Assembly (NCBI GenBank): GCA_023301795.1
Contig: JALZVU010000027.1
Location: forward strand, 1 to 64,000
Direction: 5' to 3'
Length of the DNA stretch: 64,000 nucleotides
From: Granulosicoccus sp.
GTDB taxonomy: Bacteria > Pseudomonadota > Gammaproteobacteria > Granulosicoccales > Granulosicoccaceae
A program made the position numbers and the translations under genes. Position 1 is the first letter of the stretch. Each line of letters starts with the position of its first letter. This document shows, in pieces, positions 1 to 64,000 of the stretch. The notes under the pieces were generated by a model. That model searched no databases. It was not told the origin of the DNA and worked only from the letters and a program-made list of their open reading frames with translations.

Positions 1-15
1 TGGGCCGATTTCAGT

Positions 16-30
16 CGGTCAAATTGACCG
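16..30. repeat. 15-bp inverted repeat downstream of vapC
   Basis: CGGTCAA, one central A, then TTGACCG: a near-perfect dyad with 7-bp arms. It lies just beyond the 3' end of the leftward toxin gene. There is no T tract on either side, so an intrinsic terminator is not supported; it may be an operator of a gene left of the window or have no function. Confidence 0.3.
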
Positions 31-89
31 TCAGCTAGTGAAATTCAGCGACTTTCCGTCAACCAAATCCTCTATTGCCGCCTGTTTAG

Positions 90-515
90 CTAAACACCCA
101 CGACCCAGGGATTCATAATAATGGCGCCGGTCTCTTTGAAATCGGATACGTTGCGCGTTACTACAGTCATACCATGCGCTAGTGCTGTGGCTGCGATGAG
201 TGCGTCTCGCTCTGATCTTGGGTCTGGGACGTGCAGCGCAGCACATTGCCTGACGATATCAACAGTGATTGGTAGCATCCGCCCTTCAAATGTACTAAGT
301 ATCTGTGTTTCAAGCCAAGATTTCAGTCGTTGTGCGTGTACGTCGTCTTTTCGCTCTATTCGCAGAATTCCCAACTCGATTTCGAGAATTGAAATCACTG
401 ACAGATACATCGTCTGAGCAGGTACGGTTGAGGCCCAGGATACGACGTTCTTATCAGCCTTTCCTGTCTTGGTTTTGCGTAGTTCTGACAGTACGTTGGT
501 GTCCAGAATGTACAT
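90..515 (-). CDS. vapC: VapC/FitB-type PIN-domain toxin ribonuclease
   Basis: A 141-residue PIN-domain protein, the usual size for a VapC or FitB toxin. These toxins are Mg2+-dependent ribonucleases that cut tRNA or other RNA when not bound by their antitoxin. The acidic active-site set is visible: Asp5 in MYILDTNVLSEL, Glu45 in ISILEIELG, Asp104 in SERDALIAA and Asp125 in TRNVSDF. The start codon shares one base with the stop codon of the upstream antitoxin gene (TGATG), so translation is probably coupled. That arrangement and the antitoxin partner make the toxin role likely. The RNA target cannot be deduced. The reading frame is intact and nothing suggests loss of activity. Confidence 0.88.
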   Translation of the reverse strand: MYILDTNVLSELRKTKTGKADKNVVSWASTVPAQTMYLSVISILEIELGILRIERKDDVHAQRLKSWLETQILSTFEGRMLPITVDIVRQCAALHVPDPRSERDALIAATALAHGMTVVTRNVSDFKETGAIIMNPWVVGV

Positions 516-769
516 CAGTCAAGGTCAACTGGCTTCGCAATGCTTGGTAGCTTCACCGGCTCAAATTCCTCGTCACCTACATCATCCATTGCCAGCAGCT
601 CTACAATGTTTGATTTTCCTCCTGTGAGCTCAATGTAAGTATCGATGGTTGTTAACACGTGGGAAGGGTTGCCACGATCTGTAATGAACACAGGGCCATC
701 GTTAGCAGCCTTTTTTGCGCCGCTTGAATCCTGGTTAAATTGTCTGCTAGAGAACGATTTTGCACTCAT
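515..769 (-). CDS. Phd/YefM-like antitoxin of the VapC pair
   Basis: An 84-residue protein directly upstream of and overlapping the PIN toxin gene. The first half, with SSRQFNQDSSGAKKAAND and VFITDRGNPSHVLTT, follows the Phd/YefM fold: an N-terminal DNA-binding region and a strand reading 'prevent/permit the named function'. The last 30 residues are acidic and proline-containing, as expected for the toxin-neutralising tail (DVGDEEFEPVKLPSIAKPVD). Such antitoxins repress their own operon together with the toxin. A palindrome lies about 40 bases upstream of the start. The start ATG has no strong Shine-Dalgarno sequence. Family placement is by eye; a role as antitoxin is well supported by position. 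Confidence 0.8.
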   Translation of the reverse strand: MSAKSFSSRQFNQDSSGAKKAANDGPVFITDRGNPSHVLTTIDTYIELTGGKSNIVELLAMDDVGDEEFEPVKLPSIAKPVDLD

Positions 770-1123
770 TGTCAGCTATCTTTGAGTATGCATGTAGATT
801 CGTTACTACAATTGTATGGTGATTGTCTTCGATTTCCACCCTGTTTATTGTCGTCCATCTACTCTAGATAGGACATCTGATGCTGTCGTCGGTGCCTCTA
901 GATGAGGTGTCACGTGTTCGAGCAGCAGCCACGCGAGTGGGAGATGATGTTTTGATCGCTACCTATGCTCGTTGATCTAGCTTGAACTATTCATGAATCC
1001 ACGGGGCTGGCCTTTTCCGGGAAGAATCAGGCGGTCCGTGAATAGTTTAGCCCAGCTTGTCGTTATGTCGCCGACGGCAATGAGCACCGTGATCTAACAG
1101 CTTAGCGGTAGCAAAAGCCTCCG
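770..1123. other. Intergenic region between mfd and the toxin-antitoxin pair
   Basis: About 350 bases between two leftward genes, with no convincing gene. It holds the candidate operator at 793-816 and the hairpin at 1099-1130. An open frame at 880-975 on the plus strand (32 codons) ends in GDDVLIATYAR, which faintly recalls the middle of PIN domains, but it is too short to call. Confidence 0.5.
793..816. promoter_or_regulatory. Candidate operator of the toxin-antitoxin operon
   Basis: Two overlapping dyads lie 25-45 bases upstream of the antitoxin start: TGTAG (793-797) with CTACA (806-810), and the perfect 10-bp palindrome TACAATTGTA (807-816). On the minus strand TACAAT could also serve as a -10 element. 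Phd/YefM antitoxins repress by binding palindromes over their promoters, so the position fits. This is inference from position and symmetry only. Confidence 0.35.
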
Positions 1124-1130
1124 CTAAGCT
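1099..1130 (-). terminator. Perfect 10-bp hairpin over the mfd stop codon
   Basis: AGCTTAGCGG at 1099-1108 pairs perfectly with CCGCTAAGCT at 1121-1130 around a 12-base loop. In the leftward transcript it contains the mfd stop codon. There is no following U run, so it may stabilise the mRNA 3' end or act with Rho rather than be a classic intrinsic terminator. Confidence 0.4.
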
Positions 1131-4100
1131 GCCTCAGGCAATGCCAAGGTGTCCATTAATTGATCAACGAATGCCTGTGCCTCTTCCGATTCTTGAAACG
1201 GCTTGATAACACGCAAAATCTGCTTGCCATCGAACTTGTAGATATCGCTATGCTTTTGAATAATCGTAATCAACGCCATGGGGTCAATCTTCGGATCATT
1301 CGCAAAGACAAGCCGGGCACCGCCAGGATTGAGCTCTAGCCGCTCTACACCCAATGTTTCACACCGCTGACGTAAGCGCATAACGTCGAACAGTCTTTCT
1401 GTTTGCACTGGTAGCAACCCAAATCGATCTATCAGTTCAATCTTGAGATCTCGAAGTGCTTCACTATCGGGTGCGTGTGAAATTCTTTTATACAAGATTA
1501 GCCGTTGATGTACGTCTGGCACATAATCCTCAGGCAGCAGGGCGGGTACGCCAAGGTCCACATCGGTACCTTGGGCCAGTGGCTTATCGTAGTCTGGCAG
1601 TTTGCCTTCTTTCAATGCTTTTACAGCGCGGTTTAACAACTCGCTGTACAGCGTAAAACCGATTTCCTGAATCTGTCCACTCTGGCCTTCACCTAACAGC
1701 TCACCTGCGCCACGAATTTCCAGATCGTGTGTGGCCAAGGTAAAGCCGACGCCCAGATCTTCCAGAGATTCGATAGCTTGCAATCGCTTTTCAGCGTCTT
1801 TTGTTATCGAACCTTTTGGAGGTGTTATCAGATAGGCATAAGCTCGGTGATGAGAACGTCCTACACGGCCACGTAATTGATGCAGCTGCGCGAGCCCGAG
1901 TTTGTCGGCACGATTAATAAGGATAGTATTGGCGCTGGGGATATCTATTCCGCTTTCGATAATGGTGGTTGCCACCAGAATGTTAAAGCGTTGGTGATAG
2001 AAGTCGTTCATCACCTGTTCCAGATCGCCTTCGCGCATCTGGCCATGAGCAAAGTTAACCTTGGCACCCGGCACAATACGTTCTAGATCTTCTGAGATTC
2101 GTTCAATGGTTTGAACCTCGTTGTGTAGAAAGTACACCTGACCACCACGTGCAAGTTCACGCTCGCAGGCCTCACGTATTTGTACATCTGACCACTCACC
2201 GACAAAGGTTTTTATCGCGTGTCTATGCTGAGGTGGGGTTGCGATGATTGATAAATCACGCATGCCTGCAAGGCCCATATTCAATGTGCGCGGAATAGGC
2301 GTGGCAGTAAGGGTGACAATATCAACCTCTGAACGCAGCGCTTTCATGTGCTCCTTGTGGCGCACACCAAAGCGATGTTCTTCATCGATAATCACTAAGC
2401 CCAGATTGTGATACTTGATTTCCTTGCTCAGTAGCTTGTGTGTGCCGATAATAATGTCAACACCACCGCTGGCAAGTTTCTTCATGATGGCTTTCTGTTC
2501 TTTAGGCGTCTCAAAACGCGACAGCGCCTCTATTTGCACAGGCCAGTCAGAAAAGCGATCAAGAAAGTTCTTGTGATGCTGTTTTGCCAATAGCGTTGTG
2601 GGTACTAACACCACCACTTGCTTGCCTGCATCGACAGCCACAAAAGCTGCACGCATGGCCACTTCGGTTTTACCAAAACCCACATCACCGCACACCACAC
2701 GATCGGTGGGCTGCGGCGAACGAAGATCTTTTACAACCGCCTCAATAGCACTTAGCTGGTCAGGGGTTTCTTCAAACTGAAAGGTTTCGCTAAACAATGC
2801 GTAGTTGTCAGAATTTTCCGGAAAGGCAAAGCCTTTACGGGCCGCACGGCGCGCATGAATCTCAAGCAGTTCTGCGGCGACATCGTAGGCTTTTTCTGCA
2901 GCCTTTCTGCGCACTTTCTGCCAGGTTTCTGTACCCAGTTTATGCAGAGGGGCAGACTCTTCACTGGCACCGGCATAACGACTGATCAGATGTAGAGAGG
3001 CAACGGGTACGTAGAGCTTGTCGTCACCGGCATAGTGGATAGTCAGATATTCGTTGCTGACAGCGCCCACCGTTAATGTGGTCATGCCCTGATAACGCCC
3101 CACGCCGTGATCGATATGTACCACCGGAGCGCCGATGCTCAGGTCGGTGAGATTGGCGATGATGGCTTCAGAATCGCGCGTAGGTTTTCGTCGCTCGCGT
3201 CGTTTGATACGCCCTGAACCCAGCTGGGTTTCAGTGATCATGGCGATGCCAGCTTCAGGCAACTGTAGACCGCGATCGATGGCGGCAGTGGTCAGGCAAA
3301 GATTACGTTCACTGTTTAGAAAAGACTGCCAGCTGTCCACGGTTTCAGGCTTGAGACGGTTGCCGACCAGTTGGTCAAGCAGAGCTTCTCGTCGGCCGGT
3401 GGACTCTGCAACAAACAGCACCTTGCCGGGAAACTTACCTAGAAAATCCTGCAACGCACCCATCGGACGATCACTGCGCGGCTCGATAGGAAATAGCCCG
3501 GGTGCTTCAGTGCGAGCATTGATAGCGTCGACGCCCGTTGACTCAAACTCAAAGCGCTGGGTATGGCGGGTGTTGAGTTCATCTAGCCTCGCGGTGATCT
3601 CGCTACTGCTTAAATAGATTTCTTCAGGCGCAAGAATAGGGCGCTCAACGTCATGGCGGCGCTGCTCATATCGCTCAGCAGTATTGGCTTCAAACTGCGT
3701 CAAGGCTTGCGTGGCACCGTCAACCATGATGAAGCTGGCCGCTTTGGGAAGGTAGGTGAACAGTGAGGTCGTCTCTTCAAAGAACAGCGGCATGTAGTAC
3801 TCGATACCGGCTGGTGCACGTCCTTCACTCACCTCATTGTAGATAGGTGTGTTTTTACTTTCCGCAGCGAAGCTGTTGCGGTATTGGCGACGAAACAAGG
3901 CAATGCCTTCTTCATTTAACGGGAATTCGTGCGCGGGCAGTAATTCGATGAGATCAGCTTTTTCAGTGCCTCGTTGGGTATCAACATCAAACGTTCTGAT
4001 GGTCTCGATTTCATCATCAAAGAACTCCACCCGATAGGGGTTGTTACTGCTCATCGGGTACAGATCAAGAATGGAGCCGCGTACAGCAAACTCACCGTGC

Positions 4101-4579
4101 TCTTCTACCTGTGTAACCAGCCGATATCCGGCTTCAACCAGACGCACACGGAAATCAGCCAGGCCCAGCGTATCGCCGGTTTTGATCATCAGCGCGTGCT
4201 GGTCCAGAAAGTTTCTGGGTGGCAGGCGCTGCATGAGGGCTGCGGCGGTGAGAAGCAATATTCCGCGCTGGGTATCCCCCAGTGTGTAGAGGGTTCTGAT
4301 TCGTTGGGAGATGATGTCTTGATGCGGGGACACCCGATCGTAGGTAAGCGTCTCCCAATCCCCAAGTACGTGCACCGGCGTCCCTGCACCTGCATAGAAC
4401 TGAAGCTCTACCTCCAGATGCAGCAGTTCCGAGGTGCTGGGCGCGACCACCACACACAAGCCATCGTGCGAGGCGGCGTATTCGGCGATGGCCAATGACT
4501 CGGAGGAGCCGTAGAGCTTGCCCCAGCGAGAAGTGCTGGCTAGGGCGTCGGAGATCAGGGTTGTAGGGAGCTCTGGCAC
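1124..4579 (-). CDS. mfd: Transcription-repair coupling factor Mfd
   Basis: A 1151-residue SF2 translocase, the usual length for Mfd. It removes RNA polymerase stalled at DNA lesions and recruits UvrA for nucleotide excision repair. The N-terminal third resembles UvrB without helicase function. A CarD-like RNA-polymerase-interaction domain lies near residues 480-550 (VVHIDHGVGRYQGM). The translocase motor follows: Walker A GDVGFGKTEVAMRA near residue 633, DEEH box (VIIDEEHRFGV) near 730, then the TLTATPIPRTL motif and the QLRGRVGR motif. A TRCF C-terminal domain ends the protein. The start codon is GTG with GAGG about 11 bases upstream. The gene stands alone, divergent from lolC; uvrB lies about 47 kb away. 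Confidence 0.97.
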   Translation of the reverse strand: MPELPTTLISDALASTSRWGKLYGSSESLAIAEYAASHDGLCVVVAPSTSELLHLEVELQFYAGAGTPVHVLGDWETLTYDRVSPHQDIISQRIRTLYTLGDTQRGILLLTAAALMQRLPPRNFLDQHALMIKTGDTLGLADFRVRLVEAGYRLVTQVEEHGEFAVRGSILDLYPMSSNNPYRVEFFDDEIETIRTFDVDTQRGTEKADLIELLPAHEFPLNEEGIALFRRQYRNSFAAESKNTPIYNEVSEGRAPAGIEYYMPLFFEETTSLFTYLPKAASFIMVDGATQALTQFEANTAERYEQRRHDVERPILAPEEIYLSSSEITARLDELNTRHTQRFEFESTGVDAINARTEAPGLFPIEPRSDRPMGALQDFLGKFPGKVLFVAESTGRREALLDQLVGNRLKPETVDSWQSFLNSERNLCLTTAAIDRGLQLPEAGIAMITETQLGSGRIKRRERRKPTRDSEAIIANLTDLSIGAPVVHIDHGVGRYQGMTTLTVGAVSNEYLTIHYAGDDKLYVPVASLHLISRYAGASEESAPLHKLGTETWQKVRRKAAEKAYDVAAELLEIHARRAARKGFAFPENSDNYALFSETFQFEETPDQLSAIEAVVKDLRSPQPTDRVVCGDVGFGKTEVAMRAAFVAVDAGKQVVVLVPTTLLAKQHHKNFLDRFSDWPVQIEALSRFETPKEQKAIMKKLASGGVDIIIGTHKLLSKEIKYHNLGLVIIDEEHRFGVRHKEHMKALRSEVDIVTLTATPIPRTLNMGLAGMRDLSIIATPPQHRHAIKTFVGEWSDVQIREACERELARGGQVYFLHNEVQTIERISEDLERIVPGAKVNFAHGQMREGDLEQVMNDFYHQRFNILVATTIIESGIDIPSANTILINRADKLGLAQLHQLRGRVGRSHHRAYAYLITPPKGSITKDAEKRLQAIESLEDLGVGFTLATHDLEIRGAGELLGEGQSGQIQEIGFTLYSELLNRAVKALKEGKLPDYDKPLAQGTDVDLGVPALLPEDYVPDVHQRLILYKRISHAPDSEALRDLKIELIDRFGLLPVQTERLFDVMRLRQRCETLGVERLELNPGGARLVFANDPKIDPMALITIIQKHSDIYKFDGKQILRVIKPFQESEEAQAFVDQLMDTLALPEAA

Positions 4580-4940
4580 TACGGATAAAACCTCGGAAAG
4601 TTGGTGGCGATTCGGATAGATACTTGCATTGTTTAATACCTCCCAAGGGAGGCCACGTTATCGGTGAGGAACGACACATTGGCTGCATAAGAACTGATGA
4701 AAAACGTAAACAGAAAAGCTGCGCAGTGTGCACGGCGTTTAGTTACGTAAAACCCCAACAAATCGTTCTTTTATGAAGCCTAGTCCGCAATTATCCCATA
4801 TCTGGCTCCTACTTCACTACACTAAGAGATTGTCCCCGATCGACCAGTCTATTTTTGACAATCTGTCGGGAACCCTCAGGCAAAAGCCTGCGTGAATAAC
4901 CCCGTCGAACCTTCTGGCCTTTGCATGGCTCTACAGTAAT
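4580..4940. other. Divergent mfd/lolC intergenic region
   Basis: About 360 bases between the divergent starts of mfd and the Lol permease, presumably holding both promoters. A TTGACA box lies at 4855-4860 but no good -10 follows at the right distance. A small perfect hairpin CCTCCC-AA-GGGAGG is at 4639-4652. No gene was recognised. Confidence 0.4.
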
Positions 4941-6191
4941 ATGTTTCAACCCTACGAACTGTTTGTCGGGCTGCGTTACACACGCGCCAAACGACGAAAT
5001 CACTTCATCTCATTCATATCACTGGTATCGATACTGGGGGTTGCGCTGGGCGTGACCGCGCTTATCACGGTTACTTCGGTGATGAATGGGTTTGAAAAAG
5101 AAATGCGCGAACGGATTATCGGTGCTTCTTCGCACGCCACGGTAACCGGTCTCGGGCCTCCCATTGAAGATTGGCAGAGCATTGCCTCTATTGCCACGGA
5201 CCATCCGGAGGTTATAGGTGCGGCGCCCTATGTGGAAGGACAGGTGATGTTGGTTCACGCTGGCCGCTCCACTGGTGCATTGGTGCGTGGGGTGTTACCT
5301 GATCAGGAGAGTCAGGTGTCTGAACTGGCTGAAAAGCTGGAACAGGTGGACTCTCTGGAAGAAGCTCTTCAGCCGGGTGAATTCGGCATTGTGCTGGGTG
5401 CTGATCTTGCCAGCTATCTGGGTGCTATTGCAGGTGACCGCGTGATGGTGATTACGCCTGAAGCCAGTGTTACTCCGATGGGCTTTGTGCCACGCATCAA
5501 GCGCTTTACAGTGACTGGTGTCTTTCGGTTTGGCATGTTCCAGTTTGATCGTAATCTAGCAGTGATGCACGCAAAAGACAGCGCCAAGTTGTTGAAGATG
5601 GGTGAGGGTTTCACAGGCGTTCGCTTAAAGCTTGCGGATACCGGACGGGCGCCGCTGGTGGCCTCAGACCTTCGCCAGGAGCTCGGGTTTAACAACTACG
5701 TGAGCGACTGGACGCAACAGAATGCCAACTACTTTCTGGCGGTGAAAATGGAAAAAACGATGATGTTTATCATCTTGTCCATGATTGTTGCGGTGGCGGC
5801 ATTCAATATTATTTCAACGCTTGTGATGCTGGTGCAAGACAAGCAATCGGATATCGCTATCCTGCGCACGCAAGGGGCATCTCCTAGCAGTGTGTTGATG
5901 ATCTTTATTGTACAAGGCACCTTGATTGGTGTTGTGGGCACCGTGGCAGGTCTGATAGGTGGTATCTCGCTGGCCAGTAATATCGATGTGGTGGTGCCGT
6001 TTATCGAGCAATTCACTGGGCCGGTATTAAACCCGGAGGTGTATTACATTGACGAGATGCCTTCAGATCTTCGGCAAAGTGATGTCATAAAAGTGGGCTT
6101 GATGTCGTTTGGTTTGTCGCTGCTGGCTACCTTGTATCCGGCCTGGCGTGCATCGCGTACTGATCCTGCGCAGGCTTTGGCTTATGAATAA
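4941..6191 (+). CDS. lolC: Lipoprotein-releasing ABC transporter permease (LolC/LolE family)
   Basis: A 416-residue inner-membrane permease of the complex that extracts mature outer-membrane lipoproteins and hands them to LolA. The N-terminal segment ([20 protein letters not shown], then a hydrophobic helix [18 protein letters not shown]) is typical of LolC/E. A large periplasmic domain occupies roughly residues 50-270. Three more transmembrane helices follow ([18 protein letters not shown] and two near the C terminus), ending in the conserved [18 protein letters not shown]. Only one permease gene is present here, next to lolD; E. coli has lolC and lolE flanking lolD. It may therefore act as a homodimer (LolF-like), or the partner may lie elsewhere. 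No clear Shine-Dalgarno precedes the ATG. Confidence 0.93.
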
Positions 6192-6906
6192 TCTAATGAA
6201 AAGCGATTCTCAGGATGAGCAGGCGCCGACCGTACTCGAAGCCCAACATTTGGGCCGTCGTTATGAGCAGGGCGATCTGAGCGTAGAAGTTCTTAAAGAT
6301 GTCACGCTGAGAATCAATAAAGGCGAGAGAGTTGCCATCATCGGGCAATCGGGCAGTGGCAAAAGCACACTGCTGCATTTACTGGGCGGCTTGGATACAC
6401 CAACTGCCGGTTCTGTACATGTGGTCGGACAGGATATGTCTAAGCTCAGTCAGGCCAAGCGTGGACGTCTACGGAATCAGGCCGTTGGTTTTGTCTATCA
6501 GTTTCATCATCTGTTGCCAGAATTTTCGGCGGTAGAAAACGTGAGTATGCCGCTGTTGATTCGGGGTATGTCCAAAAAGGATGCTGCGGCTGAGGCTCAG
6601 GCATTACTGGAGCGCGTGGGGCTTGGTGAGCGATTTCGTCACAAACCATCTGAGCTATCGGGCGGTGAGCGCCAACGTGCAGCCATTGCCAGAGCCTTGG
6701 TAACCCGGCCAGCAGTAGTTCTGGCTGATGAGCCTACGGGTAATCTGGATGAGGAGACAGCCGGGCGAGTATATGAGCTGATGCTGGAGCTAAATAGAGA
6801 GCTTGGAACGAGCTTTCTGGTGGTGACCCACGACACGAGGCTGGCGGGCAGGATGGACAGGATTTTGAATTTACGGCGTGGGGAGTTGGTGGAGACTGTA
6901 AAATAA
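6184..6906 (+). CDS. lolD: Lipoprotein-releasing ABC transporter ATPase LolD
   Basis: A 240-residue ABC ATPase that powers the Lol permease. Walker A is [17 protein letters not shown], the signature is [15 protein letters not shown], and Walker B runs into [12 protein letters not shown], followed by the H-loop [15 protein letters not shown]. The length and the [18 protein letters not shown] segment are characteristic of LolD. The proposed ATG at 6184 overlaps the last eight bases of the permease gene, consistent with translational coupling; a second in-frame ATG at 6196 is equally possible because neither has a strong ribosome-binding site. It forms a two-gene operon with the permease. Confidence 0.95.
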
Positions 6907-6985
6907 GTCGCCTCTGCGAATTCACTCGTTCCTGGTTATTCTCATGCTCGTTGTAGGCGGGTTGGGGCAGAGCTAGCAGACGCTC

Positions 6986-7043
6986 AGCGTGTTAGGCAGA
7001 CGAATATTCAGATGAGCGTGTTAGGCAGACGAATATTCAGATG
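6986..7043. repeat. Exact 29-bp tandem direct repeat, two copies
   Basis: The 29-base unit beginning AGCGTGTTAGGCAG occurs at 6986-7014 and again immediately at 7015-7043 without a mismatch. It lies in the gap between the convergent lolD and thioredoxin-like genes. It looks like a recent slippage duplication. No function can be read from it. Confidence 0.9.
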
Positions 7044-7080
7044 GTTGAGAGCAAGATGCAAGATGCAAATTGCGAGAAGT

Positions 7081-7102
7081 CGGTACTGATTAACTAGTAC
7101 CG
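7081..7102. terminator. Hairpin between convergent genes
   Basis: CGGTACT (7081-7087) pairs with AGTACCG (7096-7102) around an 8-base loop. It sits 20 bases past the stop of the leftward thioredoxin-like gene and between convergent genes. No U run follows on either strand, so termination is only a possibility. Confidence 0.3.
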
Positions 7103-7121
7103 ATCTATCACTCGTTCGCCG

Positions 7122-8876
7122 CTACTTCTTCTCAGGCTGGGCCAATCGACACTCACCTTCAATTTCTTTGGCTTTTGCGCGTGTGGCGCACACCTCGAGG
7201 GCATGCTGCTCCAGTTCTGGTAGCGTGCCGGTGAACCCTTCAGATGTACCCCATGCGGCTTTCGATCCCACTCTTACAGATGCGTAGGCCGAATTTTCGT
7301 TTTTTCGTGCTCTCCACCAGAGTTGATAGGCGGTTCTGAGCTCGGCCATCGCTTCTCTGACAGCGTAGTCCAACTCACCGGGGTTTTTACTGATCACTAA
7401 TGAATAGGCGTCGTCGTACCATTGGCCTAGATCTTTATTGACAGGAGGGCTGGTTGTGATCATATATTGTGATCTTGCAAACACTGTGGCGGCAGGTATG
7501 CCTGTGACTTTGGGTATTACACCGGCCCAATGGACGTAGCTGATATTTGACCAAGGTTCTATTGAGACATAAACAAACTGGTACTTGTCTTGATTTGCTT
7601 TAACGTACGGCTCTATTTGTTTGGTGGTCTCTACGCAGGGTCCGCAGCCAGGGTCCTGTGAGTTGAAAATGACCATCAAGGGTGTCTCACTTTTACTACG
7701 CACCTTTATCTCTTCCATGACTGCATCCTCACTGATGCGCTCCATCAATCCTTCTCGAACAAGCGTTATGGGGTCGTGTTCTGGATGCTCCAGCGCAATA
7801 GTCTTGGCGAGCTGCCAAGCTTGTTGAAACTGAAAGTGATCAAGCGAAGTGATTTCTTCAGCATAGCTATTGAGTACCGGTTGTAGCTGTTCGATAGCCT
7901 TTGCAGGATCACCGTGCAGCTGTGAAAGCATGGCGCTGTTGTAGGGAAACCAATATGAGTCCTTATAGCTGTCTGAAGCGTCGTCCATTACTTGTGCTGC
8001 CTTAACTAACTCACCTGTAACGCTGTACAGCTCTATCAGAAGGGCTGTAGCACCGATCTCTGCGGGCTGATCTTTGAGAACCCTTAATAATTCGCTTTCA
8101 ATTTTCTGCGACACTGATTCATCAAGCTGATAAGCCATCGGGTTAGATTTACTTAGCCGATGACCGAACATCAGCCATCGTGCGTGCTCAACGATTAATG
8201 CGCTGTAATCAGGATTTTCTGATAGCGCCTCGTTCAATGATGTGCCAGCCCGCGCAAGGTCTCCGCGACGTATTGCCGCACGAGCCACTCTGACAATTCG
8301 GTTCAAATTTGAATTAAAAGACGCTTTTACTTCCGGTTCATTTGTTTCACCAGCTAACAGGCGCGCAAGCTCATTAGCCGGCCCATCTGGGCTCATGAAC
8401 TCGTCGAGTAAAACCCAATCAAAATTCGCTCCGGTCTCTTCACCCATGAAGTGTCCTTCATTTCCGAACAACAGCCATACAGGGATGTCCTGTGGAAGTG
8501 ATGTTCCGGTGAGCGATTCAAAGAGTTCGTTCAACTGGGTTTTGTCACTGATCAGGAAGTTAGGAAGAGTTATTTCATTAGCGTTGAGCCGCGCCGTTAC
8601 GCTCTCAGCTTGATCCTGAGCGGTAACGTTTACGCTTGCCACAGAAACATCAGTTTCGCTCTTGCTATCAGACCATTGTTGAAGCTCAAGCTCTGCAGTG
8701 TCACAGCCCTTGCACTCTGGCTGTTGTATCAGAACAACTGACCACTTGCCATCATCGCGATAAGATTGCAAGTTAGCTTGCTGGCCATCTAAACCAACCA
8801 TCTCGAGATCGGCCGCCGACACCATAGAAGCCATGGCTGCGCTGGCTAGTATCAGAAGCAGGCGCGTTGTATTCAT
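7122..8876 (-). CDS. Secreted protein with two thioredoxin-type CxxC motifs
   Basis: A 584-residue protein with a probable Sec signal peptide when started at 8876 (MNTTRLLLILASAAMASMVSA, cut before ADLEM). A longer start at 8930 would bury that signal. The first thioredoxin-like segment carries CKGC at about residues 55-58 after WSVVLIQQPE. The second, near residue 410, reads NSQDPGCGPCVETTKQIEPY with the classic CGPC. Between them, residues about 190-360 are helical and alanine/leucine-rich, with pairs resembling TPR units (DLARAGTSLNEALSENPDYS; DPAKAIEQLQPVLNSYA). It is probably periplasmic or anchored to the cell surface by a partner and may bind or reduce disulfides. I do not recognise a named family. 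It is followed downstream by convergent lolD and preceded by a DUF2062 gene. Confidence 0.75.
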   Translation of the reverse strand: MNTTRLLLILASAAMASMVSAADLEMVGLDGQQANLQSYRDDGKWSVVLIQQPECKGCDTAELELQQWSDSKSETDVSVASVNVTAQDQAESVTARLNANEITLPNFLISDKTQLNELFESLTGTSLPQDIPVWLLFGNEGHFMGEETGANFDWVLLDEFMSPDGPANELARLLAGETNEPEVKASFNSNLNRIVRVARAAIRRGDLARAGTSLNEALSENPDYSALIVEHARWLMFGHRLSKSNPMAYQLDESVSQKIESELLRVLKDQPAEIGATALLIELYSVTGELVKAAQVMDDASDSYKDSYWFPYNSAMLSQLHGDPAKAIEQLQPVLNSYAEEITSLDHFQFQQAWQLAKTIALEHPEHDPITLVREGLMERISEDAVMEEIKVRSKSETPLMVIFNSQDPGCGPCVETTKQIEPYVKANQDKYQFVYVSIEPWSNISYVHWAGVIPKVTGIPAATVFARSQYMITTSPPVNKDLGQWYDDAYSLVISKNPGELDYAVREAMAELRTAYQLWWRARKNENSAYASVRVGSKAAWGTSEGFTGTLPELEQHALEVCATRAKAKEIEGECRLAQPEKK

Positions 8877-9002
8877 GTATCTGCAAACGGTCATATTGGT
8901 ATTCGTCCTTGAGTAACAATCGTCGAGCACGGAATACTATCAAAAAATCCTGTCTATTCTGTCAACTAGTTCAGGTGTATTTCCAGCTGAGCACACTCGA
9001 CG

Positions 9003-9581
9003 CTAGGAAACACCCTTAGACAATGCCCGCTGTGCAGCACGCCGTTCCTTGCGCGTACGCCAGCGCCGAATAGCATGAATTCGCCACACCAGCAAAGTTG
9101 CGCCAAAACCCAACACCGCAGAAACACTCGCGCAAAATAACATTCCTGTCAGCAGCATCGGCCATGCTTGTCCGGCACTGACCAGAATCGACGTTGTGCT
9201 GAAAGTGAGAGGTTCAGCAAGAACTGGCTCCCCCAGAATCATTGACCCGCTGCGCCATGCAGCATAAAGTAGTGGGGCAAAGGTCAAAGGATTGGTGAAC
9301 CACACCATGACCACGGAAACAGGCACATGGACGCGCAACACAGCAGCAAGCACGGCTGCCACCAACATTTGCATCGGCACGGGAATCCAGCTGATGAACA
9401 GGCCAATAGCCACGCCCCCAGCGACGGAGCGGCGGTTCAGATGCCATACCATCGGTTGTGCGAAGGTATTGCGTATCCAGAGCCTGATCCCCTTTACATC
9501 GTTTCCGCCCAGCTGGTTGTGCAGCTTGCGATGCAGGGTTGCAGCATCTGGAAGACGATCCTTGAGCCAGTTTCCAGCCAT
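9003..9581 (-). CDS. DUF2062 membrane protein
   Basis: A 192-residue membrane protein of the DUF2062 family. The conserved block is visible: WHLNRRSVAGGVAIGLFISW followed by IPVPMQMLVAAVLAAVLRVHVP and VVMVWFTNPLTFAPLLYAAW. Three or four hydrophobic helices are apparent, and the C terminus is very basic (RRWRTRKERRAAQRALSKG). In gammaproteobacteria this gene commonly sits beside comEC and the ExbB/ExbD-msbA genes, as it does here, divergent from comEC. Its biochemical role is unknown; the neighbourhood suggests envelope biogenesis. Confidence 0.85.
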   Translation of the reverse strand: MAGNWLKDRLPDAATLHRKLHNQLGGNDVKGIRLWIRNTFAQPMVWHLNRRSVAGGVAIGLFISWIPVPMQMLVAAVLAAVLRVHVPVSVVMVWFTNPLTFAPLLYAAWRSGSMILGEPVLAEPLTFSTTSILVSAGQAWPMLLTGMLFCASVSAVLGFGATLLVWRIHAIRRWRTRKERRAAQRALSKGVS

Positions 9582-9707
9582 GATCAGTACATCGTTTTGA
9601 GTGGCACAGACAAAGATGGGTACCCAGGCTGTCGAAGTATCAGATCCGAAAGGTTTTTAGGTCTTTCGGTTTGCTCAGGTCGAGCTAAGAACAGGAAATC
9701 ACTGTAG

Positions 9708-12161
9708 ATGAGAGCCTTCGCGTGCGCAATGGTTCTCACCATCGTACTCATTGTGGCCTTACCCAGTCTGCCTTCGACCACTATTTGCATCGTTTTTCTC
9801 GCATCGTCAGCGCTAGTTGCCCTGTTCGTTAAAAGTAGTCGCCCTTGGGTTGCAGGTGTCATGCTCGCAATAGCTTTGCTTTCCACAGCATTATTGCAAC
9901 TAGCAAGCCACCAGTTGCGCGCTGATCAGGTGTCCACTGACTTGCAAGTGCAGGTGCGCATTGTCGACGTGCCGCAACGCTCAGGACGCCGTCTGGCATT
10001 TACCGCACGCGTACTCGTTTGCAGCTCTTGTGTCCATAGATTACGTGTCCAGACGATCAAGCTGTCGTGGTACGGACATTCGCCAAACCTTAACGCCGGT
10101 GAAACCTGGGAGCTTACCGTTCGGCTCAAGCCTCCAGAGTCTTTACGTAATCCTGGTGGGTTTGATGCAGTGGCGTGGAGTCTTGTCAAAGGCTTGCACG
10201 CCAAAGGTTATGTTCGCGAGCCGAACAGCGCTATTCGCCTTGCGCCAAGTACCGCATTTTCGCTGTCCGCTTTCCGTCAACGTGCGGCCGCCCAATTGGA
10301 CGACTTGCTTGAAGACAACGAATATCTGGGTCTGCTGCAAGCACTGACGGTCGGGCTGAAAGCGCAGATTTCTGAAGATCAGTGGGCGCTATTGCGAAGC
10401 ACAGGCACTGCGCATCTGCTGGCAATTTCCGGATTGCACGTTGGTCTTGTGGCGGCGTGGGTGCTATTTGCAGGCGGTTTCATTATGACTAACGCTGTGC
10501 GCATCATGCAGCGATATAGGAATGGCCCCGTCGCACTCGATGCACGACCCTGGATAATATCAGGCAGTATTCTGGCGGCAGCAGCCTATGCAGCGTTGGC
10601 AGGTTTTGAACTGCCTACCCAGCGTGCTGTGCTCATGCTGTGTGTCTGGGCAGCTGCAGCCATGTACTTCCGATTTCTGCCCCCGTTTGCCGCACTGTGC
10701 GTGGCGCTAATCTGTGTACTGTTGCTGAACCCCTTAAATCCACTCTCAGCAGGGTTCTGGTTGTCATTCGGTACGGTCTCATTGCTTTTCTTTATTCACA
10801 GAGGCTACCTGGGGCAATCGACGGTGGCAGATGAAAGCCGATTCAGATCGCTCTCCCACAAGCTGCGTGCAGGGATGCGCACGCATATCTTGTTGGGATT
10901 TGCGCTGCTTCCTGTAACGGCGTGGTTCTTTCAATCAGGATCTTTGATAGCGCCCCTGGCCAATCTTATCGCTGTTCCGTGGGTGGCCACGGTGAGTGTC
11001 CCATTGAGCCTATTGGCGCTAATCAGTAGCGCGTTATCCCAGGATCTAGCCATGTGGCTGTTGTTGGGTGCCGAGCAATCTTTGCGTTGGCTGTTCTGGA
11101 TGCTTCACCTTCTGGATGGATCCGCCATCAGTTCTGTGGTGCTGAGCTTGCCGAGCACAATTGCCTATGTTCTGGCGCTGATTGGGCTTGCCATCTTGCT
11201 GGCGCCGCGAGGGCTAGGCTTGCGTGTCTCAGCCATTGCGCTATTGCTGCCTGCGTTGTTGTTTAACGTCAAGGTAACGGCGGTGCAAGGGTTCGAAGTG
11301 CATGTACTGGATGTAGGGCAGGGTTTGGCGGTCCTTGTATTTGCCGGTGAGCAGACACTATTGTTCGACACCGGTGGTAAGGTATCTCCGCAACTGAGTA
11401 TGTTCGAAGCGGTAGTTGTCCCGTTCCTGCACGCCTCAGGTAGACGTCGTGTGGATATTCTGGTGGTATCGCACGGCGACGAAGATCATGCGTTCGGCGT
11501 GTCTGATGTTGTAAGACGGTATCCTGACGTCAGTGTTTTTTCCAGCCAGCCGCTGGAGGCGTTGGTTGATCACCCGGTAACACGTTGTGTTGCAGGATCC
11601 AGCAGCCCATTCGGTTCAATACAAATGGCATTTGTTCATCCAGCTGTCGGGGATACTGGAAGTGATAACGATCTTTCCTGCGTACTGATGGTGTACGCAG
11701 GCGCAGGTCGAGCGCTGTTGACAGGCGATATAGAGGCTGCTGGGGAAGCAAAGCTGCTAAAGCGCTTAGGTGAAAGCAGCGAACTTCCGATAACTGTGCT
11801 CACCGCGCCGCACCACGGTAGCCAGAGTTCATCCACTGAGGAATTTGTCGACAAATTACGTCCTGATTACGTGGTATTCGCCGCTGGGAACCGGAACCGT
11901 TATCGATTTCCTCACAGACATGTACAATTGCGCTATAGACTAGCGGGATCGGTTCCGTTTATCACCGGCCGTCAGGGGGCTGTATCCTTTGTATTCGGTG
12001 ACAATGGTTTAATCCGTCCACCTTCTAGCTGGTGGGATTCACACCGTCGCTTCTGGCACGGCATTGTTAACCCTGACTGCTGGCAGCACTTCGCCGGTGA
12101 GTCTCTTGCCCAGCGTTTGCTGGCGCTTTTGCAGAAAGGACAGTTACTGTGTGGGAAATAG
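9708..12161 (+). CDS. comEC: ComEC/Rec2 DNA-uptake channel protein
   Basis: An 817-residue polytopic membrane protein of the ComEC/Rec2 family, which moves single-stranded DNA across the inner membrane during natural transformation. An N-terminal membrane segment is followed by the DUF4131/OB-like region (about residues 80-190). The Competence domain begins near residue 225 with LLQALTVGLKA and RSTGTAHLLAISGLHVGL, then many helices. The C-terminal metallo-beta-lactamase-like domain from about residue 530 contains HVLDVGQGLAVLV, SHGDEDHAFG near 587, LTGDIEAAGEAKLL and LTAPHHGSQSS. AGGA lies 11 bases upstream of the ATG. The exbB start lies inside its 3' end. Whether this strain is competent cannot be told from one gene. 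Confidence 0.95.
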   Translation: MRAFACAMVLTIVLIVALPSLPSTTICIVFLASSALVALFVKSSRPWVAGVMLAIALLSTALLQLASHQLRADQVSTDLQVQVRIVDVPQRSGRRLAFTARVLVCSSCVHRLRVQTIKLSWYGHSPNLNAGETWELTVRLKPPESLRNPGGFDAVAWSLVKGLHAKGYVREPNSAIRLAPSTAFSLSAFRQRAAAQLDDLLEDNEYLGLLQALTVGLKAQISEDQWALLRSTGTAHLLAISGLHVGLVAAWVLFAGGFIMTNAVRIMQRYRNGPVALDARPWIISGSILAAAAYAALAGFELPTQRAVLMLCVWAAAAMYFRFLPPFAALCVALICVLLLNPLNPLSAGFWLSFGTVSLLFFIHRGYLGQSTVADESRFRSLSHKLRAGMRTHILLGFALLPVTAWFFQSGSLIAPLANLIAVPWVATVSVPLSLLALISSALSQDLAMWLLLGAEQSLRWLFWMLHLLDGSAISSVVLSLPSTIAYVLALIGLAILLAPRGLGLRVSAIALLLPALLFNVKVTAVQGFEVHVLDVGQGLAVLVFAGEQTLLFDTGGKVSPQLSMFEAVVVPFLHASGRRRVDILVVSHGDEDHAFGVSDVVRRYPDVSVFSSQPLEALVDHPVTRCVAGSSSPFGSIQMAFVHPAVGDTGSDNDLSCVLMVYAGAGRALLTGDIEAAGEAKLLKRLGESSELPITVLTAPHHGSQSSSTEEFVDKLRPDYVVFAAGNRNRYRFPHRHVQLRYRLAGSVPFITGRQGAVSFVFGDNGLIRPPSSWWDSHRRFWHGIVNPDCWQHFAGESLAQRLLALLQKGQLLCGK

Positions 12162-12778
12162 TTACGGCAGGCGGTTGGTTGATGCTACCGATCGTTGCAT
12201 GCTCAGTGGTGGCGTTGGCCATCGTCGGCGAACGGTTTTTTTCGCTTCGCAGCGGCAAGGTTCTGCCAGAAAATCTGGTAGCTGATGTCTGGCGTATGGC
12301 CAGTACTCGGCAGCTGACTGATGAGAAAATCCGTGAAATTCAACAGGGTTCTCCACTAGGACGGGTGCTCGCTGCAGGTTTGACCAACCGGAGCCATGAA
12401 AGAGAGAACATGAAAGCCTCGATCGAGGAGGTCGGCGGTCATGTCGCGCACGAGCTGACACGCTATCTCAATGCTCTGGGCACAATAGCCGCAGTCACTC
12501 CGTTGTTAGGTTTGCTCGGTACCGTGGTAGGCATGATCAGCGTGTTTACTAATATTACAACGGTGGGTGTCGGTAATCCTGCTCAGTTAGCTGGCGGTAT
12601 CTCACAAGCACTCATCACCACAGCAGGTGGGTTAATGGTGGCAATCCCGGCGCTTATGTTTCACCGGTATTTCAGAGCTAAGGTTGATGGCCTCGTGGTG
12701 GACATGGAAAAAGAGTCACTGAAACTGGTTGATGTCCTGCAAAAACGTCAGGCTCCGTCCAGGGTAGCGCAGGGATGA
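12149..12778 (+). CDS. exbB: ExbB/TolQ-type proton-channel protein
   Basis: A 209-residue MotA/TolQ/ExbB-family inner-membrane protein. It starts with GTG at 12149, inside the end of comEC, with AAAGGA about 8 bases upstream. Three transmembrane segments are visible: LMLPIVACSVVALAIVGERF at the N terminus, LGTIAAVTPLLGLLGTVVGM, and LITTAGGLMVAIPALMFHRY. The second and third carry the conserved GLLGTVxGM and glycine/proline features of the family. With the next gene it would form a proton-driven motor. The link to msbA and lpxK suggests envelope energisation rather than siderophore uptake. Distinguishing ExbB from TolQ by eye is unsafe, since no tolA, tolB or tonB is nearby. Confidence 0.9.
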   Translation: MWEIVTAGGWLMLPIVACSVVALAIVGERFFSLRSGKVLPENLVADVWRMASTRQLTDEKIREIQQGSPLGRVLAAGLTNRSHERENMKASIEEVGGHVAHELTRYLNALGTIAAVTPLLGLLGTVVGMISVFTNITTVGVGNPAQLAGGISQALITTAGGLMVAIPALMFHRYFRAKVDGLVVDMEKESLKLVDVLQKRQAPSRVAQG

Positions 12779-13191
12779 AGTTCAGCCGTACGCCCACCGA
12801 AGAGCTAGAGCTCAATCTCACGCCGCTTATCGACGTGGTGTTCTTGCTGTTGATCTTCTTTATGGTGTCTACCACGTTTCAAAAAGAGTCTGAGATATCT
12901 TTACAGCTGCCCAAGGCCACTGATGCGGAAACCGCAACGCCTTCCGAGCGCATCGAGATCGTCATCAATGCCGCAGGGCGCTACTTCATTGGTGATCAAG
13001 AGGTTGTCAAAAGCGATCTTGTCAGTCTTCAGAATGCATTGTTCAAGGTGTCAAATGGTCAGCGTGATATTCCCTTGACCATTCGCGCAGATGCTCAAGT
13101 TCCTCACCAGGCGGTTGTCACGGCCATGGATGCAGCAGGTCAGTTGGGTATGCTGAAGATAACGATTGCTACATCGCGTAGTGTCAACTAA
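12775..13191 (+). CDS. exbD: ExbD/TolR-type motor accessory protein
   Basis: A 138-residue single-pass protein of the ExbD/TolR family. The proton-carrying aspartate is in LNLTPLIDVVFLLLIFFMV (Asp near residue 19), followed by a periplasmic domain of about 95 residues. Its ATG overlaps the TGA of exbB (ATGA), so the two are co-translated. The complex couples proton flow to work in the periplasm or outer membrane. The substrate or partner is not encoded here. Confidence 0.92.
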   Translation: MKFSRTPTEELELNLTPLIDVVFLLLIFFMVSTTFQKESEISLQLPKATDAETATPSERIEIVINAAGRYFIGDQEVVKSDLVSLQNALFKVSNGQRDIPLTIRADAQVPHQAVVTAMDAAGQLGMLKITIATSRSVN

Positions 13192-13201
13192 TCTGGTTTA
13201 G

Positions 13202-15025
13202 ATGACCCATGTAGACTCAGTTACAAAAACCGAAAGCTCGGGCGCGTCCAAGCCTGTGCCATCGGACCAGAAGCCAGTGACTGTTGACGGGGGTGACGTC
13301 AAAGGTGCTGATACCTACAAGCGCCTGCTTCGCTATGTGGTGCCCTATCGCAAGCAGTTCATCGTCGCTGTGCTTGGCATGGTGGGTTACGCCATCACCG
13401 ACACCGCCTTTGCCGCATTGATGAAGCCGATGCTAGACGGCAGCTTTGTGAATCAAGACCAATCGGCCATCATCATGGTGCCATTGATGATCATCGGTAT
13501 TTTCGTACTTCGTGGTGTCGCAGGCTTTGCTTCCACGTACTACATAGCGTGGATTGGCTGGCGTGTTATCAAACAGTTGCGCCGAGAGATATTTGAAAAA
13601 TATCTCACATTGCCTACTGCGTTTTACGACAAAGCATCTTCTGGCGAGCTCATATCGCGCATTACCTTCAATAGCCAAATGGTGGCAAACGCTGCCAGTA
13701 ATTCCTTGACGGTGATGGTTCGTGACACGCTCACAGCGATTGGTTTGCTGGGTTTGATGTTCTATCAAAGCTGGCAGCTATCGCTTACTTTTCTGGTAAT
13801 TGGTCCCATCATCGGTATCATTGTCAGCCGCGTCAGCAAACAGTTTCGTGCTATCAGCCGTAGCATCCAGGGATCGATGGGGGATGTCAGCCATGTGATT
13901 CAGGAGGCGGTGGAGGGCGCTCGGGTTATCAAGATATTTGGTGGCCATGACGAGGAGATGAAACAGTTCGAACAAGCCAATGAAAGTAACCGTGCTTTCA
14001 ACATGAAAGAGACGGTAGTGAAGGCAATGAACGAACCCATCGTACAGTTTCTGGTGGCGATGGCACTGGCTACCATCGTCTACATCGCGTCAAGTGGTGA
14101 TGTGGCGGATCGGATTTCTGTTGGCAGTTTCATGTCGTTTATTACTGCGATGCTACTGTTGTTCGCACCGCTAAAACGTATGACTACACTAAACAGTCAG
14201 ATTCAGAAGGGAATTGCGGCAGGTGAAAGTCTGTTTGCGATCCTTGATCTGGAGTCTGAGCACGACAACGGGACTCGTCAGCTCGATAGCGATATCCGAT
14301 CTATTGATTTTCAAAATGTGTCGTTGAAATACTCAGCCGATAAGCCTGCGGTTCTTAACAACATTAGCCTCACCATCGCCAGTGGCGAGACGATAGCCTT
14401 CGTGGGTGAGTCTGGTAGCGGTAAAACATCGTTGGTGAACTTGCTGCCGCGTCTCTATGAACTGGATGGCGGCGAGGTGAAAGTTAACGATGAACCTGTT
14501 CACGATTACACGTTACGTTCACTACGCAGCCGAATTGCCACGGTAAGCCAGGATGTCATGTTGTTCAACGACACTATTGCCAGCAACATCGCGTACGGCA
14601 GTAGCGACTCGGTAGACGAGGCTACTCTGCACGCTGCGTGCAGAGCGGCACATGCACATGATTTCATCGCAGGGTTGCCTGACGGCTACGCTACGATGGT
14701 GGGTGAAAACGGCGTGATGCTATCCGGTGGCCAGAAGCAGCGAGTAGCCATTGCCCGAGCATTGCTCAAGAACGCCCCTATCCTGATTCTGGATGAAGCG
14801 ACCTCAGCGCTTGATACTGAATCGGAAAGAAAAGTTCAGCAGGGTCTTGATGCGCTGATGCGTGGGCGCACCACATTGGTTATTGCGCACCGTCTGTCCA
14901 CTATTGAACGGGCAGATCGTATTGTTGTTTTAAGCAAAGGGGAGATTGTCGAGATCGGTACCCATGAGCAACTGCTGGAACGCAAGGCTCATTACTACAA
15001 ACTGCATCAGTTGCAGTTTCGGTAG
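13202..15025 (+). CDS. msbA: Lipid A export ATP-binding/permease protein MsbA
   Basis: A 607-residue half-transporter with fused membrane and ATPase domains. MsbA flips lipid A-core across the inner membrane. After a polar N-terminal stretch of about 35 residues, six transmembrane helices fill residues about 50-330. The ATPase has Walker A FVGESGSGKTSLVNLL near residue 400, signature LSGGQKQRVAIARALL near 507, Walker B ILILDEATSALD near 528 and the H-loop LVIAHRLSTIE. It starts 10 bases after exbD and is followed by lpxK, the common gammaproteobacterial order. The N-terminal extension is slightly longer than in E. coli. Confidence 0.94.
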   Translation: MTHVDSVTKTESSGASKPVPSDQKPVTVDGGDVKGADTYKRLLRYVVPYRKQFIVAVLGMVGYAITDTAFAALMKPMLDGSFVNQDQSAIIMVPLMIIGIFVLRGVAGFASTYYIAWIGWRVIKQLRREIFEKYLTLPTAFYDKASSGELISRITFNSQMVANAASNSLTVMVRDTLTAIGLLGLMFYQSWQLSLTFLVIGPIIGIIVSRVSKQFRAISRSIQGSMGDVSHVIQEAVEGARVIKIFGGHDEEMKQFEQANESNRAFNMKETVVKAMNEPIVQFLVAMALATIVYIASSGDVADRISVGSFMSFITAMLLLFAPLKRMTTLNSQIQKGIAAGESLFAILDLESEHDNGTRQLDSDIRSIDFQNVSLKYSADKPAVLNNISLTIASGETIAFVGESGSGKTSLVNLLPRLYELDGGEVKVNDEPVHDYTLRSLRSRIATVSQDVMLFNDTIASNIAYGSSDSVDEATLHAACRAAHAHDFIAGLPDGYATMVGENGVMLSGGQKQRVAIARALLKNAPILILDEATSALDTESERKVQQGLDALMRGRTTLVIAHRLSTIERADRIVVLSKGEIVEIGTHEQLLERKAHYYKLHQLQFR

Positions 15026-15099
15026 GTGATACACCGCTCGACAATTCGCTAGAGGTCTTCAACCGTGCCTATAGCCTCTAGAATGACCCTCCGTTTCTC

Positions 15100-16173
15100 A
15101 TGAGCCGTATTGAACAGGCGTGGCGGGCGCGCTCACTACTAGCTGTTATCTTATTGCCGCTATCGTGGTTTTATCGAACAGTTACCGCCTTACGCCGTGT
15201 GGCGTTTCAGCGCGGATGGTTTGCCGTACGAGCTGTGCCTTTGCCAGTTGTTGTTGTTGGTAATCTATCGGTAGGTGGCACCGGCAAAACGCCTTTGTGC
15301 GGCTATCTGGTTAAGGTGTTTCAAAATGCTGGCTGGCGTCCGGGTATCGTTAGTCGGGGCTACGGCGGGGAGCGCCGTGAATTACCGCATTTGATTGTCA
15401 ATGACAACACACCTGAACAGGTGGGTGATGAGCCGTTAATGTTGTTCGAACAAACCTGTGTGCCAGTTTGTGTGTGCGTCAAACGTGCACTAGCGGTTGA
15501 ACATCTGGCTGCTCACACTGATGTCAATATCGTGTTTTCTGACGATGGCCTGCAACACTTGGCCATGCCTCGGGTTGCAGAGATTGTCGTTGTGGATGGT
15601 CGGCGAGGTTTAGGTAATGGGTGGTTGTTGCCCGCTGGCCCTTTAAGAGAGCCGGTATCACGATTGCCCAAGGCCGACATTATTGCGGTGCAGGCAAGTG
15701 ATGAGCTGCATATATCGTTACAGGTGAAGGCTTTGAAATCTTCGGCGGATGCTATCGAAAACAATCACTTTCAACTAACACTGAATGAGGCCATTGCGTT
15801 GTGTAATGGTGAGCGGAGAAGTTTGCAATCATTCTCCGGGCAAGACATAGTGGCTGTCGCTGGCATAGGCCATCCGGAACGTTTTTTTGATGCCCTGCGG
15901 GCGGTAGGGTTGGTTGTGACGGGCATTGCCAAACCTGATCATCATGTCTATACCGCTGCTGATTTCAGCACAGACGAGTTTACCGCTGAGCCTGCAAGGC
16001 CGGTGTTGGTGACGTCAAAAGACGCTGTCAAGTTGAAAGCGCTGGGAACATTGCCTGTCAGCGTGTTTGAAATTACAACAACGGTAAGTGCCAGCGAATC
16101 GCTACGCGAGTGTATCAACGCACTTGAACGGTCCTTGAGTCAGGCTTACATTGGCAAAGCGTTTCAAGAATAG
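15100..16173 (+). CDS. lpxK: Tetraacyldisaccharide 4'-kinase LpxK
   Basis: A 357-residue kinase that adds the 4'-phosphate to the lipid A precursor at the inner membrane. The N-terminal helix (LLAVILLPLSWFYRTVTAL) anchors it. The P-loop VVGNLSVGGTGKTPL lies near residues 51-65, then VSRGYGG, a conserved NTPEQVGDEPLML segment, and SDDGLQHLAMPR. All are standard LpxK motifs, and the length is normal (E. coli 328). It follows msbA by 75 bases and precedes kdsB by 8. Together with kdsB it supplies the Kdo-lipid A pathway. Confidence 0.95.
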   Translation: MSRIEQAWRARSLLAVILLPLSWFYRTVTALRRVAFQRGWFAVRAVPLPVVVVGNLSVGGTGKTPLCGYLVKVFQNAGWRPGIVSRGYGGERRELPHLIVNDNTPEQVGDEPLMLFEQTCVPVCVCVKRALAVEHLAAHTDVNIVFSDDGLQHLAMPRVAEIVVVDGRRGLGNGWLLPAGPLREPVSRLPKADIIAVQASDELHISLQVKALKSSADAIENNHFQLTLNEAIALCNGERRSLQSFSGQDIVAVAGIGHPERFFDALRAVGLVVTGIAKPDHHVYTAADFSTDEFTAEPARPVLVTSKDAVKLKALGTLPVSVFEITTTVSASESLRECINALERSLSQAYIGKAFQE

Positions 16174-16181
16174 ATCCATTG

Positions 16182-16955
16182 ATGCAAAATCAACCCTATA
16201 CCATTGTTATTCCTGCCCGGTACGAGTCCAGTCGCTTCCCTGGAAAGCCACTGCACCTTCTGAACGGTGTTCCCATGCTTTTGCATACTGCTCAGCGGGC
16301 GGCTGAGTCGGAAGCGGATAGCGTTGTGGTAGCCACAGACGATGAAAGAATTATAGCGGTGTGTAACGAGGCTGGTCTTGATGTGGAAATGACGCGCAAG
16401 GATCATCCTAGTGGTACTGATAGGATTGCCGAAGTAGCTGCAAGACGTGGGTGGGATGCGGGGCGCATTATTGTGGGTCTGCAAGGTGATGAGCCCGCAA
16501 CATCTGCGGATCATCTAAACGCCCTGGCGAATAACCTGCAACTTCACAGTGATGCCGATATGGCTACTTTGTGTATGCAGCTGCAATCCCTGGTTGATTA
16601 TGAAGACCCCAATCGAGTAAAAGTGGTGCGTGATCATCGTGATATGGCACTGTATTTCAGCCGTGCCTCGTTGCCAGCGCAACGTGATTCGTTGCTGGGC
16701 AATATCACCATTGATGACAGCACAATGCCTGCAAGCTGGCTGCATATTGGCTTGTATGCTTACCGCTGTGGCTATCTACTAAAGTACCAGAACCTTGAGC
16801 CGTGCGCATTGGAGCGCGAAGAAAATCTGGAGCAGCTGCGCGTGCTTTATCACGGTGGTCGCATTCATGTGGGCAGTGTTGAAAGTAGCCCATCACGTGG
16901 TGTGGACAGTCCGGCAGATGTGCCGATTCTGGAAGCTGTGTTACGCAATTTGTAG
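16182..16955 (+). CDS. kdsB: 3-deoxy-manno-octulosonate cytidylyltransferase KdsB
   Basis: A 257-residue enzyme that activates Kdo with CTP to CMP-Kdo for lipopolysaccharide inner-core synthesis. Family motifs: IPARYESSRFPGKPL at the N terminus, VVVATDDERI, TRKDHPSGTDRIAEVA, IVGLQGDEP and the late LEREENLEQLRVL. The length matches the family. A TTG directly precedes the ATG; ATG at 16182 is preferred. It is the last gene of the comEC-kdsB run; a promoter-bearing gap separates it from the oxidase operon. Confidence 0.96.
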   Translation: MQNQPYTIVIPARYESSRFPGKPLHLLNGVPMLLHTAQRAAESEADSVVVATDDERIIAVCNEAGLDVEMTRKDHPSGTDRIAEVAARRGWDAGRIIVGLQGDEPATSADHLNALANNLQLHSDADMATLCMQLQSLVDYEDPNRVKVVRDHRDMALYFSRASLPAQRDSLLGNITIDDSTMPASWLHIGLYAYRCGYLLKYQNLEPCALEREENLEQLRVLYHGGRIHVGSVESSPSRGVDSPADVPILEAVLRNL

Positions 16956-17076
16956 TTTTAGGCAGCGTTTGGAGCAATTTAAGCCAATTTGTTTGCCTAT
17001 GGTGCCAGCTCCAATCTGTTACATCGGAGATCCCATAAGTGTACGTTTGCCAGTACGGGATAAGTGTAACTCCAAG

Positions 17077-17107
17077 TTGACACTTCGCTGCTTTGCTGCG
17101 TTATAGT
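17077..17107 (+). promoter_or_regulatory. Candidate sigma-70 promoter of the cbb3 operon
   Basis: A perfect TTGACA at 17077-17082 is followed after 19 bases by TATAGT (17102-17107), or after 18 by TTATAG. That puts transcription start about 33 bases before the ccoN ATG. I found no convincing FNR/ANR dyad (TTGAT-N4-ATCAA) in the 190-base gap, which would have been expected for an oxygen-controlled cbb3 operon. Confidence 0.45.
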
Positions 17108-17146
17108 TGGCAATGCCGGACAGTACCGGTGACAGCCTAAACGCCT

Positions 17147-18808
17147 ATGACACCTGCAATTGCCTTTCTTTTGGCGATGACCTTCCTTATTTCCATCGGT
17201 GGGATTTTCCTGATGGTTTGGGGCCTTGCAAACGATCAGTGGGGCGATGGAGTAGAGGCTTCCAAAGTTATTTTTGCCAAGGGTGAGCTTGGGCAAAAAG
17301 AAGATCCGGCCTTGACTGGAGCGCAGCGTACAGAGCTGCAAGAACAGCGCGAAAAGGGCGATTTGCATATTGATGAAGAGGAGCTTGCAGAGCGCAGGTT
17401 GCTTGATCGTTCAGGCAGGCGTCCTGTTATGTGGTGGTTATCTTCGTCCATTGCCTGGTTGCTGCTGGGTTCCGTATTCGGCGTTGTTGCCTCATTAAAA
17501 TTGCATTTGCCTGATTGGCTAATAGGCGATGCAGTCCTTACATTCGGTCGTATACGGCCGGCACATCTGAATGTTGTTGCCTATGGTTGGGCGTCCATGG
17601 CAGGTGTTGGCGTCGGTATCTGGTTGATGCCGCGCCTTTTCAAGACGCCTCTGGTGGGAGGAAACTTTGCCACAGTGGGCGCGGTACTCTGGAACATTGG
17701 CATGTTCAGCGGCACCGTTGGAGTGTTGGCTGGTTTCAGCGAAGGGTTGGAATGGCTTGAGTTTCCATGGCAGGCCGATGTATTTCTGGTCATTGGTGGT
17801 GCGCTGGCTGCGGTACCTCTTTTGATGACAGTGGTTCGGCGTCGCGTCCACCATTTATATGTAAGTGCCTGGTATTTGATCGGTGCACTGGTCTGGTTTC
17901 CGATGCTCTTGATTACTGCAAAGCTGCCGTTGTTCATCGGTACAGAGCAGGCCATCATGAATTGGTGGTTTGCTCATAACGTTCTTGGATTGTGGATGAC
18001 GCCGTTAGGTCTGGCAGCAGCTTATTATTTTATTGCGAAAATTACGGGCACACCCATCTACTCATACACGCTGTCTTTGATTGGCTTCTGGGCGTTGGCT
18101 TTGTTCTACAGCCAGGTTGGCGTGCATCATCTTATTGGTGGTCCAGTACCTACATGGCTAACCACGTTGTCCATTGTTACCAGTGTGATGATGATCATCC
18201 CGGTGGTTGCTGTGGCGATTAACCATCACATGACGGTCTTGCCCAAATGGCGGATGGTGTTGCATTCACCGACGCTGCGATTTGTTGTGGCGGGCGCCAT
18301 GATGTACACCTTTGCATCTGTGCAGGGTTCGATTGAAGCGCTACGCGACGTTAACCAGGTAACGCATTTCACGCATTACACGGTGGCGCATGCTCACATG
18401 GGTGTTTACGGGTTCTTCTCGTTTGTTCTTTTTGGTTCCATCTACTTTATCTTGCCAAGGCTAGTGGCTTGGGAATGGCCGCATATCTGGGCGATTGAAC
18501 TGCATTTCTGGTTGGTGTTTCTTGGCTTTGGCATCTATTTCTGGCCACTGACCGTGGGCGGATGGCTTCAAGGCACTGCCATGCTGGATGCGGCGCGTCC
18601 ATTTATGGATTCAGTGCTACTAACCAAGCCTTATTTGGAGGCACGTTCGGTCGGTGGCTCGTTGATGACCTTGGGGCATATCGTATTCGCCAGTCACTTT
18701 GTTCTGGTACTCATGCGTATGGGTCCTGCCAGTGAAGCGGCGCCCCAGTTGATGCGGGGTTTTGGCAAAAAGCGTGGTGATAATGTGGCATCGGAGGCAA
18801 ACTCATGA
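17147..18808 (+). CDS. ccoN: cbb3-type cytochrome c oxidase subunit I with CcoS-like N-terminal extension
   Basis: A 553-residue catalytic subunit that reduces O2 to water at a haem b3-CuB centre. The core from about residue 85 matches CcoN. A low-spin haem His lies in RPAHLNVVAYGW (near 140). Copper-ligand histidines lie in WWFAHNVLGLW (near 276) and GVHHLIGGPVPTW (near 326). The haem ligands of the late helix lie in VAHAHMGVYGF (near 415). Typical CcoN is about 475 residues. The extra N terminus holds one transmembrane helix (FLLAMTFLISIGGIFLMVWG), then NDQWGDGVEASKVIF and an acidic linker. That is the topology of the small assembly protein CcoS (helix, then a W/F-D-x-E-A-x-x-I-F-like stretch). 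Fusion with CcoS is inference. ATG at 17147; the stop overlaps ccoO (ATGA). Confidence 0.9.
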   Translation: MTPAIAFLLAMTFLISIGGIFLMVWGLANDQWGDGVEASKVIFAKGELGQKEDPALTGAQRTELQEQREKGDLHIDEEELAERRLLDRSGRRPVMWWLSSSIAWLLLGSVFGVVASLKLHLPDWLIGDAVLTFGRIRPAHLNVVAYGWASMAGVGVGIWLMPRLFKTPLVGGNFATVGAVLWNIGMFSGTVGVLAGFSEGLEWLEFPWQADVFLVIGGALAAVPLLMTVVRRRVHHLYVSAWYLIGALVWFPMLLITAKLPLFIGTEQAIMNWWFAHNVLGLWMTPLGLAAAYYFIAKITGTPIYSYTLSLIGFWALALFYSQVGVHHLIGGPVPTWLTTLSIVTSVMMIIPVVAVAINHHMTVLPKWRMVLHSPTLRFVVAGAMMYTFASVQGSIEALRDVNQVTHFTHYTVAHAHMGVYGFFSFVLFGSIYFILPRLVAWEWPHIWAIELHFWLVFLGFGIYFWPLTVGGWLQGTAMLDAARPFMDSVLLTKPYLEARSVGGSLMTLGHIVFASHFVLVLMRMGPASEAAPQLMRGFGKKRGDNVASEANS

Positions 18809-19482
18809 CTCGCGCACTCGGCATTATTGCGGGCACTGCCCTTATCTTGTTGTATGCAACCATGTTGTTGCTCATCATGCCGGCTATACAGCTTCGTACT
18901 GGAGAGAATCCACCGGCAGCGCTAGCGCCTTACACCGAATCTCAAGCACGAGGTCGTGAGCATTACATATCGCTGGGTTGTGTCTACTGTCATAGTCAGC
19001 AACCTCGCGACGCCGCGCTAGCGCCTGATGCGTTGCGTGGGTGGGGTCGTCCGTCGGTACCGGCGGATTACAGCTACGACACTGTGCACCTCATGGGCAC
19101 AATGCGTACGGGCCCTGATCTGTTCAATATCGGCGCACGCCAGCCCAGTGTTGACTGGCACTTAACGCATCTTTACGCGCCACGTTCTGTCTCGCCTGGC
19201 AGTAATATGCCGGGTTACCCGTTCTTGTTTGATGTGATTGATTTTGTGCCAGAAGGTGCTGTCGCGGTGGCCTTGCCACCTGAATATCGTGTGCGTGGCG
19301 GAACGGTGATTGCGACAAAAGAAGCGCTGGAGCTTGTTGACTATCTGATAGGTCTGGACCATACCTACCCGACTGATGATTTGCCAAAAGCTGTGGAAGA
19401 GGACGCTGATGAGGCGGACGATAGTCTGAGCTCACTCACGCTAGACCCGGCAGAATTGAATGGCACAGGAGCGCGGCCATGA
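18805..19482 (+). CDS. ccoO: cbb3 oxidase monohaem cytochrome c subunit CcoO
   Basis: A 225-residue membrane-anchored cytochrome c that passes electrons to CcoN. One N-terminal transmembrane helix (IIAGTALILLYATMLLLIM) is followed by the haem site CVYCHSQQPRD near residue 59. Next come the conserved CcoO segments RTGPDLFNIGARQPSVDWHL and SVSPGSNMPGYPFLF, the latter giving the axial Met. The C-terminal 30 residues are acidic. The start overlaps ccoN and the stop overlaps ccoP, each as ATGA, so the three subunits are translationally coupled. Confidence 0.93.
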   Translation: MTRALGIIAGTALILLYATMLLLIMPAIQLRTGENPPAALAPYTESQARGREHYISLGCVYCHSQQPRDAALAPDALRGWGRPSVPADYSYDTVHLMGTMRTGPDLFNIGARQPSVDWHLTHLYAPRSVSPGSNMPGYPFLFDVIDFVPEGAVAVALPPEYRVRGGTVIATKEALELVDYLIGLDHTYPTDDLPKAVEEDADEADDSLSSLTLDPAELNGTGARP

Positions 19483-20135
19483 GTAACGATGATCATGGTC
19501 GAGTACCGTCAGACGACAACGTAACTAGTGCTCCGGCTCCAGGCTCAGATCCCGTTGAAGGACGTGCTTACCGGCGTGAAGGCTTTGAGCCAGAAGAGCT
19601 GAAAAACCCATTGCCCCTTTGGTACACGTTGATGTCAGTGGGTCTTATTATCTGGGGTGCAAGTTATTTTTTCATGCAAGGTATTGTGCCTGCTGACGGT
19701 GGAGATTTGCGTACCGCGCTGCCTGCGCCGGGTAGCTTGCCGGTGGACGGCGCGACGGTGTACAACGCGAATTGTGTGGCTTGTCATCAAGCCACTGGGC
19801 AAGGACTGGCTGGTGCATTTCCTCCGTTGGATGGTTCTGAATGGGTGATGACTGACCCGCGCATTCCTGCTCAGATTCTGGTGCACGGGATGCAAGGGGA
19901 GATTGTTGTCATGGGTAATACCTATAATGGTGTTATGCCGGTGATGGCGCATCTGAGTGATCAGGAGCTGGCCGCCGTGCTTAATTACATCAGGAACAGC
20001 TGGTCCAATTCAGGTTCAGAGGTGGATGCTGACTACTTTGCCGCCATGCGTGAAGAGTTTGGTGAGCGAGGTCCGTGGGAAGGTGGGGCAGAGCTGATTT
20101 CTGAGCTGGGTGAGCCTGTGGTACCGGCAAACTAG
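19479..20135 (+). CDS. ccoP: Short CcoP-like cytochrome c subunit with a single haem site
   Basis: A 218-residue subunit in the CcoP position. A polar N terminus ends in FEPEELKNPLPLWYTLMSVG, a membrane helix resembling the CcoP anchor. A single class I cytochrome c domain follows, with CVACHQATGQG near residue 98 and an axial Met in YNGVMPVMAHLSDQELA. Standard CcoP proteins are about 300 residues with two CxxCH sites; only one is present here. The frame is intact and ends in VPAN, so this is a short form, not a frameshifted one. It should carry electrons from soluble cytochrome c to CcoO. Confidence 0.82.
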   Translation: MSNDDHGRVPSDDNVTSAPAPGSDPVEGRAYRREGFEPEELKNPLPLWYTLMSVGLIIWGASYFFMQGIVPADGGDLRTALPAPGSLPVDGATVYNANCVACHQATGQGLAGAFPPLDGSEWVMTDPRIPAQILVHGMQGEIVVMGNTYNGVMPVMAHLSDQELAAVLNYIRNSWSNSGSEVDADYFAAMREEFGERGPWEGGAELISELGEPVVPAN

Positions 20136-20150
20136 GAGGTTCGCTCAAAG

Positions 20151-22427
20151 GTGTCATTCGCTGCGCAGGGCTCTGTCGATACTGCCGGACCATCATTGGC
20201 GCAGGTTGCACACATTGAAGAATGTGTGTTCGCCGTTGAAAACATGTTCTGTGGAGGCTGTGCTGCCACCGTTGAACGTGCGGTCAGGCGTCTGTCGGGT
20301 GTTACTGATGTGAACGTATCATTTTTGGGTGATACGGCCATCGTTCAGTACGAGCCTGAGATCATTGAGGATGCAGCTATTCGTCAAGCCATCGAGCGGC
20401 TTGGTTACGCCACACAGACGGTGGGTGAAGGTACTCAGTCATCGCAATCAAGCCACTTTGAACGACAGCTGCGCATGCGTCTGGGTGTGGCGGTCGGATT
20501 TGGTCTTTGGGTGATGATGGCCAGTATGGTGCGGCTGTTCATCGAACTGCCGTCCGCACAGTTTGCGTGGTCGTTGGCCGTGTTCTCTGGCGTCTTGTCT
20601 ATTCCTGTCCTAGCTTACTCTGCCACACCGTTTTTAAAGCTTGGTTGGCTTGGGCTGCGCGAACGCGTGCCCGGTATGGACTCCTTGATTTTCATCGCAA
20701 CCATTGCTGCGGTGTCGGGCTCATTGATCACCTTGTACAACGGCGGCTCGCACGTCTGGTTTGATGTTCCTGTGATGCTGGTGACGTTTCAGTTGCTAGC
20801 GCGATTGGCAGATTTCGGTGCGCATCGTAAAGCGTCCAGTGCCGTCAGAGCGTTGTTGGATTTATCGCCTGTGCAGGCACGCCGTGTGGCGCATGCTCCC
20901 ACTTCAGAGCAAACTCAAACTGACGAGCACGAGCACGAACTTGTCCCGTTGGTGCAGCTTTGCGAAGGTGATGTCATACAAAGCCATGCCGGTGAACGTC
21001 TTTGCATGGATGGTGTTATCACCGAAGGGGGTGCGTTTATCGACACCGCGCTGCTTAACGGAGAATCAGTTCCTGAATACCGTCAAGTGGGTGACGAGGT
21101 TCATGCCGGCACGTTGAATCTGGACGGTGTTGTCAATATACGTATCAGCACAACGATGGGTAGCCGTCGTATGGATGTGCTGGCAAGTTCTGTTGGTCGC
21201 TTATTGAATAAAAAAAGCAATCTGATGAAGCTTGCTGATCAGATTGCCTTCTGGTTAGTGCCTTTGCTCATCGTTGTATCAAGTCTTGTCATGTTGGTGC
21301 TGATGTTTGGAGGGCTATCGTTTTCTGTGGCGTTGGAACGTGCATTGGCTGTTCTAGTTGTCAGTTGCCCCTGTGCCTTGTCGCTTGCTGTGCCACTGGT
21401 GGTATCCGTGACGGCCACAACCTCTGCCAAAGAAGGCATTTTGTTTCGCGATGCGAGCGTGCTGGAAAAAGCGCGGCAAGTCGATGTTGTGCTTATTGAC
21501 AAGACTGGCACGTTGACTGTTGGCAACCCGGGTGTGGTTAAGGTGCAAAGCACTGACGGCTATACGCAGGAGGACGTGGTTGCCATTGCTGCCAGAGCAG
21601 GGCGTGTATCCAAACATCCGCTGATGTCAGCCATTGTTGCAAAAGCTGCGATTGATAACGAAGCTGCGCTAGCTGAACCTGATACACCCACAGAGCTTCG
21701 CGAATATGCCGGTCGAGGTGTTGAGTCTGTGACGACGGACGGTCGCACAGTGCTTGCAGGTTCGCGTCAATGGTTGGCGTCGCGTGAAGTGTCAGTTATC
21801 GGCGTTCTGGATGCCTCGGACGAGCAGATACAAAGCGCCAGTGAAGTCTGCGTGGCCATTGACGGTCAGTGGGTCGGCAACATCTATCTTGTCGATGCGC
21901 TAAGACCGGACGCAGCGCAGCTTATCAAGACACTTTCTGAACATGGCATGCAGATTACGCTGGTCAGTGGTGATCGACCCGATAGTGTCCAGGCGGTAGC
22001 GTCAACATTGGGTATAGAGTGGCGAGCAAGCTTTTCGCCCGAAGACAAGGCTGCGATGGTCGAGCAACTCAGTGAGCAAGGTCGGGTTGTCGCCTTTGTC
22101 GGTGACGGCTTGAATGACGGCCCGGCGCTGGCTGCCGCGTCGGTGGGTATTGCTACCGGCAAGGCCAGTGACTTGGCCAGAAGTGCTGCGGCAATGGCGG
22201 TACTCGATGGTGGCCTGGACCGGATAGTCTGTGCGCTGAGGCTCTCATCACGTGCATCATCTGTACTGCGCAGCAATCTTATTTGGGCCTTGTTGTATAA
22301 CAGCCTATTGTTGCCTGCGGCAGTACTCGGGTATGTCCACCCTGTGATGGCTGTGGTGGCCATGGGGCTGAGCACGCTGTCTGTTTCCCTGAATTCGCTG
22401 CGTGCAGGTGGCTCGGTGCGGTTGTAA
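20151..22427 (+). CDS. ccoI: Copper-type P1B ATPase of the cbb3 operon (CcoI/FixI-like)
   Basis: A 758-residue heavy-metal P-type ATPase, presumably exporting copper for cbb3 assembly. It starts with GTG at 20151, with AGGAGG overlapping the ccoP stop 11 bases upstream. The cytoplasmic metal-binding domain has MFCGGCAATVE near residue 33. The membrane metal site is SCPCALSLAVPL near 406, the phosphorylation loop IDKTGTLTVGN near 450, the SKHPL motif near 488, and VGDGLNDGPALAAA follows. The actuator loop, usually TGES, reads LNGESVPEYRQ. CcoI/FixI is favoured over CopA by operon position; a detoxification role cannot be excluded. No ccoS gene follows. Confidence 0.9.
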   Translation: MSFAAQGSVDTAGPSLAQVAHIEECVFAVENMFCGGCAATVERAVRRLSGVTDVNVSFLGDTAIVQYEPEIIEDAAIRQAIERLGYATQTVGEGTQSSQSSHFERQLRMRLGVAVGFGLWVMMASMVRLFIELPSAQFAWSLAVFSGVLSIPVLAYSATPFLKLGWLGLRERVPGMDSLIFIATIAAVSGSLITLYNGGSHVWFDVPVMLVTFQLLARLADFGAHRKASSAVRALLDLSPVQARRVAHAPTSEQTQTDEHEHELVPLVQLCEGDVIQSHAGERLCMDGVITEGGAFIDTALLNGESVPEYRQVGDEVHAGTLNLDGVVNIRISTTMGSRRMDVLASSVGRLLNKKSNLMKLADQIAFWLVPLLIVVSSLVMLVLMFGGLSFSVALERALAVLVVSCPCALSLAVPLVVSVTATTSAKEGILFRDASVLEKARQVDVVLIDKTGTLTVGNPGVVKVQSTDGYTQEDVVAIAARAGRVSKHPLMSAIVAKAAIDNEAALAEPDTPTELREYAGRGVESVTTDGRTVLAGSRQWLASREVSVIGVLDASDEQIQSASEVCVAIDGQWVGNIYLVDALRPDAAQLIKTLSEHGMQITLVSGDRPDSVQAVASTLGIEWRASFSPEDKAAMVEQLSEQGRVVAFVGDGLNDGPALAAASVGIATGKASDLARSAAAMAVLDGGLDRIVCALRLSSRASSVLRSNLIWALLYNSLLLPAAVLGYVHPVMAVVAMGLSTLSVSLNSLRAGGSVRL

Positions 22428-22563
22428 GGAAGTACCCGGCGTCGCTTTCAGGGAGCCACCTGACGCAGTGTTCGGATTTTCAATGAATGATGCGTCGACC
22501 CCGTTGGTACTTTATACTTTTGGTACACCACTACCACCATCACACCACCTAAGGAGAAGCAGT

Positions 22564-24153
22564 ATGCTGCACCGCCCCACGATCACAATCGCCACAGCAG
22601 TCGCTATGGCGCTTGCAGGCATGTCCTCGGCCAATGCAAACACACTGCGCTGGGCCAGCTCTGGAGATTCACTCACACTGGATCCACATGCCCAGAATGA
22701 AGGGCCCACCCATACACTCGCGCACCAGATGTACGAGCCTTTGCTACAACGAGATATGGCAGGTGAGATTATTCCTGCGCTGGCCACATCGTGGGCTGTT
22801 ACTGATGATCCGACAGTCTGGCGCTTCACCCTGAGACAAGGTGTGAAGTTTCACAACGGTGCAGATTTCAATGCTGACGATGTCGTGTTTTCCATAAACC
22901 GCACGCGCGCGCCCAATTCTGCGATGAAAGAACTGCTGACATCGGTTGTTGATGTGAAGAAAGTGGACGACTACACCGTCGATCTAATCACCGAAGGTCC
23001 AAACCCGCTGCTGCCTGCCAATCTGACCAATCAGTTCATGATGGACGAAGATTGGACAAAGGCCAACGGTGCTGAGCAACCGCAAGATTTTGACAACGGC
23101 GGTGATAACTTTGCAGTGCGCAACGTCAACGGCACGGGTGCCTTTAAGCTGACTTCACGCGTCATCGATGAAAAAACGGTGCTCACAGCCAATGAAGATT
23201 ATTGGGGCAAAGATGAGTTCCCAAATGAAATCACTGAAATTGTCTATACACCCATCCAATCTGCTGGAACGCGTGTTGCGGCACTATTATCGGGTGAAGT
23301 TGATTTTATCCAGGATGTGCCGGTTCAGGATCTGGCGCGGGTTGACGGAACAGATAGCCTGAAAGTGAACAGTGCTCCTCAGAATCGTACGATTTTCTTT
23401 GGGCTGAACGTAGGTGATGAAGATCTGACCAACGATAACGTTGATGGCAAAAACCCCTTTGCTGATTTGCGCGTGCGCCAGGCTATGAATATGGCAATCA
23501 ACCGTGCTGCAATTCAGCGTGTGGTCATGCGCGATCAGTCGCAGCCTACCGGTATCATCATGCCGCCTTTCGTGGCTGGCTGGACTGAAGCGCTTGATGC
23601 TTTGCCTGAAGGCAATATGGACGGCGCCAAAGCGCTGATGGCAGAGGCAGGATACGAAGAGGGTTTTACAGTGACACTCAACTGCCCTAATGATCGCTAT
23701 GTTAACGACGAAGCTATTTGTCAGGCGGCTGTTGGTATGTTTGCGCAGATTGGTATCAATGTGAATCTCGATGCCAAACCCAAAGCTCAGCATTTTCCGT
23801 TGATTGCTAACAAAGAGACTGACTTCTATATGCTGGGTTGGGGTGTTCCAACCTTTGATTCCGAGTACATCTTCAACTTTCTGGTACACACTTCATCGGA
23901 TGATCGAGGCTCCTGGAACGGCACACGTTATTCAAACCCCGAGGTGGACAGCATGATCGTATCACTGGGTTCGGAGGTTGATTTAGAGAAACGCGCCGGT
24001 ACGGTTGCAGCCATCTGGGAGACGATACAAAGTGAGGTCATCTACCTGCCTATCCATCATCAAGTCTTGAATTGGGGCATGGCTAACAACATCGAGTTTC
24101 CTGTGCAGCCAGAAGATCAGCCGCACTTTAAATTCCTGACCTACGCGCAGTAA
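22564..24153 (+). CDS. Peptide ABC transporter periplasmic substrate-binding protein (DppA/OppA family)
   Basis: A 529-residue solute-binding protein of family 5. AAGGAG at 22551-22556 fixes the ATG at 22564. A signal peptide follows (ITIATAVAMALAGMSSANA, cut before NTLRW). Family landmarks: DSLTLDPHAQNEG, YEPLLQRD, a VKFHNGADFNADDVVFSI segment typical of the family signature, and NGTGAFKLTSR. It leads an operon with two permeases and two ATPases, so it delivers oligopeptides, dipeptides or a related substrate such as a polyamine- or opine-like solute. The exact ligand cannot be read. The hairpin after the stop probably protects this part of the mRNA. Confidence 0.93.
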   Translation: MLHRPTITIATAVAMALAGMSSANANTLRWASSGDSLTLDPHAQNEGPTHTLAHQMYEPLLQRDMAGEIIPALATSWAVTDDPTVWRFTLRQGVKFHNGADFNADDVVFSINRTRAPNSAMKELLTSVVDVKKVDDYTVDLITEGPNPLLPANLTNQFMMDEDWTKANGAEQPQDFDNGGDNFAVRNVNGTGAFKLTSRVIDEKTVLTANEDYWGKDEFPNEITEIVYTPIQSAGTRVAALLSGEVDFIQDVPVQDLARVDGTDSLKVNSAPQNRTIFFGLNVGDEDLTNDNVDGKNPFADLRVRQAMNMAINRAAIQRVVMRDQSQPTGIIMPPFVAGWTEALDALPEGNMDGAKALMAEAGYEEGFTVTLNCPNDRYVNDEAICQAAVGMFAQIGINVNLDAKPKAQHFPLIANKETDFYMLGWGVPTFDSEYIFNFLVHTSSDDRGSWNGTRYSNPEVDSMIVSLGSEVDLEKRAGTVAAIWETIQSEVIYLPIHHQVLNWGMANNIEFPVQPEDQPHFKFLTYAQ

Positions 24154-24233
24154 TAGCGTCTGCATCGTAAAGTTGCCGTGTTCATTATTGTCAATATGTC
24201 ATTGCCGATGAGGACATTGTTGTCCAAGGTATA

Positions 24234-24255
24234 CGAGCCTGCTTTTGCGGGCTCG
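24234..24255 (+). other. Intercistronic hairpin between binding protein and permease genes
   Basis: CGAGCCTGC and GCGGGCTCG form a 9-bp stem (one G-T pair) closed by a TTTT loop. No U run follows, so it is unlikely to stop transcription completely. Such hairpins after the binding-protein gene commonly stabilise the upstream message and give higher expression of the binding protein than of the membrane components. Confidence 0.55.
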
Positions 24256-24282
24256 TTGCCGTTTAACCAGAGCGATTAGCCA

Positions 24283-25254
24283 GTGCTTGCATACATTATT
24301 CGTCGGGTTTTTCAAGGCGCCTTCGTGCTGCTTATCGTCGGTTTCATTGCGTTTTGCATGTTCCGCTTCATGGGCGATCCGCTTGAATCCATTCTTGGTC
24401 AAGAGGCCACGGCACTGGATCGTATTGAGCTACGTGAGCGACTTGGATTGAATGACCCCATTGTGTTGCAGTACGGGCGTTTTGTAGGCAATGCGGTTCA
24501 GGGTGAATTTGGTATCTCTTATAGAAACGGGGTGCCAGTGGCTGAGCTTATCTCACAGCGATTACCCGCAACGCTTGAACTGGCGTTAGTGTCGGCTGTT
24601 CTGGCGTTGGTGTTTGGTATTGTTTTGGGCGTTTATACCGCCATCAAACGAGAGGGGTGGCTGGCAAACAGTATTATGAGTTTGTCGCTTATCGGTGTCT
24701 CTCTTCCCACATTCCTGATAGGTATTTTGCTGATATGGATTTTTGCCGTTGAGCTTGGCTGGCTACCTTCGTTCGGGCGAGGAGATACGGGTAGTCTGTT
24801 TGGCATACAGACCTCACTGGCAACGGTCTCCGGGATTAAATCCATCATATTGCCTGCCATCACGCTGGGCTTGTATCAAATGACGCTCATCATGCGTCTG
24901 GTACGTGCCGAGATGCTGGAGGTGCTGCGCGCTGACTACATTCGGTTTGCCCGAGCACGGGGATTATCCGAACGTGCCATTAATTTCTCGCATGCCTTGA
25001 AAAATACGCTGCTGCCGGTGATTACCATTATCGGCTTACAGCTTGGGCAAATCATCGCATTTGCCATCATTACAGAAACCGTGTTCCAGTGGCCCGGCGT
25101 TGGCTTGTTATTTATCAATGCTGTGCAGTTTGTCGACATCCCTGTGATGACAACCTACCTCTTGTTGGTGGGTGCCATGTTTGTCGTGCTTAATCTGTTG
25201 GTGGATCTTTTGTACGCCGTTATTGATCCGCGCTTGCGTGTGGCAAAAAGGTAG
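24283..25254 (+). CDS. Peptide ABC transporter permease (DppB-like)
   Basis: A 323-residue inner-membrane permease with six hydrophobic helices. It begins with GTG (MLAYIIRRVFQGAFVLLIV, a typical DppB/OppB start). The EAA coupling loop is seen as DYIRFARARGLSERAINFSH, followed by LKNTLLPVITIIGLQLG. The N-terminal periplasmic region LGLNDPIVLQYGRFVGNAVQ GEFG is also standard. It is followed 3 bases later by the second permease. The length is normal. Confidence 0.93.
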   Translation: MLAYIIRRVFQGAFVLLIVGFIAFCMFRFMGDPLESILGQEATALDRIELRERLGLNDPIVLQYGRFVGNAVQGEFGISYRNGVPVAELISQRLPATLELALVSAVLALVFGIVLGVYTAIKREGWLANSIMSLSLIGVSLPTFLIGILLIWIFAVELGWLPSFGRGDTGSLFGIQTSLATVSGIKSIILPAITLGLYQMTLIMRLVRAEMLEVLRADYIRFARARGLSERAINFSHALKNTLLPVITIIGLQLGQIIAFAIITETVFQWPGVGLLFINAVQFVDIPVMTTYLLLVGAMFVVLNLLVDLLYAVIDPRLRVAKR

Positions 25255-25257
25255 ATC

Positions 25258-26205
25258 ATGAATAATATTCAAAATGACACCGCCAAGCCATTAGCCTGGT
25301 ATCAGCGGGCGTGGCAATCAGATGTGTGCTGGTCTTTTCGGCACACGCCCATTGCCATGTTGTCGGCGCTGGTTTTTCTTATTCTGGTATCCATGGCAAT
25401 CTTTGCACCATGGGTTGCACCTCACCAGCCGTTTGATCCTTCAACCCTCAATCTCATGGACGGGTTTTCTCCTCCCATGGAGAGTGCCATCGGCTCAGGC
25501 AATGTTTACTGGCTAGGTGCCGACGATCAGGGTCGAGATATTTTCTCTACTATTTTATACGGCATGCGCTTATCCCTGTTTATTGGTGTGGCGGCTGTCT
25601 TTTTAGCCGCATCGTTAGGTGTCACGCTGGGTTTGATTGCAGGCTATGCCGGTGGCTGGGTGGATACCATCATCATGCGTATAGCCGATATCCAACTGAC
25701 GTTTCCTTCCATTCTGGTTGCCCTTTTGATTTTTGGTGTGGCTCGTGGTTTAACGCCACCGGAGCTTCGTGATCAGATGGCTGTCTGGGTACTGATCTTT
25801 TCCATTGGCTTATCCGATTGGGTGCAATTTGCCCGTACTGTAAGAAGCTCCACCATGGTGGAGGCGAACAAGGATTATGTGCAGGCAGCAAGGCTTATCG
25901 GCAGGCCGCGTCATGTCATCTTGCGCAAGCACCTGTTGCCCAATGTGATGGGCCCCGTATTGGTTATTGCCACGATCTCTCTGGCGTTGGCAATTATTGC
26001 CGAGGCCACGTTGTCTTTTCTGGGTGTGGGTGCACCGCCTACAAAGCCCTCTCTGGGTACCTTGATTCGCACAGGTCAGGATTATCTGTTTTCGGGTGAA
26101 TGGTGGATCATTCTGTTTCCTGCTATGACACTGCTGCTGCTTGCCTTGTCGGTGAACCTGCTGGGTGATTGGCTGCGTGATGTGCTCAACCCCAAGTTGC
26201 GCTGA
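25258..26205 (+). CDS. Peptide ABC transporter permease (DppC-like)
   Basis: A 315-residue second permease. The N terminus contains the OppC-type segment (WRHTP-like SFRHTPIAMLSALVF, first helix, then FAPWVAPHQPFDPSTL). The middle has the conserved LGADDQGRDIFSTILYGMRLSL. The coupling loop is DYVQAARLIGRPRHVILRKH, and LSFLGVGAPPTKPSLG follows. It forms the channel with the upstream gene and ends two bases before a GTG codon for the next cistron. Confidence 0.93.
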   Translation: MNNIQNDTAKPLAWYQRAWQSDVCWSFRHTPIAMLSALVFLILVSMAIFAPWVAPHQPFDPSTLNLMDGFSPPMESAIGSGNVYWLGADDQGRDIFSTILYGMRLSLFIGVAAVFLAASLGVTLGLIAGYAGGWVDTIIMRIADIQLTFPSILVALLIFGVARGLTPPELRDQMAVWVLIFSIGLSDWVQFARTVRSSTMVEANKDYVQAARLIGRPRHVILRKHLLPNVMGPVLVIATISLALAIIAEATLSFLGVGAPPTKPSLGTLIRTGQDYLFSGEWWIILFPAMTLLLLALSVNLLGDWLRDVLNPKLR

Positions 26206-26231
26206 TAGTGATGAACAATGAGGGCACAGCC

Positions 26232-27281
26232 ATGAATAGCGACAGTAGCGATCTTCTGCTCGACGTTAACAATTTACGGGTAGAGATCGCTCAGAGACAA
26301 GGCACACTAACGCCGGTTGATGATGTCAGTTTTAAAATCAATGCGGGCGAGATTGTGGGTGTCGTAGGGGAGTCGGGCGCTGGTAAATCGATAACTGGAG
26401 CCGCCATCATTGGATTACTTGAGCGTCCTGCAGGTATTGCTGGCGGCACTGTGTCACTGCTTGGTCAACGCATAGATAACCTTCCGCTCAAAGAGCTGAG
26501 AAAGATCAGGGGCTCTCAGATAGGCACTATTTTCCAAGACCCACTCACCAGCCTTAATCCCTTGCAGCGTATTGGCGATCAATTGGCTGAGACAGCATTA
26601 GCGCACCTTCCTGTGTCTCGATCTGAAGCGCGAGACCTTGCGTTGGCAGCACTGGAAGATGTTGGCATTCCAGGAGCTGCTCAACGCCTGAATGCTTATC
26701 CACATGAATTTTCTGGAGGTATGCGCCAACGTGTTGTTATTGCATTAGCACTTATTGCAGAGCCATCGCTGGTGATTGCCGATGAACCCACCACAGCGCT
26801 GGATGTTTCTGTGCAAGCACAGATTCTTACATTGCTAAAAGATCTGTGTTTAAAGCGTGGGATGGGCGTGATGCTGATAACGCACGATATGGGTGTGATT
26901 GCAGAGACCACGGATAGGGTGGTTGTTCTCTATGCCGGGCGTGTCGCTGAGGTTGGGCCAACGGCTAGCGTTATGCGAGCCCCGTTGCATCCTTATACCG
27001 CAGGGCTAATGGGAGCAACACCCAGCGCCACACGCAGGCAAGGCGAGCGATTGCAGCAAATACCAGGTTCTATGCCAAGTTTACGTAATGCAACTGTGGG
27101 GTGTGCGTTTGCGGCCCGCTGCCAGCACGTTATGCCGCAATGCATCGATGTGCGTCCGCCGCTGATAGAGCATGAGAGCCATGAGGTTGCGTGCTACCTG
27201 CACGATCCCACTGTGGCGCCAGATGGCGCGAGACATCAGCTCATCAGTAGTCACGGTAACAGCGATGGAGTAGGGCAATGA
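26232..27281 (+). CDS. Peptide ABC transporter ATPase (DppD-like)
   Basis: A 349-residue ABC ATPase. Walker A is GVVGESGAGKSITGAAI, the signature FSGGMRQRVVIALAL, and Walker B VIADEPTTALD. The C-terminal oligopeptide-transporter extension (PGSMPSLRNATVGCAFAARC with a late cysteine cluster) is typical of DppD/OppD. GAGGG lies 8 bases before ATG 26232; in-frame GTG 26208 and ATG 26211, closer to the permease stop, are alternatives. It works with the DppF-like ATPase as a heterodimer. Confidence 0.92.
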   Translation: MNSDSSDLLLDVNNLRVEIAQRQGTLTPVDDVSFKINAGEIVGVVGESGAGKSITGAAIIGLLERPAGIAGGTVSLLGQRIDNLPLKELRKIRGSQIGTIFQDPLTSLNPLQRIGDQLAETALAHLPVSRSEARDLALAALEDVGIPGAAQRLNAYPHEFSGGMRQRVVIALALIAEPSLVIADEPTTALDVSVQAQILTLLKDLCLKRGMGVMLITHDMGVIAETTDRVVVLYAGRVAEVGPTASVMRAPLHPYTAGLMGATPSATRRQGERLQQIPGSMPSLRNATVGCAFAARCQHVMPQCIDVRPPLIEHESHEVACYLHDPTVAPDGARHQLISSHGNSDGVGQ

Positions 27282-27315
27282 TTCAGTACGCTCACACGGT
27301 CGATAAGGCAACATC

Positions 27316-28359
27316 ATGGTCCAGAACATGAGCCGCGCGCTGGTTGAGGTGCAAGGGCTTGGAAAACGTTTTGATGTATCAAGCCCCTGGTTAAACCGGG
27401 TGCTGGCCAGAGAGCCTAAGCGCTACCTGAGTGCTGTGGAGTCGGTGGATTTTGTCATCGAGAAAGGTACCACGTTTGCACTTGTGGGTGAATCTGGTTC
27501 TGGTAAATCCACGATTGCCAAGATGTTGGTGGGGCTTATGCCTCCCAGTACGGGTCGGGTGGTCATTGACGGTGTTGATCTGATGCAGGCTGATGCTCTG
27601 GAACAGAATCAGCTCAGGCGACGTATACAGATGATTTTTCAAGACCCCTATGCCAGCCTCAACCCCCGCTGGCGTATTGACGAGATTATCGGTGAGCCGG
27701 TTCTGGCGTTTGAGCCTGAGATTAGTCGCAGGGACAGAAGTCGCCGAGTGGCAGAGCTTTTGGAGCAAGTTGGGTTGTCGGCTACCGATGCGCACCGTTA
27801 TCCACACGAATTTTCTGGTGGGCAACGTCAGCGTATCGGTATTGCTCGCGCGCTGGCGTCCAAGCCTGAGCTTATCGTCTGCGACGAACCCACATCAGCA
27901 CTGGATGTATCTGTACAGGCGCAAGTCCTGAATTTGATGCGCGATTTGCAAACTGAATTGGGGCTTACGTACCTGTTTATTACCCATGATCTTTCTGTGG
28001 TCCGTTACATGGCCGATGCCATTGGTGTTTTGTATCTTGGCAGTCTGGTCGAGAGCGCGCCAGCAAGCTCGTTATTTGATACTCCGCAGCATCCCTATAC
28101 ACGCATGTTGCTAGAAGCTGCCCCTCGTCTGGATGGTTTCGGGCGGCAGCACCAACCGCCTGCTGGTGAGATCCCCGATCCGATTAACCGACCATCGGGC
28201 TGTTTTTATCACCCTCGTTGTCCTTTTGTGACGCCCAAGTGTGCTCAAGAACAACCCCTGCAACGTAGTATGGGGCAGGCGCAAGTGGCTTGTCATGAGG
28301 TTGAACGACTTCCTGTTTATCACCCTGGACAGGTGATAGAGCCGTCTGTTTCGAATTAA
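27316..28359 (+). CDS. Peptide ABC transporter ATPase (DppF-like)
   Basis: A 347-residue second ATPase. Walker A LVGESGSGKSTIAKML, signature FSGGQRQRIGIARAL, Walker B IVCDEPTSALD, H-loop LFITHDLSVVRYMAD. The C-terminal extension IPDPINRPSGCFYHPRCPF is the standard DppF/OppF tail, whose cysteines can bind an iron-sulfur cluster in some homologues. It closes the five-gene importer operon. Confidence 0.93.
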   Translation: MVQNMSRALVEVQGLGKRFDVSSPWLNRVLAREPKRYLSAVESVDFVIEKGTTFALVGESGSGKSTIAKMLVGLMPPSTGRVVIDGVDLMQADALEQNQLRRRIQMIFQDPYASLNPRWRIDEIIGEPVLAFEPEISRRDRSRRVAELLEQVGLSATDAHRYPHEFSGGQRQRIGIARALASKPELIVCDEPTSALDVSVQAQVLNLMRDLQTELGLTYLFITHDLSVVRYMADAIGVLYLGSLVESAPASSLFDTPQHPYTRMLLEAAPRLDGFGRQHQPPAGEIPDPINRPSGCFYHPRCPFVTPKCAQEQPLQRSMGQAQVACHEVERLPVYHPGQVIEPSVSN

Positions 28360-28382
28360 ACAGCAAGTAGCAACTAGTTAAT

Positions 28383-28425
28383 AGTAAGCAGTCAGAATCT
28401 GGTGATAACCAGTCAGCAGTAAGCA
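28383..28425. repeat. Short degenerate repeats and hairpin in the importer-NUDIX gap
   Basis: AGTAAGCA occurs at 28383-28390 and 28418-28425, each next to a CAGTCAG-like stretch, around a small CTGGT/ACCAG hairpin. It resembles the low-complexity oligonucleotide repeats found elsewhere in this window. No function is evident. Confidence 0.4.
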
Positions 28426-28449
28426 ATTTCATCTGAGTTCTAACAACCC

Positions 28450-29061
28450 ATGGCCAAATCCACAAAAGCACGTCAATGGAGTCTGGAGGCGCGAAAAACG
28501 GTACACCAAGGGTTCTATCAGATTGATTCTGTGGCGTTTCGACATGAACTTCATGCTGGAGGCAGCACAGACCTTGTTGAGAGGGAGCTGTTTGTACGTG
28601 GCAACGTCGTGGGTGTTATTCCCTATGATCCCGCTACTGATAGCGTTGTGTTGCTTGAGCAATTTCGCATAGGCGCCATGCACCAGATTCCTGATCCGTG
28701 GCTCACTGAAATTGTTGCTGGCATGATTGATACTGACGAGACACCCGAGCAGGTAGCGATTCGTGAGGCTTATGAGGAAGCTGGCCTGAACCTTAAAAGT
28801 GTGGAATTGGTCTCGCATTACCTGGCAAGCCCAGGTGCAAGCACAGAGGAGGTCTTTATCTTTTATGCGGAAACCGATCTTTCTGACATTGGTGGCAATC
28901 ATGGATTGGCCGATGAGGATGAAGATATCCGTGTCAGTGTCGTTAGCGCAGAAGAGGCGTTTGAGCTGATGGACAAAGGTGTCGTTAAAAATGCGCTCAG
29001 CATTATTGGCTTGCAGTGGTTGAAGCTCAAGCGAGCTGGACTCACATCCACGAGAAGCTAG
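28450..29061 (+). CDS. nudF: NUDIX hydrolase, ADP-ribose pyrophosphatase type
   Basis: A 203-residue NUDIX enzyme, the length of NudF/TrgB. These hydrolyse ADP-ribose to AMP and ribose-5-phosphate. The NUDIX box occupies residues about 91-113: GMIDTDETPEQVAIREAYEE is followed by AGL, with all catalytic Glu/Arg positions kept. Upstream are VGVIPYDPATDSVVLLEQFR and a proline typical of the ADP-ribose subgroup about 15 residues after the box (SPGASTEEVFIFYAE). It stands alone between the importer and the receiver genes. Substrate specificity is inferred from the subgroup. Confidence 0.88.
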   Translation: MAKSTKARQWSLEARKTVHQGFYQIDSVAFRHELHAGGSTDLVERELFVRGNVVGVIPYDPATDSVVLLEQFRIGAMHQIPDPWLTEIVAGMIDTDETPEQVAIREAYEEAGLNLKSVELVSHYLASPGASTEEVFIFYAETDLSDIGGNHGLADEDEDIRVSVVSAEEAFELMDKGVVKNALSIIGLQWLKLKRAGLTSTRS

Positions 29062-29285
29062 CGCAAGCATCCCATTCGAGGCGTCTGGCGCTTACCGCGG
29101 CCAGCTGGTATCGATTAACTCAAAGTAACCGCTGCGCGTTCAAGTACACATAGATAGGGAGATGTAACCCACATATCAGCGCAAGTAACACCTTGTTAGC
29201 GTGATTCAGTAGCGATGCGCTCTCAGGGGTTAGCTCGGCGAGCCGTTAGCACCTCCAGACACCGTTACTCGATAATAATAATAAA

Positions 29286-29648
29286 ATGAAAAACGCTCTG
29301 GTAGTAGAAGACGACAAGAAAATCTCGATGGCTCTGACTATACGTCTGGCGTCAATGGGGTACCAGGTGGATTCAGCGCCTGATGCGGTCTACGCAATGA
29401 ATGCCGCGGTAAAATGTAAACCTGAAGTCGTGCTGCTCGACATTAACCTGCCAGGTGGGAATGGCTTTGTTGTCGCGGACCGAATGCGTGCTTCAGCCGC
29501 TTTGGCAGGAACTCCCATTATTTTCATAACAGCCAGTAAGGATCCGGAGATGAGAATGAAGGCTGGCGGGTACAGCTCATCACTTTTTCTGGAAAAACCT
29601 TTTCGGGTGGGGCAACTCTCAGACGCTATCGAGCAGCTGTGCCACTAG
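29286..29648 (+). CDS. Stand-alone response-regulator receiver protein
   Basis: A 120-residue CheY-like protein with only the receiver domain. The acidic pair is in VVEDDKK, the phospho-acceptor is Asp52 in VVLLDINLPGG, Thr82 in FITASKD and Lys104 in LFLEKPF. All the residues needed for phosphotransfer are present. There is no output domain, and no histidine kinase is encoded in the window. The gap upstream (224 bases) shows no clear promoter. It is probably part of a phosphorelay with an orphan kinase elsewhere. Confidence 0.88.
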   Translation: MKNALVVEDDKKISMALTIRLASMGYQVDSAPDAVYAMNAAVKCKPEVVLLDINLPGGNGFVVADRMRASAALAGTPIIFITASKDPEMRMKAGGYSSSLFLEKPFRVGQLSDAIEQLCH

Positions 29649-29688
29649 TATCGGCACACCGCGTTGATACACGACAATATCGCCTGAG

Positions 29689-30075
29689 ATGACCAACTCA
29701 ACCACTATCCTGCTCGTGGAAGATGATCGCCATATCGCCTTGGCGTTTCAGATCCGATTGCGTGCGGGTGGTTTTAAAGTGCGACTGGCTGCTACCGTCG
29801 CAGAGGCTATCGAAGCCGCAGAGTGTGCGATGCCAGATGTGGCTCTATTGGATATTAATCTGCCTGATGGGGACGGAATAGAGCTAATGCAGCATCTATT
29901 GTCACTAGAGGAGGGCTCCAATATTCGTTGTATTATTATGACTGCAAGCCGCAAACCGGGGCTGCGTGAATATGCGTTGGCAATGGGCGCACGTGCATTC
30001 CTGGAGAAGCCGTTCTCCTCAGGCGCGCTGATTGAAATTATTGAAAATGACGGATTCTCAACAAAAGCCTCATAG
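29689..30075 (+). CDS. Second stand-alone response-regulator receiver protein
   Basis: A 128-residue receiver-only protein. Key residues: acidic pair in LVEDDRH, Asp55 in VALLDINLPDGDG, Thr85 in IIMTASRKP and Lys107 in AFLEKPFS. It shares the DINLP and LEKPF signatures with the gene just upstream, 40 bases away, so the two look like a tandem duplication that has diverged. It is convergent with roxA, with 19 bases between stops. Confidence 0.88.
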   Translation: MTNSTTILLVEDDRHIALAFQIRLRAGGFKVRLAATVAEAIEAAECAMPDVALLDINLPDGDGIELMQHLLSLEEGSNIRCIIMTASRKPGLREYALAMGARAFLEKPFSSGALIEIIENDGFSTKAS

Positions 30076-30094
30076 CTTGCAAAGGTGCGCAGGC

Positions 30095-31261
30095 TTAGTC
30101 ATCCGAGACCAGGAGGCTGCCCAGTGAGATCAATGTCTGAATTGCTGTGACATCATTATCCTGACAATCAATCGTTCCGAATTCCACACTGGATAGAGCG
30201 CTACAAAGGTGGCGTGCAAACTCTATCGAGCAGCTAAGACATTCGCCGTCAACAAACAACTCTGCCTGATGGCTTGACACGCCAATCCAGGCAAACCGAC
30301 TGAACGGTGCTTTTACAAAATCCATATCGTTGAAGCTGGCTTTGTTAAAGTCTTCGCCACCGTTGTCATCATCCAGGGTCGCGATAGAATCAGATTCAGT
30401 CAGCCATCGTCCCGCTAGCTGAGCAAAATCCGAATCACTAAGTTGTGTGGCTTTTGTCCATATCGCTTTAAAGCGATGAACGCTGGCATCGGATATTTCC
30501 CCGTGCTGTGATGGTGTCAATGCGCCATCGGTGTAGCGTTCGGTCGCCATTGTGTCGCTGATTAATTCTGCAATTCTGGAGACAAAATCAGGTAATCGTG
30601 GTGCTCGAAACCCTACTGACCACGTGGTGCAATCATCACCTTTGGCGATACCGTGATGTGCCATATTAGGCGGTAGATACAGCATGTCGCCAGGGTTTAG
30701 GTCCCAGGTATCACTTGCCTGGAAGTTCGCCAGTATTTTGAGATCTCCATCTTTACGCATCTCATGAATGGTGTCTGTTCGTGCATCAATCTGCCAGGTT
30801 CGTACTCCACTGCCTTGCAACAGAAACACATCATACTCATCCACATGAGCACCCACTGAGGCACCATCAGGTGCATAGCTGATCATGAGATCATCGATAC
30901 GCCAATCAGGTATAAATCGGAAAGGTTGTAGATACGCTTTGAATTCTGGCAAGTGCTTTTCGATATCGGTAACCAGTAGAGACCAGTTGTTATCGGTTAG
31001 CGTGCTGAAACGATCCTCATCAAAGGGGCCTTGTTCTAAGTGGTATGCAGCGTTGTCATCCTGGGTGATGATGCGCCCGGCTGTGTCAGGTTCGAGCGCC
31101 AAGCCTGCAAGCTCATCCGCAGGCAGGGGCGTGTCGAAGTCAGGAAATGCTTGCCGGATCAGCAGCGGTTTCTGTTGCCAGTACTCTTTTAGAAAACGTT
31201 TTTCATCGATCCCTTCTGGCCAATGGATAACATCGTTAAAAAGTGAGAAGGTGTCAGGCAT
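30095..31261 (-). CDS. roxA: Ribosomal protein uL16 arginine hydroxylase (RoxA/YcfD family)
   Basis: A 388-residue JmjC/cupin-type Fe(II)/2-oxoglutarate oxygenase. E. coli RoxA (YcfD) hydroxylates Arg81 of L16. The iron triad is visible: His and Asp in SVGAHVDEYDVFLLQ near residues 138-140, and the second His in LYLPPNMAHHGIAKG near 202. The N-terminal EYWQQKPLLIRQAFPDF segment is characteristic. The C-terminal winged-helix half is present. It lies 17 bases downstream of purB in the same direction, a pairing also seen in other gammaproteobacteria. Confidence 0.92.
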   Translation of the reverse strand: MPDTFSLFNDVIHWPEGIDEKRFLKEYWQQKPLLIRQAFPDFDTPLPADELAGLALEPDTAGRIITQDDNAAYHLEQGPFDEDRFSTLTDNNWSLLVTDIEKHLPEFKAYLQPFRFIPDWRIDDLMISYAPDGASVGAHVDEYDVFLLQGSGVRTWQIDARTDTIHEMRKDGDLKILANFQASDTWDLNPGDMLYLPPNMAHHGIAKGDDCTTWSVGFRAPRLPDFVSRIAELISDTMATERYTDGALTPSQHGEISDASVHRFKAIWTKATQLSDSDFAQLAGRWLTESDSIATLDDDNGGEDFNKASFNDMDFVKAPFSRFAWIGVSSHQAELFVDGECLSCSIEFARHLCSALSSVEFGTIDCQDNDVTAIQTLISLGSLLVSDD

Positions 31262-31278
31262 TGTTTTATTGTAAGTCT

Positions 31279-32682
<1,404 letters not shown>

Positions 32683-32731
32683 CTATCTCTACCCGGTGAT
32701 GCGGCCTTATGTTGGACGATTACTGGGGAGT

Positions 32732-32775
32732 TGTAGGTCTGATGACTGTAGGTCTGGTTACTATGAGTCTGGTAA
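32732..32775. repeat. Degenerate short direct repeats beside tRNA-Val
   Basis: TGTAGGTCTG occurs at 32732-32741 and 32747-32756, with a degraded third copy (AGTCTGG) a little further on. The period is about 15 bases. It lies between purB and the tRNA gene and codes for nothing convincing. Confidence 0.45.
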
Positions 32776-32804
32776 CTAACACTGACAACATTTTGGGGAA
32801 AAAT

Positions 32805-32881
32805 TGGTAGGCGCGATTGGATTCGAACCAACGACCCCCACCATGTCAAGGTGATGCTCTAACCAACTGAGCTACGCGCCT
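32805..32881 (-). tRNA. tRNA-Val (GAC)
   Basis: A 77-base cloverleaf on the minus strand. Acceptor AGGCGCG pairs with CGCGCCT; the D arm includes AGCTCAGTTGGTTAGAGC. The anticodon loop TTGACAT gives anticodon GAC; the T arm is GTTGG-TTCGAAT-CCAAT. CCA is encoded at 32805-32807. Confidence 0.95.
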
Positions 32882-33000
32882 GCCGTTGGGCGGTAGTGTA
32901 AGCAAGTGGCCGCCGAAGGTCAACAATGATCTACACTGTCTTTGCGAAATAGTTACTCCTCTTTGTTAAAGTAATACAATGTTGTTCCCAAAGGATCCAA

Positions 33001-33057
33001 GTGGCCTCTCGTAGCGGCCACCACTGACCCAAATACGTGGCCCATTGTGTGGGTCAC
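33001..33057 (+). promoter_or_regulatory. thrS leader: two hairpins displaying threonine anticodons
   Basis: Hairpin 1 (33001-33021) pairs GTGGCC with GGCCAC around the loop TCTCGTAGC; its central seven bases CTCGTAG read as an anticodon loop with U33 and anticodon CGU. Hairpin 2 (33037-33057) pairs GTGGCCC with GGGTCAC (one G-U); the seven-base loop ATTGTGT again has U33 and anticodon UGU. Both are threonine anticodons. In E. coli, ThrRS represses thrS translation by binding leader stem-loops that mimic tRNA-Thr. This leader sits 31 bases before the GTG start, with AGGA at 33074-33077. An autoregulatory operator is the natural reading, though untested. Confidence 0.65.
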
Positions 33058-33087
33058 CACTGATGCTCACCCCAGGACTAAAATACC

Positions 33088-35028
33088 GTGCCTATCATTA
33101 CACTCCCCGACGACTCGACTCGTCAGTACCCTAATCCCGTAACGGTTATGGACGTGGCTGCCGATATCGGCGCCGGGCTCGCCAAGGCCACACTCGCAGG
33201 TATTGTTGATGGTGAATTGGTGGATGCCAGTCATGTCATGGAAGGCGATGCCAGACTGGCTGTAGTCACTAATAAAAGCGAAGAGGCGCTACCGCTTTTG
33301 CGGCACAGCACCGCTCATTTGCTTGCTCAAGCGGTGAAACAACTTTTCCCGAAAGCACAAGTGTCGATAGGCCCCGTCATAGAAGGCGGTTTTTACTACG
33401 ACTTTGATTACGAACGATCCTTCACTCCCGAAGATCTTGAGAGTATTGAGAAACGCATGAAAGAGTTGGCTGAGCAGGCCATTTCATTGCAACGCTCTAC
33501 TGTCAGCCGCGATGACGCCCTGCAGATGTTTAAAGACATGGGTGAGGATTACAAGACGCAGATTATCGACAGCATCCCTGGCAACGAAACCTTGTCACTG
33601 TACGCTCAAGGAGACTTTACCGATCTATGTCGTGGTCCTCATGTGCCTCACACTGGTCATCTCAAGGCCTTCAAACTGACCAAGCTGGCGGGCGCTTATT
33701 GGCGCGGTGATTCAAACAACGCCATGCTGCAGCGAATTTACGGTACCGCGTTTGCCAATCCTAAAGAGCTCAAAACCTACCTGCATAACCTGGCAGAGGC
33801 GGAAAAGCGCGACCATCGCCGAATTGGCAAGCAGCAAGATCTGTTTCACCTTCAGGACGAGGCGCCGGGTATGGTTTTCTGGCACCCCAAGGGGTGGGCC
33901 ATTTACCTGGCTGTAGAAAACTACATGCGTGAGCAACAAGTGAAACATGGCTATCAGGAAATCAAAACGCCGCAAGTAGTCGATTTTTCCTTGTGGGAGC
34001 GCAGTGGTCATGCAGATAAATTTGGCGACGACATGTTCACGGTGCAAACCGATGATAAGCATTACGCTGTCAAGCCAATGAACTGCCCGTGCCATGTGCA
34101 GGTGTTCAATCAGGGGCTTAAAAGTTACCGAGACCTGCCGTTGCGACTGGCAGAATTTGGTTCATGTCACCGTAACGAGATGTCGGGCGCTCTGCACGGC
34201 ATCATGCGTGTACGTGCCTTTACTCAAGACGATGCGCATGTTTTCTGCACAGAAGCGCAGATTCAGGAAGAGGTCAGTGCCTTCATCGATTTTCTACACA
34301 ATGTTTATGACGACTTTGGCTTTACCGAGATTATCTATCGTTTATCAACGCGGCCACCTAACCGGGTAGGTAGCGATGAGGCGTGGGACAAAGCTGAAAC
34401 TGCGTTGGCACAAGCTCTGGATGCCAAGCAACTTCCCTGGCAAGAGCTACCAGGCGAGGGTGCTTTTTACGGACCAAAAATTGAGTTTTCCCTGAAAGAC
34501 TGTATTGGCCGTGTTTGGCAATGCGGCACCATGCAGGTAGATTTTTCGATGCCGGGTCGTCTGGACGCTAGCTATATTGATGAGAACGGTGAGCGTCAGA
34601 TACCCGTCATGTTGCATCGTGCGATTCTGGGTTCCTTCGAACGATTCATTGGTATCCTTATCGAGAATTTCGAGGGGAAACTGCCGTTATGGCTCTCTCC
34701 TGTGCAAGCAGTTGTCATGAACATTACCGACAAGCAGAGTTCTTTCGTTGAAGAAGTGGCAGAAGTGTTGCAAAATAGCGGGTTACGTGTACAGAGTGAC
34801 GTGCGCAATGAGAAGATCGGTTTCAAGATTCGCGAATGGACACTGCAACGTGTTCCGTATTTGCTGGTTGCTGGAGACCGTGAAGTAGAAAGCAGGTCCA
34901 TCGCTGTGCGTACGCGCAACGGAGAGGATCTTGGCGTTTTAACTTTGGAAGAACTTAATTTGATGCTTAATAATGAGGTCGCAAATCGCGGCCGTGGTGC
35001 TGTGAATACAGCCGCGAAGGAGGGCTGA
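33088..35028 (+). CDS. thrS: Threonyl-tRNA synthetase
   Basis: A 646-residue class II synthetase (E. coli 642). Domains in order: TGS domain (residues 1-62), editing domain with [11 protein letters not shown] and LCRGPHVP, catalytic core from about 240 with motif 2 ([15 protein letters not shown]) and motif 3 ([15 protein letters not shown]), and anticodon-binding domain from about 535. The zinc ligands are in [17 protein letters not shown] and MLHRAI. The GTG start is preceded by AGGA 10 bases upstream. The infC ribosome-binding site lies within its last codons. Translation is probably controlled through the leader hairpins. Confidence 0.98.
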
Positions 35029-35031
35029 TCC

Positions 35032-35550
35032 ATTTCCGCTAAAAAGATTAACCGGAAGAACGAAGAGATTGATGTCTCTGAAGTCAGGCTTATCAATGCC
35101 GAAGGCGAGCAGGTGGGCGTTGTCCCTATCGACAAGGCGCTGGAAACGGCTGCTGAGGCGGGTCTGGATCTGGTAGAAATTTCGCCCAACGTCTCTCCGC
35201 CTGTTTGCAAGATCATGGATCACGGTAGATTCAAGTTCGAGGCTAACAAAAAGCAGAATGCGGGTCGTAAGAAGCAAAAGACTGCGCAGCTTAAGGAAAT
35301 CAAGTTTCGGCCCGGCACTGAGGATGGTGATTACCAGGTGAAATTGAAGAATCTGGTGCGATTTCTGGAAAACGGCGACAAGACAAAAATCACCTTGCGC
35401 TTCCGTGGTCGGGAGATGGCTCACCGCGAGCTTGGAGCCAAGTTGCTCAAGCGGGTAGAGGAAGATTTAGCCGAGTTGGGTACTGTTGAGCAGTTTCCAA
35501 AGCTGGAAGGCCGGCAAATGGTTATGGTTATTGCGCCCAAAAAGCATTAG
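35032..35550 (+). CDS. infC: Translation initiation factor IF-3 (AUU start)
   Basis: A 172-residue IF-3, which keeps ribosomal subunits apart and proofreads initiator codon pairing. The true start is ATT at 35032, with a strong AAGGAGGG (35017-35024) seven bases upstream inside the end of thrS. This gives (M)[19 protein letters not shown], the expected N terminus; the first in-frame ATG would remove much of the N-domain. The N-domain ([19 protein letters not shown]) and C-domain ([19 protein letters not shown]) are both complete. AUU initiation of infC is known in E. coli, where IF-3 discriminates against its own start codon, so the same feedback is expected here. Confidence 0.95.
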
Positions 35551-35725
35551 AATGTCCGGCTGGTTGGGTGCAAGTTGGCCCAGTTAGTCTGTTGTACCTT
35601 CTATTTGGCTATAAGCTGAATAGAATCAGTAGTTTACAAACACCGCGTTGACGTACCGACACTACGACGTCACCGGTGATCTCGCTCGCAGGCATTTATG
35701 TGCCTCACTAATCAGGAGTCAAACA

Positions 35726-35929
35726 GTGTCCAACAAGCAAAAGTCCGTATCGGGAGCCGCCAAGCGGTTCAAGCGTACGGGTTCTGGCGGCTACAAGCGC
35801 AAGAGCTCGCACATGCGTCACATTCTTACCAAGAAAAGCACCAAGCGTAAGCGTCAGCTTCGCGGTGGAGACATGGTTCATCAGAACGATGTTGTGCTTA
35901 TCAAACGTATGTTGCCCAATCTTCGCTAG
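35726..35929 (+). CDS. rpmI: 50S ribosomal protein bL35
   Basis: A 67-residue basic protein, the normal bL35 length. It begins with GTG at 35726, with AGGAG at 35714-35718 seven bases upstream. [20 protein letters not shown] and [15 protein letters not shown] are diagnostic. It lies 175 bases after infC and 9 before rplT. In E. coli the rpmI-rplT message is repressed by L20 binding upstream of rpmI; the 175-base gap, which has a small AGGCA/TGCCT hairpin near its end, is where such a site would be. Confidence 0.96.
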
Positions 35930-35938
35930 GAGCCAGTA

Positions 35939-36316
35939 ATGCCAAGAGTAAAACGCGGCGTCACAGCGCGCGCTGCCCACAAGAAAGTTTTAAAGCAAGC
36001 CAAAGGCTATCGTGGTGCCCGTAGTAAGGTATTTCGAGTTGCCAAACAGGCTGTCACCAAAGCCGGTCAGTACGCCTACCGCGACAGAAAAGCCAAGAAG
36101 CGTGTATTCCGACGTCTCTGGATTGCGCGTATCAACGCTGCTGCACGGGCTAATGACATTACGTACAGCCGTTTGATGCAAGGGCTGAAGATTGCCGGCA
36201 TCGAGGTCGATCGCAAAATGCTAGCTGACCTGGCAGTACATGACGATGCAGCATTTATCGCCATTGTCGGTAAAGCCAAAGCTGTTCTGCCATCAAGTCC
36301 TGCAATACCGGCCTGA
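35939..36316 (+). CDS. rplT: 50S ribosomal protein bL20
   Basis: A 125-residue bL20, needed early in 50S assembly. The N-terminal arm [20 protein letters not shown] and the [19 protein letters not shown]-like segment are diagnostic. AGGAG precedes the ATG by 5-9 bases. The C-terminal 8-9 residues (LPSSPAIPA) extend a little beyond the usual end. A strong terminator follows about 75 bases after the stop. Confidence 0.97.
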
Positions 36317-36389
36317 TAGCGTGCGAGGCTGCGCAAGCGGCCCGCAATTGCCAATGTAGTACCAGTTAGATTGGCACTTTATCGACACA

Positions 36390-36426
36390 GGGGAATTCCG
36401 AAGCTTTCGGTATTCCCCTTTTTTTT
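36390..36426 (+). terminator. Intrinsic terminator between rplT and pheS
   Basis: GGGGAAT-T-CCGAA pairs with TTCGG-T-ATTCCCC around a GCT loop, followed by eight T residues (36419-36426). It is a canonical Rho-independent terminator. It lies 60 bases before the pheS start, so it could also work as an attenuator of pheST; I found no phenylalanine-rich leader peptide in front of it. Confidence 0.9.
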
Positions 36427-36471
36427 GTCTGACACAAGCACGGTTAACCCCGTTCAACACCAAACTGCTAA

Positions 36472-37476
<1,005 letters not shown>

Positions 37477-37560
37477 TTTTCAACCGAAGTTCATCCGATA
37501 AAAAGTCGCTACCGTCAATCGACGGACAGCACCTCTTTAGATATACATCAAGGCAGCAGC

Positions 37561-40005
37561 ATGAAATTCAGTGAACAGTGGTTGCGTGAGTGGGTGAATC
37601 CGCCCGTGGATACCGAGGCGCTTGGTGATCAACTTACGTTCATGGGCCTGGAGGTCGATGAGATTGTCTCGGCAGCTCCAGAGTTTGTCGATGTGGTGGT
37701 AGCGCGCATTGTCAGCACCGAGCAACACCCGGATGCTGATCGTTTGCGAGTGTGTCAGGTTGACTACGGCCAGGCTGAGACTGTGCAAGTTGTGTGCGGT
37801 GCACCGAATGCTCGCGCCGGTTTAACTACAGCACTGGCACAAGTGGGCGGGCGGCTTCCGGATGGCACCAAACTGAAGAAAGCCAAACTGCGCGGTGTGG
37901 TTTCCATGGGAATGCTCTGTTCGGGTTCTGAGCTGCAATTGTCTGAAGATTCCGATGGCATCATTGAGTTGTCGGACGATGCGCCTACTGGCAAGCCGTT
38001 GGTGGAATGGCTTGAGCTGGATGATTCAATCATCGATATCGAACTTACCGCTGATCGTGGTGACTGCTTGAGTATTCGCGGTATTGCACGTGACGTGTGC
38101 GCGCGAAATGATCTACCCATGCTGTTGCACGAAATTACGGCGATGCCGGTGCAAATAGACGATCAATGGTCTGTGGAAGTTGCCGAAGGTTCTGCGTGTG
38201 TGCGCTTTACGGGTCGTGTGGTTCGTGACATCAATATCAGTGAGCCAACGCCTGCCTGGATGGTGGAGCGACTGCGTCGATCTGGCGTCCGGTCAATCAA
38301 TTCTGCAGTCGACATCACCAACTACGTCATGTTGGAGCTCGGCCAGCCCATGCATGCATTTGATCTGGACAAGTTGCAGGGAAGCATTCAGGTCAGGTTG
38401 GCCAAGGCATCAGAAAAGCTGACGTTATTGGACGGACGAGAAGTGTCTCTGGATGAGAGCACCACCATCATTGCTGATGATCGTGGTCCTATCGGCATCG
38501 CTGGCATTATGGGCGGAGAGAGTACTGGCGTTAGCGATACCACGCGCAATATCTTTTTTGAGAGTGCGTTGTTTCTGCCAGAAATGATCGCCGGTAAGCC
38601 GAGACGGTATGCCAGTCATACCGATTCAGCGCATCGTTTCGAGCGAGGCGTGGATCCGGCTGGACAGCTGGATGCTCTGGAATATGCTACTGGCCTTATG
38701 CTGAATATCAGCGGTGGCAAGGTGGGTCCGGTGATGGATTGGAGCGAGCGGTCGCGAATGCCTCAGCGTGATGCCGTGATGGTCAGAAATTCGCGGCTTG
38801 TACGCGTGCTGGGGATTACCCCGTCGAGTGAGACGGTGCAGATGATTTTCACGCGCTTAGGGATAGACAGCAAACAGACTGAGGATGGTTGGCAAGTGCA
38901 GGCTCCCAGCTATCGCTATGACCTGGCCATCGAAGAAGACTATATCGAAGAGGTAGCGCGTATTATCGGGTTCGACAAACTACCGCGAACTCATCTTTCG
39001 AACACGCCTGTTTTCACACCGCTCGACGAGGCTGCTGTTCCCGTCATTGATGTGAAAAAGCGACTGGTGTCGATAGGGTATCAAGAAGTCATTACCTACA
39101 GTTTTGTCGAGGCTGGTCAACAACAGACCTTACGACCTGACCTGACTGCGCTGGCGTTGGCTAATCCCATGTCGTCAGAGATGAGTGTCATGCGCACCAC
39201 CTTGGTGGGCGGCTTAGTGAATACTCTGAAGCGAAACGCCAGTCGTCAGATCAGTTCGATGAAGCTGTTCGAGACAGGCTTGCGTTTCCTGCCCAATGAC
39301 GATCGTGGGCCAATCGATCAGCTGGATGATTATATTGTGGCCAGTCACGGTGATGTCCAGCAAATAGATGATTCTATTCAACAACAAGAAATGCTCGCTG
39401 GACTGGTGGCGGGGCGACTGGATGCTGAGAACTGGAATGCGGATTCTACGCAGGCCGATTTCTATGTGGTGAAGCGCCAGATCGAAAACTTGCTGGCTCA
39501 GGCCAACGGTATGACAGCGACGTTTGCACGCAGTGATTTGCCCATGCTCCACCCTGGGCAGCAGGCGGCTGTTCAAGTGGCTGGGCAGCTGGTGGGGTAT
39601 GTGGGCGCTATGAATCCGGGCATCATGAAAGAGCTTGATCTGGAGATGAATGTTGTTGTTTTCGAGTTCTCTCTGCAAGCATTGCGTCAGTCTCGAGTGC
39701 CCAAAGCGGCACAGCTTTCGCGTTTCCCTCAAGTCAGACGTGACCTGGCATTTGTGGTTGATGAGTCAGTCAGCTATCAGCAGATGCTTGATGTTGTTAG
39801 AAATAGCGTAAAATCTCGGCTGGTCGATGTCAGGATCTTTGATGTATACCAGGGTGAAAACATTGAGAAAGGAAAGAAAAGCTTAGCTTTAGGCTTGATT
39901 CTGCAAGACTTTTCACGCACCCTACAAGACAAGGATGCAGACAAGGTTGTAGCTCGTGTGACGGATGCACTGGCTGCATCGTTAGGGGCGGTACTAAGGG
40001 TTTAA
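37561..40005 (+). CDS. pheT: Phenylalanyl-tRNA synthetase beta subunit
   Basis: An 814-residue beta subunit. The N-terminal [19 protein letters not shown] and the EMAP-like tRNA-binding domain (residues about 40-150, [15 protein letters not shown]) come first. The B3/B4 editing domain follows (residues about 210-390, [20 protein letters not shown]), then the B5 domain, the inactive catalytic-like core, and the C-terminal FDX-ACB domain ([16 protein letters not shown], residues about 715-814). No truncation. It ends one base before the ihfA start. Confidence 0.97.
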
Positions 40006-40006
40006 G

Positions 40007-40309
40007 ATGGCGCTGACAAAAGCAGCAATGGCAGAAATGTTGTTTGACGAGTTGGGTCTCAATAAGCGTGAGGCTAAGGAGTTTGTCGAGCATTTTTTCG
40101 AAGAAATCAGAATTGCTCTGGAAACGGGGCATGACGTGAAGCTTTCGGGTTTCGGCAATTTTGTGCTTAGAAACAAGAGCCAAAGGCCTGGCCGTAACCC
40201 AAAGACTGGTGAAGAAATCCCAATCTCTGCAAGGCGTGTTGTCACATTTCGCCCAGGGCAAAAACTGAAGGCACGTGTAGAGGCTTATGCTGGAATTCAG
40301 CAACAATAA
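40007..40309 (+). CDS. ihfA: Integration host factor alpha subunit
   Basis: A 100-residue HU/IHF-family DNA-bending protein; the alpha assignment rests on its place after pheT and on length. [20 protein letters not shown] and the [20 protein letters not shown] arm with its DNA-intercalating proline are diagnostic. It pairs with IhfB, which is not in this window. The stop lies inside the start of the MerR-family gene (23-base overlap). Confidence 0.97.
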
Positions 40310-40646
40310 CGAATTACCTACCATACCGAACAAGCGCTATTTCACGATAGGCGAGGTTAGCGACTTGTGTATGGTGAAGCCGCATGTGCTTAGGTATTGG
40401 GAACAGGAGTTTCCGAACCTTGCACCGGTGAAGCGGCGGGGCAACCGTCGGTACTACCAGAGGCATGACGTCATGCTGATTCGGCAAATCCGCAGCCTGT
40501 TGTACCAGGAAGGTTATACAATCGGTGGTGCGCGCCAACATCTCGCTGGCGATGCTGTTAAAGACGACAATACACAATCGCAGCAAATGATAAGGCAGCT
40601 GCGTGCCGAACTTGAAGATCTTCTAAAGATTCTCAAGACCCACTAA
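40287..40646 (+). CDS. MerR-family transcriptional regulator
   Basis: A 119-residue MerR-type protein. The winged helix-turn-helix is at residues about 17-80: [41 protein letters not shown] short coiled coil ends the protein ([19 protein letters not shown]). It lacks metal-binding cysteines in the C-terminal region. A small MerR gene overlapping ihfA is usual in gammaproteobacteria, but its target is unknown to me. A start with less overlap is not available without losing the motif. Confidence 0.9.
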
Positions 40647-40755
40647 ATCAAAGGAACATACACGGAGGGTAGTCAGCCAAACCAACAAGGAACCTGCTTT
40701 TTTTGTCATATCCGTACACATGTCTATCAGCTTGAGTTATGCTGCGAGGCTCTGG

Positions 40756-40832
<77 letters not shown>

Positions 40833-41014
40833 GTCTAGTTTTCTGTCTGGGCCACAGTAGATGCACTTTTTGCAAGATACGGGTGCATGTTCAGGCCGAT
40901 TGACAATTGCGGATAGCAGTATTCTTTGCAGACGTTCTGACTTGTTACTAACAACTCAAGTCACAATATCTTTGGCCGATTACAGTCTGTAGTTAAGTGT
41001 CAATGGAGCGAAAG

Positions 41015-42226
41015 ATGCACGCAGACGAGCTAAATGTTGCCGTCACAAAAATAGCTAACTTATTGAAAGCCTCCGGTATCCGTACCGCAGTGGATCAGTA
41101 TCGAGCTTCAAAAGGTGAAGGGCGGCATGGCGCAGCCACAAAGCTCGGCCACGCAGGCGCGATGCTTGTGGAGGGTATCGACAGGTTGTCACCCAAAGAA
41201 CAGATCGTTTTAAAGTGCCTCCACCTTAACGGATTGGGTGTTGCTTCCTACTGGCAAGATCTACTAGCAGGTAATGGTGATCCCAAAACTCATCAAGGTG
41301 AAGTCGTGCGTTTGGCTAGCCGGGTGATGTTTTCCAGTAATCATCTGCCGGCAATTATGTCTCTGATGGGCACTGTGACGCCCCAGGCCCAGCCGTCAGG
41401 GGTTAAAGCTGCTGTTCAATCAGAAACCACCAGTCCTCTGCTGCAGCCTCTACAGGAAGGCGAGGGTGCACTTCTCATAAGGCTGACTGATGCTGGTGAG
41501 CGTGCATCAGATCCTGACCGAATTGCGCGCGCTATTGATGGCGTAGACATGCTCTACAGTGCTTGCGCAAGTATCGCTAGAAAGCCCGCTATTGATTTGC
41601 GACTGGATGACGTTGCTTCCAAGTTGAACCGTGACAGAGATTTCCGTTTCACCGGTGACAAAGACAGCATCAGTGCTGTTTTTGCGGTAATCGACTCCAT
41701 CCCTGGAGCGCTTATGGAGATTGACCCTGAACGCGATATCGATCTGGATTCTGTCGTGCGCTCATTGCCGATATTCCAGGATCTGAATACGCTTGCCTCA
41801 TTGGGAACATTTTCGAGTAAAGACCTAAAAGATATCAGCGAGACCATGCATCAAGGTGCATTGTTAACGCTAGAGAGCGGCGTCATCCTTATCGATGAGG
41901 AGATGGCGAAGCCTGGTATGGCTCAGGCTGACACCGACACTTCGGCTCACAACAACGGACACGCTGTGCCCGTTAGCCGTGAGGCAGCGCCTCAAAGCCA
42001 GCCGGCATCGGCAGCCGAAAGCGACGAGCACTACAATCGCTATTTGCAAGAGCGAGAGGCCATGATACGGCCGAAGGCACCCACTAATGGCAGCTCCCAC
42101 AGTAAACCTGCAGCAGCAGCTGAGCAAAGTGTGTTGGCACAGGTTGTTGCAGGAAAGACCGACACGACCAGGCGCGATGCTGTTGATGACCTTCTCAAGT
42201 CGCTGGGACAGTCGCGTAATAACTGA
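41015..42226 (+). CDS. Protein of unknown function, 403 residues
   Basis: I do not recognise this protein. ATG at 41015 is chosen because GGAG lies six bases before it; in-frame GTG 40997 and ATG 41003 lack such a site. There is no signal peptide or membrane helix, so it is probably cytoplasmic. Residues about 1-110 are a helical, basic-to-neutral unit (AVTKIANLLKASGIRTAVDQ; DRLSPKEQIVLKCLHLNGLG). Residues about 140-300 form a second mixed region rich in aspartate (SVVRSLPIFQDLNTLASLG). From about 305 onward it is alanine, serine, proline and glutamine rich and looks disordered, ending in a short helix DAVDDLLKSLGQS. It is a single gene with a terminator after it. Confidence 0.75.
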   Translation: MHADELNVAVTKIANLLKASGIRTAVDQYRASKGEGRHGAATKLGHAGAMLVEGIDRLSPKEQIVLKCLHLNGLGVASYWQDLLAGNGDPKTHQGEVVRLASRVMFSSNHLPAIMSLMGTVTPQAQPSGVKAAVQSETTSPLLQPLQEGEGALLIRLTDAGERASDPDRIARAIDGVDMLYSACASIARKPAIDLRLDDVASKLNRDRDFRFTGDKDSISAVFAVIDSIPGALMEIDPERDIDLDSVVRSLPIFQDLNTLASLGTFSSKDLKDISETMHQGALLTLESGVILIDEEMAKPGMAQADTDTSAHNNGHAVPVSREAAPQSQPASAAESDEHYNRYLQEREAMIRPKAPTNGSSHSKPAAAAEQSVLAQVVAGKTDTTRRDAVDDLLKSLGQSRNN

Positions 42227-42321
42227 GTCTGTTCGTGTAGGGAGTCTTTGACGGGCTCCGGCGTCGAGGTTGGTATGCGTTGATTAGCTGATAACGTTTT
42301 CGGCTTTGAGAACGACATAAT

Positions 42322-42351
42322 AAAGGCTCTGTAGTGCAGGGCCTTTTTTAT
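42322..42351. terminator. Intrinsic terminator after the unknown-function gene
   Basis: AAAGGC-T-CTG pairs with CAG-G-GCCTTT around TAGTG, one internal mismatch, with a run of T on the plus strand. The A-rich 5' side gives some U character on the minus strand as well, so it may serve both converging genes. Confidence 0.75.
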
Positions 42352-42438
42352 GCTTTACCACATTAAACTTCCGATAACGAGTAGCCGTCTCACGTCAAAC
42401 TGCCGGGGGCAGTGACAATGAACCTGGCTTTTGTGTTG

Positions 42439-43341
42439 TCAGTTTTGCTCTGATTTTGTGAACTGTGGTCCGCCTTGCCAGCATATCGAAGATGTGCGTA
42501 CAAATACAGTGGATGCAGGGGACCATGTTGAGTCGTTGCCACCGTGAAACGCTGTGTACAGTAGACGATCTACCACAGGTTTTGGGCCCTTGGCTTGCCA
42601 CTGTATATTTCCTTGTTCCAATTTCAATTGATCGTTTATCCAGACCCTCAGCGAGCCATCGAACTTCGAAATGCTAGAGTTCGCAGTCACTTCCATGGTG
42701 ACATCGACCCATTCACCAATAGGGATAGAATAATCTTCGATGATGTAGTCATCGCCGAAGGGCAGCTTCTGTGACCTATCTGAAGAATAAATGTACAACG
42801 AGAATCTGGCAGAACCATTTCCTTGCCCGCGCCACATAATTCTTGCTGAAAATCCGTCTTCATTGGTCATCCCGCCAGTTGGCGCTGTATTTCCTCCTAG
42901 GCCAAAACCTAATTTACCGCCTTCGTTTTTACCTCCCCAATCAAACCCTGGCTCTAAAAAGAGAGACTGGCTGAGCTTGTAAGAGGCAGCCGGTGCGAGT
43001 TCGCCACGGGCGGACACACTGGTCGATCCCTCTGGCGTGGGAATCAGACGTTGTCTCATATAGGGTTCGCCAGTTTCTCTCAAGCCTATGGCTAGATGTC
43101 GAGTGTTGGTGGCGTACAAAAGCTTACCTAGGCCAAGCCAGTGGTCAATGTCGGTTGTAGATACCTCTTCAAATTCAGTGGATTTTTCAGGAATTCGCGC
43201 GCAGTGTGTGCGAGGAGTGCCTGTAAGCAAAAGCGCATTCGTCAGCGCTTTGTCTTTTGCATTCGTGCTGGCAGCTGTTGAACAGCTAGCAAGCAAGCTG
43301 GCTAAAACTGAAGTGCAGATAATTAACTTGGTTGCGAGCAT
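42439..43341 (-). CDS. Lipoprotein resembling polysaccharide lyase family 14
   Basis: A 300-residue lipoprotein. With ATG at 43341 it has a signal ending in the lipobox LLASC (MLATKLIICTSVLASLLASC); an upstream ATG at 43392 is less likely. The mature protein has a beta-rich jelly-roll-like pattern. The block FLEPGFDWGGKNEGGKLGFG, then TGGMTNEDGFSARIMWRGQG and WVDVTMEVTANSS, matches the layout of PL14 alginate/glucuronan lyases (GFDW..GGKLPG, GG.., FSTRLMWR). The assignment to that family is by eye. It may degrade or trim a uronic-acid polymer in the periplasm or outer membrane. It is adjacent to, and divergent from, the first glycosyltransferase of the polysaccharide region. Confidence 0.65.
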   Translation of the reverse strand: MLATKLIICTSVLASLLASCSTAASTNAKDKALTNALLLTGTPRTHCARIPEKSTEFEEVSTTDIDHWLGLGKLLYATNTRHLAIGLRETGEPYMRQRLIPTPEGSTSVSARGELAPAASYKLSQSLFLEPGFDWGGKNEGGKLGFGLGGNTAPTGGMTNEDGFSARIMWRGQGNGSARFSLYIYSSDRSQKLPFGDDYIIEDYSIPIGEWVDVTMEVTANSSISKFDGSLRVWINDQLKLEQGNIQWQAKGPKPVVDRLLYTAFHGGNDSTWSPASTVFVRTSSICWQGGPQFTKSEQN

Positions 43342-43554
43342 TGAGGGTTCTAAGGTTCTCGTTCTTACATAGAAGCAGCCCGGACTATTCATGGATAATC
43401 CGGGCTATGCACCGGCGGACATACCGAACAATACCGGAGAAAAATTGTCAAATTCGTTAACCGTAGAAAGATTGGCTAAACACGCCTAGCACTGATGGGT
43501 GTTAGCATACGGTATCGACAGCGCACGCGAATAATCAGGACATGACGTTAGCTT

Positions 43555-44457
43555 ATGGAGCATAGTCCAATTTCTGTTGGGGTAATAACAATTCAAGGTC
43601 GAGAAAAAGCGCTTGAAAAACTGTTGACGCATCTGAAGGAAAGCTTGCTGCATTACCCTGGGAAATGTGAATTGGTAATTTGCAATAACAGCGACCAAAG
43701 CTACATCAGTCGAATAGAAGAAATTGTGGTTAGCACTAACGTGCGTGATTTTTGTACGGTCAGAGTCATTCAGTCTTCAGAAAACAACATTGCTGTTGCA
43801 AGAAATCTCCTGTTCAAAGAGTCCACAGACAGGCTGTTAGCCTTCATTGACGATGACGAGTACCCTACTGAAAGCTGGTTAGTTGAATTGGCAAAGGCAA
43901 TAGACAATGAAGATACACACGTGGTAGCAGGACCGGTAATAGCCAATTACCCGGATACCACCCCGGATTGGATTGTCAATTCAGATCTTCACAATACGGA
44001 ACACCGGAAGGATGGCAGTAAAATTCCCTATGCTGCAACCTGTAACCTCCTGATTGATAAACAATCTGTCCCTCAGCCAGTGTTTGACGTTGACTATGGA
44101 AAGTCTGGAGGCTCCGATACAGAGTTTTTCATACGCAATATCGAAGCGGGTATGGTTGTGCGCTGGGCATCAGATGCATTGGTTTACGAAGACGTCGATT
44201 CCAGTCGCGCGAACACCAAATTTATGATTCGGCGTTTCATGACCCAAGGCCAGGTTTTTCGCCGGATACAAACTCTGCATGAGAAAATTCCTAATCAGTT
44301 TCTCTTTTCAGTTAAAGCATGGGTTGTAGGTATTGGCTGCCTTCCAATTGCCGGCACATTGCTCATAGCAAACAGAAATACATCAGGGCAGTGGTTGAAA
44401 CGTGCCTTTTTCAATTTTGGAAAAGTAATAGCGCCCACCAAGTTGCTCTACGGCTAA
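43555..44457 (+). CDS. Family 2 glycosyltransferase
   Basis: A 300-residue GT-A enzyme. It has ISVGVITIQGREKALEKLLT at the N terminus, NNIAVARNLLFKES, and the metal-binding DDDE in LLAFIDDDEYPTESWL. The later GGSDTEFFIRNIEAG also fits GT2. A hydrophobic stretch near the C terminus (VGIGCLPIAGTLLIANRN) could associate with the membrane. It shares the layout of the enzyme at 47508-48437. It probably adds a sugar to the undecaprenyl-linked repeat unit. Confidence 0.88.
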   Translation: MEHSPISVGVITIQGREKALEKLLTHLKESLLHYPGKCELVICNNSDQSYISRIEEIVVSTNVRDFCTVRVIQSSENNIAVARNLLFKESTDRLLAFIDDDEYPTESWLVELAKAIDNEDTHVVAGPVIANYPDTTPDWIVNSDLHNTEHRKDGSKIPYAATCNLLIDKQSVPQPVFDVDYGKSGGSDTEFFIRNIEAGMVVRWASDALVYEDVDSSRANTKFMIRRFMTQGQVFRRIQTLHEKIPNQFLFSVKAWVVGIGCLPIAGTLLIANRNTSGQWLKRAFFNFGKVIAPTKLLYG

Positions 44458-44525
44458 CAGCTCCCAGCGTTAGCGCTGAGGACTGTAATGTCAGGCTAAT
44501 CGAATTGCTGCGGTGGTCGTTAAAT

Positions 44526-46259
44526 TTAGTACGCACCTCTTACCTTAAGAAGCGACACGGGCGTTCTGGCAAGAATTACGAAGTCCTGCCATAGGCTCCA
44601 GTTTCTGGCGTACCACACATCAAGCGATACTCTATCTGCATAGTCTGTGTCGCTACGTCCACTTGATTGCCAGAGGCCTGTGATTCCCGGCATCATGGAC
44701 AGATAATAAGGGAGATTTTCACCGTATTTTTCGCATTCATCCATCACGATAGGACGCGGCCCGACAAGACTCATCTCGCCTTTGATAACGTTCCAAAGCT
44801 GCGGGAATTCGTCAAGGCTTGTTCTGCGAATAAAGTGACCAATAGACGTAACGCGAGGATCATCCTTAAGCTTGTGATTGGCTTCCCATTCCACGCGCGC
44901 TTCCGGATTTTGCTGAAGATGTCGACTCAGTTGTACATCTGAGTCAACCATCATAGAACGGAACTTCAAGCAGTAGAAAGATTTTCCATTGTGACCGATT
45001 CTCTTGTGTCCATAAACGGCTGGCCCCCCGTCTTTTCGAACCACTATAGCCAACACAAGCAACATAGGTGCAAGCGCGACAAGTAGAAGCGATGATAGTG
45101 TCAAATCGACCACTCTCTTTTTGATGCGAGAGCTATGACAGTTGATATTGTTTTGTAGTTTGACAATGACTGAATCGTGTCGGTATATGTTAATGATTTC
45201 TGCGCCATATAGTGGCAGACCACTGATGGGTGGCGAAATGGTGGCGTGGGACGATTCCATGATGTATCGGTTGATTTCGTGCCTGTACTCGTGCATCTGA
45301 GAGCTGGACTCCAGAGCAAACACCACACTAGGCTTCTCTTCAACTGAACGATCAAACTCAACGTGTGATGCTATTGTTGGAAATACCGGCAGCCCTTCCA
45401 GTCGCGTACCGGGTGGCAGCTTACCTTCAAGATCCACAAACCCGACAACCTTGTGCCCCATCCAATAATCGCTCGACAGTGCCTTGGCAGTTCGTACCGC
45501 ATTTTTACCGACGCCAACAATGCACGTGGGTTTATGCCACCAACCTTTGAGATGTAATGCACGACGACACATATATCGGAACAGCGGAACGATGATAAGC
45601 AATAGCACAAGCGCACTGACAACCCATAGTCGGGAAAAGTGAATTTTGACAACAAACAGGTAGGCGAAATAGATTGCGGCAAGGTAGAACACCGTTTTCA
45701 GAGTCTCGAATATCTCTGTCCAGAATGGTCGGAATCGAGTGTAGTGCCCTAATCCCCAGCTAAACCCGCAAATGACCAGGGCACCACCTCCGACCATTGA
45801 TCCTAGATTTTCTATTAATCCGATATTGGCTGCAGAGGCCGATATTCCCACCAACCACCGTATAGCCACTGATATCCAATAAGCCAATGCTACAGACGCG
45901 ACAACCGCTAGAATGTCAGAGCAGATCAGCGCCTGCATGCGGATAGCTCTCATTGTCAGGGAACGAGGGCGTTGCTCTGTTTCCGCTTGGTGAGAACTTA
46001 GATAGGCATCCCCAAGAGACCATATGTAGGATGGATGTATTTCGTGGTCAGGTACTGATTTTGTGTTGACCGGCTTCGATACCGTCCCTGACGAGGTTGA
46101 CGCACTATTTGGCAGTGCTGGTGGCGCGTCAGGTGCTTCGATTGCAATTTCTTCGAAATGCGTCACTTTAATTCCTTTTGGTGGACGTGTAATTGACCCA
46201 ACTGTTGACGCTACTCTCTCGGGTTGTAAAAGACAACTTTCGAGTATTAAGTAGTTCAC
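44526..46259 (-). CDS. Undecaprenyl-phosphate sugar-1-phosphate transferase (WbaP-like)
   Basis: A 577-residue polytopic initiator of polysaccharide repeat-unit synthesis. After a polar N terminus of about 110 residues come four to five membrane helices (about 115-230), a CoA-binding-like domain ([16 protein letters not shown]), and the C-terminal catalytic bacterial sugar transferase domain. That domain has [60 protein letters not shown] and GPRPIVMDE. WbaP in E. coli transfers galactose-1-phosphate; the sugar here is not known. The N-terminal extension is longer than usual. It reads opposite to the neighbouring glycosyltransferase. Confidence 0.92.
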
Positions 46260-46600
46260 GCAATTGTAAAAAATTAACGCGATCAGAACGCGTCAGTCTC
46301 AACAGAGCAAGCAATTTCAGTTAAACATTGCAAAACAGCCATGCAAGCGTACGCATGACGCTAATGCAGTTGTCTCTGAGTTTGCATTGCTCGCTAATAC
46401 CTATCTACTTTAGTTTCAGCACAGATCATATTTCAAATCAGAACTAAATCCTTGGTACTTGTACCACTCGACCTTTAATCAGGGAAGCAGATAGCGTTGC
46501 GTACGAACAGGCTCACCAATGCCGCTGCAGTGGCGACGCCAAACCTTCTACCAAGTCAAGCCAGTTTGTTGACTTATGAAAAGTCCAGTCTGGGAGATTG
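46260..46600. other. Intergenic region between the initiating transferase and the CpsD-like kinase
   Basis: About 340 bases between two leftward genes, AT-rich (for example TAAAAAATTAACG near 46265) and presumably containing the promoter of the transferase gene. I saw no gene, JUMPstart motif or strong hairpin in it. Confidence 0.4.
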
Positions 46601-47353
46601 TTAATAATAGTATTGCTGTATTTTTTTGTCGTGGGACTTGTTAAGAACCGTAGCAATCACGGGCAACTTATCGAGCACCTTCATTGATTCCCGAATTTCA
46701 CTACGACTGGTTACTCCTTCCTCAACAACCAGAATTGCAGCATCCATATAGGGTATGAGCGCTGCCACATCATCGCATCCCAGGGTGGGCGGTGCATCGT
46801 AGATTACATAACATGAATCTTGAGTTTTCCCCAGTAGTTCAAGATTTTCTCTTGCAATATCTGACATGAGAACCTCAGAAGAGTTGCTAAGACGTCTCGA
46901 TGCGGGAAGCACCAACAACCTTTCGTTTCCAAGATAATATGAGGCGCGAATGAGTGAGAAATCGTCGTCACCAATCCGTTCACTGCCATAGTCTGTTCTT
47001 GTCCCCAACCTGGATTGCATGCTTGAGCCACGCAAGTCCAGATCAACCACTATTGCCTTTTGATTGGTCAGCAAGGTTATGGAGCAGGCCAGATTGATGC
47101 TGACGGTTGATTTGCCCAGTCCTGTCGTTGGCCCGGTGACGAGCACGGTGCGGGCACCCAATTCATCGAGTTCAGCCATAACCTGAGTACGAAGTTGCTT
47201 GAATGCTGCAACTGCAGTTTTTTCCTGTGAGGTTTCGGCCTCACCCACAAAGACTCCGTTTTTCCGCAAGGCCTTCTTGCTTAAGACAATCTTGCCAGGA
47301 TAATTTGCAGTGTCAGCTAATGCCTGGTTAGAGTCGGTTGTCGCAACGGCCAT
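46601..47353 (-). CDS. CpsD/CapB-type bacterial tyrosine kinase
   Basis: A 250-residue P-loop protein of the polysaccharide-regulating BY-kinase family. Walker A is LVTGPTTGLGKSTVSINLAC, Walker A' is IVVDLDLRGSS, and Walker B-like VIYDAPPTLGCDD follows. It ends in a tyrosine cluster, IQQYYY, typical of these self-phosphorylating enzymes. There is no membrane domain, so it should need a separate Wzz/CapA-like activator, which is not in the window. It would regulate chain length or export of the exopolysaccharide. Confidence 0.85.
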   Translation of the reverse strand: MAVATTDSNQALADTANYPGKIVLSKKALRKNGVFVGEAETSQEKTAVAAFKQLRTQVMAELDELGARTVLVTGPTTGLGKSTVSINLACSITLLTNQKAIVVDLDLRGSSMQSRLGTRTDYGSERIGDDDFSLIRASYYLGNERLLVLPASRRLSNSSEVLMSDIARENLELLGKTQDSCYVIYDAPPTLGCDDVAALIPYMDAAILVVEEGVTSRSEIRESMKVLDKLPVIATVLNKSHDKKIQQYYY

Positions 47354-47507
47354 TATTTTAATCTCAAAATCTTCAAATTGCTGTCTGCAGGATGGTTACA
47401 CTTTCTACGGTCGTTATTTTGAGCATTTTTGGCTTTTGAGAGGTTTTACACGTGAAATTGTGCTTGCTGGGTGAATTTGTTGTACCAGTGCTCCCGAACA
47501 AGCCTGT

Positions 47508-48437
47508 TTACAGCGTGGACTTTCGTGCATATTCAAGCCGGCGTACGCCAAAGGCACCAAGAAATACACCTGAAGCACGAGCAAAATAGGCCATGCCGTC
47601 CGCTATGCCCCTTTTCCCGCGAATGATGGCCAGCATCAGGTTACCGGTGCCCCATGCGAGCATACCAACACCTCGAACAAAACAATATGCATAAGTCTTT
47701 ATCGCTGGATGCCTGAGTTTTAATGTATTCACGCGTGTTATGCCAAATCTGAATTGCCTCTGGAGCGCCCATCGCCAGTTCAATCTCGATTTTGGTTGGA
47801 CTTCGAAAACTCGTGCTTTTGCAGAGTACCTTCCAGTTCCTCCTTTTCGTACAATATCTTGGAAAAATAATGTGTCAGAGCCACCGTCATAACGAAGCTG
47901 ATCATCGAACTGACAGTCCAGTTGCGCGAGTAGATTCATGTTCAGCATGACATTATTTGACCAGCTCTCTTTTCTCACAGATCGGTCTGGATAGACTTTC
48001 TGCTGAAAGAAAATAGTGTCCAGCCACCAGCTATCTGTCGGCTCTTCTACTGTCATTTCCACCGGACCTTGCACAAACACTGCCGAAGTATCACTGGCAA
48101 CTTCGTACAATTCGACCAGCCAATCGGGATCGACAGTTTCATCATCATCAACGAACACCAGATAATGACTGTCGCTGGATTCTGCTAAGGCTCTGTTTCT
48201 TGCCGATGGTATGCCGGGCTGTTTTTCATGCACATACTTGATAGAAAATGGCAGATTGCCTGATATTGCACTAACAACAGCTTGGGCTGATGTGTCGATA
48301 TCATTATCGATAATGCACACACGCACCTCTGTTCCGGTTGGTGTCTTCAGACTATTGAACGAATGCAACAGCTCCAGAAGCAGGTCTGGGCGACGATATG
48401 TGCATGCGCACACAGTAATTACGTCCATGGGCGTCAA
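47508..48437 (-). CDS. Family 2 glycosyltransferase
   Basis: A 309-residue GT-A enzyme. The N terminus is VITVCACTYRRPDLLLELLH, followed by RVCIIDNDID, then QPGIPSARNRALAESS and FVDDDETVDPDWLVELYEVA with the metal-binding DDDE. GGSDTLFFQDIVRKG follows. The C terminus contains a membrane-associating stretch (GVGMLAWGTGNLMLAII). It is similar in layout to the enzyme at 43555-44457. An alternative start at 48428 (MDVI) is possible. Confidence 0.9.
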   Translation of the reverse strand: MTPMDVITVCACTYRRPDLLLELLHSFNSLKTPTGTEVRVCIIDNDIDTSAQAVVSAISGNLPFSIKYVHEKQPGIPSARNRALAESSDSHYLVFVDDDETVDPDWLVELYEVASDTSAVFVQGPVEMTVEEPTDSWWLDTIFFQQKVYPDRSVRKESWSNNVMLNMNLLAQLDCQFDDQLRYDGGSDTLFFQDIVRKGGTGRYSAKARVFEVQPKSRLNWRWALQRQFRFGITRVNTLKLRHPAIKTYAYCFVRGVGMLAWGTGNLMLAIIRGKRGIADGMAYFARASGVFLGAFGVRRLEYARKSTL

Positions 48438-48466
48438 GTGACCATTCGTTGAAACATTTATTAGAT

Positions 48467-48634
48467 CTACATCCGGATGTAAAGACTCGGCGAGTTTACA
48501 ATATATGCTTCGACGCCATACAAATCTGCCAAACGCTGAGCAATTATTTTTATCTGATCAACGTTGTCCGGATTTAGCCTGGACTCTTTCCGAAAGAGCA
48601 GAACTGTGCTCCTGCTTACCTCCAGTGGAGTCAC
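48467..48634 (-). CDS. Possible small or decayed reading frame of 55 codons
   Basis: An open frame on the minus strand from GTG at 48632-48634 to TAG. The decoded C-terminal part, KESRLNPDNVDQIKIIAQRL then ADLYGVEAYIVNSPSLYIRM, has protein-like composition and codon use, unlike neighbouring noncoding DNA. There is no clear ribosome-binding site and I do not recognise the family. It may be a remnant of a lost polysaccharide gene or a small real gene. It lies between a glycosyltransferase and the flippase. Confidence 0.3.
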   Translation of the reverse strand: MTPLEVSRSTVLLFRKESRLNPDNVDQIKIIAQRLADLYGVEAYIVNSPSLYIRM

Positions 48635-48640
48635 TACTTG

Positions 48641-49966
48641 ATGCGCAATTACACAAGTAAAATACTGTCAGAGCTGAAAACGCCGTTGGTCCTTGTGACA
48701 ATGCGCGTTGGTGGAGCCGTCGCCGCTTTCGTCCTCAGCTTATTGATGGCGCGCACTATGGATCCAACTGAGATGGGGGTGGCGATGACCTGCATGTCGG
48801 CAGCACCGTTGGCTACCTTGCTGGTGACCGGTAGTACTGAAGCGGGCTGTTTACGCTTTCTAGTGGCCTATCTTGACAAGAATGAACTCAGTAAATTCCG
48901 CGGCATGGTGAGTTTCAATCGCAGAGTGACACTGGCTCTCGGTGTTGCATTCATCATTATTACCATTGCTTGGCTTTGGATGACTGATCGAGCAAGTGGT
49001 GACTTGTCTACGGTCATTCTATTGACAGCCATCACGGCGGTCTTGTTTAGCTGGCAAAAAATAGCATCTGTCCATGTAATGAGCCTAGGACACGTTGTTC
49101 TCGCCATGGCACCTTCTTCATTTTGCCGTCAGGTACTGTTGGTCCTTTGTGTGGGTCTGTGGATTCTGGCGGATAATCCTTTGACTAAAGAAGTTGTTGC
49201 GTCGAGCATGCTCCTAAGCGTTATCGCAGTCTTGATATTGCAGGTAGCCTTGAATCACCGCCCAATGCAGCGGGTGATAGCAGACAAATCAGATGTAGCG
49301 GACTATTCAGATTACCGCGAATGGACAAAGGTTGGCCTGCAACTTGGAATCACGCTACTGTTTGTTCAATTTTCCCGAGATCTGACATTGGTTTTCAGTT
49401 CTCTCAGTGTGTCGCCGGAGAACATAGCAGTACTCGGCATTGCTACTGCGATTGTTGGTTTCGCAAAATTCTACGTAGTCGCTATCAATCAAAGTATTGC
49501 TCCAAAGTTGTCCCAGGCAGTTGCGCGCAATGAAATTGACAAGATTCAGGAAAAAATAATTTTCACAAATCATCTTAAGTTCTGGCCAATGGTTATGGTG
49601 CTTATCCTCTTTTTGCTGTTGGGGGATGAGATAGCCAAGATATTTGGTCCTGGTTTTGAAAGTATCGCCATGTTATTGCCTATCCTGATGCTAGAACCGC
49701 TTGCTATGGCATTCTTTGGTCCTGGGGGGCATCTGCTATCTATGTCAGGGCATCAGTTCATTATGCTGCCACTGTCTATCGCCACTATTGCAGTACTGGC
49801 TTGCGCAATAACCATTGGAGCGCATCTAGGTGGTCTTGAGGGCGCGGCCTATGGATCCAGCGTTGCTTGGGTTTTCTGGACAGTTTCTCTGGCGTTGTTT
49901 GCGCGTAAATACGTTCGCCATGATGTGTCCATGTTTTCTGCAACCAGGCTAATTTTCAGAGACTGA
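48641..49966 (+). CDS. Oligosaccharide flippase (Wzx/MATE-like)
   Basis: A 441-residue membrane protein with about 12 hydrophobic helices. It begins at ATG 48641; TTG at 48638 lies seven bases after GGAG and could be used instead. The helix-loop spacing and features such as VGGAVAAFVLSLLMARTMDP, LVTGSTEAGCLRFLVAYLD and the late GPGGHLLSMSGHQF are typical of the polysaccharide export/flippase superfamily. It would move the lipid-linked repeat unit to the periplasmic side. No Wzy-like polymerase is recognisable in the window. Confidence 0.85.
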   Translation: MRNYTSKILSELKTPLVLVTMRVGGAVAAFVLSLLMARTMDPTEMGVAMTCMSAAPLATLLVTGSTEAGCLRFLVAYLDKNELSKFRGMVSFNRRVTLALGVAFIIITIAWLWMTDRASGDLSTVILLTAITAVLFSWQKIASVHVMSLGHVVLAMAPSSFCRQVLLVLCVGLWILADNPLTKEVVASSMLLSVIAVLILQVALNHRPMQRVIADKSDVADYSDYREWTKVGLQLGITLLFVQFSRDLTLVFSSLSVSPENIAVLGIATAIVGFAKFYVVAINQSIAPKLSQAVARNEIDKIQEKIIFTNHLKFWPMVMVLILFLLLGDEIAKIFGPGFESIAMLLPILMLEPLAMAFFGPGGHLLSMSGHQFIMLPLSIATIAVLACAITIGAHLGGLEGAAYGSSVAWVFWTVSLALFARKYVRHDVSMFSATRLIFRD

Positions 49967-50022
49967 TCATCTCGATAAGCGTGGCTTATTTATCGCAGTA
50001 AAACTTAGCAGATCATTGTCGG

Positions 50023-50059
50023 TATGTTTCTAACAAGTCAGAGCTTTGTTAGAAACATA
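50023..50059. terminator. Perfect 14-bp inverted repeat between convergent genes
   Basis: TATGTTTCTAACAA (50023-50036) pairs exactly with TTGTTAGAAACATA (50046-50059) around a nine-base loop. It lies between the converging flippase and glycosyltransferase genes. There is only a weak T run, so it is an imperfect terminator; it may serve both strands or be a mobile-element trace. Confidence 0.5.
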
Positions 50060-50094
50060 ATGACAACGTCATCAATCACATTTAATGACAGCGC

Positions 50095-51306
50095 TTAACT
50101 TGCTGACGCGCCATCTCTTGCTGATGCGGCTGATGACCAGGTTTGATATTTCTTTCCCTGGAGAGACTTGATGATGCCCATGCCATTAGCAACAAAGGGT
50201 AGCAACACATCAACAATTCTATTGAACGGTTTAATTCCAAGGTAGCCTAGAAACAAAGAGCCTAGTGCCAGAGCACTCATCCAGATTACAAACGTAATAA
50301 AGCCTGCGGATATAAGTGCAAAAAAGCTAAAAGTAGCGGCGATAAACAACGAGAATATAGTAGTCCATCGCATCGTTTTGTGGCTGGCGTACAGATACTG
50401 AATTAGAAAGGGTTGCTGTTTCAGAGCGGGCCGTATGGCCCTATGAACATTAAACGCTTGGCAGGCGATGCGTACTTTACGCTCGTATTCGTCTTTTCTT
50501 TTCTTGGCTACTGTCTTGAAACCGACGACGTTGTCTGCTTGCACAACTCGATGTCCACTGAATAGAATCGACATAGACAGATAGAAATCATCTATCAAGT
50601 CAATCGGAACAACCTTGTGTAATTCGCGGCGAATGGCAAACAAGGGTCCGTGAGCTCCAATGACAGAGGCAACCTGAGTTTCCATACGCCTTATTGCTGC
50701 ATCGAATGCCCAGCTTTTTACTGAGGTGTCGGCGGTGCTGTTGTTGCTCTGATTAGAAGATTCGTCAGCCGAGTGATCGTGGGCAACAATTTGAGCGCAA
50801 ACACACCCGATTGTGGGATCTTGAAAATGAGTAATCAGATTAGTTAGAGCTTGTGGGCCCATACGAACTGTGGCATCTGTAAACACCAGTAACTCAGCTT
50901 CAGCTATTTCGACAAGAGCGTTCATCCCGTAGGTTTTTCCACGACGCTCTGATGACTCCAGCACCGTGATACGACTGCCATAGGTTTGCAGAACCTCAAC
51001 CGTGTTGTCACTGCTGCCATCAGAGTAAATCAGTATCTGCGTCTCAGCCAAAGTTGCGCTTTGCGAAAGTAAGTCGTCAACGCGCTGTCGTATATCGCGT
51101 TCCTCATTGTGAACGCAGAGCAGGATCGCCAGTCTGGGTTGATCGCTGAGTTTGGCTGCGGCATCTGGGCCAGATGGTGATACCTCCGAACCATATGGTT
51201 GAGAGCGTACTCTTGATAACAAATACAGCGTTACCGGATAGCTTATGTAGGGATGTAGTGCCGCGAGAATGGCCACTACTGCAAGCGAGAAAAATACGAT
51301 GCTCAT
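50095..51306 (-). CDS. Membrane-bound family 2 glycosyltransferase
   Basis: A 403-residue GT2 enzyme with an N-terminal membrane helix (VFFSLAVVAILAALHPYISY) and two or three C-terminal helices (TIFSLFIAATFSFFALISAG and WMSALALGSLFLGYL). The catalytic part has LAILLCVHNEERDIRQRVDD, a DxD-like TDATVRMG (FTDAT) and GPLFAIRRELHKVVPIDLID. It resembles the processive/EPS type. It may elongate a polysaccharide, but a classic QxxRW motif is not apparent, so single-sugar transfer is equally possible. Confidence 0.85.
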   Translation of the reverse strand: MSIVFFSLAVVAILAALHPYISYPVTLYLLSRVRSQPYGSEVSPSGPDAAAKLSDQPRLAILLCVHNEERDIRQRVDDLLSQSATLAETQILIYSDGSSDNTVEVLQTYGSRITVLESSERRGKTYGMNALVEIAEAELLVFTDATVRMGPQALTNLITHFQDPTIGCVCAQIVAHDHSADESSNQSNNSTADTSVKSWAFDAAIRRMETQVASVIGAHGPLFAIRRELHKVVPIDLIDDFYLSMSILFSGHRVVQADNVVGFKTVAKKRKDEYERKVRIACQAFNVHRAIRPALKQQPFLIQYLYASHKTMRWTTIFSLFIAATFSFFALISAGFITFVIWMSALALGSLFLGYLGIKPFNRIVDVLLPFVANGMGIIKSLQGKKYQTWSSAASARDGASAS

Positions 51307-51746
51307 TTCAAACTCATCTATTTGGTTTTGTCACATCACATGGCAATTTGACGATGCAATATCATTTGGTTGTAAGGGGTGATGCTGGATACATCAGGCT
51401 GCCTTTGGATCATACGCCACCGCCGTAAGGACTAACGGACCCCTAGGAGTATGAGGGTGATAGAAACTGTTTTCTGTGACCTGGTTTAAGCTTGGCATGA
51501 TGTCATGCGATTCCACTGATTAATCGTCAAGGAGTCGACGCAGCATCCAGTAAATACATCGTAGAGGGATGTATACAGGTATCAAGTTACTCAGCAAGAG
51601 AGAAACTAACCTTAAAACAATAACCTAGCTTCAGCTAGTTTCGCTTCCTGAGCCACTTTGGTGCGGTGTTGCACGTATTCGATTGGGGGCGTACCCACCG
51701 ACAAGCTGAACCTAAAACCACCACCATTTCCAATCCCACAAATAAA
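51307..51746. other. Long intergenic region before tRNA-Asn
   Basis: About 440 bases without a recognisable gene. It contains the palindrome GCATGA-TG-TCATGC at 51495-51508 and a small CTAGC/GCTAG hairpin near 51627. No promoter could be defined. A plus-strand frame covers part of it but has no support. Confidence 0.4.
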
Positions 51747-51748
51747 AA

Positions 51749-51773
51749 AGGCCAGACGATTAAGTCTGGCCTT
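51749..51773 (-). terminator. Intrinsic terminator of tRNA-Asn
   Basis: On the minus strand AAGGCCAGAC and GTCTGGCCTT form a perfect 10-bp stem around a 5-base loop, followed by TTTTTTAT. It lies about 12 bases beyond the tRNA 3' end and is a textbook Rho-independent terminator. Confidence 0.9.
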
Positions 51774-51785
51774 CCGTATTCTTAT

Positions 51786-51861
51786 TGGCTCCCTGAGACG
51801 GGCTCGAACCGCCGACCCAATGATTAACAGTCATTTGCTCTACCAACTGAGCTACCAGGGA
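51786..51861 (-). tRNA. tRNA-Asn (GTT)
   Basis: A 76-base cloverleaf on the minus strand. Acceptor TCCCTGG pairs with TCAGGGA (one G-T). The anticodon loop CTGTTAA gives anticodon GTT. The T arm GGCGG-TTCGAGC-CCGTC is present and CCA is encoded at 51786-51788. Confidence 0.95.
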
Positions 51862-51975
51862 ATCGGGGCGAATTGTAAGCGGTATATTCTTCCAGGTCAA
51901 TGAGGTAGAGCGCCTTTTTGTAGCTGTCTTACGCTTCGCGGTACAATTAGGCCCGAATGGCGCTGTTATCTAACC

Positions 51976-54072
51976 ATGTCCACCTTATTTAAACTCAAAA
52001 CTGACTACACACCGGCCGGGCATCAGCCTGCGGCGATAAGATCGTTGTGTGAAGGTATTGATGATGGTTTGGCCTATCAGACGTTGCTGGGTGTCACAGG
52101 CTCGGGCAAAACATTCACCATAGCCAATATTCTCCAAGAGAAGCAGCGGCCGGCCATCGTGCTGGCGCCTAATAAAACCTTGGCTGCGCAGCTGTATGGG
52201 GAGTTCAAAGAATTCTTCCCTGACAACGCAGTGGAGTATTTTGTCTCTTACTATGACTACTACCAGCCAGAGGCCTATGTGCCGGCTAGCGATACGTTTA
52301 TAGAGAAAGACTCATCCATCAATGAGCATATCGAGCAGATGCGTTTGTCTGCCACCAAAGCATTGTTTGAGCGTCGAGACACCATCATCGTTGCCACGGT
52401 ATCGTCCATCTACGGCCTGGGTGATCCGCAGCTGTATCACAAGATGGTTCTGCATCTCAAACGCGGCGAGACCATTAACCAGCGTGATGTGTTGAGGCGC
52501 CTCGCCGAGTTGCAGTACAACCGCAATGATGTAGAGCTAAAACGTGGTACCTATCGCGTACGTGGCGAGATCATCGACATCTATCCCGCAGATTCAGACA
52601 GAGAGGCTGTTCGGGTAGAGCTGTTCGATGATGAGATAGAAACCTTGAGTTTCTTCGACCCCCTGACGGGGGAAGTCATGCGCAAGGTGCCGCGCCTTAC
52701 CATCTATCCTAAAACCCATTACGTTACGCCGCGCCAACGTCTGTTAGATGCCACTGATCTGATCAAGGACGAGCTTCGCGAGCGTCTGGAGCAGCTCACA
52801 GGGGCTGGCAAGCTGGTGGAGGCGCAACGGTTACAGCAACGTACACAGTTCGATCTTGAAATGATTCACGAGCTTGGCTACTGCTCTGGCATTGAGAACT
52901 ATTCACGCTACCTGTCTGGTCGATTACCGGGCGAGCCACCGCCGTGCCTGTTTGATTATTTGCCAGAAGACAGCTTGCTGTTCATCGATGAAAGCCATGT
53001 AACGGTGCCACAGTTGGGGGCCATGTATAAAGGCGATCGCTCGCGCAAAGAGAATCTGGTGAATTTCGGCTTTCGACTGCTGTCGGCGCTGGATAATCGC
53101 CCGCTTAAATTTGAAGAGTTCGAGATGCTGGCGCCGCAAACCGTGTTTGTCTCAGCTACTCCAGGCAAGTATGAAGAAGCACATGCTGATGCAATCATTG
53201 AACAGGTGGTTCGGCCCACCGGGCTTCTGGATCCGCAGATCGAGATTAGGCCAGCGCGCTCGCAGGTAGATGATGTTCTGTCAGAGATAACAGATCGTGT
53301 TGCCAAAAACGAACGTGTGCTGATCACCACGCTGACAAAAAGAATGTCAGAAGATCTCACAGACTATCTAAACGATCACGGTAAAAAAGTGCGCTACCTG
53401 CACTCGGATGTCGATACGGTGGAGCGCAGCGAAATAATTCGTGATTTGCGTTTAGGGGTGTTTGACGTGCTTGTGGGCATAAACTTGTTACGCGAAGGGT
53501 TGGATATGCCCGAAGTATCTCTGGTGGCTATCCTAGATGCCGACAAAGAGGGTTTCCTGCGCTCCGACCGATCACTTATACAAACTATAGGTCGAGCTGC
53601 GCGTAACCTTCATGGTAAAGCTATTTTGTATGCAGACACCCTGACAGGCTCCATGCAAAGAGCCATCAATGAAACTGATCGTCGTCGCTCCGTGCAAGAG
53701 GCCTATAACGAAGAACACGGTATTACGCCAATGGGCATTATAAAGGCTATCCACGACGTGATGGAAGCTGGCGATAGTGGTAAGGATAAACGCCGTGGCA
53801 AGCGTGGTAATGATGCGAAACAGACCGTGGGTAACACGGAGTCATTGAGCGTGGATCAGGCGGCTAAACGGATGAAGCAGCTGGAAAAGCAGATGTACGA
53901 GTGTGCGCGTAACCTAGAATTTGAAACAGCGGCTCAGCTGCGCGATGAGTTGGAACAAATCCGAGCCAATGTGTTCAAAGGTGAGATAATCGGCACACCC
54001 ACCAATGATTCCACAGTAGATAAAAAAGCGGCGCCAAAGCCGCGCGGGCGAAAAAAGGCAGTGCGGACATAA
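51976..54072 (+). CDS. uvrB: Excinuclease ABC subunit B
   Basis: A 698-residue UvrB, which verifies damage and loads UvrC during nucleotide excision repair. Walker [16 protein letters not shown], the beta-hairpin region [20 protein letters not shown], the [11 protein letters not shown] motif, SATPGKYE, the helicase motif [15 protein letters not shown] and TIGRAARN are all present. The C-terminal UvrB/UvrC domain is [20 protein letters not shown]. The C-terminal tail is basic ([12 protein letters not shown]). Length is close to E. coli (673), a little longer at the C terminus. Divergent from tRNA-Asn. Confidence 0.98.
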
Positions 54073-54203
54073 TGCAATTTCTGTCCCTGATTTATATCGC
54101 CACACAGCTGCATTGCTGATGTGTTGCATGATGACACCATAAGCGCTGCAATCGTTACAATTGAAGAGTGGGCGTATGCCGCTCGTTACTAGAGGAAATT
54201 CGA

Positions 54204-56810
54204 ATGTTAGAAGCTTACCGCCAGCATGAATCGGAGCGTAAAGCGCAGGGTATCGTTGCGCAACCGCTCAACGCACAGCAGGCCGCCGATCTGGTCGAGC
54301 TCATGAAAGCACCGCCTGCGGGAGAAGAAGATTTTCTGTTGCATTTGTTGTCCAGCCGTATCCCGGCCGGAGTAGACGAAGCGGCCTATGTAAAAGCTGG
54401 CTTTCTGGCAGCTGTTGCCAAAGGTGAGGCCAAATCACCTCTAGTGTCACCAGTTGCTGCTGTAGAGCTTCTGGGTACGATGTTGGGTGGCTATAACATC
54501 CAGCCACTGATTTCAGCTCTGGATGATAGCGAGCTTGCAGAAACTGCTGCCAAGGCGTTATCACACACATTGCTCATGTTCGATGCGTTTCATGATGTTG
54601 AAGAAAAGGCCAGTAGCGGTAACGCTGCTGCAAAAAAAGTCATGCAGTCGTGGGCCGATGCTGAGTGGTTTCTGGCCAAGGACGAAGTCCAAAAGAAAAT
54701 TACCGTTACTGTATTTAAAGTCCCGGGCGAGACAAATACCGATGATCTGTCCCCTGCGGTAGATGCCTGGTCACGGCCCGACATCCCGTTGCATGCACTT
54801 GCAATGCTCAAGTTCGAGCGCGAAGGCATCAGCGACACGCCTCTCCAGACCATCGAAGACATCAAGAAGAAAGGCTTTCCAGTTGCGTATGTGGGTGACG
54901 TTGTAGGTACCGGCTCATCGCGCAAGTCGGCCACCAACTCTGTGTTGTGGCACATGGGTGACGACATCCCGTTTATTCCTAATCGCCGCGATGGTGGCTT
55001 TGTGTTGGGTGGCAAAATAGCACCCATTTTCTACAACACTCTGGAAGATGCTGGCGCTCTGCCTATCGAATGTGATGTTAACCAGATGGAGACGGGTGAT
55101 GTCATTGATATCTACCCTTACGAAGGAAAGGTTACAAAGCACGATACAGATGAAGTTATCGCAACCTTCGAATTCAGTAACGAGGTGTTACTAGATGAAG
55201 TGCGTGCAGGTGGCCGTATTCCACTGATCATCGGCCGTGGTCTTACTGACCGGGCGCGTGAATCTATGGGGATGGAATTCAGCACGGTATTCTTGCGTCC
55301 CGGTGCGAATGATCCAAGCGACAAGGGTTACACTCTGGCCCAGAAAATTGTGGGTAAGGCCTGTGGTGTTGAGGGTGTTCGCCCTGGACAATACTGCGAG
55401 CCTAAGATGACAACAGTAGGTTCTCAGGACACCACTGGCCCAATGACGCGTGATGAGCTTAAAGATCTGGCTTGTCTGGGTTTTACAGCCGACCTGGTCA
55501 TGCAGTCGTTTTGTCATACAGCGGCGTACCCCAAGCCCATTGACGTCAACACACACCACACACTGCCTGACTTCATGTCCACACGTGGCGGCGTTGCTCT
55601 ACGCCCCGGTGATGGCATCATTCACAGCTGGCTGAACCGTATGTTGCTGCCTGATACGGTAGGCACCGGTGGCGACTCCCACACTCGATTCCCTATGGGT
55701 ATATCGTTTCCTGCAGGGTCAGGTCTGGTGGCGTTTGCATCAGCGGTAGGTGTTATGCCATTGAACATGCCTGAGTCGGTACTGGTGCGGTTTAAAGGTG
55801 AAATGCAGCCCGGCATCACGTTGCGTGATCTGGTCAATGCTATCCCGTATGCAGCTCTGCAAAGCGGTCTGCTAACCGTTGAAAAGAAAGGTAAGAAGAA
55901 CATCTTCTCCGGCAAGTGTGTCGAGATTGAAGGTCTGAAAGATCTCAAGCTAGAGCAGGCATTCGAGCTGGCTGATGCAACCGCCGAACGTTCTGCGGGT
56001 GGCTGTACCGTCAAGCTGGACATCGAGCCACTTAAGGAATACATCACCTCTAATGTGACGCTACTACGCTGGATGATTGATCAAGGCTATGACGATGCAC
56101 GCACCCTTGAGCGACGTGCCCGCAAGATGGAAGAGTGGTTGGCTAATCCATCACTGCTCGAAGCGGATGCTGATGCCGAGTATGCAGAGATCATTGAGAT
56201 TGATCTGAACGACATCAAAGAGCCTTTGTTAGCGTGTCCAAACGATCCTGATGACGTTAAGCCATTGTCTGAAGTGCAGAACACTAAGGTTGATGAGGTA
56301 TTCATCGGTTCGTGCATGACAAACATTGGCCACTACCGTGCTGCTGGTGAGCTCATCAAGAAATCAGGTGAGTATGTGGATACCGTGTTGTGGATAGCAC
56401 CGCCCACGCGTATGGACGAGCATCAGCTCAAAGAAGAGGGTTACTACAACATCTTTGGCGCAGCGGGTGCCAGACTTGAAATACCCGGCTGTTCCTTGTG
56501 CATGGGTAATCAGGCTCGAGTCAAGCCAGGTGCCACTGTTGTGTCAACGTCCACCAGAAACTTCCCTAACCGCTTAGGGCAGGGCGCCTTCGTCTATTTG
56601 AGTTCTGCAGAGCTCGCCGCTGTTGCCGCATTACTGGGCAAGCTGCCAACGGTTGCAGAGTACATGGAGTATGTGAAAGATCTAGACGCCATGAGTGATG
56701 AGGTATATCGCTACCTGAACTTCAACGAAATCTCAGACTTTCAGGAGTCTGCTGATGAAGCGAAAGTGAAGTTCAAGGATATTCCGGTGTCTATTCAGAT
56801 CGCCAGTTAA
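54204..56810 (+). CDS. acnB: Aconitate hydratase B
   Basis: An 868-residue AcnB (E. coli 865), the main TCA-cycle aconitase. The N-terminal HEAT-like region ([20 protein letters not shown]) is followed by the swivel domain ([29 protein letters not shown]) and the catalytic core. The 4Fe-4S cysteines are in [12 protein letters not shown] near residue 704 and [14 protein letters not shown] near 763 and 766. ATG 54204 is chosen because AGAGGA lies seven bases upstream and the length then matches; an upstream GTG would add 12 residues. Apo-AcnB can also bind mRNA in E. coli. Confidence 0.97.
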
Positions 56811-56823
56811 GGCCTTTTGTACA

Positions 56824-56851
56824 CCAGCCCCTCGCTAAAGCGGGGGGCTGG
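56824..56851 (+). terminator. GC-rich hairpin after acnB
   Basis: CCAGCCCC (56824-56831) and GGGGCTGG (56844-56851) form an 8-bp stem, extended inside by CGC/GCG. It starts 13 bases after the stop but lacks a U run. A second small hairpin, AGCCT-GAC-AGGCT with six T (56932-56949), is the more terminator-like of the two. Confidence 0.5.
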
Positions 56852-56931
56852 ACTCACTAGCAGAAAAACTCCGATAGTGAAAACGCATCTTTGGTCTCTA
56901 AGTCACGCTAGCTAGAGATGCTTGTCTTTAG

Positions 56932-56949
56932 AGCCTGACAGGCTTTTTT
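56932..56949 (+). terminator. Short hairpin with T run downstream of acnB
   Basis: AGCCT and AGGCT form a 5-bp stem around GAC, followed by TTTTTT. The stem is short, but the T run and its position before the leftward hflD make termination of acnB transcripts plausible. Confidence 0.5.
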
Positions 56950-56987
56950 GCTGACGCGGCTCTATTGCTGCGCTAGCATCCCATGCC

Positions 56988-57608
56988 TCAATTCAAAAAC
57001 TGATCCACCTGCTTGAGGTAGTGATTTCGACTCAGTAGCAACTTGGGGCGGGTGCCTCCACACTGGCGCCACAACACCACTGAGCGAACTCCGCCGAACA
57101 GGGCGGCTCGGATGGTAGAGGCTATTTCATTGTTATTGAGATAGTTGGGGTCGCCACTCACCATGATTCTGGGGCTAAGCTGACTAATACTGCTGCGGTA
57201 GAGATTGGCAAGATTGCTGATCATCTCTGGATCGTCCGCTGATTTATCCATCGCCTGGGCTCGGCTGATGCCGATGCGCAGCTGTTCTACCGTATTGGCG
57301 TCATTAAGGACGTTGGTGCCGAGTTGAATAACCGCCAGTGCGTATCGAGCGATGTCCATATCTCGCGATTCGGCATTACCTCCCAATTGTGACTTCATGA
57401 TGCGCAGGCCTCGACCAACACTGCTGGCGCTGCCGCCGTAAGCGTCTATCACGCGATCAGTTTTCAACGTCAACACTGAGCGTACGGTGCCTGCCAGTTC
57501 GTCTTGCTCGCAGGTGCCAGTGGTGGCGAGTGACTTGCACAGGTGGACAGCCTGGAAGATGCCTCCCAGTGCCAGTGTTTGATTTTCTATGGTGGCTATA
57601 GCGTTCAT
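56988..57608 (-). CDS. hflD: High-frequency lysogenisation protein HflD homologue
   Basis: A 206-residue helical protein of the HflD family, a peripheral membrane protein named for its effect on phage lambda CII in E. coli. Its cellular role is otherwise unclear. IENQTLALGGIFQAVHLCKS, RYALAVIQLGTNVLNDANT and IRAALFGGVRSVVLWRQCGG are family hallmarks. It sits downstream of mnmA in the same direction, as in E. coli. Length agrees with the family (213). Confidence 0.93.
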   Translation of the reverse strand: MNAIATIENQTLALGGIFQAVHLCKSLATTGTCEQDELAGTVRSVLTLKTDRVIDAYGGSASSVGRGLRIMKSQLGGNAESRDMDIARYALAVIQLGTNVLNDANTVEQLRIGISRAQAMDKSADDPEMISNLANLYRSSISQLSPRIMVSGDPNYLNNNEIASTIRAALFGGVRSVVLWRQCGGTRPKLLLSRNHYLKQVDQFLN

Positions 57609-57712
57609 AAGGCTGAGTATAGATCCATATCAGTAATTACCTGTTTTTATGCAGTACGGAAAATCGAGTATCCACGATACGGGAAAGCGAACGTGTTGGT
57701 TGTGCTGTGTTG

Positions 57713-58870
57713 TCAGGCTAGATCGCTAATGATAGCGCCGCCGAGGCAGCTGTTGCCGTCGTATAAAACCAGTGATTGTCCGGGTGTGGCTGCGCGCACT
57801 GGATCGTCGAACTCAATCGTCAGTGTCGCATCCGCATGAACCGTTACGCTAGCAGCCTGATCGGCCTGTCGGTAACGTACTTTGGCCCCACATCTAAAAG
57901 TGTTTGAGGGCGGCTGTCCTTGAACCCAATGCAAATCGTGAGCGTTAAGCTGTTGTCGGAACAAGGTAGGGTGGTTGTGGCCTTGTCCTACGATCAAACG
58001 ATTATCCTTTAGATCTTTTGCCAGTACATACCAAGGGTCTTCGCTGGCATTCGTCTGTCCACCGATGCCTAGGCCTTGACGTTGGCCAAGTGTATAAAAC
58101 ATCAATCCGTTATGACGACCAATATGCTCACCAGAATCGTCGACAATGTCGCCGGGCTGTGCGGGTAGATACTCAGATAAAAACGCGCTGAACTTGCGTT
58201 CCCCGATAAAGCAAATGCCCGTGCTGTCTTTTTTACTGAACACATGGAAGCCTGCATCCTGTGCGCGTTTACGGACATCGGGCTTGTCCATATCTCCAAC
58301 AGGGAAAAGGCTGGGGCGCAGTTGCTCTTGATTTAGTGTGTATAAAAAATAGCTCTGGTCTTTGTTACCGTCTTTGCCGCGTAGCAATTGCACTTCATCG
58401 TTGGTGCCACCGGAACGCACATAATGGCCAGTGGCGATGGCGTCTGCGCCTTGCTGATAGGCATGATCCAAGAACGCCTTGAATTTGATTTCCTTGTTGC
58501 ACAGGATGTCGGGGTTGGGGGTGCGTCCAGCACTGTACTCAGCCAGAAAATGTTCGAACACACGTTCCCAGTATTCCTCGGCAAAGTTGACGGTTGATAG
58601 TTCGATCCCCAGTTTTGCCGCTACCGAGGAGGCATCTCTATAGTCTTGCCTAGCGGTACAGTGCTCGTCATCATCTTCCCAATTCTGCATGAAGATACCG
58701 GACACACGATATCCCTGCTCTTTAAGCAGTAGTGCTGTTACTGATGAATCAACGCCACCTGACATACCCACGATAACGTGCATATTGTGGGTGTCGGTTC
58801 GCAGCGCTGCAGCGGTGTCCGTTGAGTTGTTTGAACGATCCACTTCACTTCTGCCAGTATCTGGGGCCAT
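57713..58870 (-). CDS. mnmA: tRNA-specific 2-thiouridylase MnmA
   Basis: A 385-residue enzyme that adds sulfur to U34 of tRNA-Lys, -Glu and -Gln. The ATP-binding loop [10 protein letters not shown] is near residue 36. The catalytic cysteines are in [10 protein letters not shown] near 124 and [12 protein letters not shown] near 219. GHYVR and the C-terminal beta-barrel are present. E. coli MnmA is 368 residues. ATG 58783 ([10 protein letters not shown]) would remove 29 poorly conserved residues and may be the true start; ATG 58870 immediately follows the LysR gene's stop. Neither has a clear ribosome-binding site. Confidence 0.96.
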
Positions 58871-58871
58871 A

Positions 58872-59849
58872 TTAGAAATTGGTAATCAATGCTTCGACGC
58901 GATTTCCAGTCTTTCGCTTGGGTGGGGGTGGCGTGGTTTGTCGGGCAAAGAAGTCACCGTCCATCATCTGCAGGAATTTTTTGGCCTGCGGCGACAGAAA
59001 CTTACCACGCCGGACCACAACGCCATAACTTCGATTTGGAAAGTAATGTCCCATGGGGCGAACGGTCAAATTTTCGAATCCACGCAAGCAAATGCTGGTA
59101 ACGATACTGATGCCGGTACCGATTTCCACATAGCGCTTGATCACCTCCCAGCCTCCCGCTTCGAGCACCACGTTGTACGGCACGTCGTGCTGTTGAAACA
59201 CCAGATCAACTACGCTCCAGGTGCTCAGGTGCTTTGGTGGGAGAATGAGGCCGTAGGGGCTGATGTCCTCAAGCGTCACTGATTCTTTCTCCTCCAGGGG
59301 ATGGCCTTTTCGCATTATCAACGCGGGAGAGTAATCATAGATGGGGTGATAGACCATATCGTCGGGCACATCGATCATGGAACCCACTGCAAAATCCACC
59401 TCGTTAGCACGCAGCAATGCGAGGCCATCGTGACCGGTGACGTTATGCAGACGCACATCAATCTGCGGGTACTCATCAGAAAAACCCTTGATAACGTCCG
59501 GCAGGATGTAGAGCAGGGTGGCTTCGCCGGATGCAATATCCAGAGGCCCGGCGTGAACGTCGCCTAGTCTGGCGGCAAAGCTATCAGCAAGACGTGAAAA
59601 GCCGTCAACCAGCGGTTGCGCCATCTCTAGCAGTAGGTCCCCGGCAGGGGTGAGCCGAATTTTTGGCCCACAGCGTTCGAACAGCAACGTATCCAGCTCT
59701 TTTTCCAGCGCCTGAATTTGTAACGAGACAGAAGGCTGGCTCAGTTTCAGACGCTCAGCAGCTTTGGAGATACTGCCCGTCTGCGCAGCATTGCAGAAGG
59801 CACGCAGCTGCCTATGTTGATTCAGATTAGGTGCGTCAGAGCTTGCCAT
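58872..59849 (-). CDS. LysR-family transcriptional regulator (CysB-like)
   Basis: A 325-residue LysR regulator. The winged HTH is at residues about 14-70 ([38 protein letters not shown]). The effector domain follows from about 95. Segments such as [18 protein letters not shown] resemble the CysB/Cbl subgroup, but a CysB function is not established. It reads toward mnmA with one base between stop and the proposed mnmA start, so the two may be co-transcribed, which could link sulfur status to tRNA thiolation. That link is speculation. Confidence 0.88.
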
Positions 59850-59872
59850 CGTTTGAAGTATATGCTCTTACT

Positions 59873-59892
59873 ATGATAATAATAGAAATCAT
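59873..59892. promoter_or_regulatory. Candidate LysR binding site
   Basis: ATGAT and ATCAT are separated by 10 bases, about 25 bases upstream of the LysR start. LysR proteins often bind T-N11-A dyads of this kind over their own promoter. The short arms make this weak. Confidence 0.3.
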
Positions 59893-60070
59893 TGTATTAG
59901 AAATAGCCTGGGAGGTGTGCGGCTTATTGCTGAGTTACTCGAAACAGATGTCAAGTGAGCGTTTGGCTGGTTATCGACGATATTGCAACTGCGATGAGGT
60001 ATGAGGGCGGGAATTTGATTAAAATACCCGCAACCTTGCCGCTATGTCTAACAGAAGCTGCATTATAGTT

Positions 60071-60147
60071 GCGGTTTGCGGTTTGCGGTTTGCGGTTTGC
60101 GGTTTGCGGTTTGCGGTTTGCGGTTTGCGGTTTGCGGTTTGCGGTTT
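60071..60147. repeat. Heptanucleotide tandem repeat, 11 copies
   Basis: Eleven exact copies of GCGGTTT fill 77 bases with no mismatch. The next bases (GCAGCTTACGGCTAACGG) look like degenerate related repeats. Such heptamer arrays are known as short tandemly repeated sequences in cyanobacteria and other bacteria. The perfect copies imply recent slippage, so the number should vary between strains. It lies 90 bases before the DUF218 start and could alter promoter spacing. Confidence 0.97.
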
Positions 60148-60237
60148 GCAGCTTACGGCTAACGGCTCGCCTTCCAGTTCCCTGCATGAGCGCTTTGCGC
60201 CAGCCTTCAAAAAATTCTAATTCAAGGACTCGTTACA

Positions 60238-61014
60238 GTGGCTAATCTAATTCAAAACTGGCTGCTAGATCCTGTTGCCTTGATCTTTTTCACCTCCCTG
60301 GTGACGATCGTAATTCTGTATACACGTCGAGGGAGCTCACGGCGTGGCTGGAAAATGCTGCTCGTAGCGGTGTGGTTGGCTGTTTTTCTCGTAAGCTCAG
60401 CGCCCACGATCGTCAATCCGATACTGACAACGCTTGAGGATCAATACCCGAGCTCCACCAGTTGCGAATCAGGAAGCCATCTCGTCATGCTCGGCGGCGG
60501 CGTGGATTCACGAGTGCTCTCAGCGATGGAATTTGAGCGAATGAGCGACTCGACAATGGCGAGGGCGAGTGCTGCTGCACGCATTGCTGCAGCGGAGCCG
60601 CAATTAACCATTATTGCTGCGGGCGGTGCATTAAAGGAGGTAACCGAAGCCGATGTCATCGCTAACTATTGGATCGCGTTGGGGATTGATGACAGTCGAA
60701 TAAAGCGCGAAGGCACCTCAAGCAACACCCGAGAAAATGCTGTAAATGTTGCCAGCTTGCTCAAGGCAGAGTCGATAGAGGGGCCAGTACGTTTGGTGAC
60801 CTCAGCGTTGCATATGCCTCGCGCGTTGTTGACATTCCGCGCTGTGCTCAACGAGCAGGGAATTGTGGTTTGTCCTGTCAGTGTGGATCGCGAATCCTTG
60901 ATCCCGATGCCGCGGATGGCGTGGGTGCCACAAACAACTGCGCTGGTGAAATTCGACAAATGGCTGCATGAGATTGTAGCCCTTGCGATTTATCGCCTAC
61001 GTGGGTGGTTGTAG
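60238..61014 (+). CDS. DUF218/YdcF-ElyC-family membrane protein
   Basis: A 258-residue protein with two N-terminal membrane helices (DPVALIFFTSLVTIVILYTR and MLLVAVWLAVFLVSSAPTIV) and a DUF218 domain outside. Domain marks: LVMLGGGVDSR, GTSSNTRENAVNVASLL and VRLVTSALHMPRALLTFRAV. ElyC in E. coli affects envelope integrity and lipid-carrier metabolism; the exact role here is unknown. GTG start with AAGGA nine bases upstream. Convergent with the epimerase gene. Confidence 0.87.
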   Translation: MANLIQNWLLDPVALIFFTSLVTIVILYTRRGSSRRGWKMLLVAVWLAVFLVSSAPTIVNPILTTLEDQYPSSTSCESGSHLVMLGGGVDSRVLSAMEFERMSDSTMARASAAARIAAAEPQLTIIAAGGALKEVTEADVIANYWIALGIDDSRIKREGTSSNTRENAVNVASLLKAESIEGPVRLVTSALHMPRALLTFRAVLNEQGIVVCPVSVDRESLIPMPRMAWVPQTTALVKFDKWLHEIVALAIYRLRGWL

Positions 61015-61041
61015 TTGTCAGCGAATCATCATGTATAAGCC

Positions 61042-61080
61042 TGCCCATCTCAATAACATTGTGCATGCTTGAGATGGGCA
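61042..61080. terminator. 12-bp inverted repeat between convergent genes
   Basis: TGCCCATCTCAA (61042-61053) pairs exactly with TTGAGATGGGCA (61069-61080) around 15 bases. The palindrome GGGCTAGCCC follows at 61085-61094. Position between convergent genes suggests a two-way terminator, though T runs are lacking. Confidence 0.5.
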
Positions 61081-61112
61081 TCTCGGGCTAGCCCAAATGT
61101 CTGTCGCGCAGA

Positions 61113-62120
61113 CTAGACGTTGTAATACTTGAGATACCAGTCAACAAATTTGGAAATTCCGTCTTCCACGCTGGTGTCGGGCTTGTAATTTACATCACGC
61201 ACCAGATCGCTCACATCCGCATAGGTGTCAGGTACGTCGCCTGCTTGTAATGGCAGCAAGTTCTTTGTAGCAGTGCGGTTAAGGCACGATTCCAAGGTGC
61301 TGATGTAATGTTCCAGATCGACAGGTTCATTGTTGCCAATGTTGTAGACACGGTAGGGAGCAGAACTGGTGGCAGGGTCTGGCTTGTTGCTATCCCATTG
61401 ATCATTGGGGGTGGCAACATTATCAAGTGTGCGAGTGACACCTTCAACGATATCGTCCACATAGGTAAAGTCACGCTTGTGTTTGCCGTAGTTGAAAACA
61501 TCAATAGGCTTGCCTGCCAAGATGTTTTTTGTGAACAAAAACAGCGCCATATCTGGTCGACCCCAGGGACCGTAGACAGTGAAAAAACGTAAGCCCGTGG
61601 TGGGTAGTTGAAACAAATGGCTGTATGTGTGCGCCATCAATTCGTTGGCTTTCTTGGTGGCGGCATACAGACTCACCGGATGATCAACCGACTCGTGGAC
61701 TGAAAAAGGCATATTGGTGTGATTACCATAAACCGAGCTGGTAGAGGCGTACACAAGGTGTTCCACCTTGCTATGACGGCAGTTCTCCAGAACGTTGGTA
61801 AAACCTACAACGTTGGCGTCGATATAAGCCTGAGGGTTTTCCAAGGAGTAGCGAACGCCAGCCTGAGCAGCCAGATTAACGACTCGCTGAGGTTGGTGCT
61901 TACGGAACGTGGCTTCCATCAACTCGCGATCTTCCAGATTACCCCGTACATCGGTGAACCCGTCATACGCTTTCACACGTTCTAAGCGTGCAACTTTCAG
62001 GTTGACGTCATAGTAGTCGTTGAGGTTGTCAATGCCGATGACTTCGTCCCCACGTGCCAACAGCTTGAGCGCTAACGTTGATCCGATAAAACCTGCAGAA
62101 CCTGTGATCAGAACTTTCAT
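61113..62120 (-). CDS. UDP-glucuronate 4-epimerase type (CapI-like) NAD-dependent epimerase
   Basis: A 335-residue short-chain epimerase. The NAD-binding motif [15 protein letters not shown] lies at residues about 7-21, then [20 protein letters not shown], which is typical of CapI/LspL UDP-glucuronate 4-epimerases. The catalytic STSSVYG and the YxxxK in [14 protein letters not shown] are present, and [15 protein letters not shown] follows. It would convert UDP-glucuronate to UDP-galacturonate for polysaccharide. It lies 110 bases downstream of the UDP-sugar dehydrogenase, in the same direction. Substrate is inferred from the motif and length. Confidence 0.9.
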
Positions 62121-62230
62121 TTAGTAAATTCGCTAGAGGTGATGTTGACGTGTTGTACGAGTGCTGAAGTACTGCACAAACAGTGCACTTTGGTCTTGAT
62201 TGATACTAAATTGTTATCAAGCAGTCCAGA

Positions 62231-63511
62231 TTAGAGGCGAGCATCCACAGATTCTTTTGGCAATATGCTTTTAATGTCGTACAGGATGTGCTCTGCATTG
62301 CCAAATGCCCGAATAGCATCAGCACCCAGTGCAACAAATTGTTTATGCGCTACCGCAAGGACAATGGCGTCATAGAAATCTGCTTTGGGTTCGTCGATTG
62401 TCGAGATTGCGTATTCATGTAGCGCTTCTTTTTTGTCCACCCATGGATCGTAGACATGAACATTGGCATGATAGTTCTCGAGTTCGCCGATAATGTCGAT
62501 AACCCGAGTGTTGCGCAGGTCAGGGCAGTCTTCTTTGAACGCCAGTCCCAGAATCAGAACATTGGCACCGACCACGTGAATGCGTTTGCGGGTTAGCATT
62601 TTGATGATTTTTTCGGCTACAAAAGCACCCATGCCGTCATTTATCTGTCGGCCAGAGAGTATGACTTGCGGATGGTAGCCAATCTCTTGCGCTTTGTGCG
62701 TCAGGTAATACGGATCGACACTAATACAATGCCCACCCACTAGTCCGGGTCTGAAATTCAGAAAATTCCATTTCGTACCCGCTGCTTCCAGAACCTCCAG
62801 TGTGTCGATTCCCAGCTTGTCGAATATAAGCGCCAGCTCGTTAATCAAGGCAATGTTCAGGTCGCGCTGTGTATTTTCGATAACCTTGGCCGCCTCTGCT
62901 ACTTTAATGGAGCTTGCCATGTGTGTGCCAGCGGTAACAATACGCCCGTAGAGAGCATCAACGGCCAATGCCACTTCGGGTGTCGATCCTGAAGTGACCT
63001 TCATGATGGTGCTCACCCGATGTTCTTTATCGCCCGGATTAATTCGTTCGGGGCTATAGCCAGCAAAGAAGTCTTTGTTAAAAACCAGCCCTGATTTTTC
63101 CTCGAGAATAGGAATGCACACCTCTTCAGTGGCTCCCGGGTATACCGTGGATTCGTAAATGACGACACATCCGGGTTTCATTATTGAGCCGATTGCTTCG
63201 CTGGCTTTGACCAGGGGGGTCAAATCAGGTTGTTTGTGGCGGTTTATCGGTGTTGGTACGGTGACGATAAAGACCTTGCAGTCGGCTAGATCACTTAACG
63301 AGCTGGTAAATGTGAGGTGAGGTGCAGATAGCATTTCTTCGGCCGATACTTCCAAAGTACGGTCTACGCCTGCTTTGAGTTCGCTAATCCTTGGCGCGTT
63401 GATGTCAAAGCCGATGGTGGTGGATTGCTTGGCAAATTCGACGGCAAGTGGTAGCCCGACGTAACCAAGCCCAATGACGGCTATGGAATCGGCGCTGGAT
63501 ATTTCGAACAT
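62231..63511 (-). CDS. UDP-sugar 6-dehydrogenase (WbpO/TviB type)
   Basis: A 426-residue nucleotide-sugar dehydrogenase that oxidises C6 twice to a uronic acid. NAD-binding [20 protein letters not shown] is at the N terminus; the middle has [19 protein letters not shown]; catalytic Cys is in [18 protein letters not shown] near residue 259. [11 protein letters not shown] and the C-terminal domain ([19 protein letters not shown]) are complete. The subgroup resembles WbpO/TviB (UDP-GalNAc/GlcNAc dehydrogenase), not plain UDP-glucose dehydrogenase, but substrate is uncertain. ATG 63511 is preferred over a TTG 51 bases upstream. Confidence 0.9.
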
Positions 63512-63878
63512 GTGAGCAAGGTCTCTTGGAAGGATGCCGGTACAAAGTGGCTGCAAAAGCAAGGATAATTATGTGACTAAGTATACTTCAAACACGTTGA
63601 AACATTGATTGCAGCGGGGTCACTAGGTGGCACACAATTAGCAGAGCAAACAGAGGCGCTCGGCCTTGATGTTTGAGCAAAAAGGTGTGATTCCTTTAGC
63701 CTAACTAGTAAACCTTACGGGCGTGGTAACGCACAACCTAGCGTTTATTGGAGGATGCGTACCGCCTTCCTCGATGACGCGCTAAACTACACGCAAATAT
63801 TGGATTGCAAATCAGTTCTACAAGCAGGTACTGTGCCTGATTCGAGACAGTTAGCCGGCTTAAACTGTTTTTGGCAAC

Positions 63879-63951
63879 AGTCCTGTGAAAGAGAACACCG
63901 GCTGCCGGAGGGCAGTTGCGATAGATAACAGGACTCTCAGGCTTTGGGCTC
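63879..63951 (+). ncRNA. Possible structured leader RNA with a glycine-riboswitch-like 3' motif
   Basis: AGTCCTGT (63879-63886) pairs with ACAGGACT (63928-63935), and inside lies CTGCC-GGAG-GGCAG. The following ACTCTCAGGC matches the conserved 3' strand of glycine aptamers, and AGAGAACACCGG is loosely like the 5' part. The central GCCGAAGG-type core is not well matched. It may be a diverged aptamer or an unrelated structure. It is 17-90 bases before a possible start codon. Confidence 0.25.
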
Positions 63952-63967
63952 GTTTAAATTTTTCAAG

Positions 63968-64000
63968 ATGCACCTGCGGGTGCCGTTCCTGCTGTTGGCG
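63968..64000 (+). CDS. Possible 5' end of a secreted-protein gene cut by the window
   Basis: ATG at 63968 opens MHLRVPFLLLA, a beginning compatible with a signal peptide, and runs off the window. There is no clear ribosome-binding site, so support is slight. Confidence 0.2.
   Translation, partial: MHLRVPFLLLA

Follow-up and report, generated by a model that had tools for sequence, protein, structure and literature searches.

The window, by which we mean the whole stretch of 64,000 nucleotides of Granulosicoccus DNA that was analysed, carries an oxidase operon that opens with a ccoN-like gene and continues with genes for two cytochrome c-type subunits and a copper ATPase. The coordinates of these genes, and of the parts of the first one, are collected in Table 1.

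Table 1. Features of the oxidase operon (positions in the window)
Feature	Position	Strand	Description
ccoN-like gene	17147..18808	+	553 aa; CcoS-like domain, linker and C-family haem-copper oxidase subunit I
CcoS/FixS-homologous domain	17147..17308	+	Residues 1-54; membrane helix (3-28), then Q-aromatic...A...IF...E tail; family-level homology plus sequence constraint
Variable charged linker	17309..17410	+	Residues 55-88; ends at conserved R-x3-D-x-S junction
CcoN catalytic core	17411..18805	+	H140, H277, H327, H328, H415, H417 and Y321 conserved with canonical CcoN
ccoO-like mono-haem subunit	18805..19482	+	One CxxCH; start overlaps ccoN stop; Pfam FixO 101.8 bits (cut-off 29.6)
Short ccoP-like subunit	19479..20135	+	218 aa, one CxxCH; FixP_N 27.0 and Cytochrom_C 54.4 bits; TIGR00782 46.4 of 179.95
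Copper-type P1B ATPase, ccoI position	20151..22427	+	TIGR01525 457.9 and TIGR01511 404.6 bits, both above cut-off

The ccoN-like protein matches Pfam COX1 (PF00115) over residues 93-505 with 258.7 bits, for a cut-off of 34.8. The match to the ccoN equivalog TIGR00780 is weak (232.7 bits, below the cut-off of 583.15), and fused relatives of the protein score 241-283 bits. The nearest named relatives are Granulosicoccus MAGs, and two relatives of the same genus share the start of the open reading frame. The six histidines and the tyrosine of Table 1, which we take to play the same roles as in cbb3 oxidases (the histidines as metal ligands, Y321 as the TM7 cross-link tyrosine), are identical in 20 of 20 aligned canonical, split and fused sequences. 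The structure predicted for the fusion protein has a pLDDT of 84.7 and a pTM of 0.89. In fold comparison it aligned with chain D of 3mk7 over 439 residues (Z 41.7), from model residue 85 on, and since this residue pairs with residue 8 of the chain, the protein has about 77 additional N-terminal residues. The sequence-only reading had put the excess at about 80, and its description of the extension as one membrane helix, NDQWGDGVEASKVIF and a linker also agrees with the protein: NDQWGDGVEASKVIF is exactly residues 29-43, directly after the helix predicted at 3-28, and the charged linker comes next. Segment 41-60 of the model has a pLDDT near 90; the fold comparison itself is silent on the extension, at least a fifth of the rows of a second comparison spanning only residues 85-537.

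Canonical CcoP has two CxxCH motifs, and the window CcoP-like protein has a single one, so that the operon differs from a canonical cbb3 operon with its di-haem CcoP. It had also been noticed that no ccoS lies behind the gene in the ccoI position; this was correct, the gene 3' of the P1B ATPase being that of a family-5 solute-binding protein, an unrelated transporter gene. No ccoG, ccoH, ccoQ or ccoS was found beside the operon.

Taken alone, the window extension gave no significant match in Pfam and NCBIfam. Its score with Pfam FixS (PF03597) was 10.6 bits (11.1 in the genome scan), under the gathering cut-off of 23.1. DUF7684 scored above FixS there (15 bits, E 0.02), and was rejected as the identity of the extension because it matches only one of 90 family members. 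The family was sampled by protein and profile searches, which gave 92 loci including the window, and by four loci from a phylum sample, 96 in all. The extension is fused to ccoN in 93 of them and is a stand-alone gene adjoining ccoN in the other three; none has the arrangement usual for CcoS/FixS, a stand-alone gene next to ccoI. A scan of 90 extensions gave FixS matches at E<=0.1 in 70 (best 2.7e-8); the next most frequent family had six. Several members pass the FixS cut-off within the CcoN frame, namely G407 (33.5 bits), G204 (27.3 bits) and Cupriavidus metallidurans (23.4 bits), as do further frames of 516-800 aa from Marinobacter, Halomonas and Alcaligenaceae; many members stay below. The FixS match proposed for the extension is thus lacking in the window copy and present in some of its relatives.

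Two further comparisons were made with stand-alone CcoS. Profile-profile alignment of the family's extensions with 25 stand-alone CcoS proteins gave a probability of 93.9 and a score of 44.5, and the best score among 31 control windows placed along the CcoN core was 10.7. An HMM built from stand-alone CcoS was run on the 20,507 ORFs of 78 loci; all 36 matches at E<=1 were fused CcoN frames, 35 of them the CcoN frames of as many loci and the last a second fused CcoN in L086. As this HMM is modestly sensitive (35 of 78 CcoN frames at E<=1, best E 0.0021), the claim of homology rests on the agreement between methods. Judged from these profiles together, homology of the extension to CcoS is well supported at the level of the family, and the CcoS-shaped extension of the sequence-only reading is borne out at that level, by the FixS matches, the profile score and the split-form relatives described below. 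The two fused CcoN genes of L086 (7929-9614 and 16150-17634), which belongs to Marinobacter aromaticivorans, differ from each other and lie about 8 kb apart. Additional fused CcoN copies were seen in Alcaligenes genomes in the genome scan, and the fused CcoN of a MAG, L145 (G423:C3), has an in-frame TGA, which reflects either a sequencing error or a broken gene.

In three relatives (G218, G073 and G803) CcoN lacks the extension, and immediately upstream stands a small independent ORF that shows the pattern of CcoS; that of G803 contains SGQFDHVDAMADSIFEADE. In all three the end of the small ORF overlaps the ccoN start, the overlap being ATGA in G218 and G073. FixS scores were 28.2 bits for the G218 ORF and 22.4 bits for that of G073, and the stand-alone-CcoS HMM matched the three peptides at 5.9e-10 to 1.7e-7. 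At this one position, then, the CcoS domain occurs in some relatives as a gene of its own and in others fused to CcoN. In a quick tree the 47 fused rows formed one clade with the three split rows as sister. In a mixture-model tree of 49 rows, computed without the long-branch row L009 and without 10 fused rows, the fused rows formed one clade in only 31% of bootstraps, and an AU test did not reject such a clade (p 0.32). A single origin is thus compatible with the trees, not demonstrated, and both fusion of neighbouring genes and later fission are possible. The long branch left out, L009 (G001:C462), is a strongly diverged C-family subunit I that shares about 35% identity with the window protein and stands apart from both groups. 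In conclusion, a divergent group of C-family oxidases of Pseudomonadota and Gemmatimonadota shares the CcoS-CcoN fusion.

Constraint on the extension was estimated from the window gene and its two same-genus relatives. Synonymous sites are saturated, so the proportion of non-synonymous differences was used in place of dN/dS; it was 0.059 in residues 1-55, 0.087-0.089 in the catalytic core and 0.196-0.242 in the linker. By this sequence measure the CcoS-like part is evolving more slowly than the catalytic core. Over 90 sequences, mean pairwise identity was 0.51 in the helix, 0.475 in the tail, 0.224 in the linker (55-78) and 0.49 in the junction (79-90). Residues I42, F43, E47, G49 and P54 are nearly invariant in the 90 extensions; D34 is kept in 26 of them, and at the glutamine position of the CcoS motif 30 have Q and 44 have L. 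The mean number of K and R residues is 0.0 before the helix and 2.07 after it, which suggests an N-outside, C-inside orientation; the chain needs this orientation if it is to run into CcoN helix 1 from the cytoplasmic side. Across the family the extension is 62 to 100 residues long, and the shortest ones force the CcoS tail into a position near CcoN helix 1.

An intact ccoS elsewhere in the genome had been considered an argument against the fusion. Such a gene was found: it encodes 60 aa (69.2 bits) on the minus strand of contig C153 (L026 9619-9801), shares 4 bases with the end of a canonical ccoI, and has a di-haem cytochrome gene in its cluster. The canonical ccoN of the same genome lies on contig C282 (614.5 bits). 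The C153 gene is part of a maturation cluster of the canonical cbb3 kind, and its occurrence across genomes follows that of canonical ccoN; its presence therefore does not refute the fusion in the window operon. The distribution was compiled by hand from genome-scan outputs for 58 genomes with a fused or split oxidase, comprising the window's own genome, seven more of its class and the genomes of 50 of the 78 named loci. Stand-alone CcoS was found in 53 of the 54 genomes with a canonical (or fragmentary canonical) CcoN, the exception being a Methylotenera MAG, and in none of the four genomes without canonical ccoN: a Granulosicoccus MAG (G024), a Methylophilaceae MAG (G421), Aquisalimonas lutea (G426) and Paralcaligenes ureilyticus (G440). 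Two of these four are MAGs and all four may be drafts; as genes can be absent from draft assemblies, these zeros are suggestive and not proof. There appears to be a division of labour, with stand-alone ccoS serving the canonical oxidase and the fused domain serving its divergent counterpart.

Passages of PMC8475189 propose a copper route to CcoN in which the ATPase CcoI acts first and the SCO-type chaperone SenC follows. Of 78 loci of the fused family, 53 have an SCO gene directly behind ccoP or a little further on, 23 have a P1B ATPase gene there and none has both; neither was found in the remaining two, one of which ends early. SCO and P1B ATPase, two successive steps of one copper route, are thus seen to swap within one operon (loci L032-L147). 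The fused CcoS is kept whichever copper gene is present, which would fit an action on CcoN itself rather than a partnership with one copper donor. On Paraburkholderia plasmids (L032 8001-14866; L037 7968-14830), genes annotated as cytochrome c and molybdopterin oxidoreductase come after the fused oxidase operon; they may encode a sulfite dehydrogenase that feeds the fused oxidase.

The requirement of CcoS for an active cbb3 oxidase has been known for decades, according to passages of PMC7558416 and PMC8267372. The latter describes, in the part cited here, that Rhodobacter capsulatus without CcoS assembles an inactive oxidase that lacks haem b, haem b3 and CuB, and that Campylobacter jejuni without CcoS loses activity, which copper partly restores. 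The window gene encodes a true CcoS-CcoN fusion, in which a CcoS domain is joined in frame before a divergent C-family (cbb3-like) subunit I. We consider it probable that this domain acts in cis; most likely, it would supply the CcoS function during cofactor insertion. The CcoS helix would probably enter the membrane with its N-terminus outside, leaving the conserved tail and the linker in the cytoplasm, a placement that would match the cytoplasmic start of the first CcoN helix. The tethered domain would then stay beside CcoN during biogenesis and take over, in cis, the task that separate CcoS performs in trans. It may let the b-type haem and CuB be inserted, or hold the site open or stable until they are, with copper presumably supplied by the operon's own copper gene, the P1B ATPase here and an SCO chaperone in most relatives.

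A domain of CcoS descent might now be only a structural subunit helix, the oxidase being matured by other factors. The partly relaxed CcoS signature, with its Q in 30 of 90 extensions, would agree with such a loss of function, and so would the availability of stand-alone CcoS in 53 of the 58 genomes; we nevertheless regard this explanation as unlikely, as the CcoS tail is conserved besides the helix (see its identity relative to the linker) and the oxidase is kept in genomes without stand-alone CcoS. Less likely still is that the separate canonical CcoS also matures the fused oxidase, so that the fused domain is redundant. The window's genome (G000) and most relatives do hold both forms, but the domain is more constrained than the core, and the four genomes named above, with the reservation made there, hold the fused oxidase only. 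That the extension is an ordinary extra CcoN membrane helix, as in R. capsulatus, with a likeness to CcoS due to chance between single helices, is very improbable: extra N-terminal CcoN helices are indeed known (passages of PMC7876108), the canonical CcoN of the window's genome has an N-terminal extension of about 70 residues and the window extension by itself has no significant FixS match, but the canonical CcoN extensions of the window's family compare with CcoS at a probability of 0.30 and a score of 7.9, far from the values of the fused family, some members of that family pass the FixS cut-off, and the split form, a separate gene at the same place in three relatives, strongly disfavours chance.

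On the reading of a CcoS-CcoN fusion that acts in cis, an assembly factor may have become a permanent part of its client across an oxidase clade, and CcoS could then be a protein that pairs one-to-one with CcoN and acts next to its first helix at the cytoplasmic face, and not a recycled carrier of copper or haem. In the shortest fusions, which have 62 residues before the core, the only docking site within reach is one near the first CcoN helix; we propose this wider view tentatively, at somewhat short of even chances. A natural fusion fixes the client of CcoS (CcoN) and the stoichiometry (one to one), and probably the membrane side too. When solved structures were searched by sequence, using the extension profile and the CcoS of this genome as queries, only chance matches came up and no structure with a CcoS match was found. 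The fusion may keep CcoS on the enzyme through purification, in which case one cryo-EM structure could show the CcoS site; the fused oxidase thus offers a direct route to learning what CcoS does. For annotation, it warns that a genome can hold a cbb3-like oxidase without a separate ccoS gene.

Each part of the fusion protein is already known. The joining of CcoS to its client CcoN was not found described in the open-licence PMC literature, and domain databases may already list the architecture automatically. Compared with cbb3 CcoN (TIGR00780; 3mk7, 8smr), the window protein has the same fold, six metal-ligand histidines and TM7 tyrosine, but it is 25-28% identical to solved CcoN proteins, carries a CcoS domain in front and has a mono-haem CcoP as partner. 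Like CcoS/FixS, needed as a stand-alone protein elsewhere for the CcoN cofactors, the domain has one N-terminal membrane helix without preceding positive charges, followed by W.L....Q[FYW]....A..I[LF]...[DE]. Unlike CcoS/FixS, it is fused to its client by a linker of about 10-45 residues instead of being encoded downstream of ccoI, and it ends in E-x-G-x-x-EDP, whereas stand-alone CcoS ends in a run of D. The helix TMH0 of R. capsulatus CcoN is likewise one extra helix ahead of CcoN helix 1, but the canonical CcoN extensions compared, from the window's family, do not match CcoS. The canonical CcoN proteins of L024, L011, L016 and L020, from that family, have their own N-terminal membrane extension of about 70 residues, with a profile unrelated to CcoS. 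Finally, in fused cbb3 subunits I/II (NF011053, PRK14485) a gene of the cbb3 operon is also fused to ccoN, and NF011053 matches the CcoN part only of the window protein (231.2 of 1080 bits); there CcoN is joined to the structural subunit CcoO, and here to an assembly factor.

Follow-up and report, generated by a model that had tools for sequence, protein, structure and literature searches.

The thrS operator of Escherichia coli is a textbook case of tRNA mimicry. Two of its hairpins, in domains II and IV, are recognised for their likeness to the anticodon loop of tRNA-Thr (PMC11088916; PMC9976931), and binding of threonyl-tRNA synthetase (ThrRS) to the operator keeps the 30S subunit off (PMC11088916; PMC3858243). 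In the 64,000-nucleotide stretch of Granulosicoccus sp. DNA analysed here (the window), two hairpins with threonine anticodons stand in tandem just 5' of the thrS start at 33088, raising the question of whether they form an operator of this kind and what two near-copies of one arm would do in it. We consider it very likely that this leader is a translational operator through which ThrRS regulates its own gene; the two arms probably hold one ThrRS dimer, and the upstream arm is probably a duplicate (features in Table 1).

The loops CTCGTAG and ATTGTGT described in the earlier note are both present. Each arm is 21 nt long with a 7-nt loop and NGU at positions 34–36, arm 1 reading GTGGCC-T-CT-CGT-AG-C-GGCCAC and arm 2 reading GTGGCC-C-AT-TGT-GT-G-GGTCAC. 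A U/C mismatch at 31–39 limits the stem of arm 1 to 6 bp, and that of arm 2 has 7–9 bp; arm 2 carries G37 where A is usual, as does E. coli domain 2. Apart from the 31–39 mismatch, pairing probabilities in the full leader were 0.99–1.00 for arm 1 and 0.92–0.96 for arm 2 (0.92–1.00 overall), and RNAfold also paired 32–38 and 33–37, leaving a triloop in each loop. Dinucleotide shuffling of the 144-nt leader yielded two such arms in 0 of 20,000 shuffles and one arm in 0.17%. The folding energy of the whole leader was not unusual (z = -0.74), so the evidence lies in the specific arms and their conservation. An independent covariance model, trained on 32 arms taken from other lineages and containing no sequence of the Granulosicoccus genus, matched both arms in the 64-kb window (E values in Table 1), and the next match stood at 0.91. 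When the 5.8-Mb genome was scanned with a model trained with these arms, only the two arms of the thrS leader scored well. No family in Rfam 15 covered the thrS leader at gathering score.

Table 1. Features of the thrS leader and gene in the window
Feature	Position	Strand	Basis or remark
Possible -10 element TACACT	32932..32937	+	Consensus match; alternative TACAAT at 32975-32980
thrS operator element 1	32998..33026	+	Outer CA/UG helix, 32998-32999 with 33025-33026
Internal loop of element 1	A33000 vs CAC33022-33024		
Anticodon-arm mimic 1 (CGU), loop CUCGUAG	33001..33021	+	Independent covariance model, E 2.4e-7
Linker between stems, 15 nt	33022..33036	+	
thrS operator element 2	33034..33062	+	Outer UA/UG helix, 33034-33035 with 33061-33062
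Internal loop of element 2	C33036 vs CAC33058-33060		
Anticodon-arm mimic 2 (UGU), loop AUUGUGU	33037..33057	+	Independent covariance model, E 1.8e-5
AGGA, weak Shine-Dalgarno-like, 10 nt 5' of start codon	33074..33077	+	Partly unpaired in predicted ensemble
thrS, threonyl-tRNA synthetase, 646 aa, GTG start	33088..35028	+	Sequence comparison

For comparison, we took the ThrRS loci of 57 related genomes, together with those of 80 named genome contigs, and cut each at the thrS start. Two arms were present in all 24 congeneric leaders with sufficient upstream DNA, this window counted, in a survey that demanded GT in the loop; no such congener lacked arm 1, and retention among close relatives, on which the earlier note had staked its proposal, was thus complete. 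The linker between the arms measured 12–17 nt in 23 of these leaders and 8 nt in one. In the remaining genera of the family, as far as read, there is a single arm, as there is in most other gammaproteobacterial lineages (for example loci L002-L010 and L107-L117), at a similar distance from the start. Outside the genus, a clear tandem was found in Oceanospirillales bacterium XeTr1 (L013) and weak second arms in L199 and L214. With the independent model, 100 class-wide loci each gave one strong arm per leader. A phylum-wide scan returned positives almost confined to Gammaproteobacteria (27 of 28 positive genomes), and of the 110 fetched loci, which cover most of the class-wide model matches at E <= 0.01, 108 precede a thrS start.

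Since the survey had required GT in the loop and could not show GT conservation, it was repeated without that demand, scoring the stem and tail but not the loop. In all 84 leaders with the stem, the stem enclosed exactly 9 nt and G35-U36 was present, whereas N34 varied freely (C 51, G 19, A 7, T 7). Consistently, the class-wide leaders had G35-U36 in 108 of 108, with N34 as C in 69, G in 27, A in 7 and T in 5, and position 37 as A in 100 and G in 8; these loci were picked by a model that had learned GU, which makes the 84 the cleaner test, although the loop-unscored loci overlap the training set of that model. A fixed G35-U36 with a free N34 is the anticodon rule of ThrRS, and the arms appear by sequence to follow G35-U36 rather than to copy one isoacceptor. 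The earlier note had named conservation of U33 as a further check, and here it failed: the 25 leaders with two arms (L013 and the 24 of the genus) provide 50 arms, of which 31 have T at position 33, 13 have G, five have C and one has A.

The stems covary, as anticipated. In the alignment 93.5% of cells were paired and compensatory change was seen at 4 of 7 pairs; the 18 double-change cells compare with a shuffled mean of 3.4 and were reached in 0 of 500 shuffles, and the true register beat slid registers. With the genus left out, three pairs and 17 double-change cells remained (0 of 500 shuffles). Pairing of GUGG with CCAC in another register was rejected, as position 2 covaries with position 20 and not with the tail. 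The arm is framed by a short outer helix: on its 5' side, separated from it by a single base, stands a dinucleotide that is CA or UA with few exceptions, and in 98% of 164 other elements this dinucleotide finds a partner in UG or UA. The outer helix closes an internal loop in which one base faces CAC, and a few C-G to U-A changes were seen in it; covariation support for the helix is slight because its two bases are so conserved. The internal-loop CAC, the 3 nt after each arm, is kept in about 90% of elements class-wide, where it might serve as a ThrRS contact or as a bend in the RNA.

How does this leader relate to the E. coli operator? The ThrRS of the window is 58% identical to that of E. 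coli across 635 residues, and its relatives in the PDB include 1qf6 and 1kog, the latter of which we take to be the ThrRS–operator complex. The arms here correspond to one and the same element as domain 2 of E. coli (GTGATCTTTCGTGTGGGTCACCACTG), whose binding by ThrRS has been characterised, and this homology implies that ThrRS should bind and repress in Granulosicoccus too. The two leaders agree in gene, in position, in the domain-2 arm sequence (GTGATC..GGGTCAC-CACTG), in the G35-U36 loop, in a weak Shine-Dalgarno just downstream and in having two anticodon-like hairpins; the E. coli domain-2 element also folds with an internal loop, but its outer helix is longer. Contrary to what had been supposed, the arrangement does not depart from E. 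coli in principle, since E. coli likewise has two anticodon-like arms (domains 2 and 4). The difference is that the arms here are tandem near-copies on a short linker: E. coli domain 4 is a long hairpin of unrelated sequence (loop AUUUGUUG), whereas the upstream arm here is a near-copy of domain 2, and the E. coli linker of about 30 nt contrasts with 15 nt here and 8–17 nt in the genus. The leader therefore combines a 5' position upstream of the ribosome-binding site, a domain-2-homologous GU hairpin with a covarying stem, and a second upstream anticodon-like hairpin in the form of a tandem copy of the first arm. The long unstructured linker of E. coli (domain 3), which aids ribosome binding, is missing or reduced here, making this a variant of the E. 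coli-type operator and not a plain member. Single-arm thrS leaders of other Gammaproteobacteria have the same element right before thrS, but in one copy and mostly without a clear second arm. The mRNA leader of Saccharomyces cerevisiae AspRS, compared from the literature only, is alike in that a synthetase binds its own mRNA through an anticodon mimic, but the gene, RNA and organism are unrelated (PMC9976931).

The stems share GTGGCC, as the earlier note had pointed out, and the likeness runs on into the 3' tail CACTGA, which follows both arm 1 and arm 2. Among congeners, arm 1 and arm 2 are as similar within a species (identity 0.80) as between species (0.80), so the arms separated before the genus diversified and were never homogenised since; concerted evolution was considered and is not seen. 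The ancient duplication that had been suggested is accordingly probable. The tail common to both arms speaks for duplication and against convergence, but constraint alone could also produce such similarity. The upstream arm would then be a duplicate of the conserved domain-2 arm, formed in an ancestor of the genus, and may have taken over the job of E. coli domain 4. A hexamer of the TACACT/TACAAT type lies 13–51 nt 5' of arm 1 in many congeners, and in several of them a -10-like hexamer lies 13–27 nt before arm 1, so that an E. coli-type domain 4 would hardly fit. This suggests, with the promoters putative, that the leader of several congeners may hold little besides the two arms.

In the mechanism that we propose, free ThrRS in excess over tRNA would bind the NGU arms through its anticodon-binding domain, and the bound enzyme would cover the weak Shine-Dalgarno region just 3' of arm 2 and block 30S binding. 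Accumulating uncharged tRNA-Thr would compete for ThrRS, and repression would be lifted. The two arms would probably engage both subunits of one ThrRS dimer, as E. coli domains 2 and 4 do, and by that analogy one dimer held by both arms over the 15-nt linker is plausible. The linker, at about half the length of that in E. coli, counts against such a dimer clamp, and the variation of U33 in the genus, the 31–39 mismatch of arm 1 and the G37 of arm 2 count against the operator explanation. Tentatively, and with somewhat less than even confidence, we suggest that the genus has swapped an E. coli-type domain 4 for a tandem duplicate of a ThrRS-binding module, spread across the class and about 30 nt long, that consists of an outer YA/UR helix, an N/CAC internal loop and an NGU arm, so that a compact repeat operator clamps one dimer where a single module suffices elsewhere. 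If so, the valency of the operator would differ from one lineage to another.

Most other lineages seem to manage with a single arm, so the second arm does not have to be there for the second subunit. Each arm might instead receive its own dimer, or the upstream arm might just raise the local enzyme concentration while arm 2 alone represses. The prevalence of single arms outside the genus, at a similar distance from the start, fits such independent sites, as does the better conservation of arm 2 within the genus (a2-a2 identity 0.83 vs 0.78 for a1-a1). We nevertheless think this unlikely: arm 1 retains G35-U36 in every congener read (GU being demanded by that survey), the narrow range of linkers and the usual CAC/UG outer part on arm 1 suggest a fixed geometry, and two hairpins are recognised in E. 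coli (PMC11088916). Natural one-arm and tandem two-arm operators would permit a direct test of whether both dimer subunits are needed for repression.

Could the hairpins do without ThrRS, as mRNA-stability structures, an RNA thermometer, or promoter or DNA repeats? A leader that is not unusually stable has a fold that by itself demands no protein partner. Yet the invariant GU in otherwise variable loops, the fixed 9-nt interior and the near-exclusive location before thrS fit anticodon recognition by a protein, and simple stability requires none of the three, which renders a role without ThrRS very improbable. The earlier note had also attached significance to the two different anticodons, and the loops of this one genome do differ at N34, as they would if CGU and UGU mimics competed separately with different tRNA-Thr species. 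This we find hardly credible, given that N34 drifts freely, that the two nearest relatives (L083 and L084) carry CGU in arm 1 as well as in arm 2, and that the anticodon signal in the leaders is G35 and U36 alone. Moreover, no tRNA-Thr(CGU) was found in this incomplete genome, its tRNA genes being read locus by locus, nor in a single-contig congener of 7.8 Mb in which a few tRNA matches stayed untyped; both gave GGU and UGU only. The difference between the two anticodons is probably not meaningful. Under the preferred operator explanation, the survey makes the ThrRS anticodon rule visible in evolution, with the internal loop kept alongside; the open papers searched seem to say little about natural variation of the thrS operator.

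We also searched single-arm leaders for a second hairpin like domain 4, with upstream tRNA genes masked. A strict upstream GU hairpin occurred in only about 14 of 158 leaders, so a second arm is not demonstrable for most of them. With at least 5 Watson-Crick pairs, GU was the top dinucleotide (14 vs 8 for the next with a 7-nt loop, 11 vs 8 with a 9-nt gap); when 4 pairs sufficed and the loop had 7 nt, it came second to GA, and it was not first when U33 was also demanded. A general domain-4-like hairpin was dismissed. Individual loci (L028, L031, L069, L036 and L037) carry, 5' of the proximal arm, hairpins whose stems are unrelated but whose loops are of the threonine type (UUGGUUU, UUCGUCU, AUCGUAA, CUGGUAG); these are likely domain-4 equivalents with short linkers. 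Methylophaga and relatives (L029, L034, L044, L048 and L066) have a divergent short form about 25–45 nt before thrS, GGCCyTTTGTATCGGCCACAACCA or similar, with a Thr-type loop, a 4-bp stem and an altered tail, which the survey missed. Seven Methylococcales loci (L041, L051, L068, L071, L072, L078 and L081) have no arm; instead, the stretch from the upstream tRNA to thrS contains a terminator-like hairpin with a T run, some 25–30 nt before the start codon.

The surroundings of the gene offered further observations. Congeneric thrS genes start with ATG, compared with GTG here. A divergent tRNA-Val(GAC) gene lies upstream of thrS on the reverse strand (32805-32881). Many other Gammaproteobacteria have, directly upstream of thrS and co-directional with it, a tRNA that carries this GAC loop (e.g. 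L117 and L118), so the linkage to thrS looks old and the tRNA gene appears to have been inverted in the Granulosicoccus genus. Downstream, infC very probably starts with ATT at 35032 (ATT TCC GCT AAA AAG), behind a GGAGG that overlaps the end of thrS; ORF callers place the start too late, at GTG 35113, and the ATT resembles the AUU start of E. coli infC.
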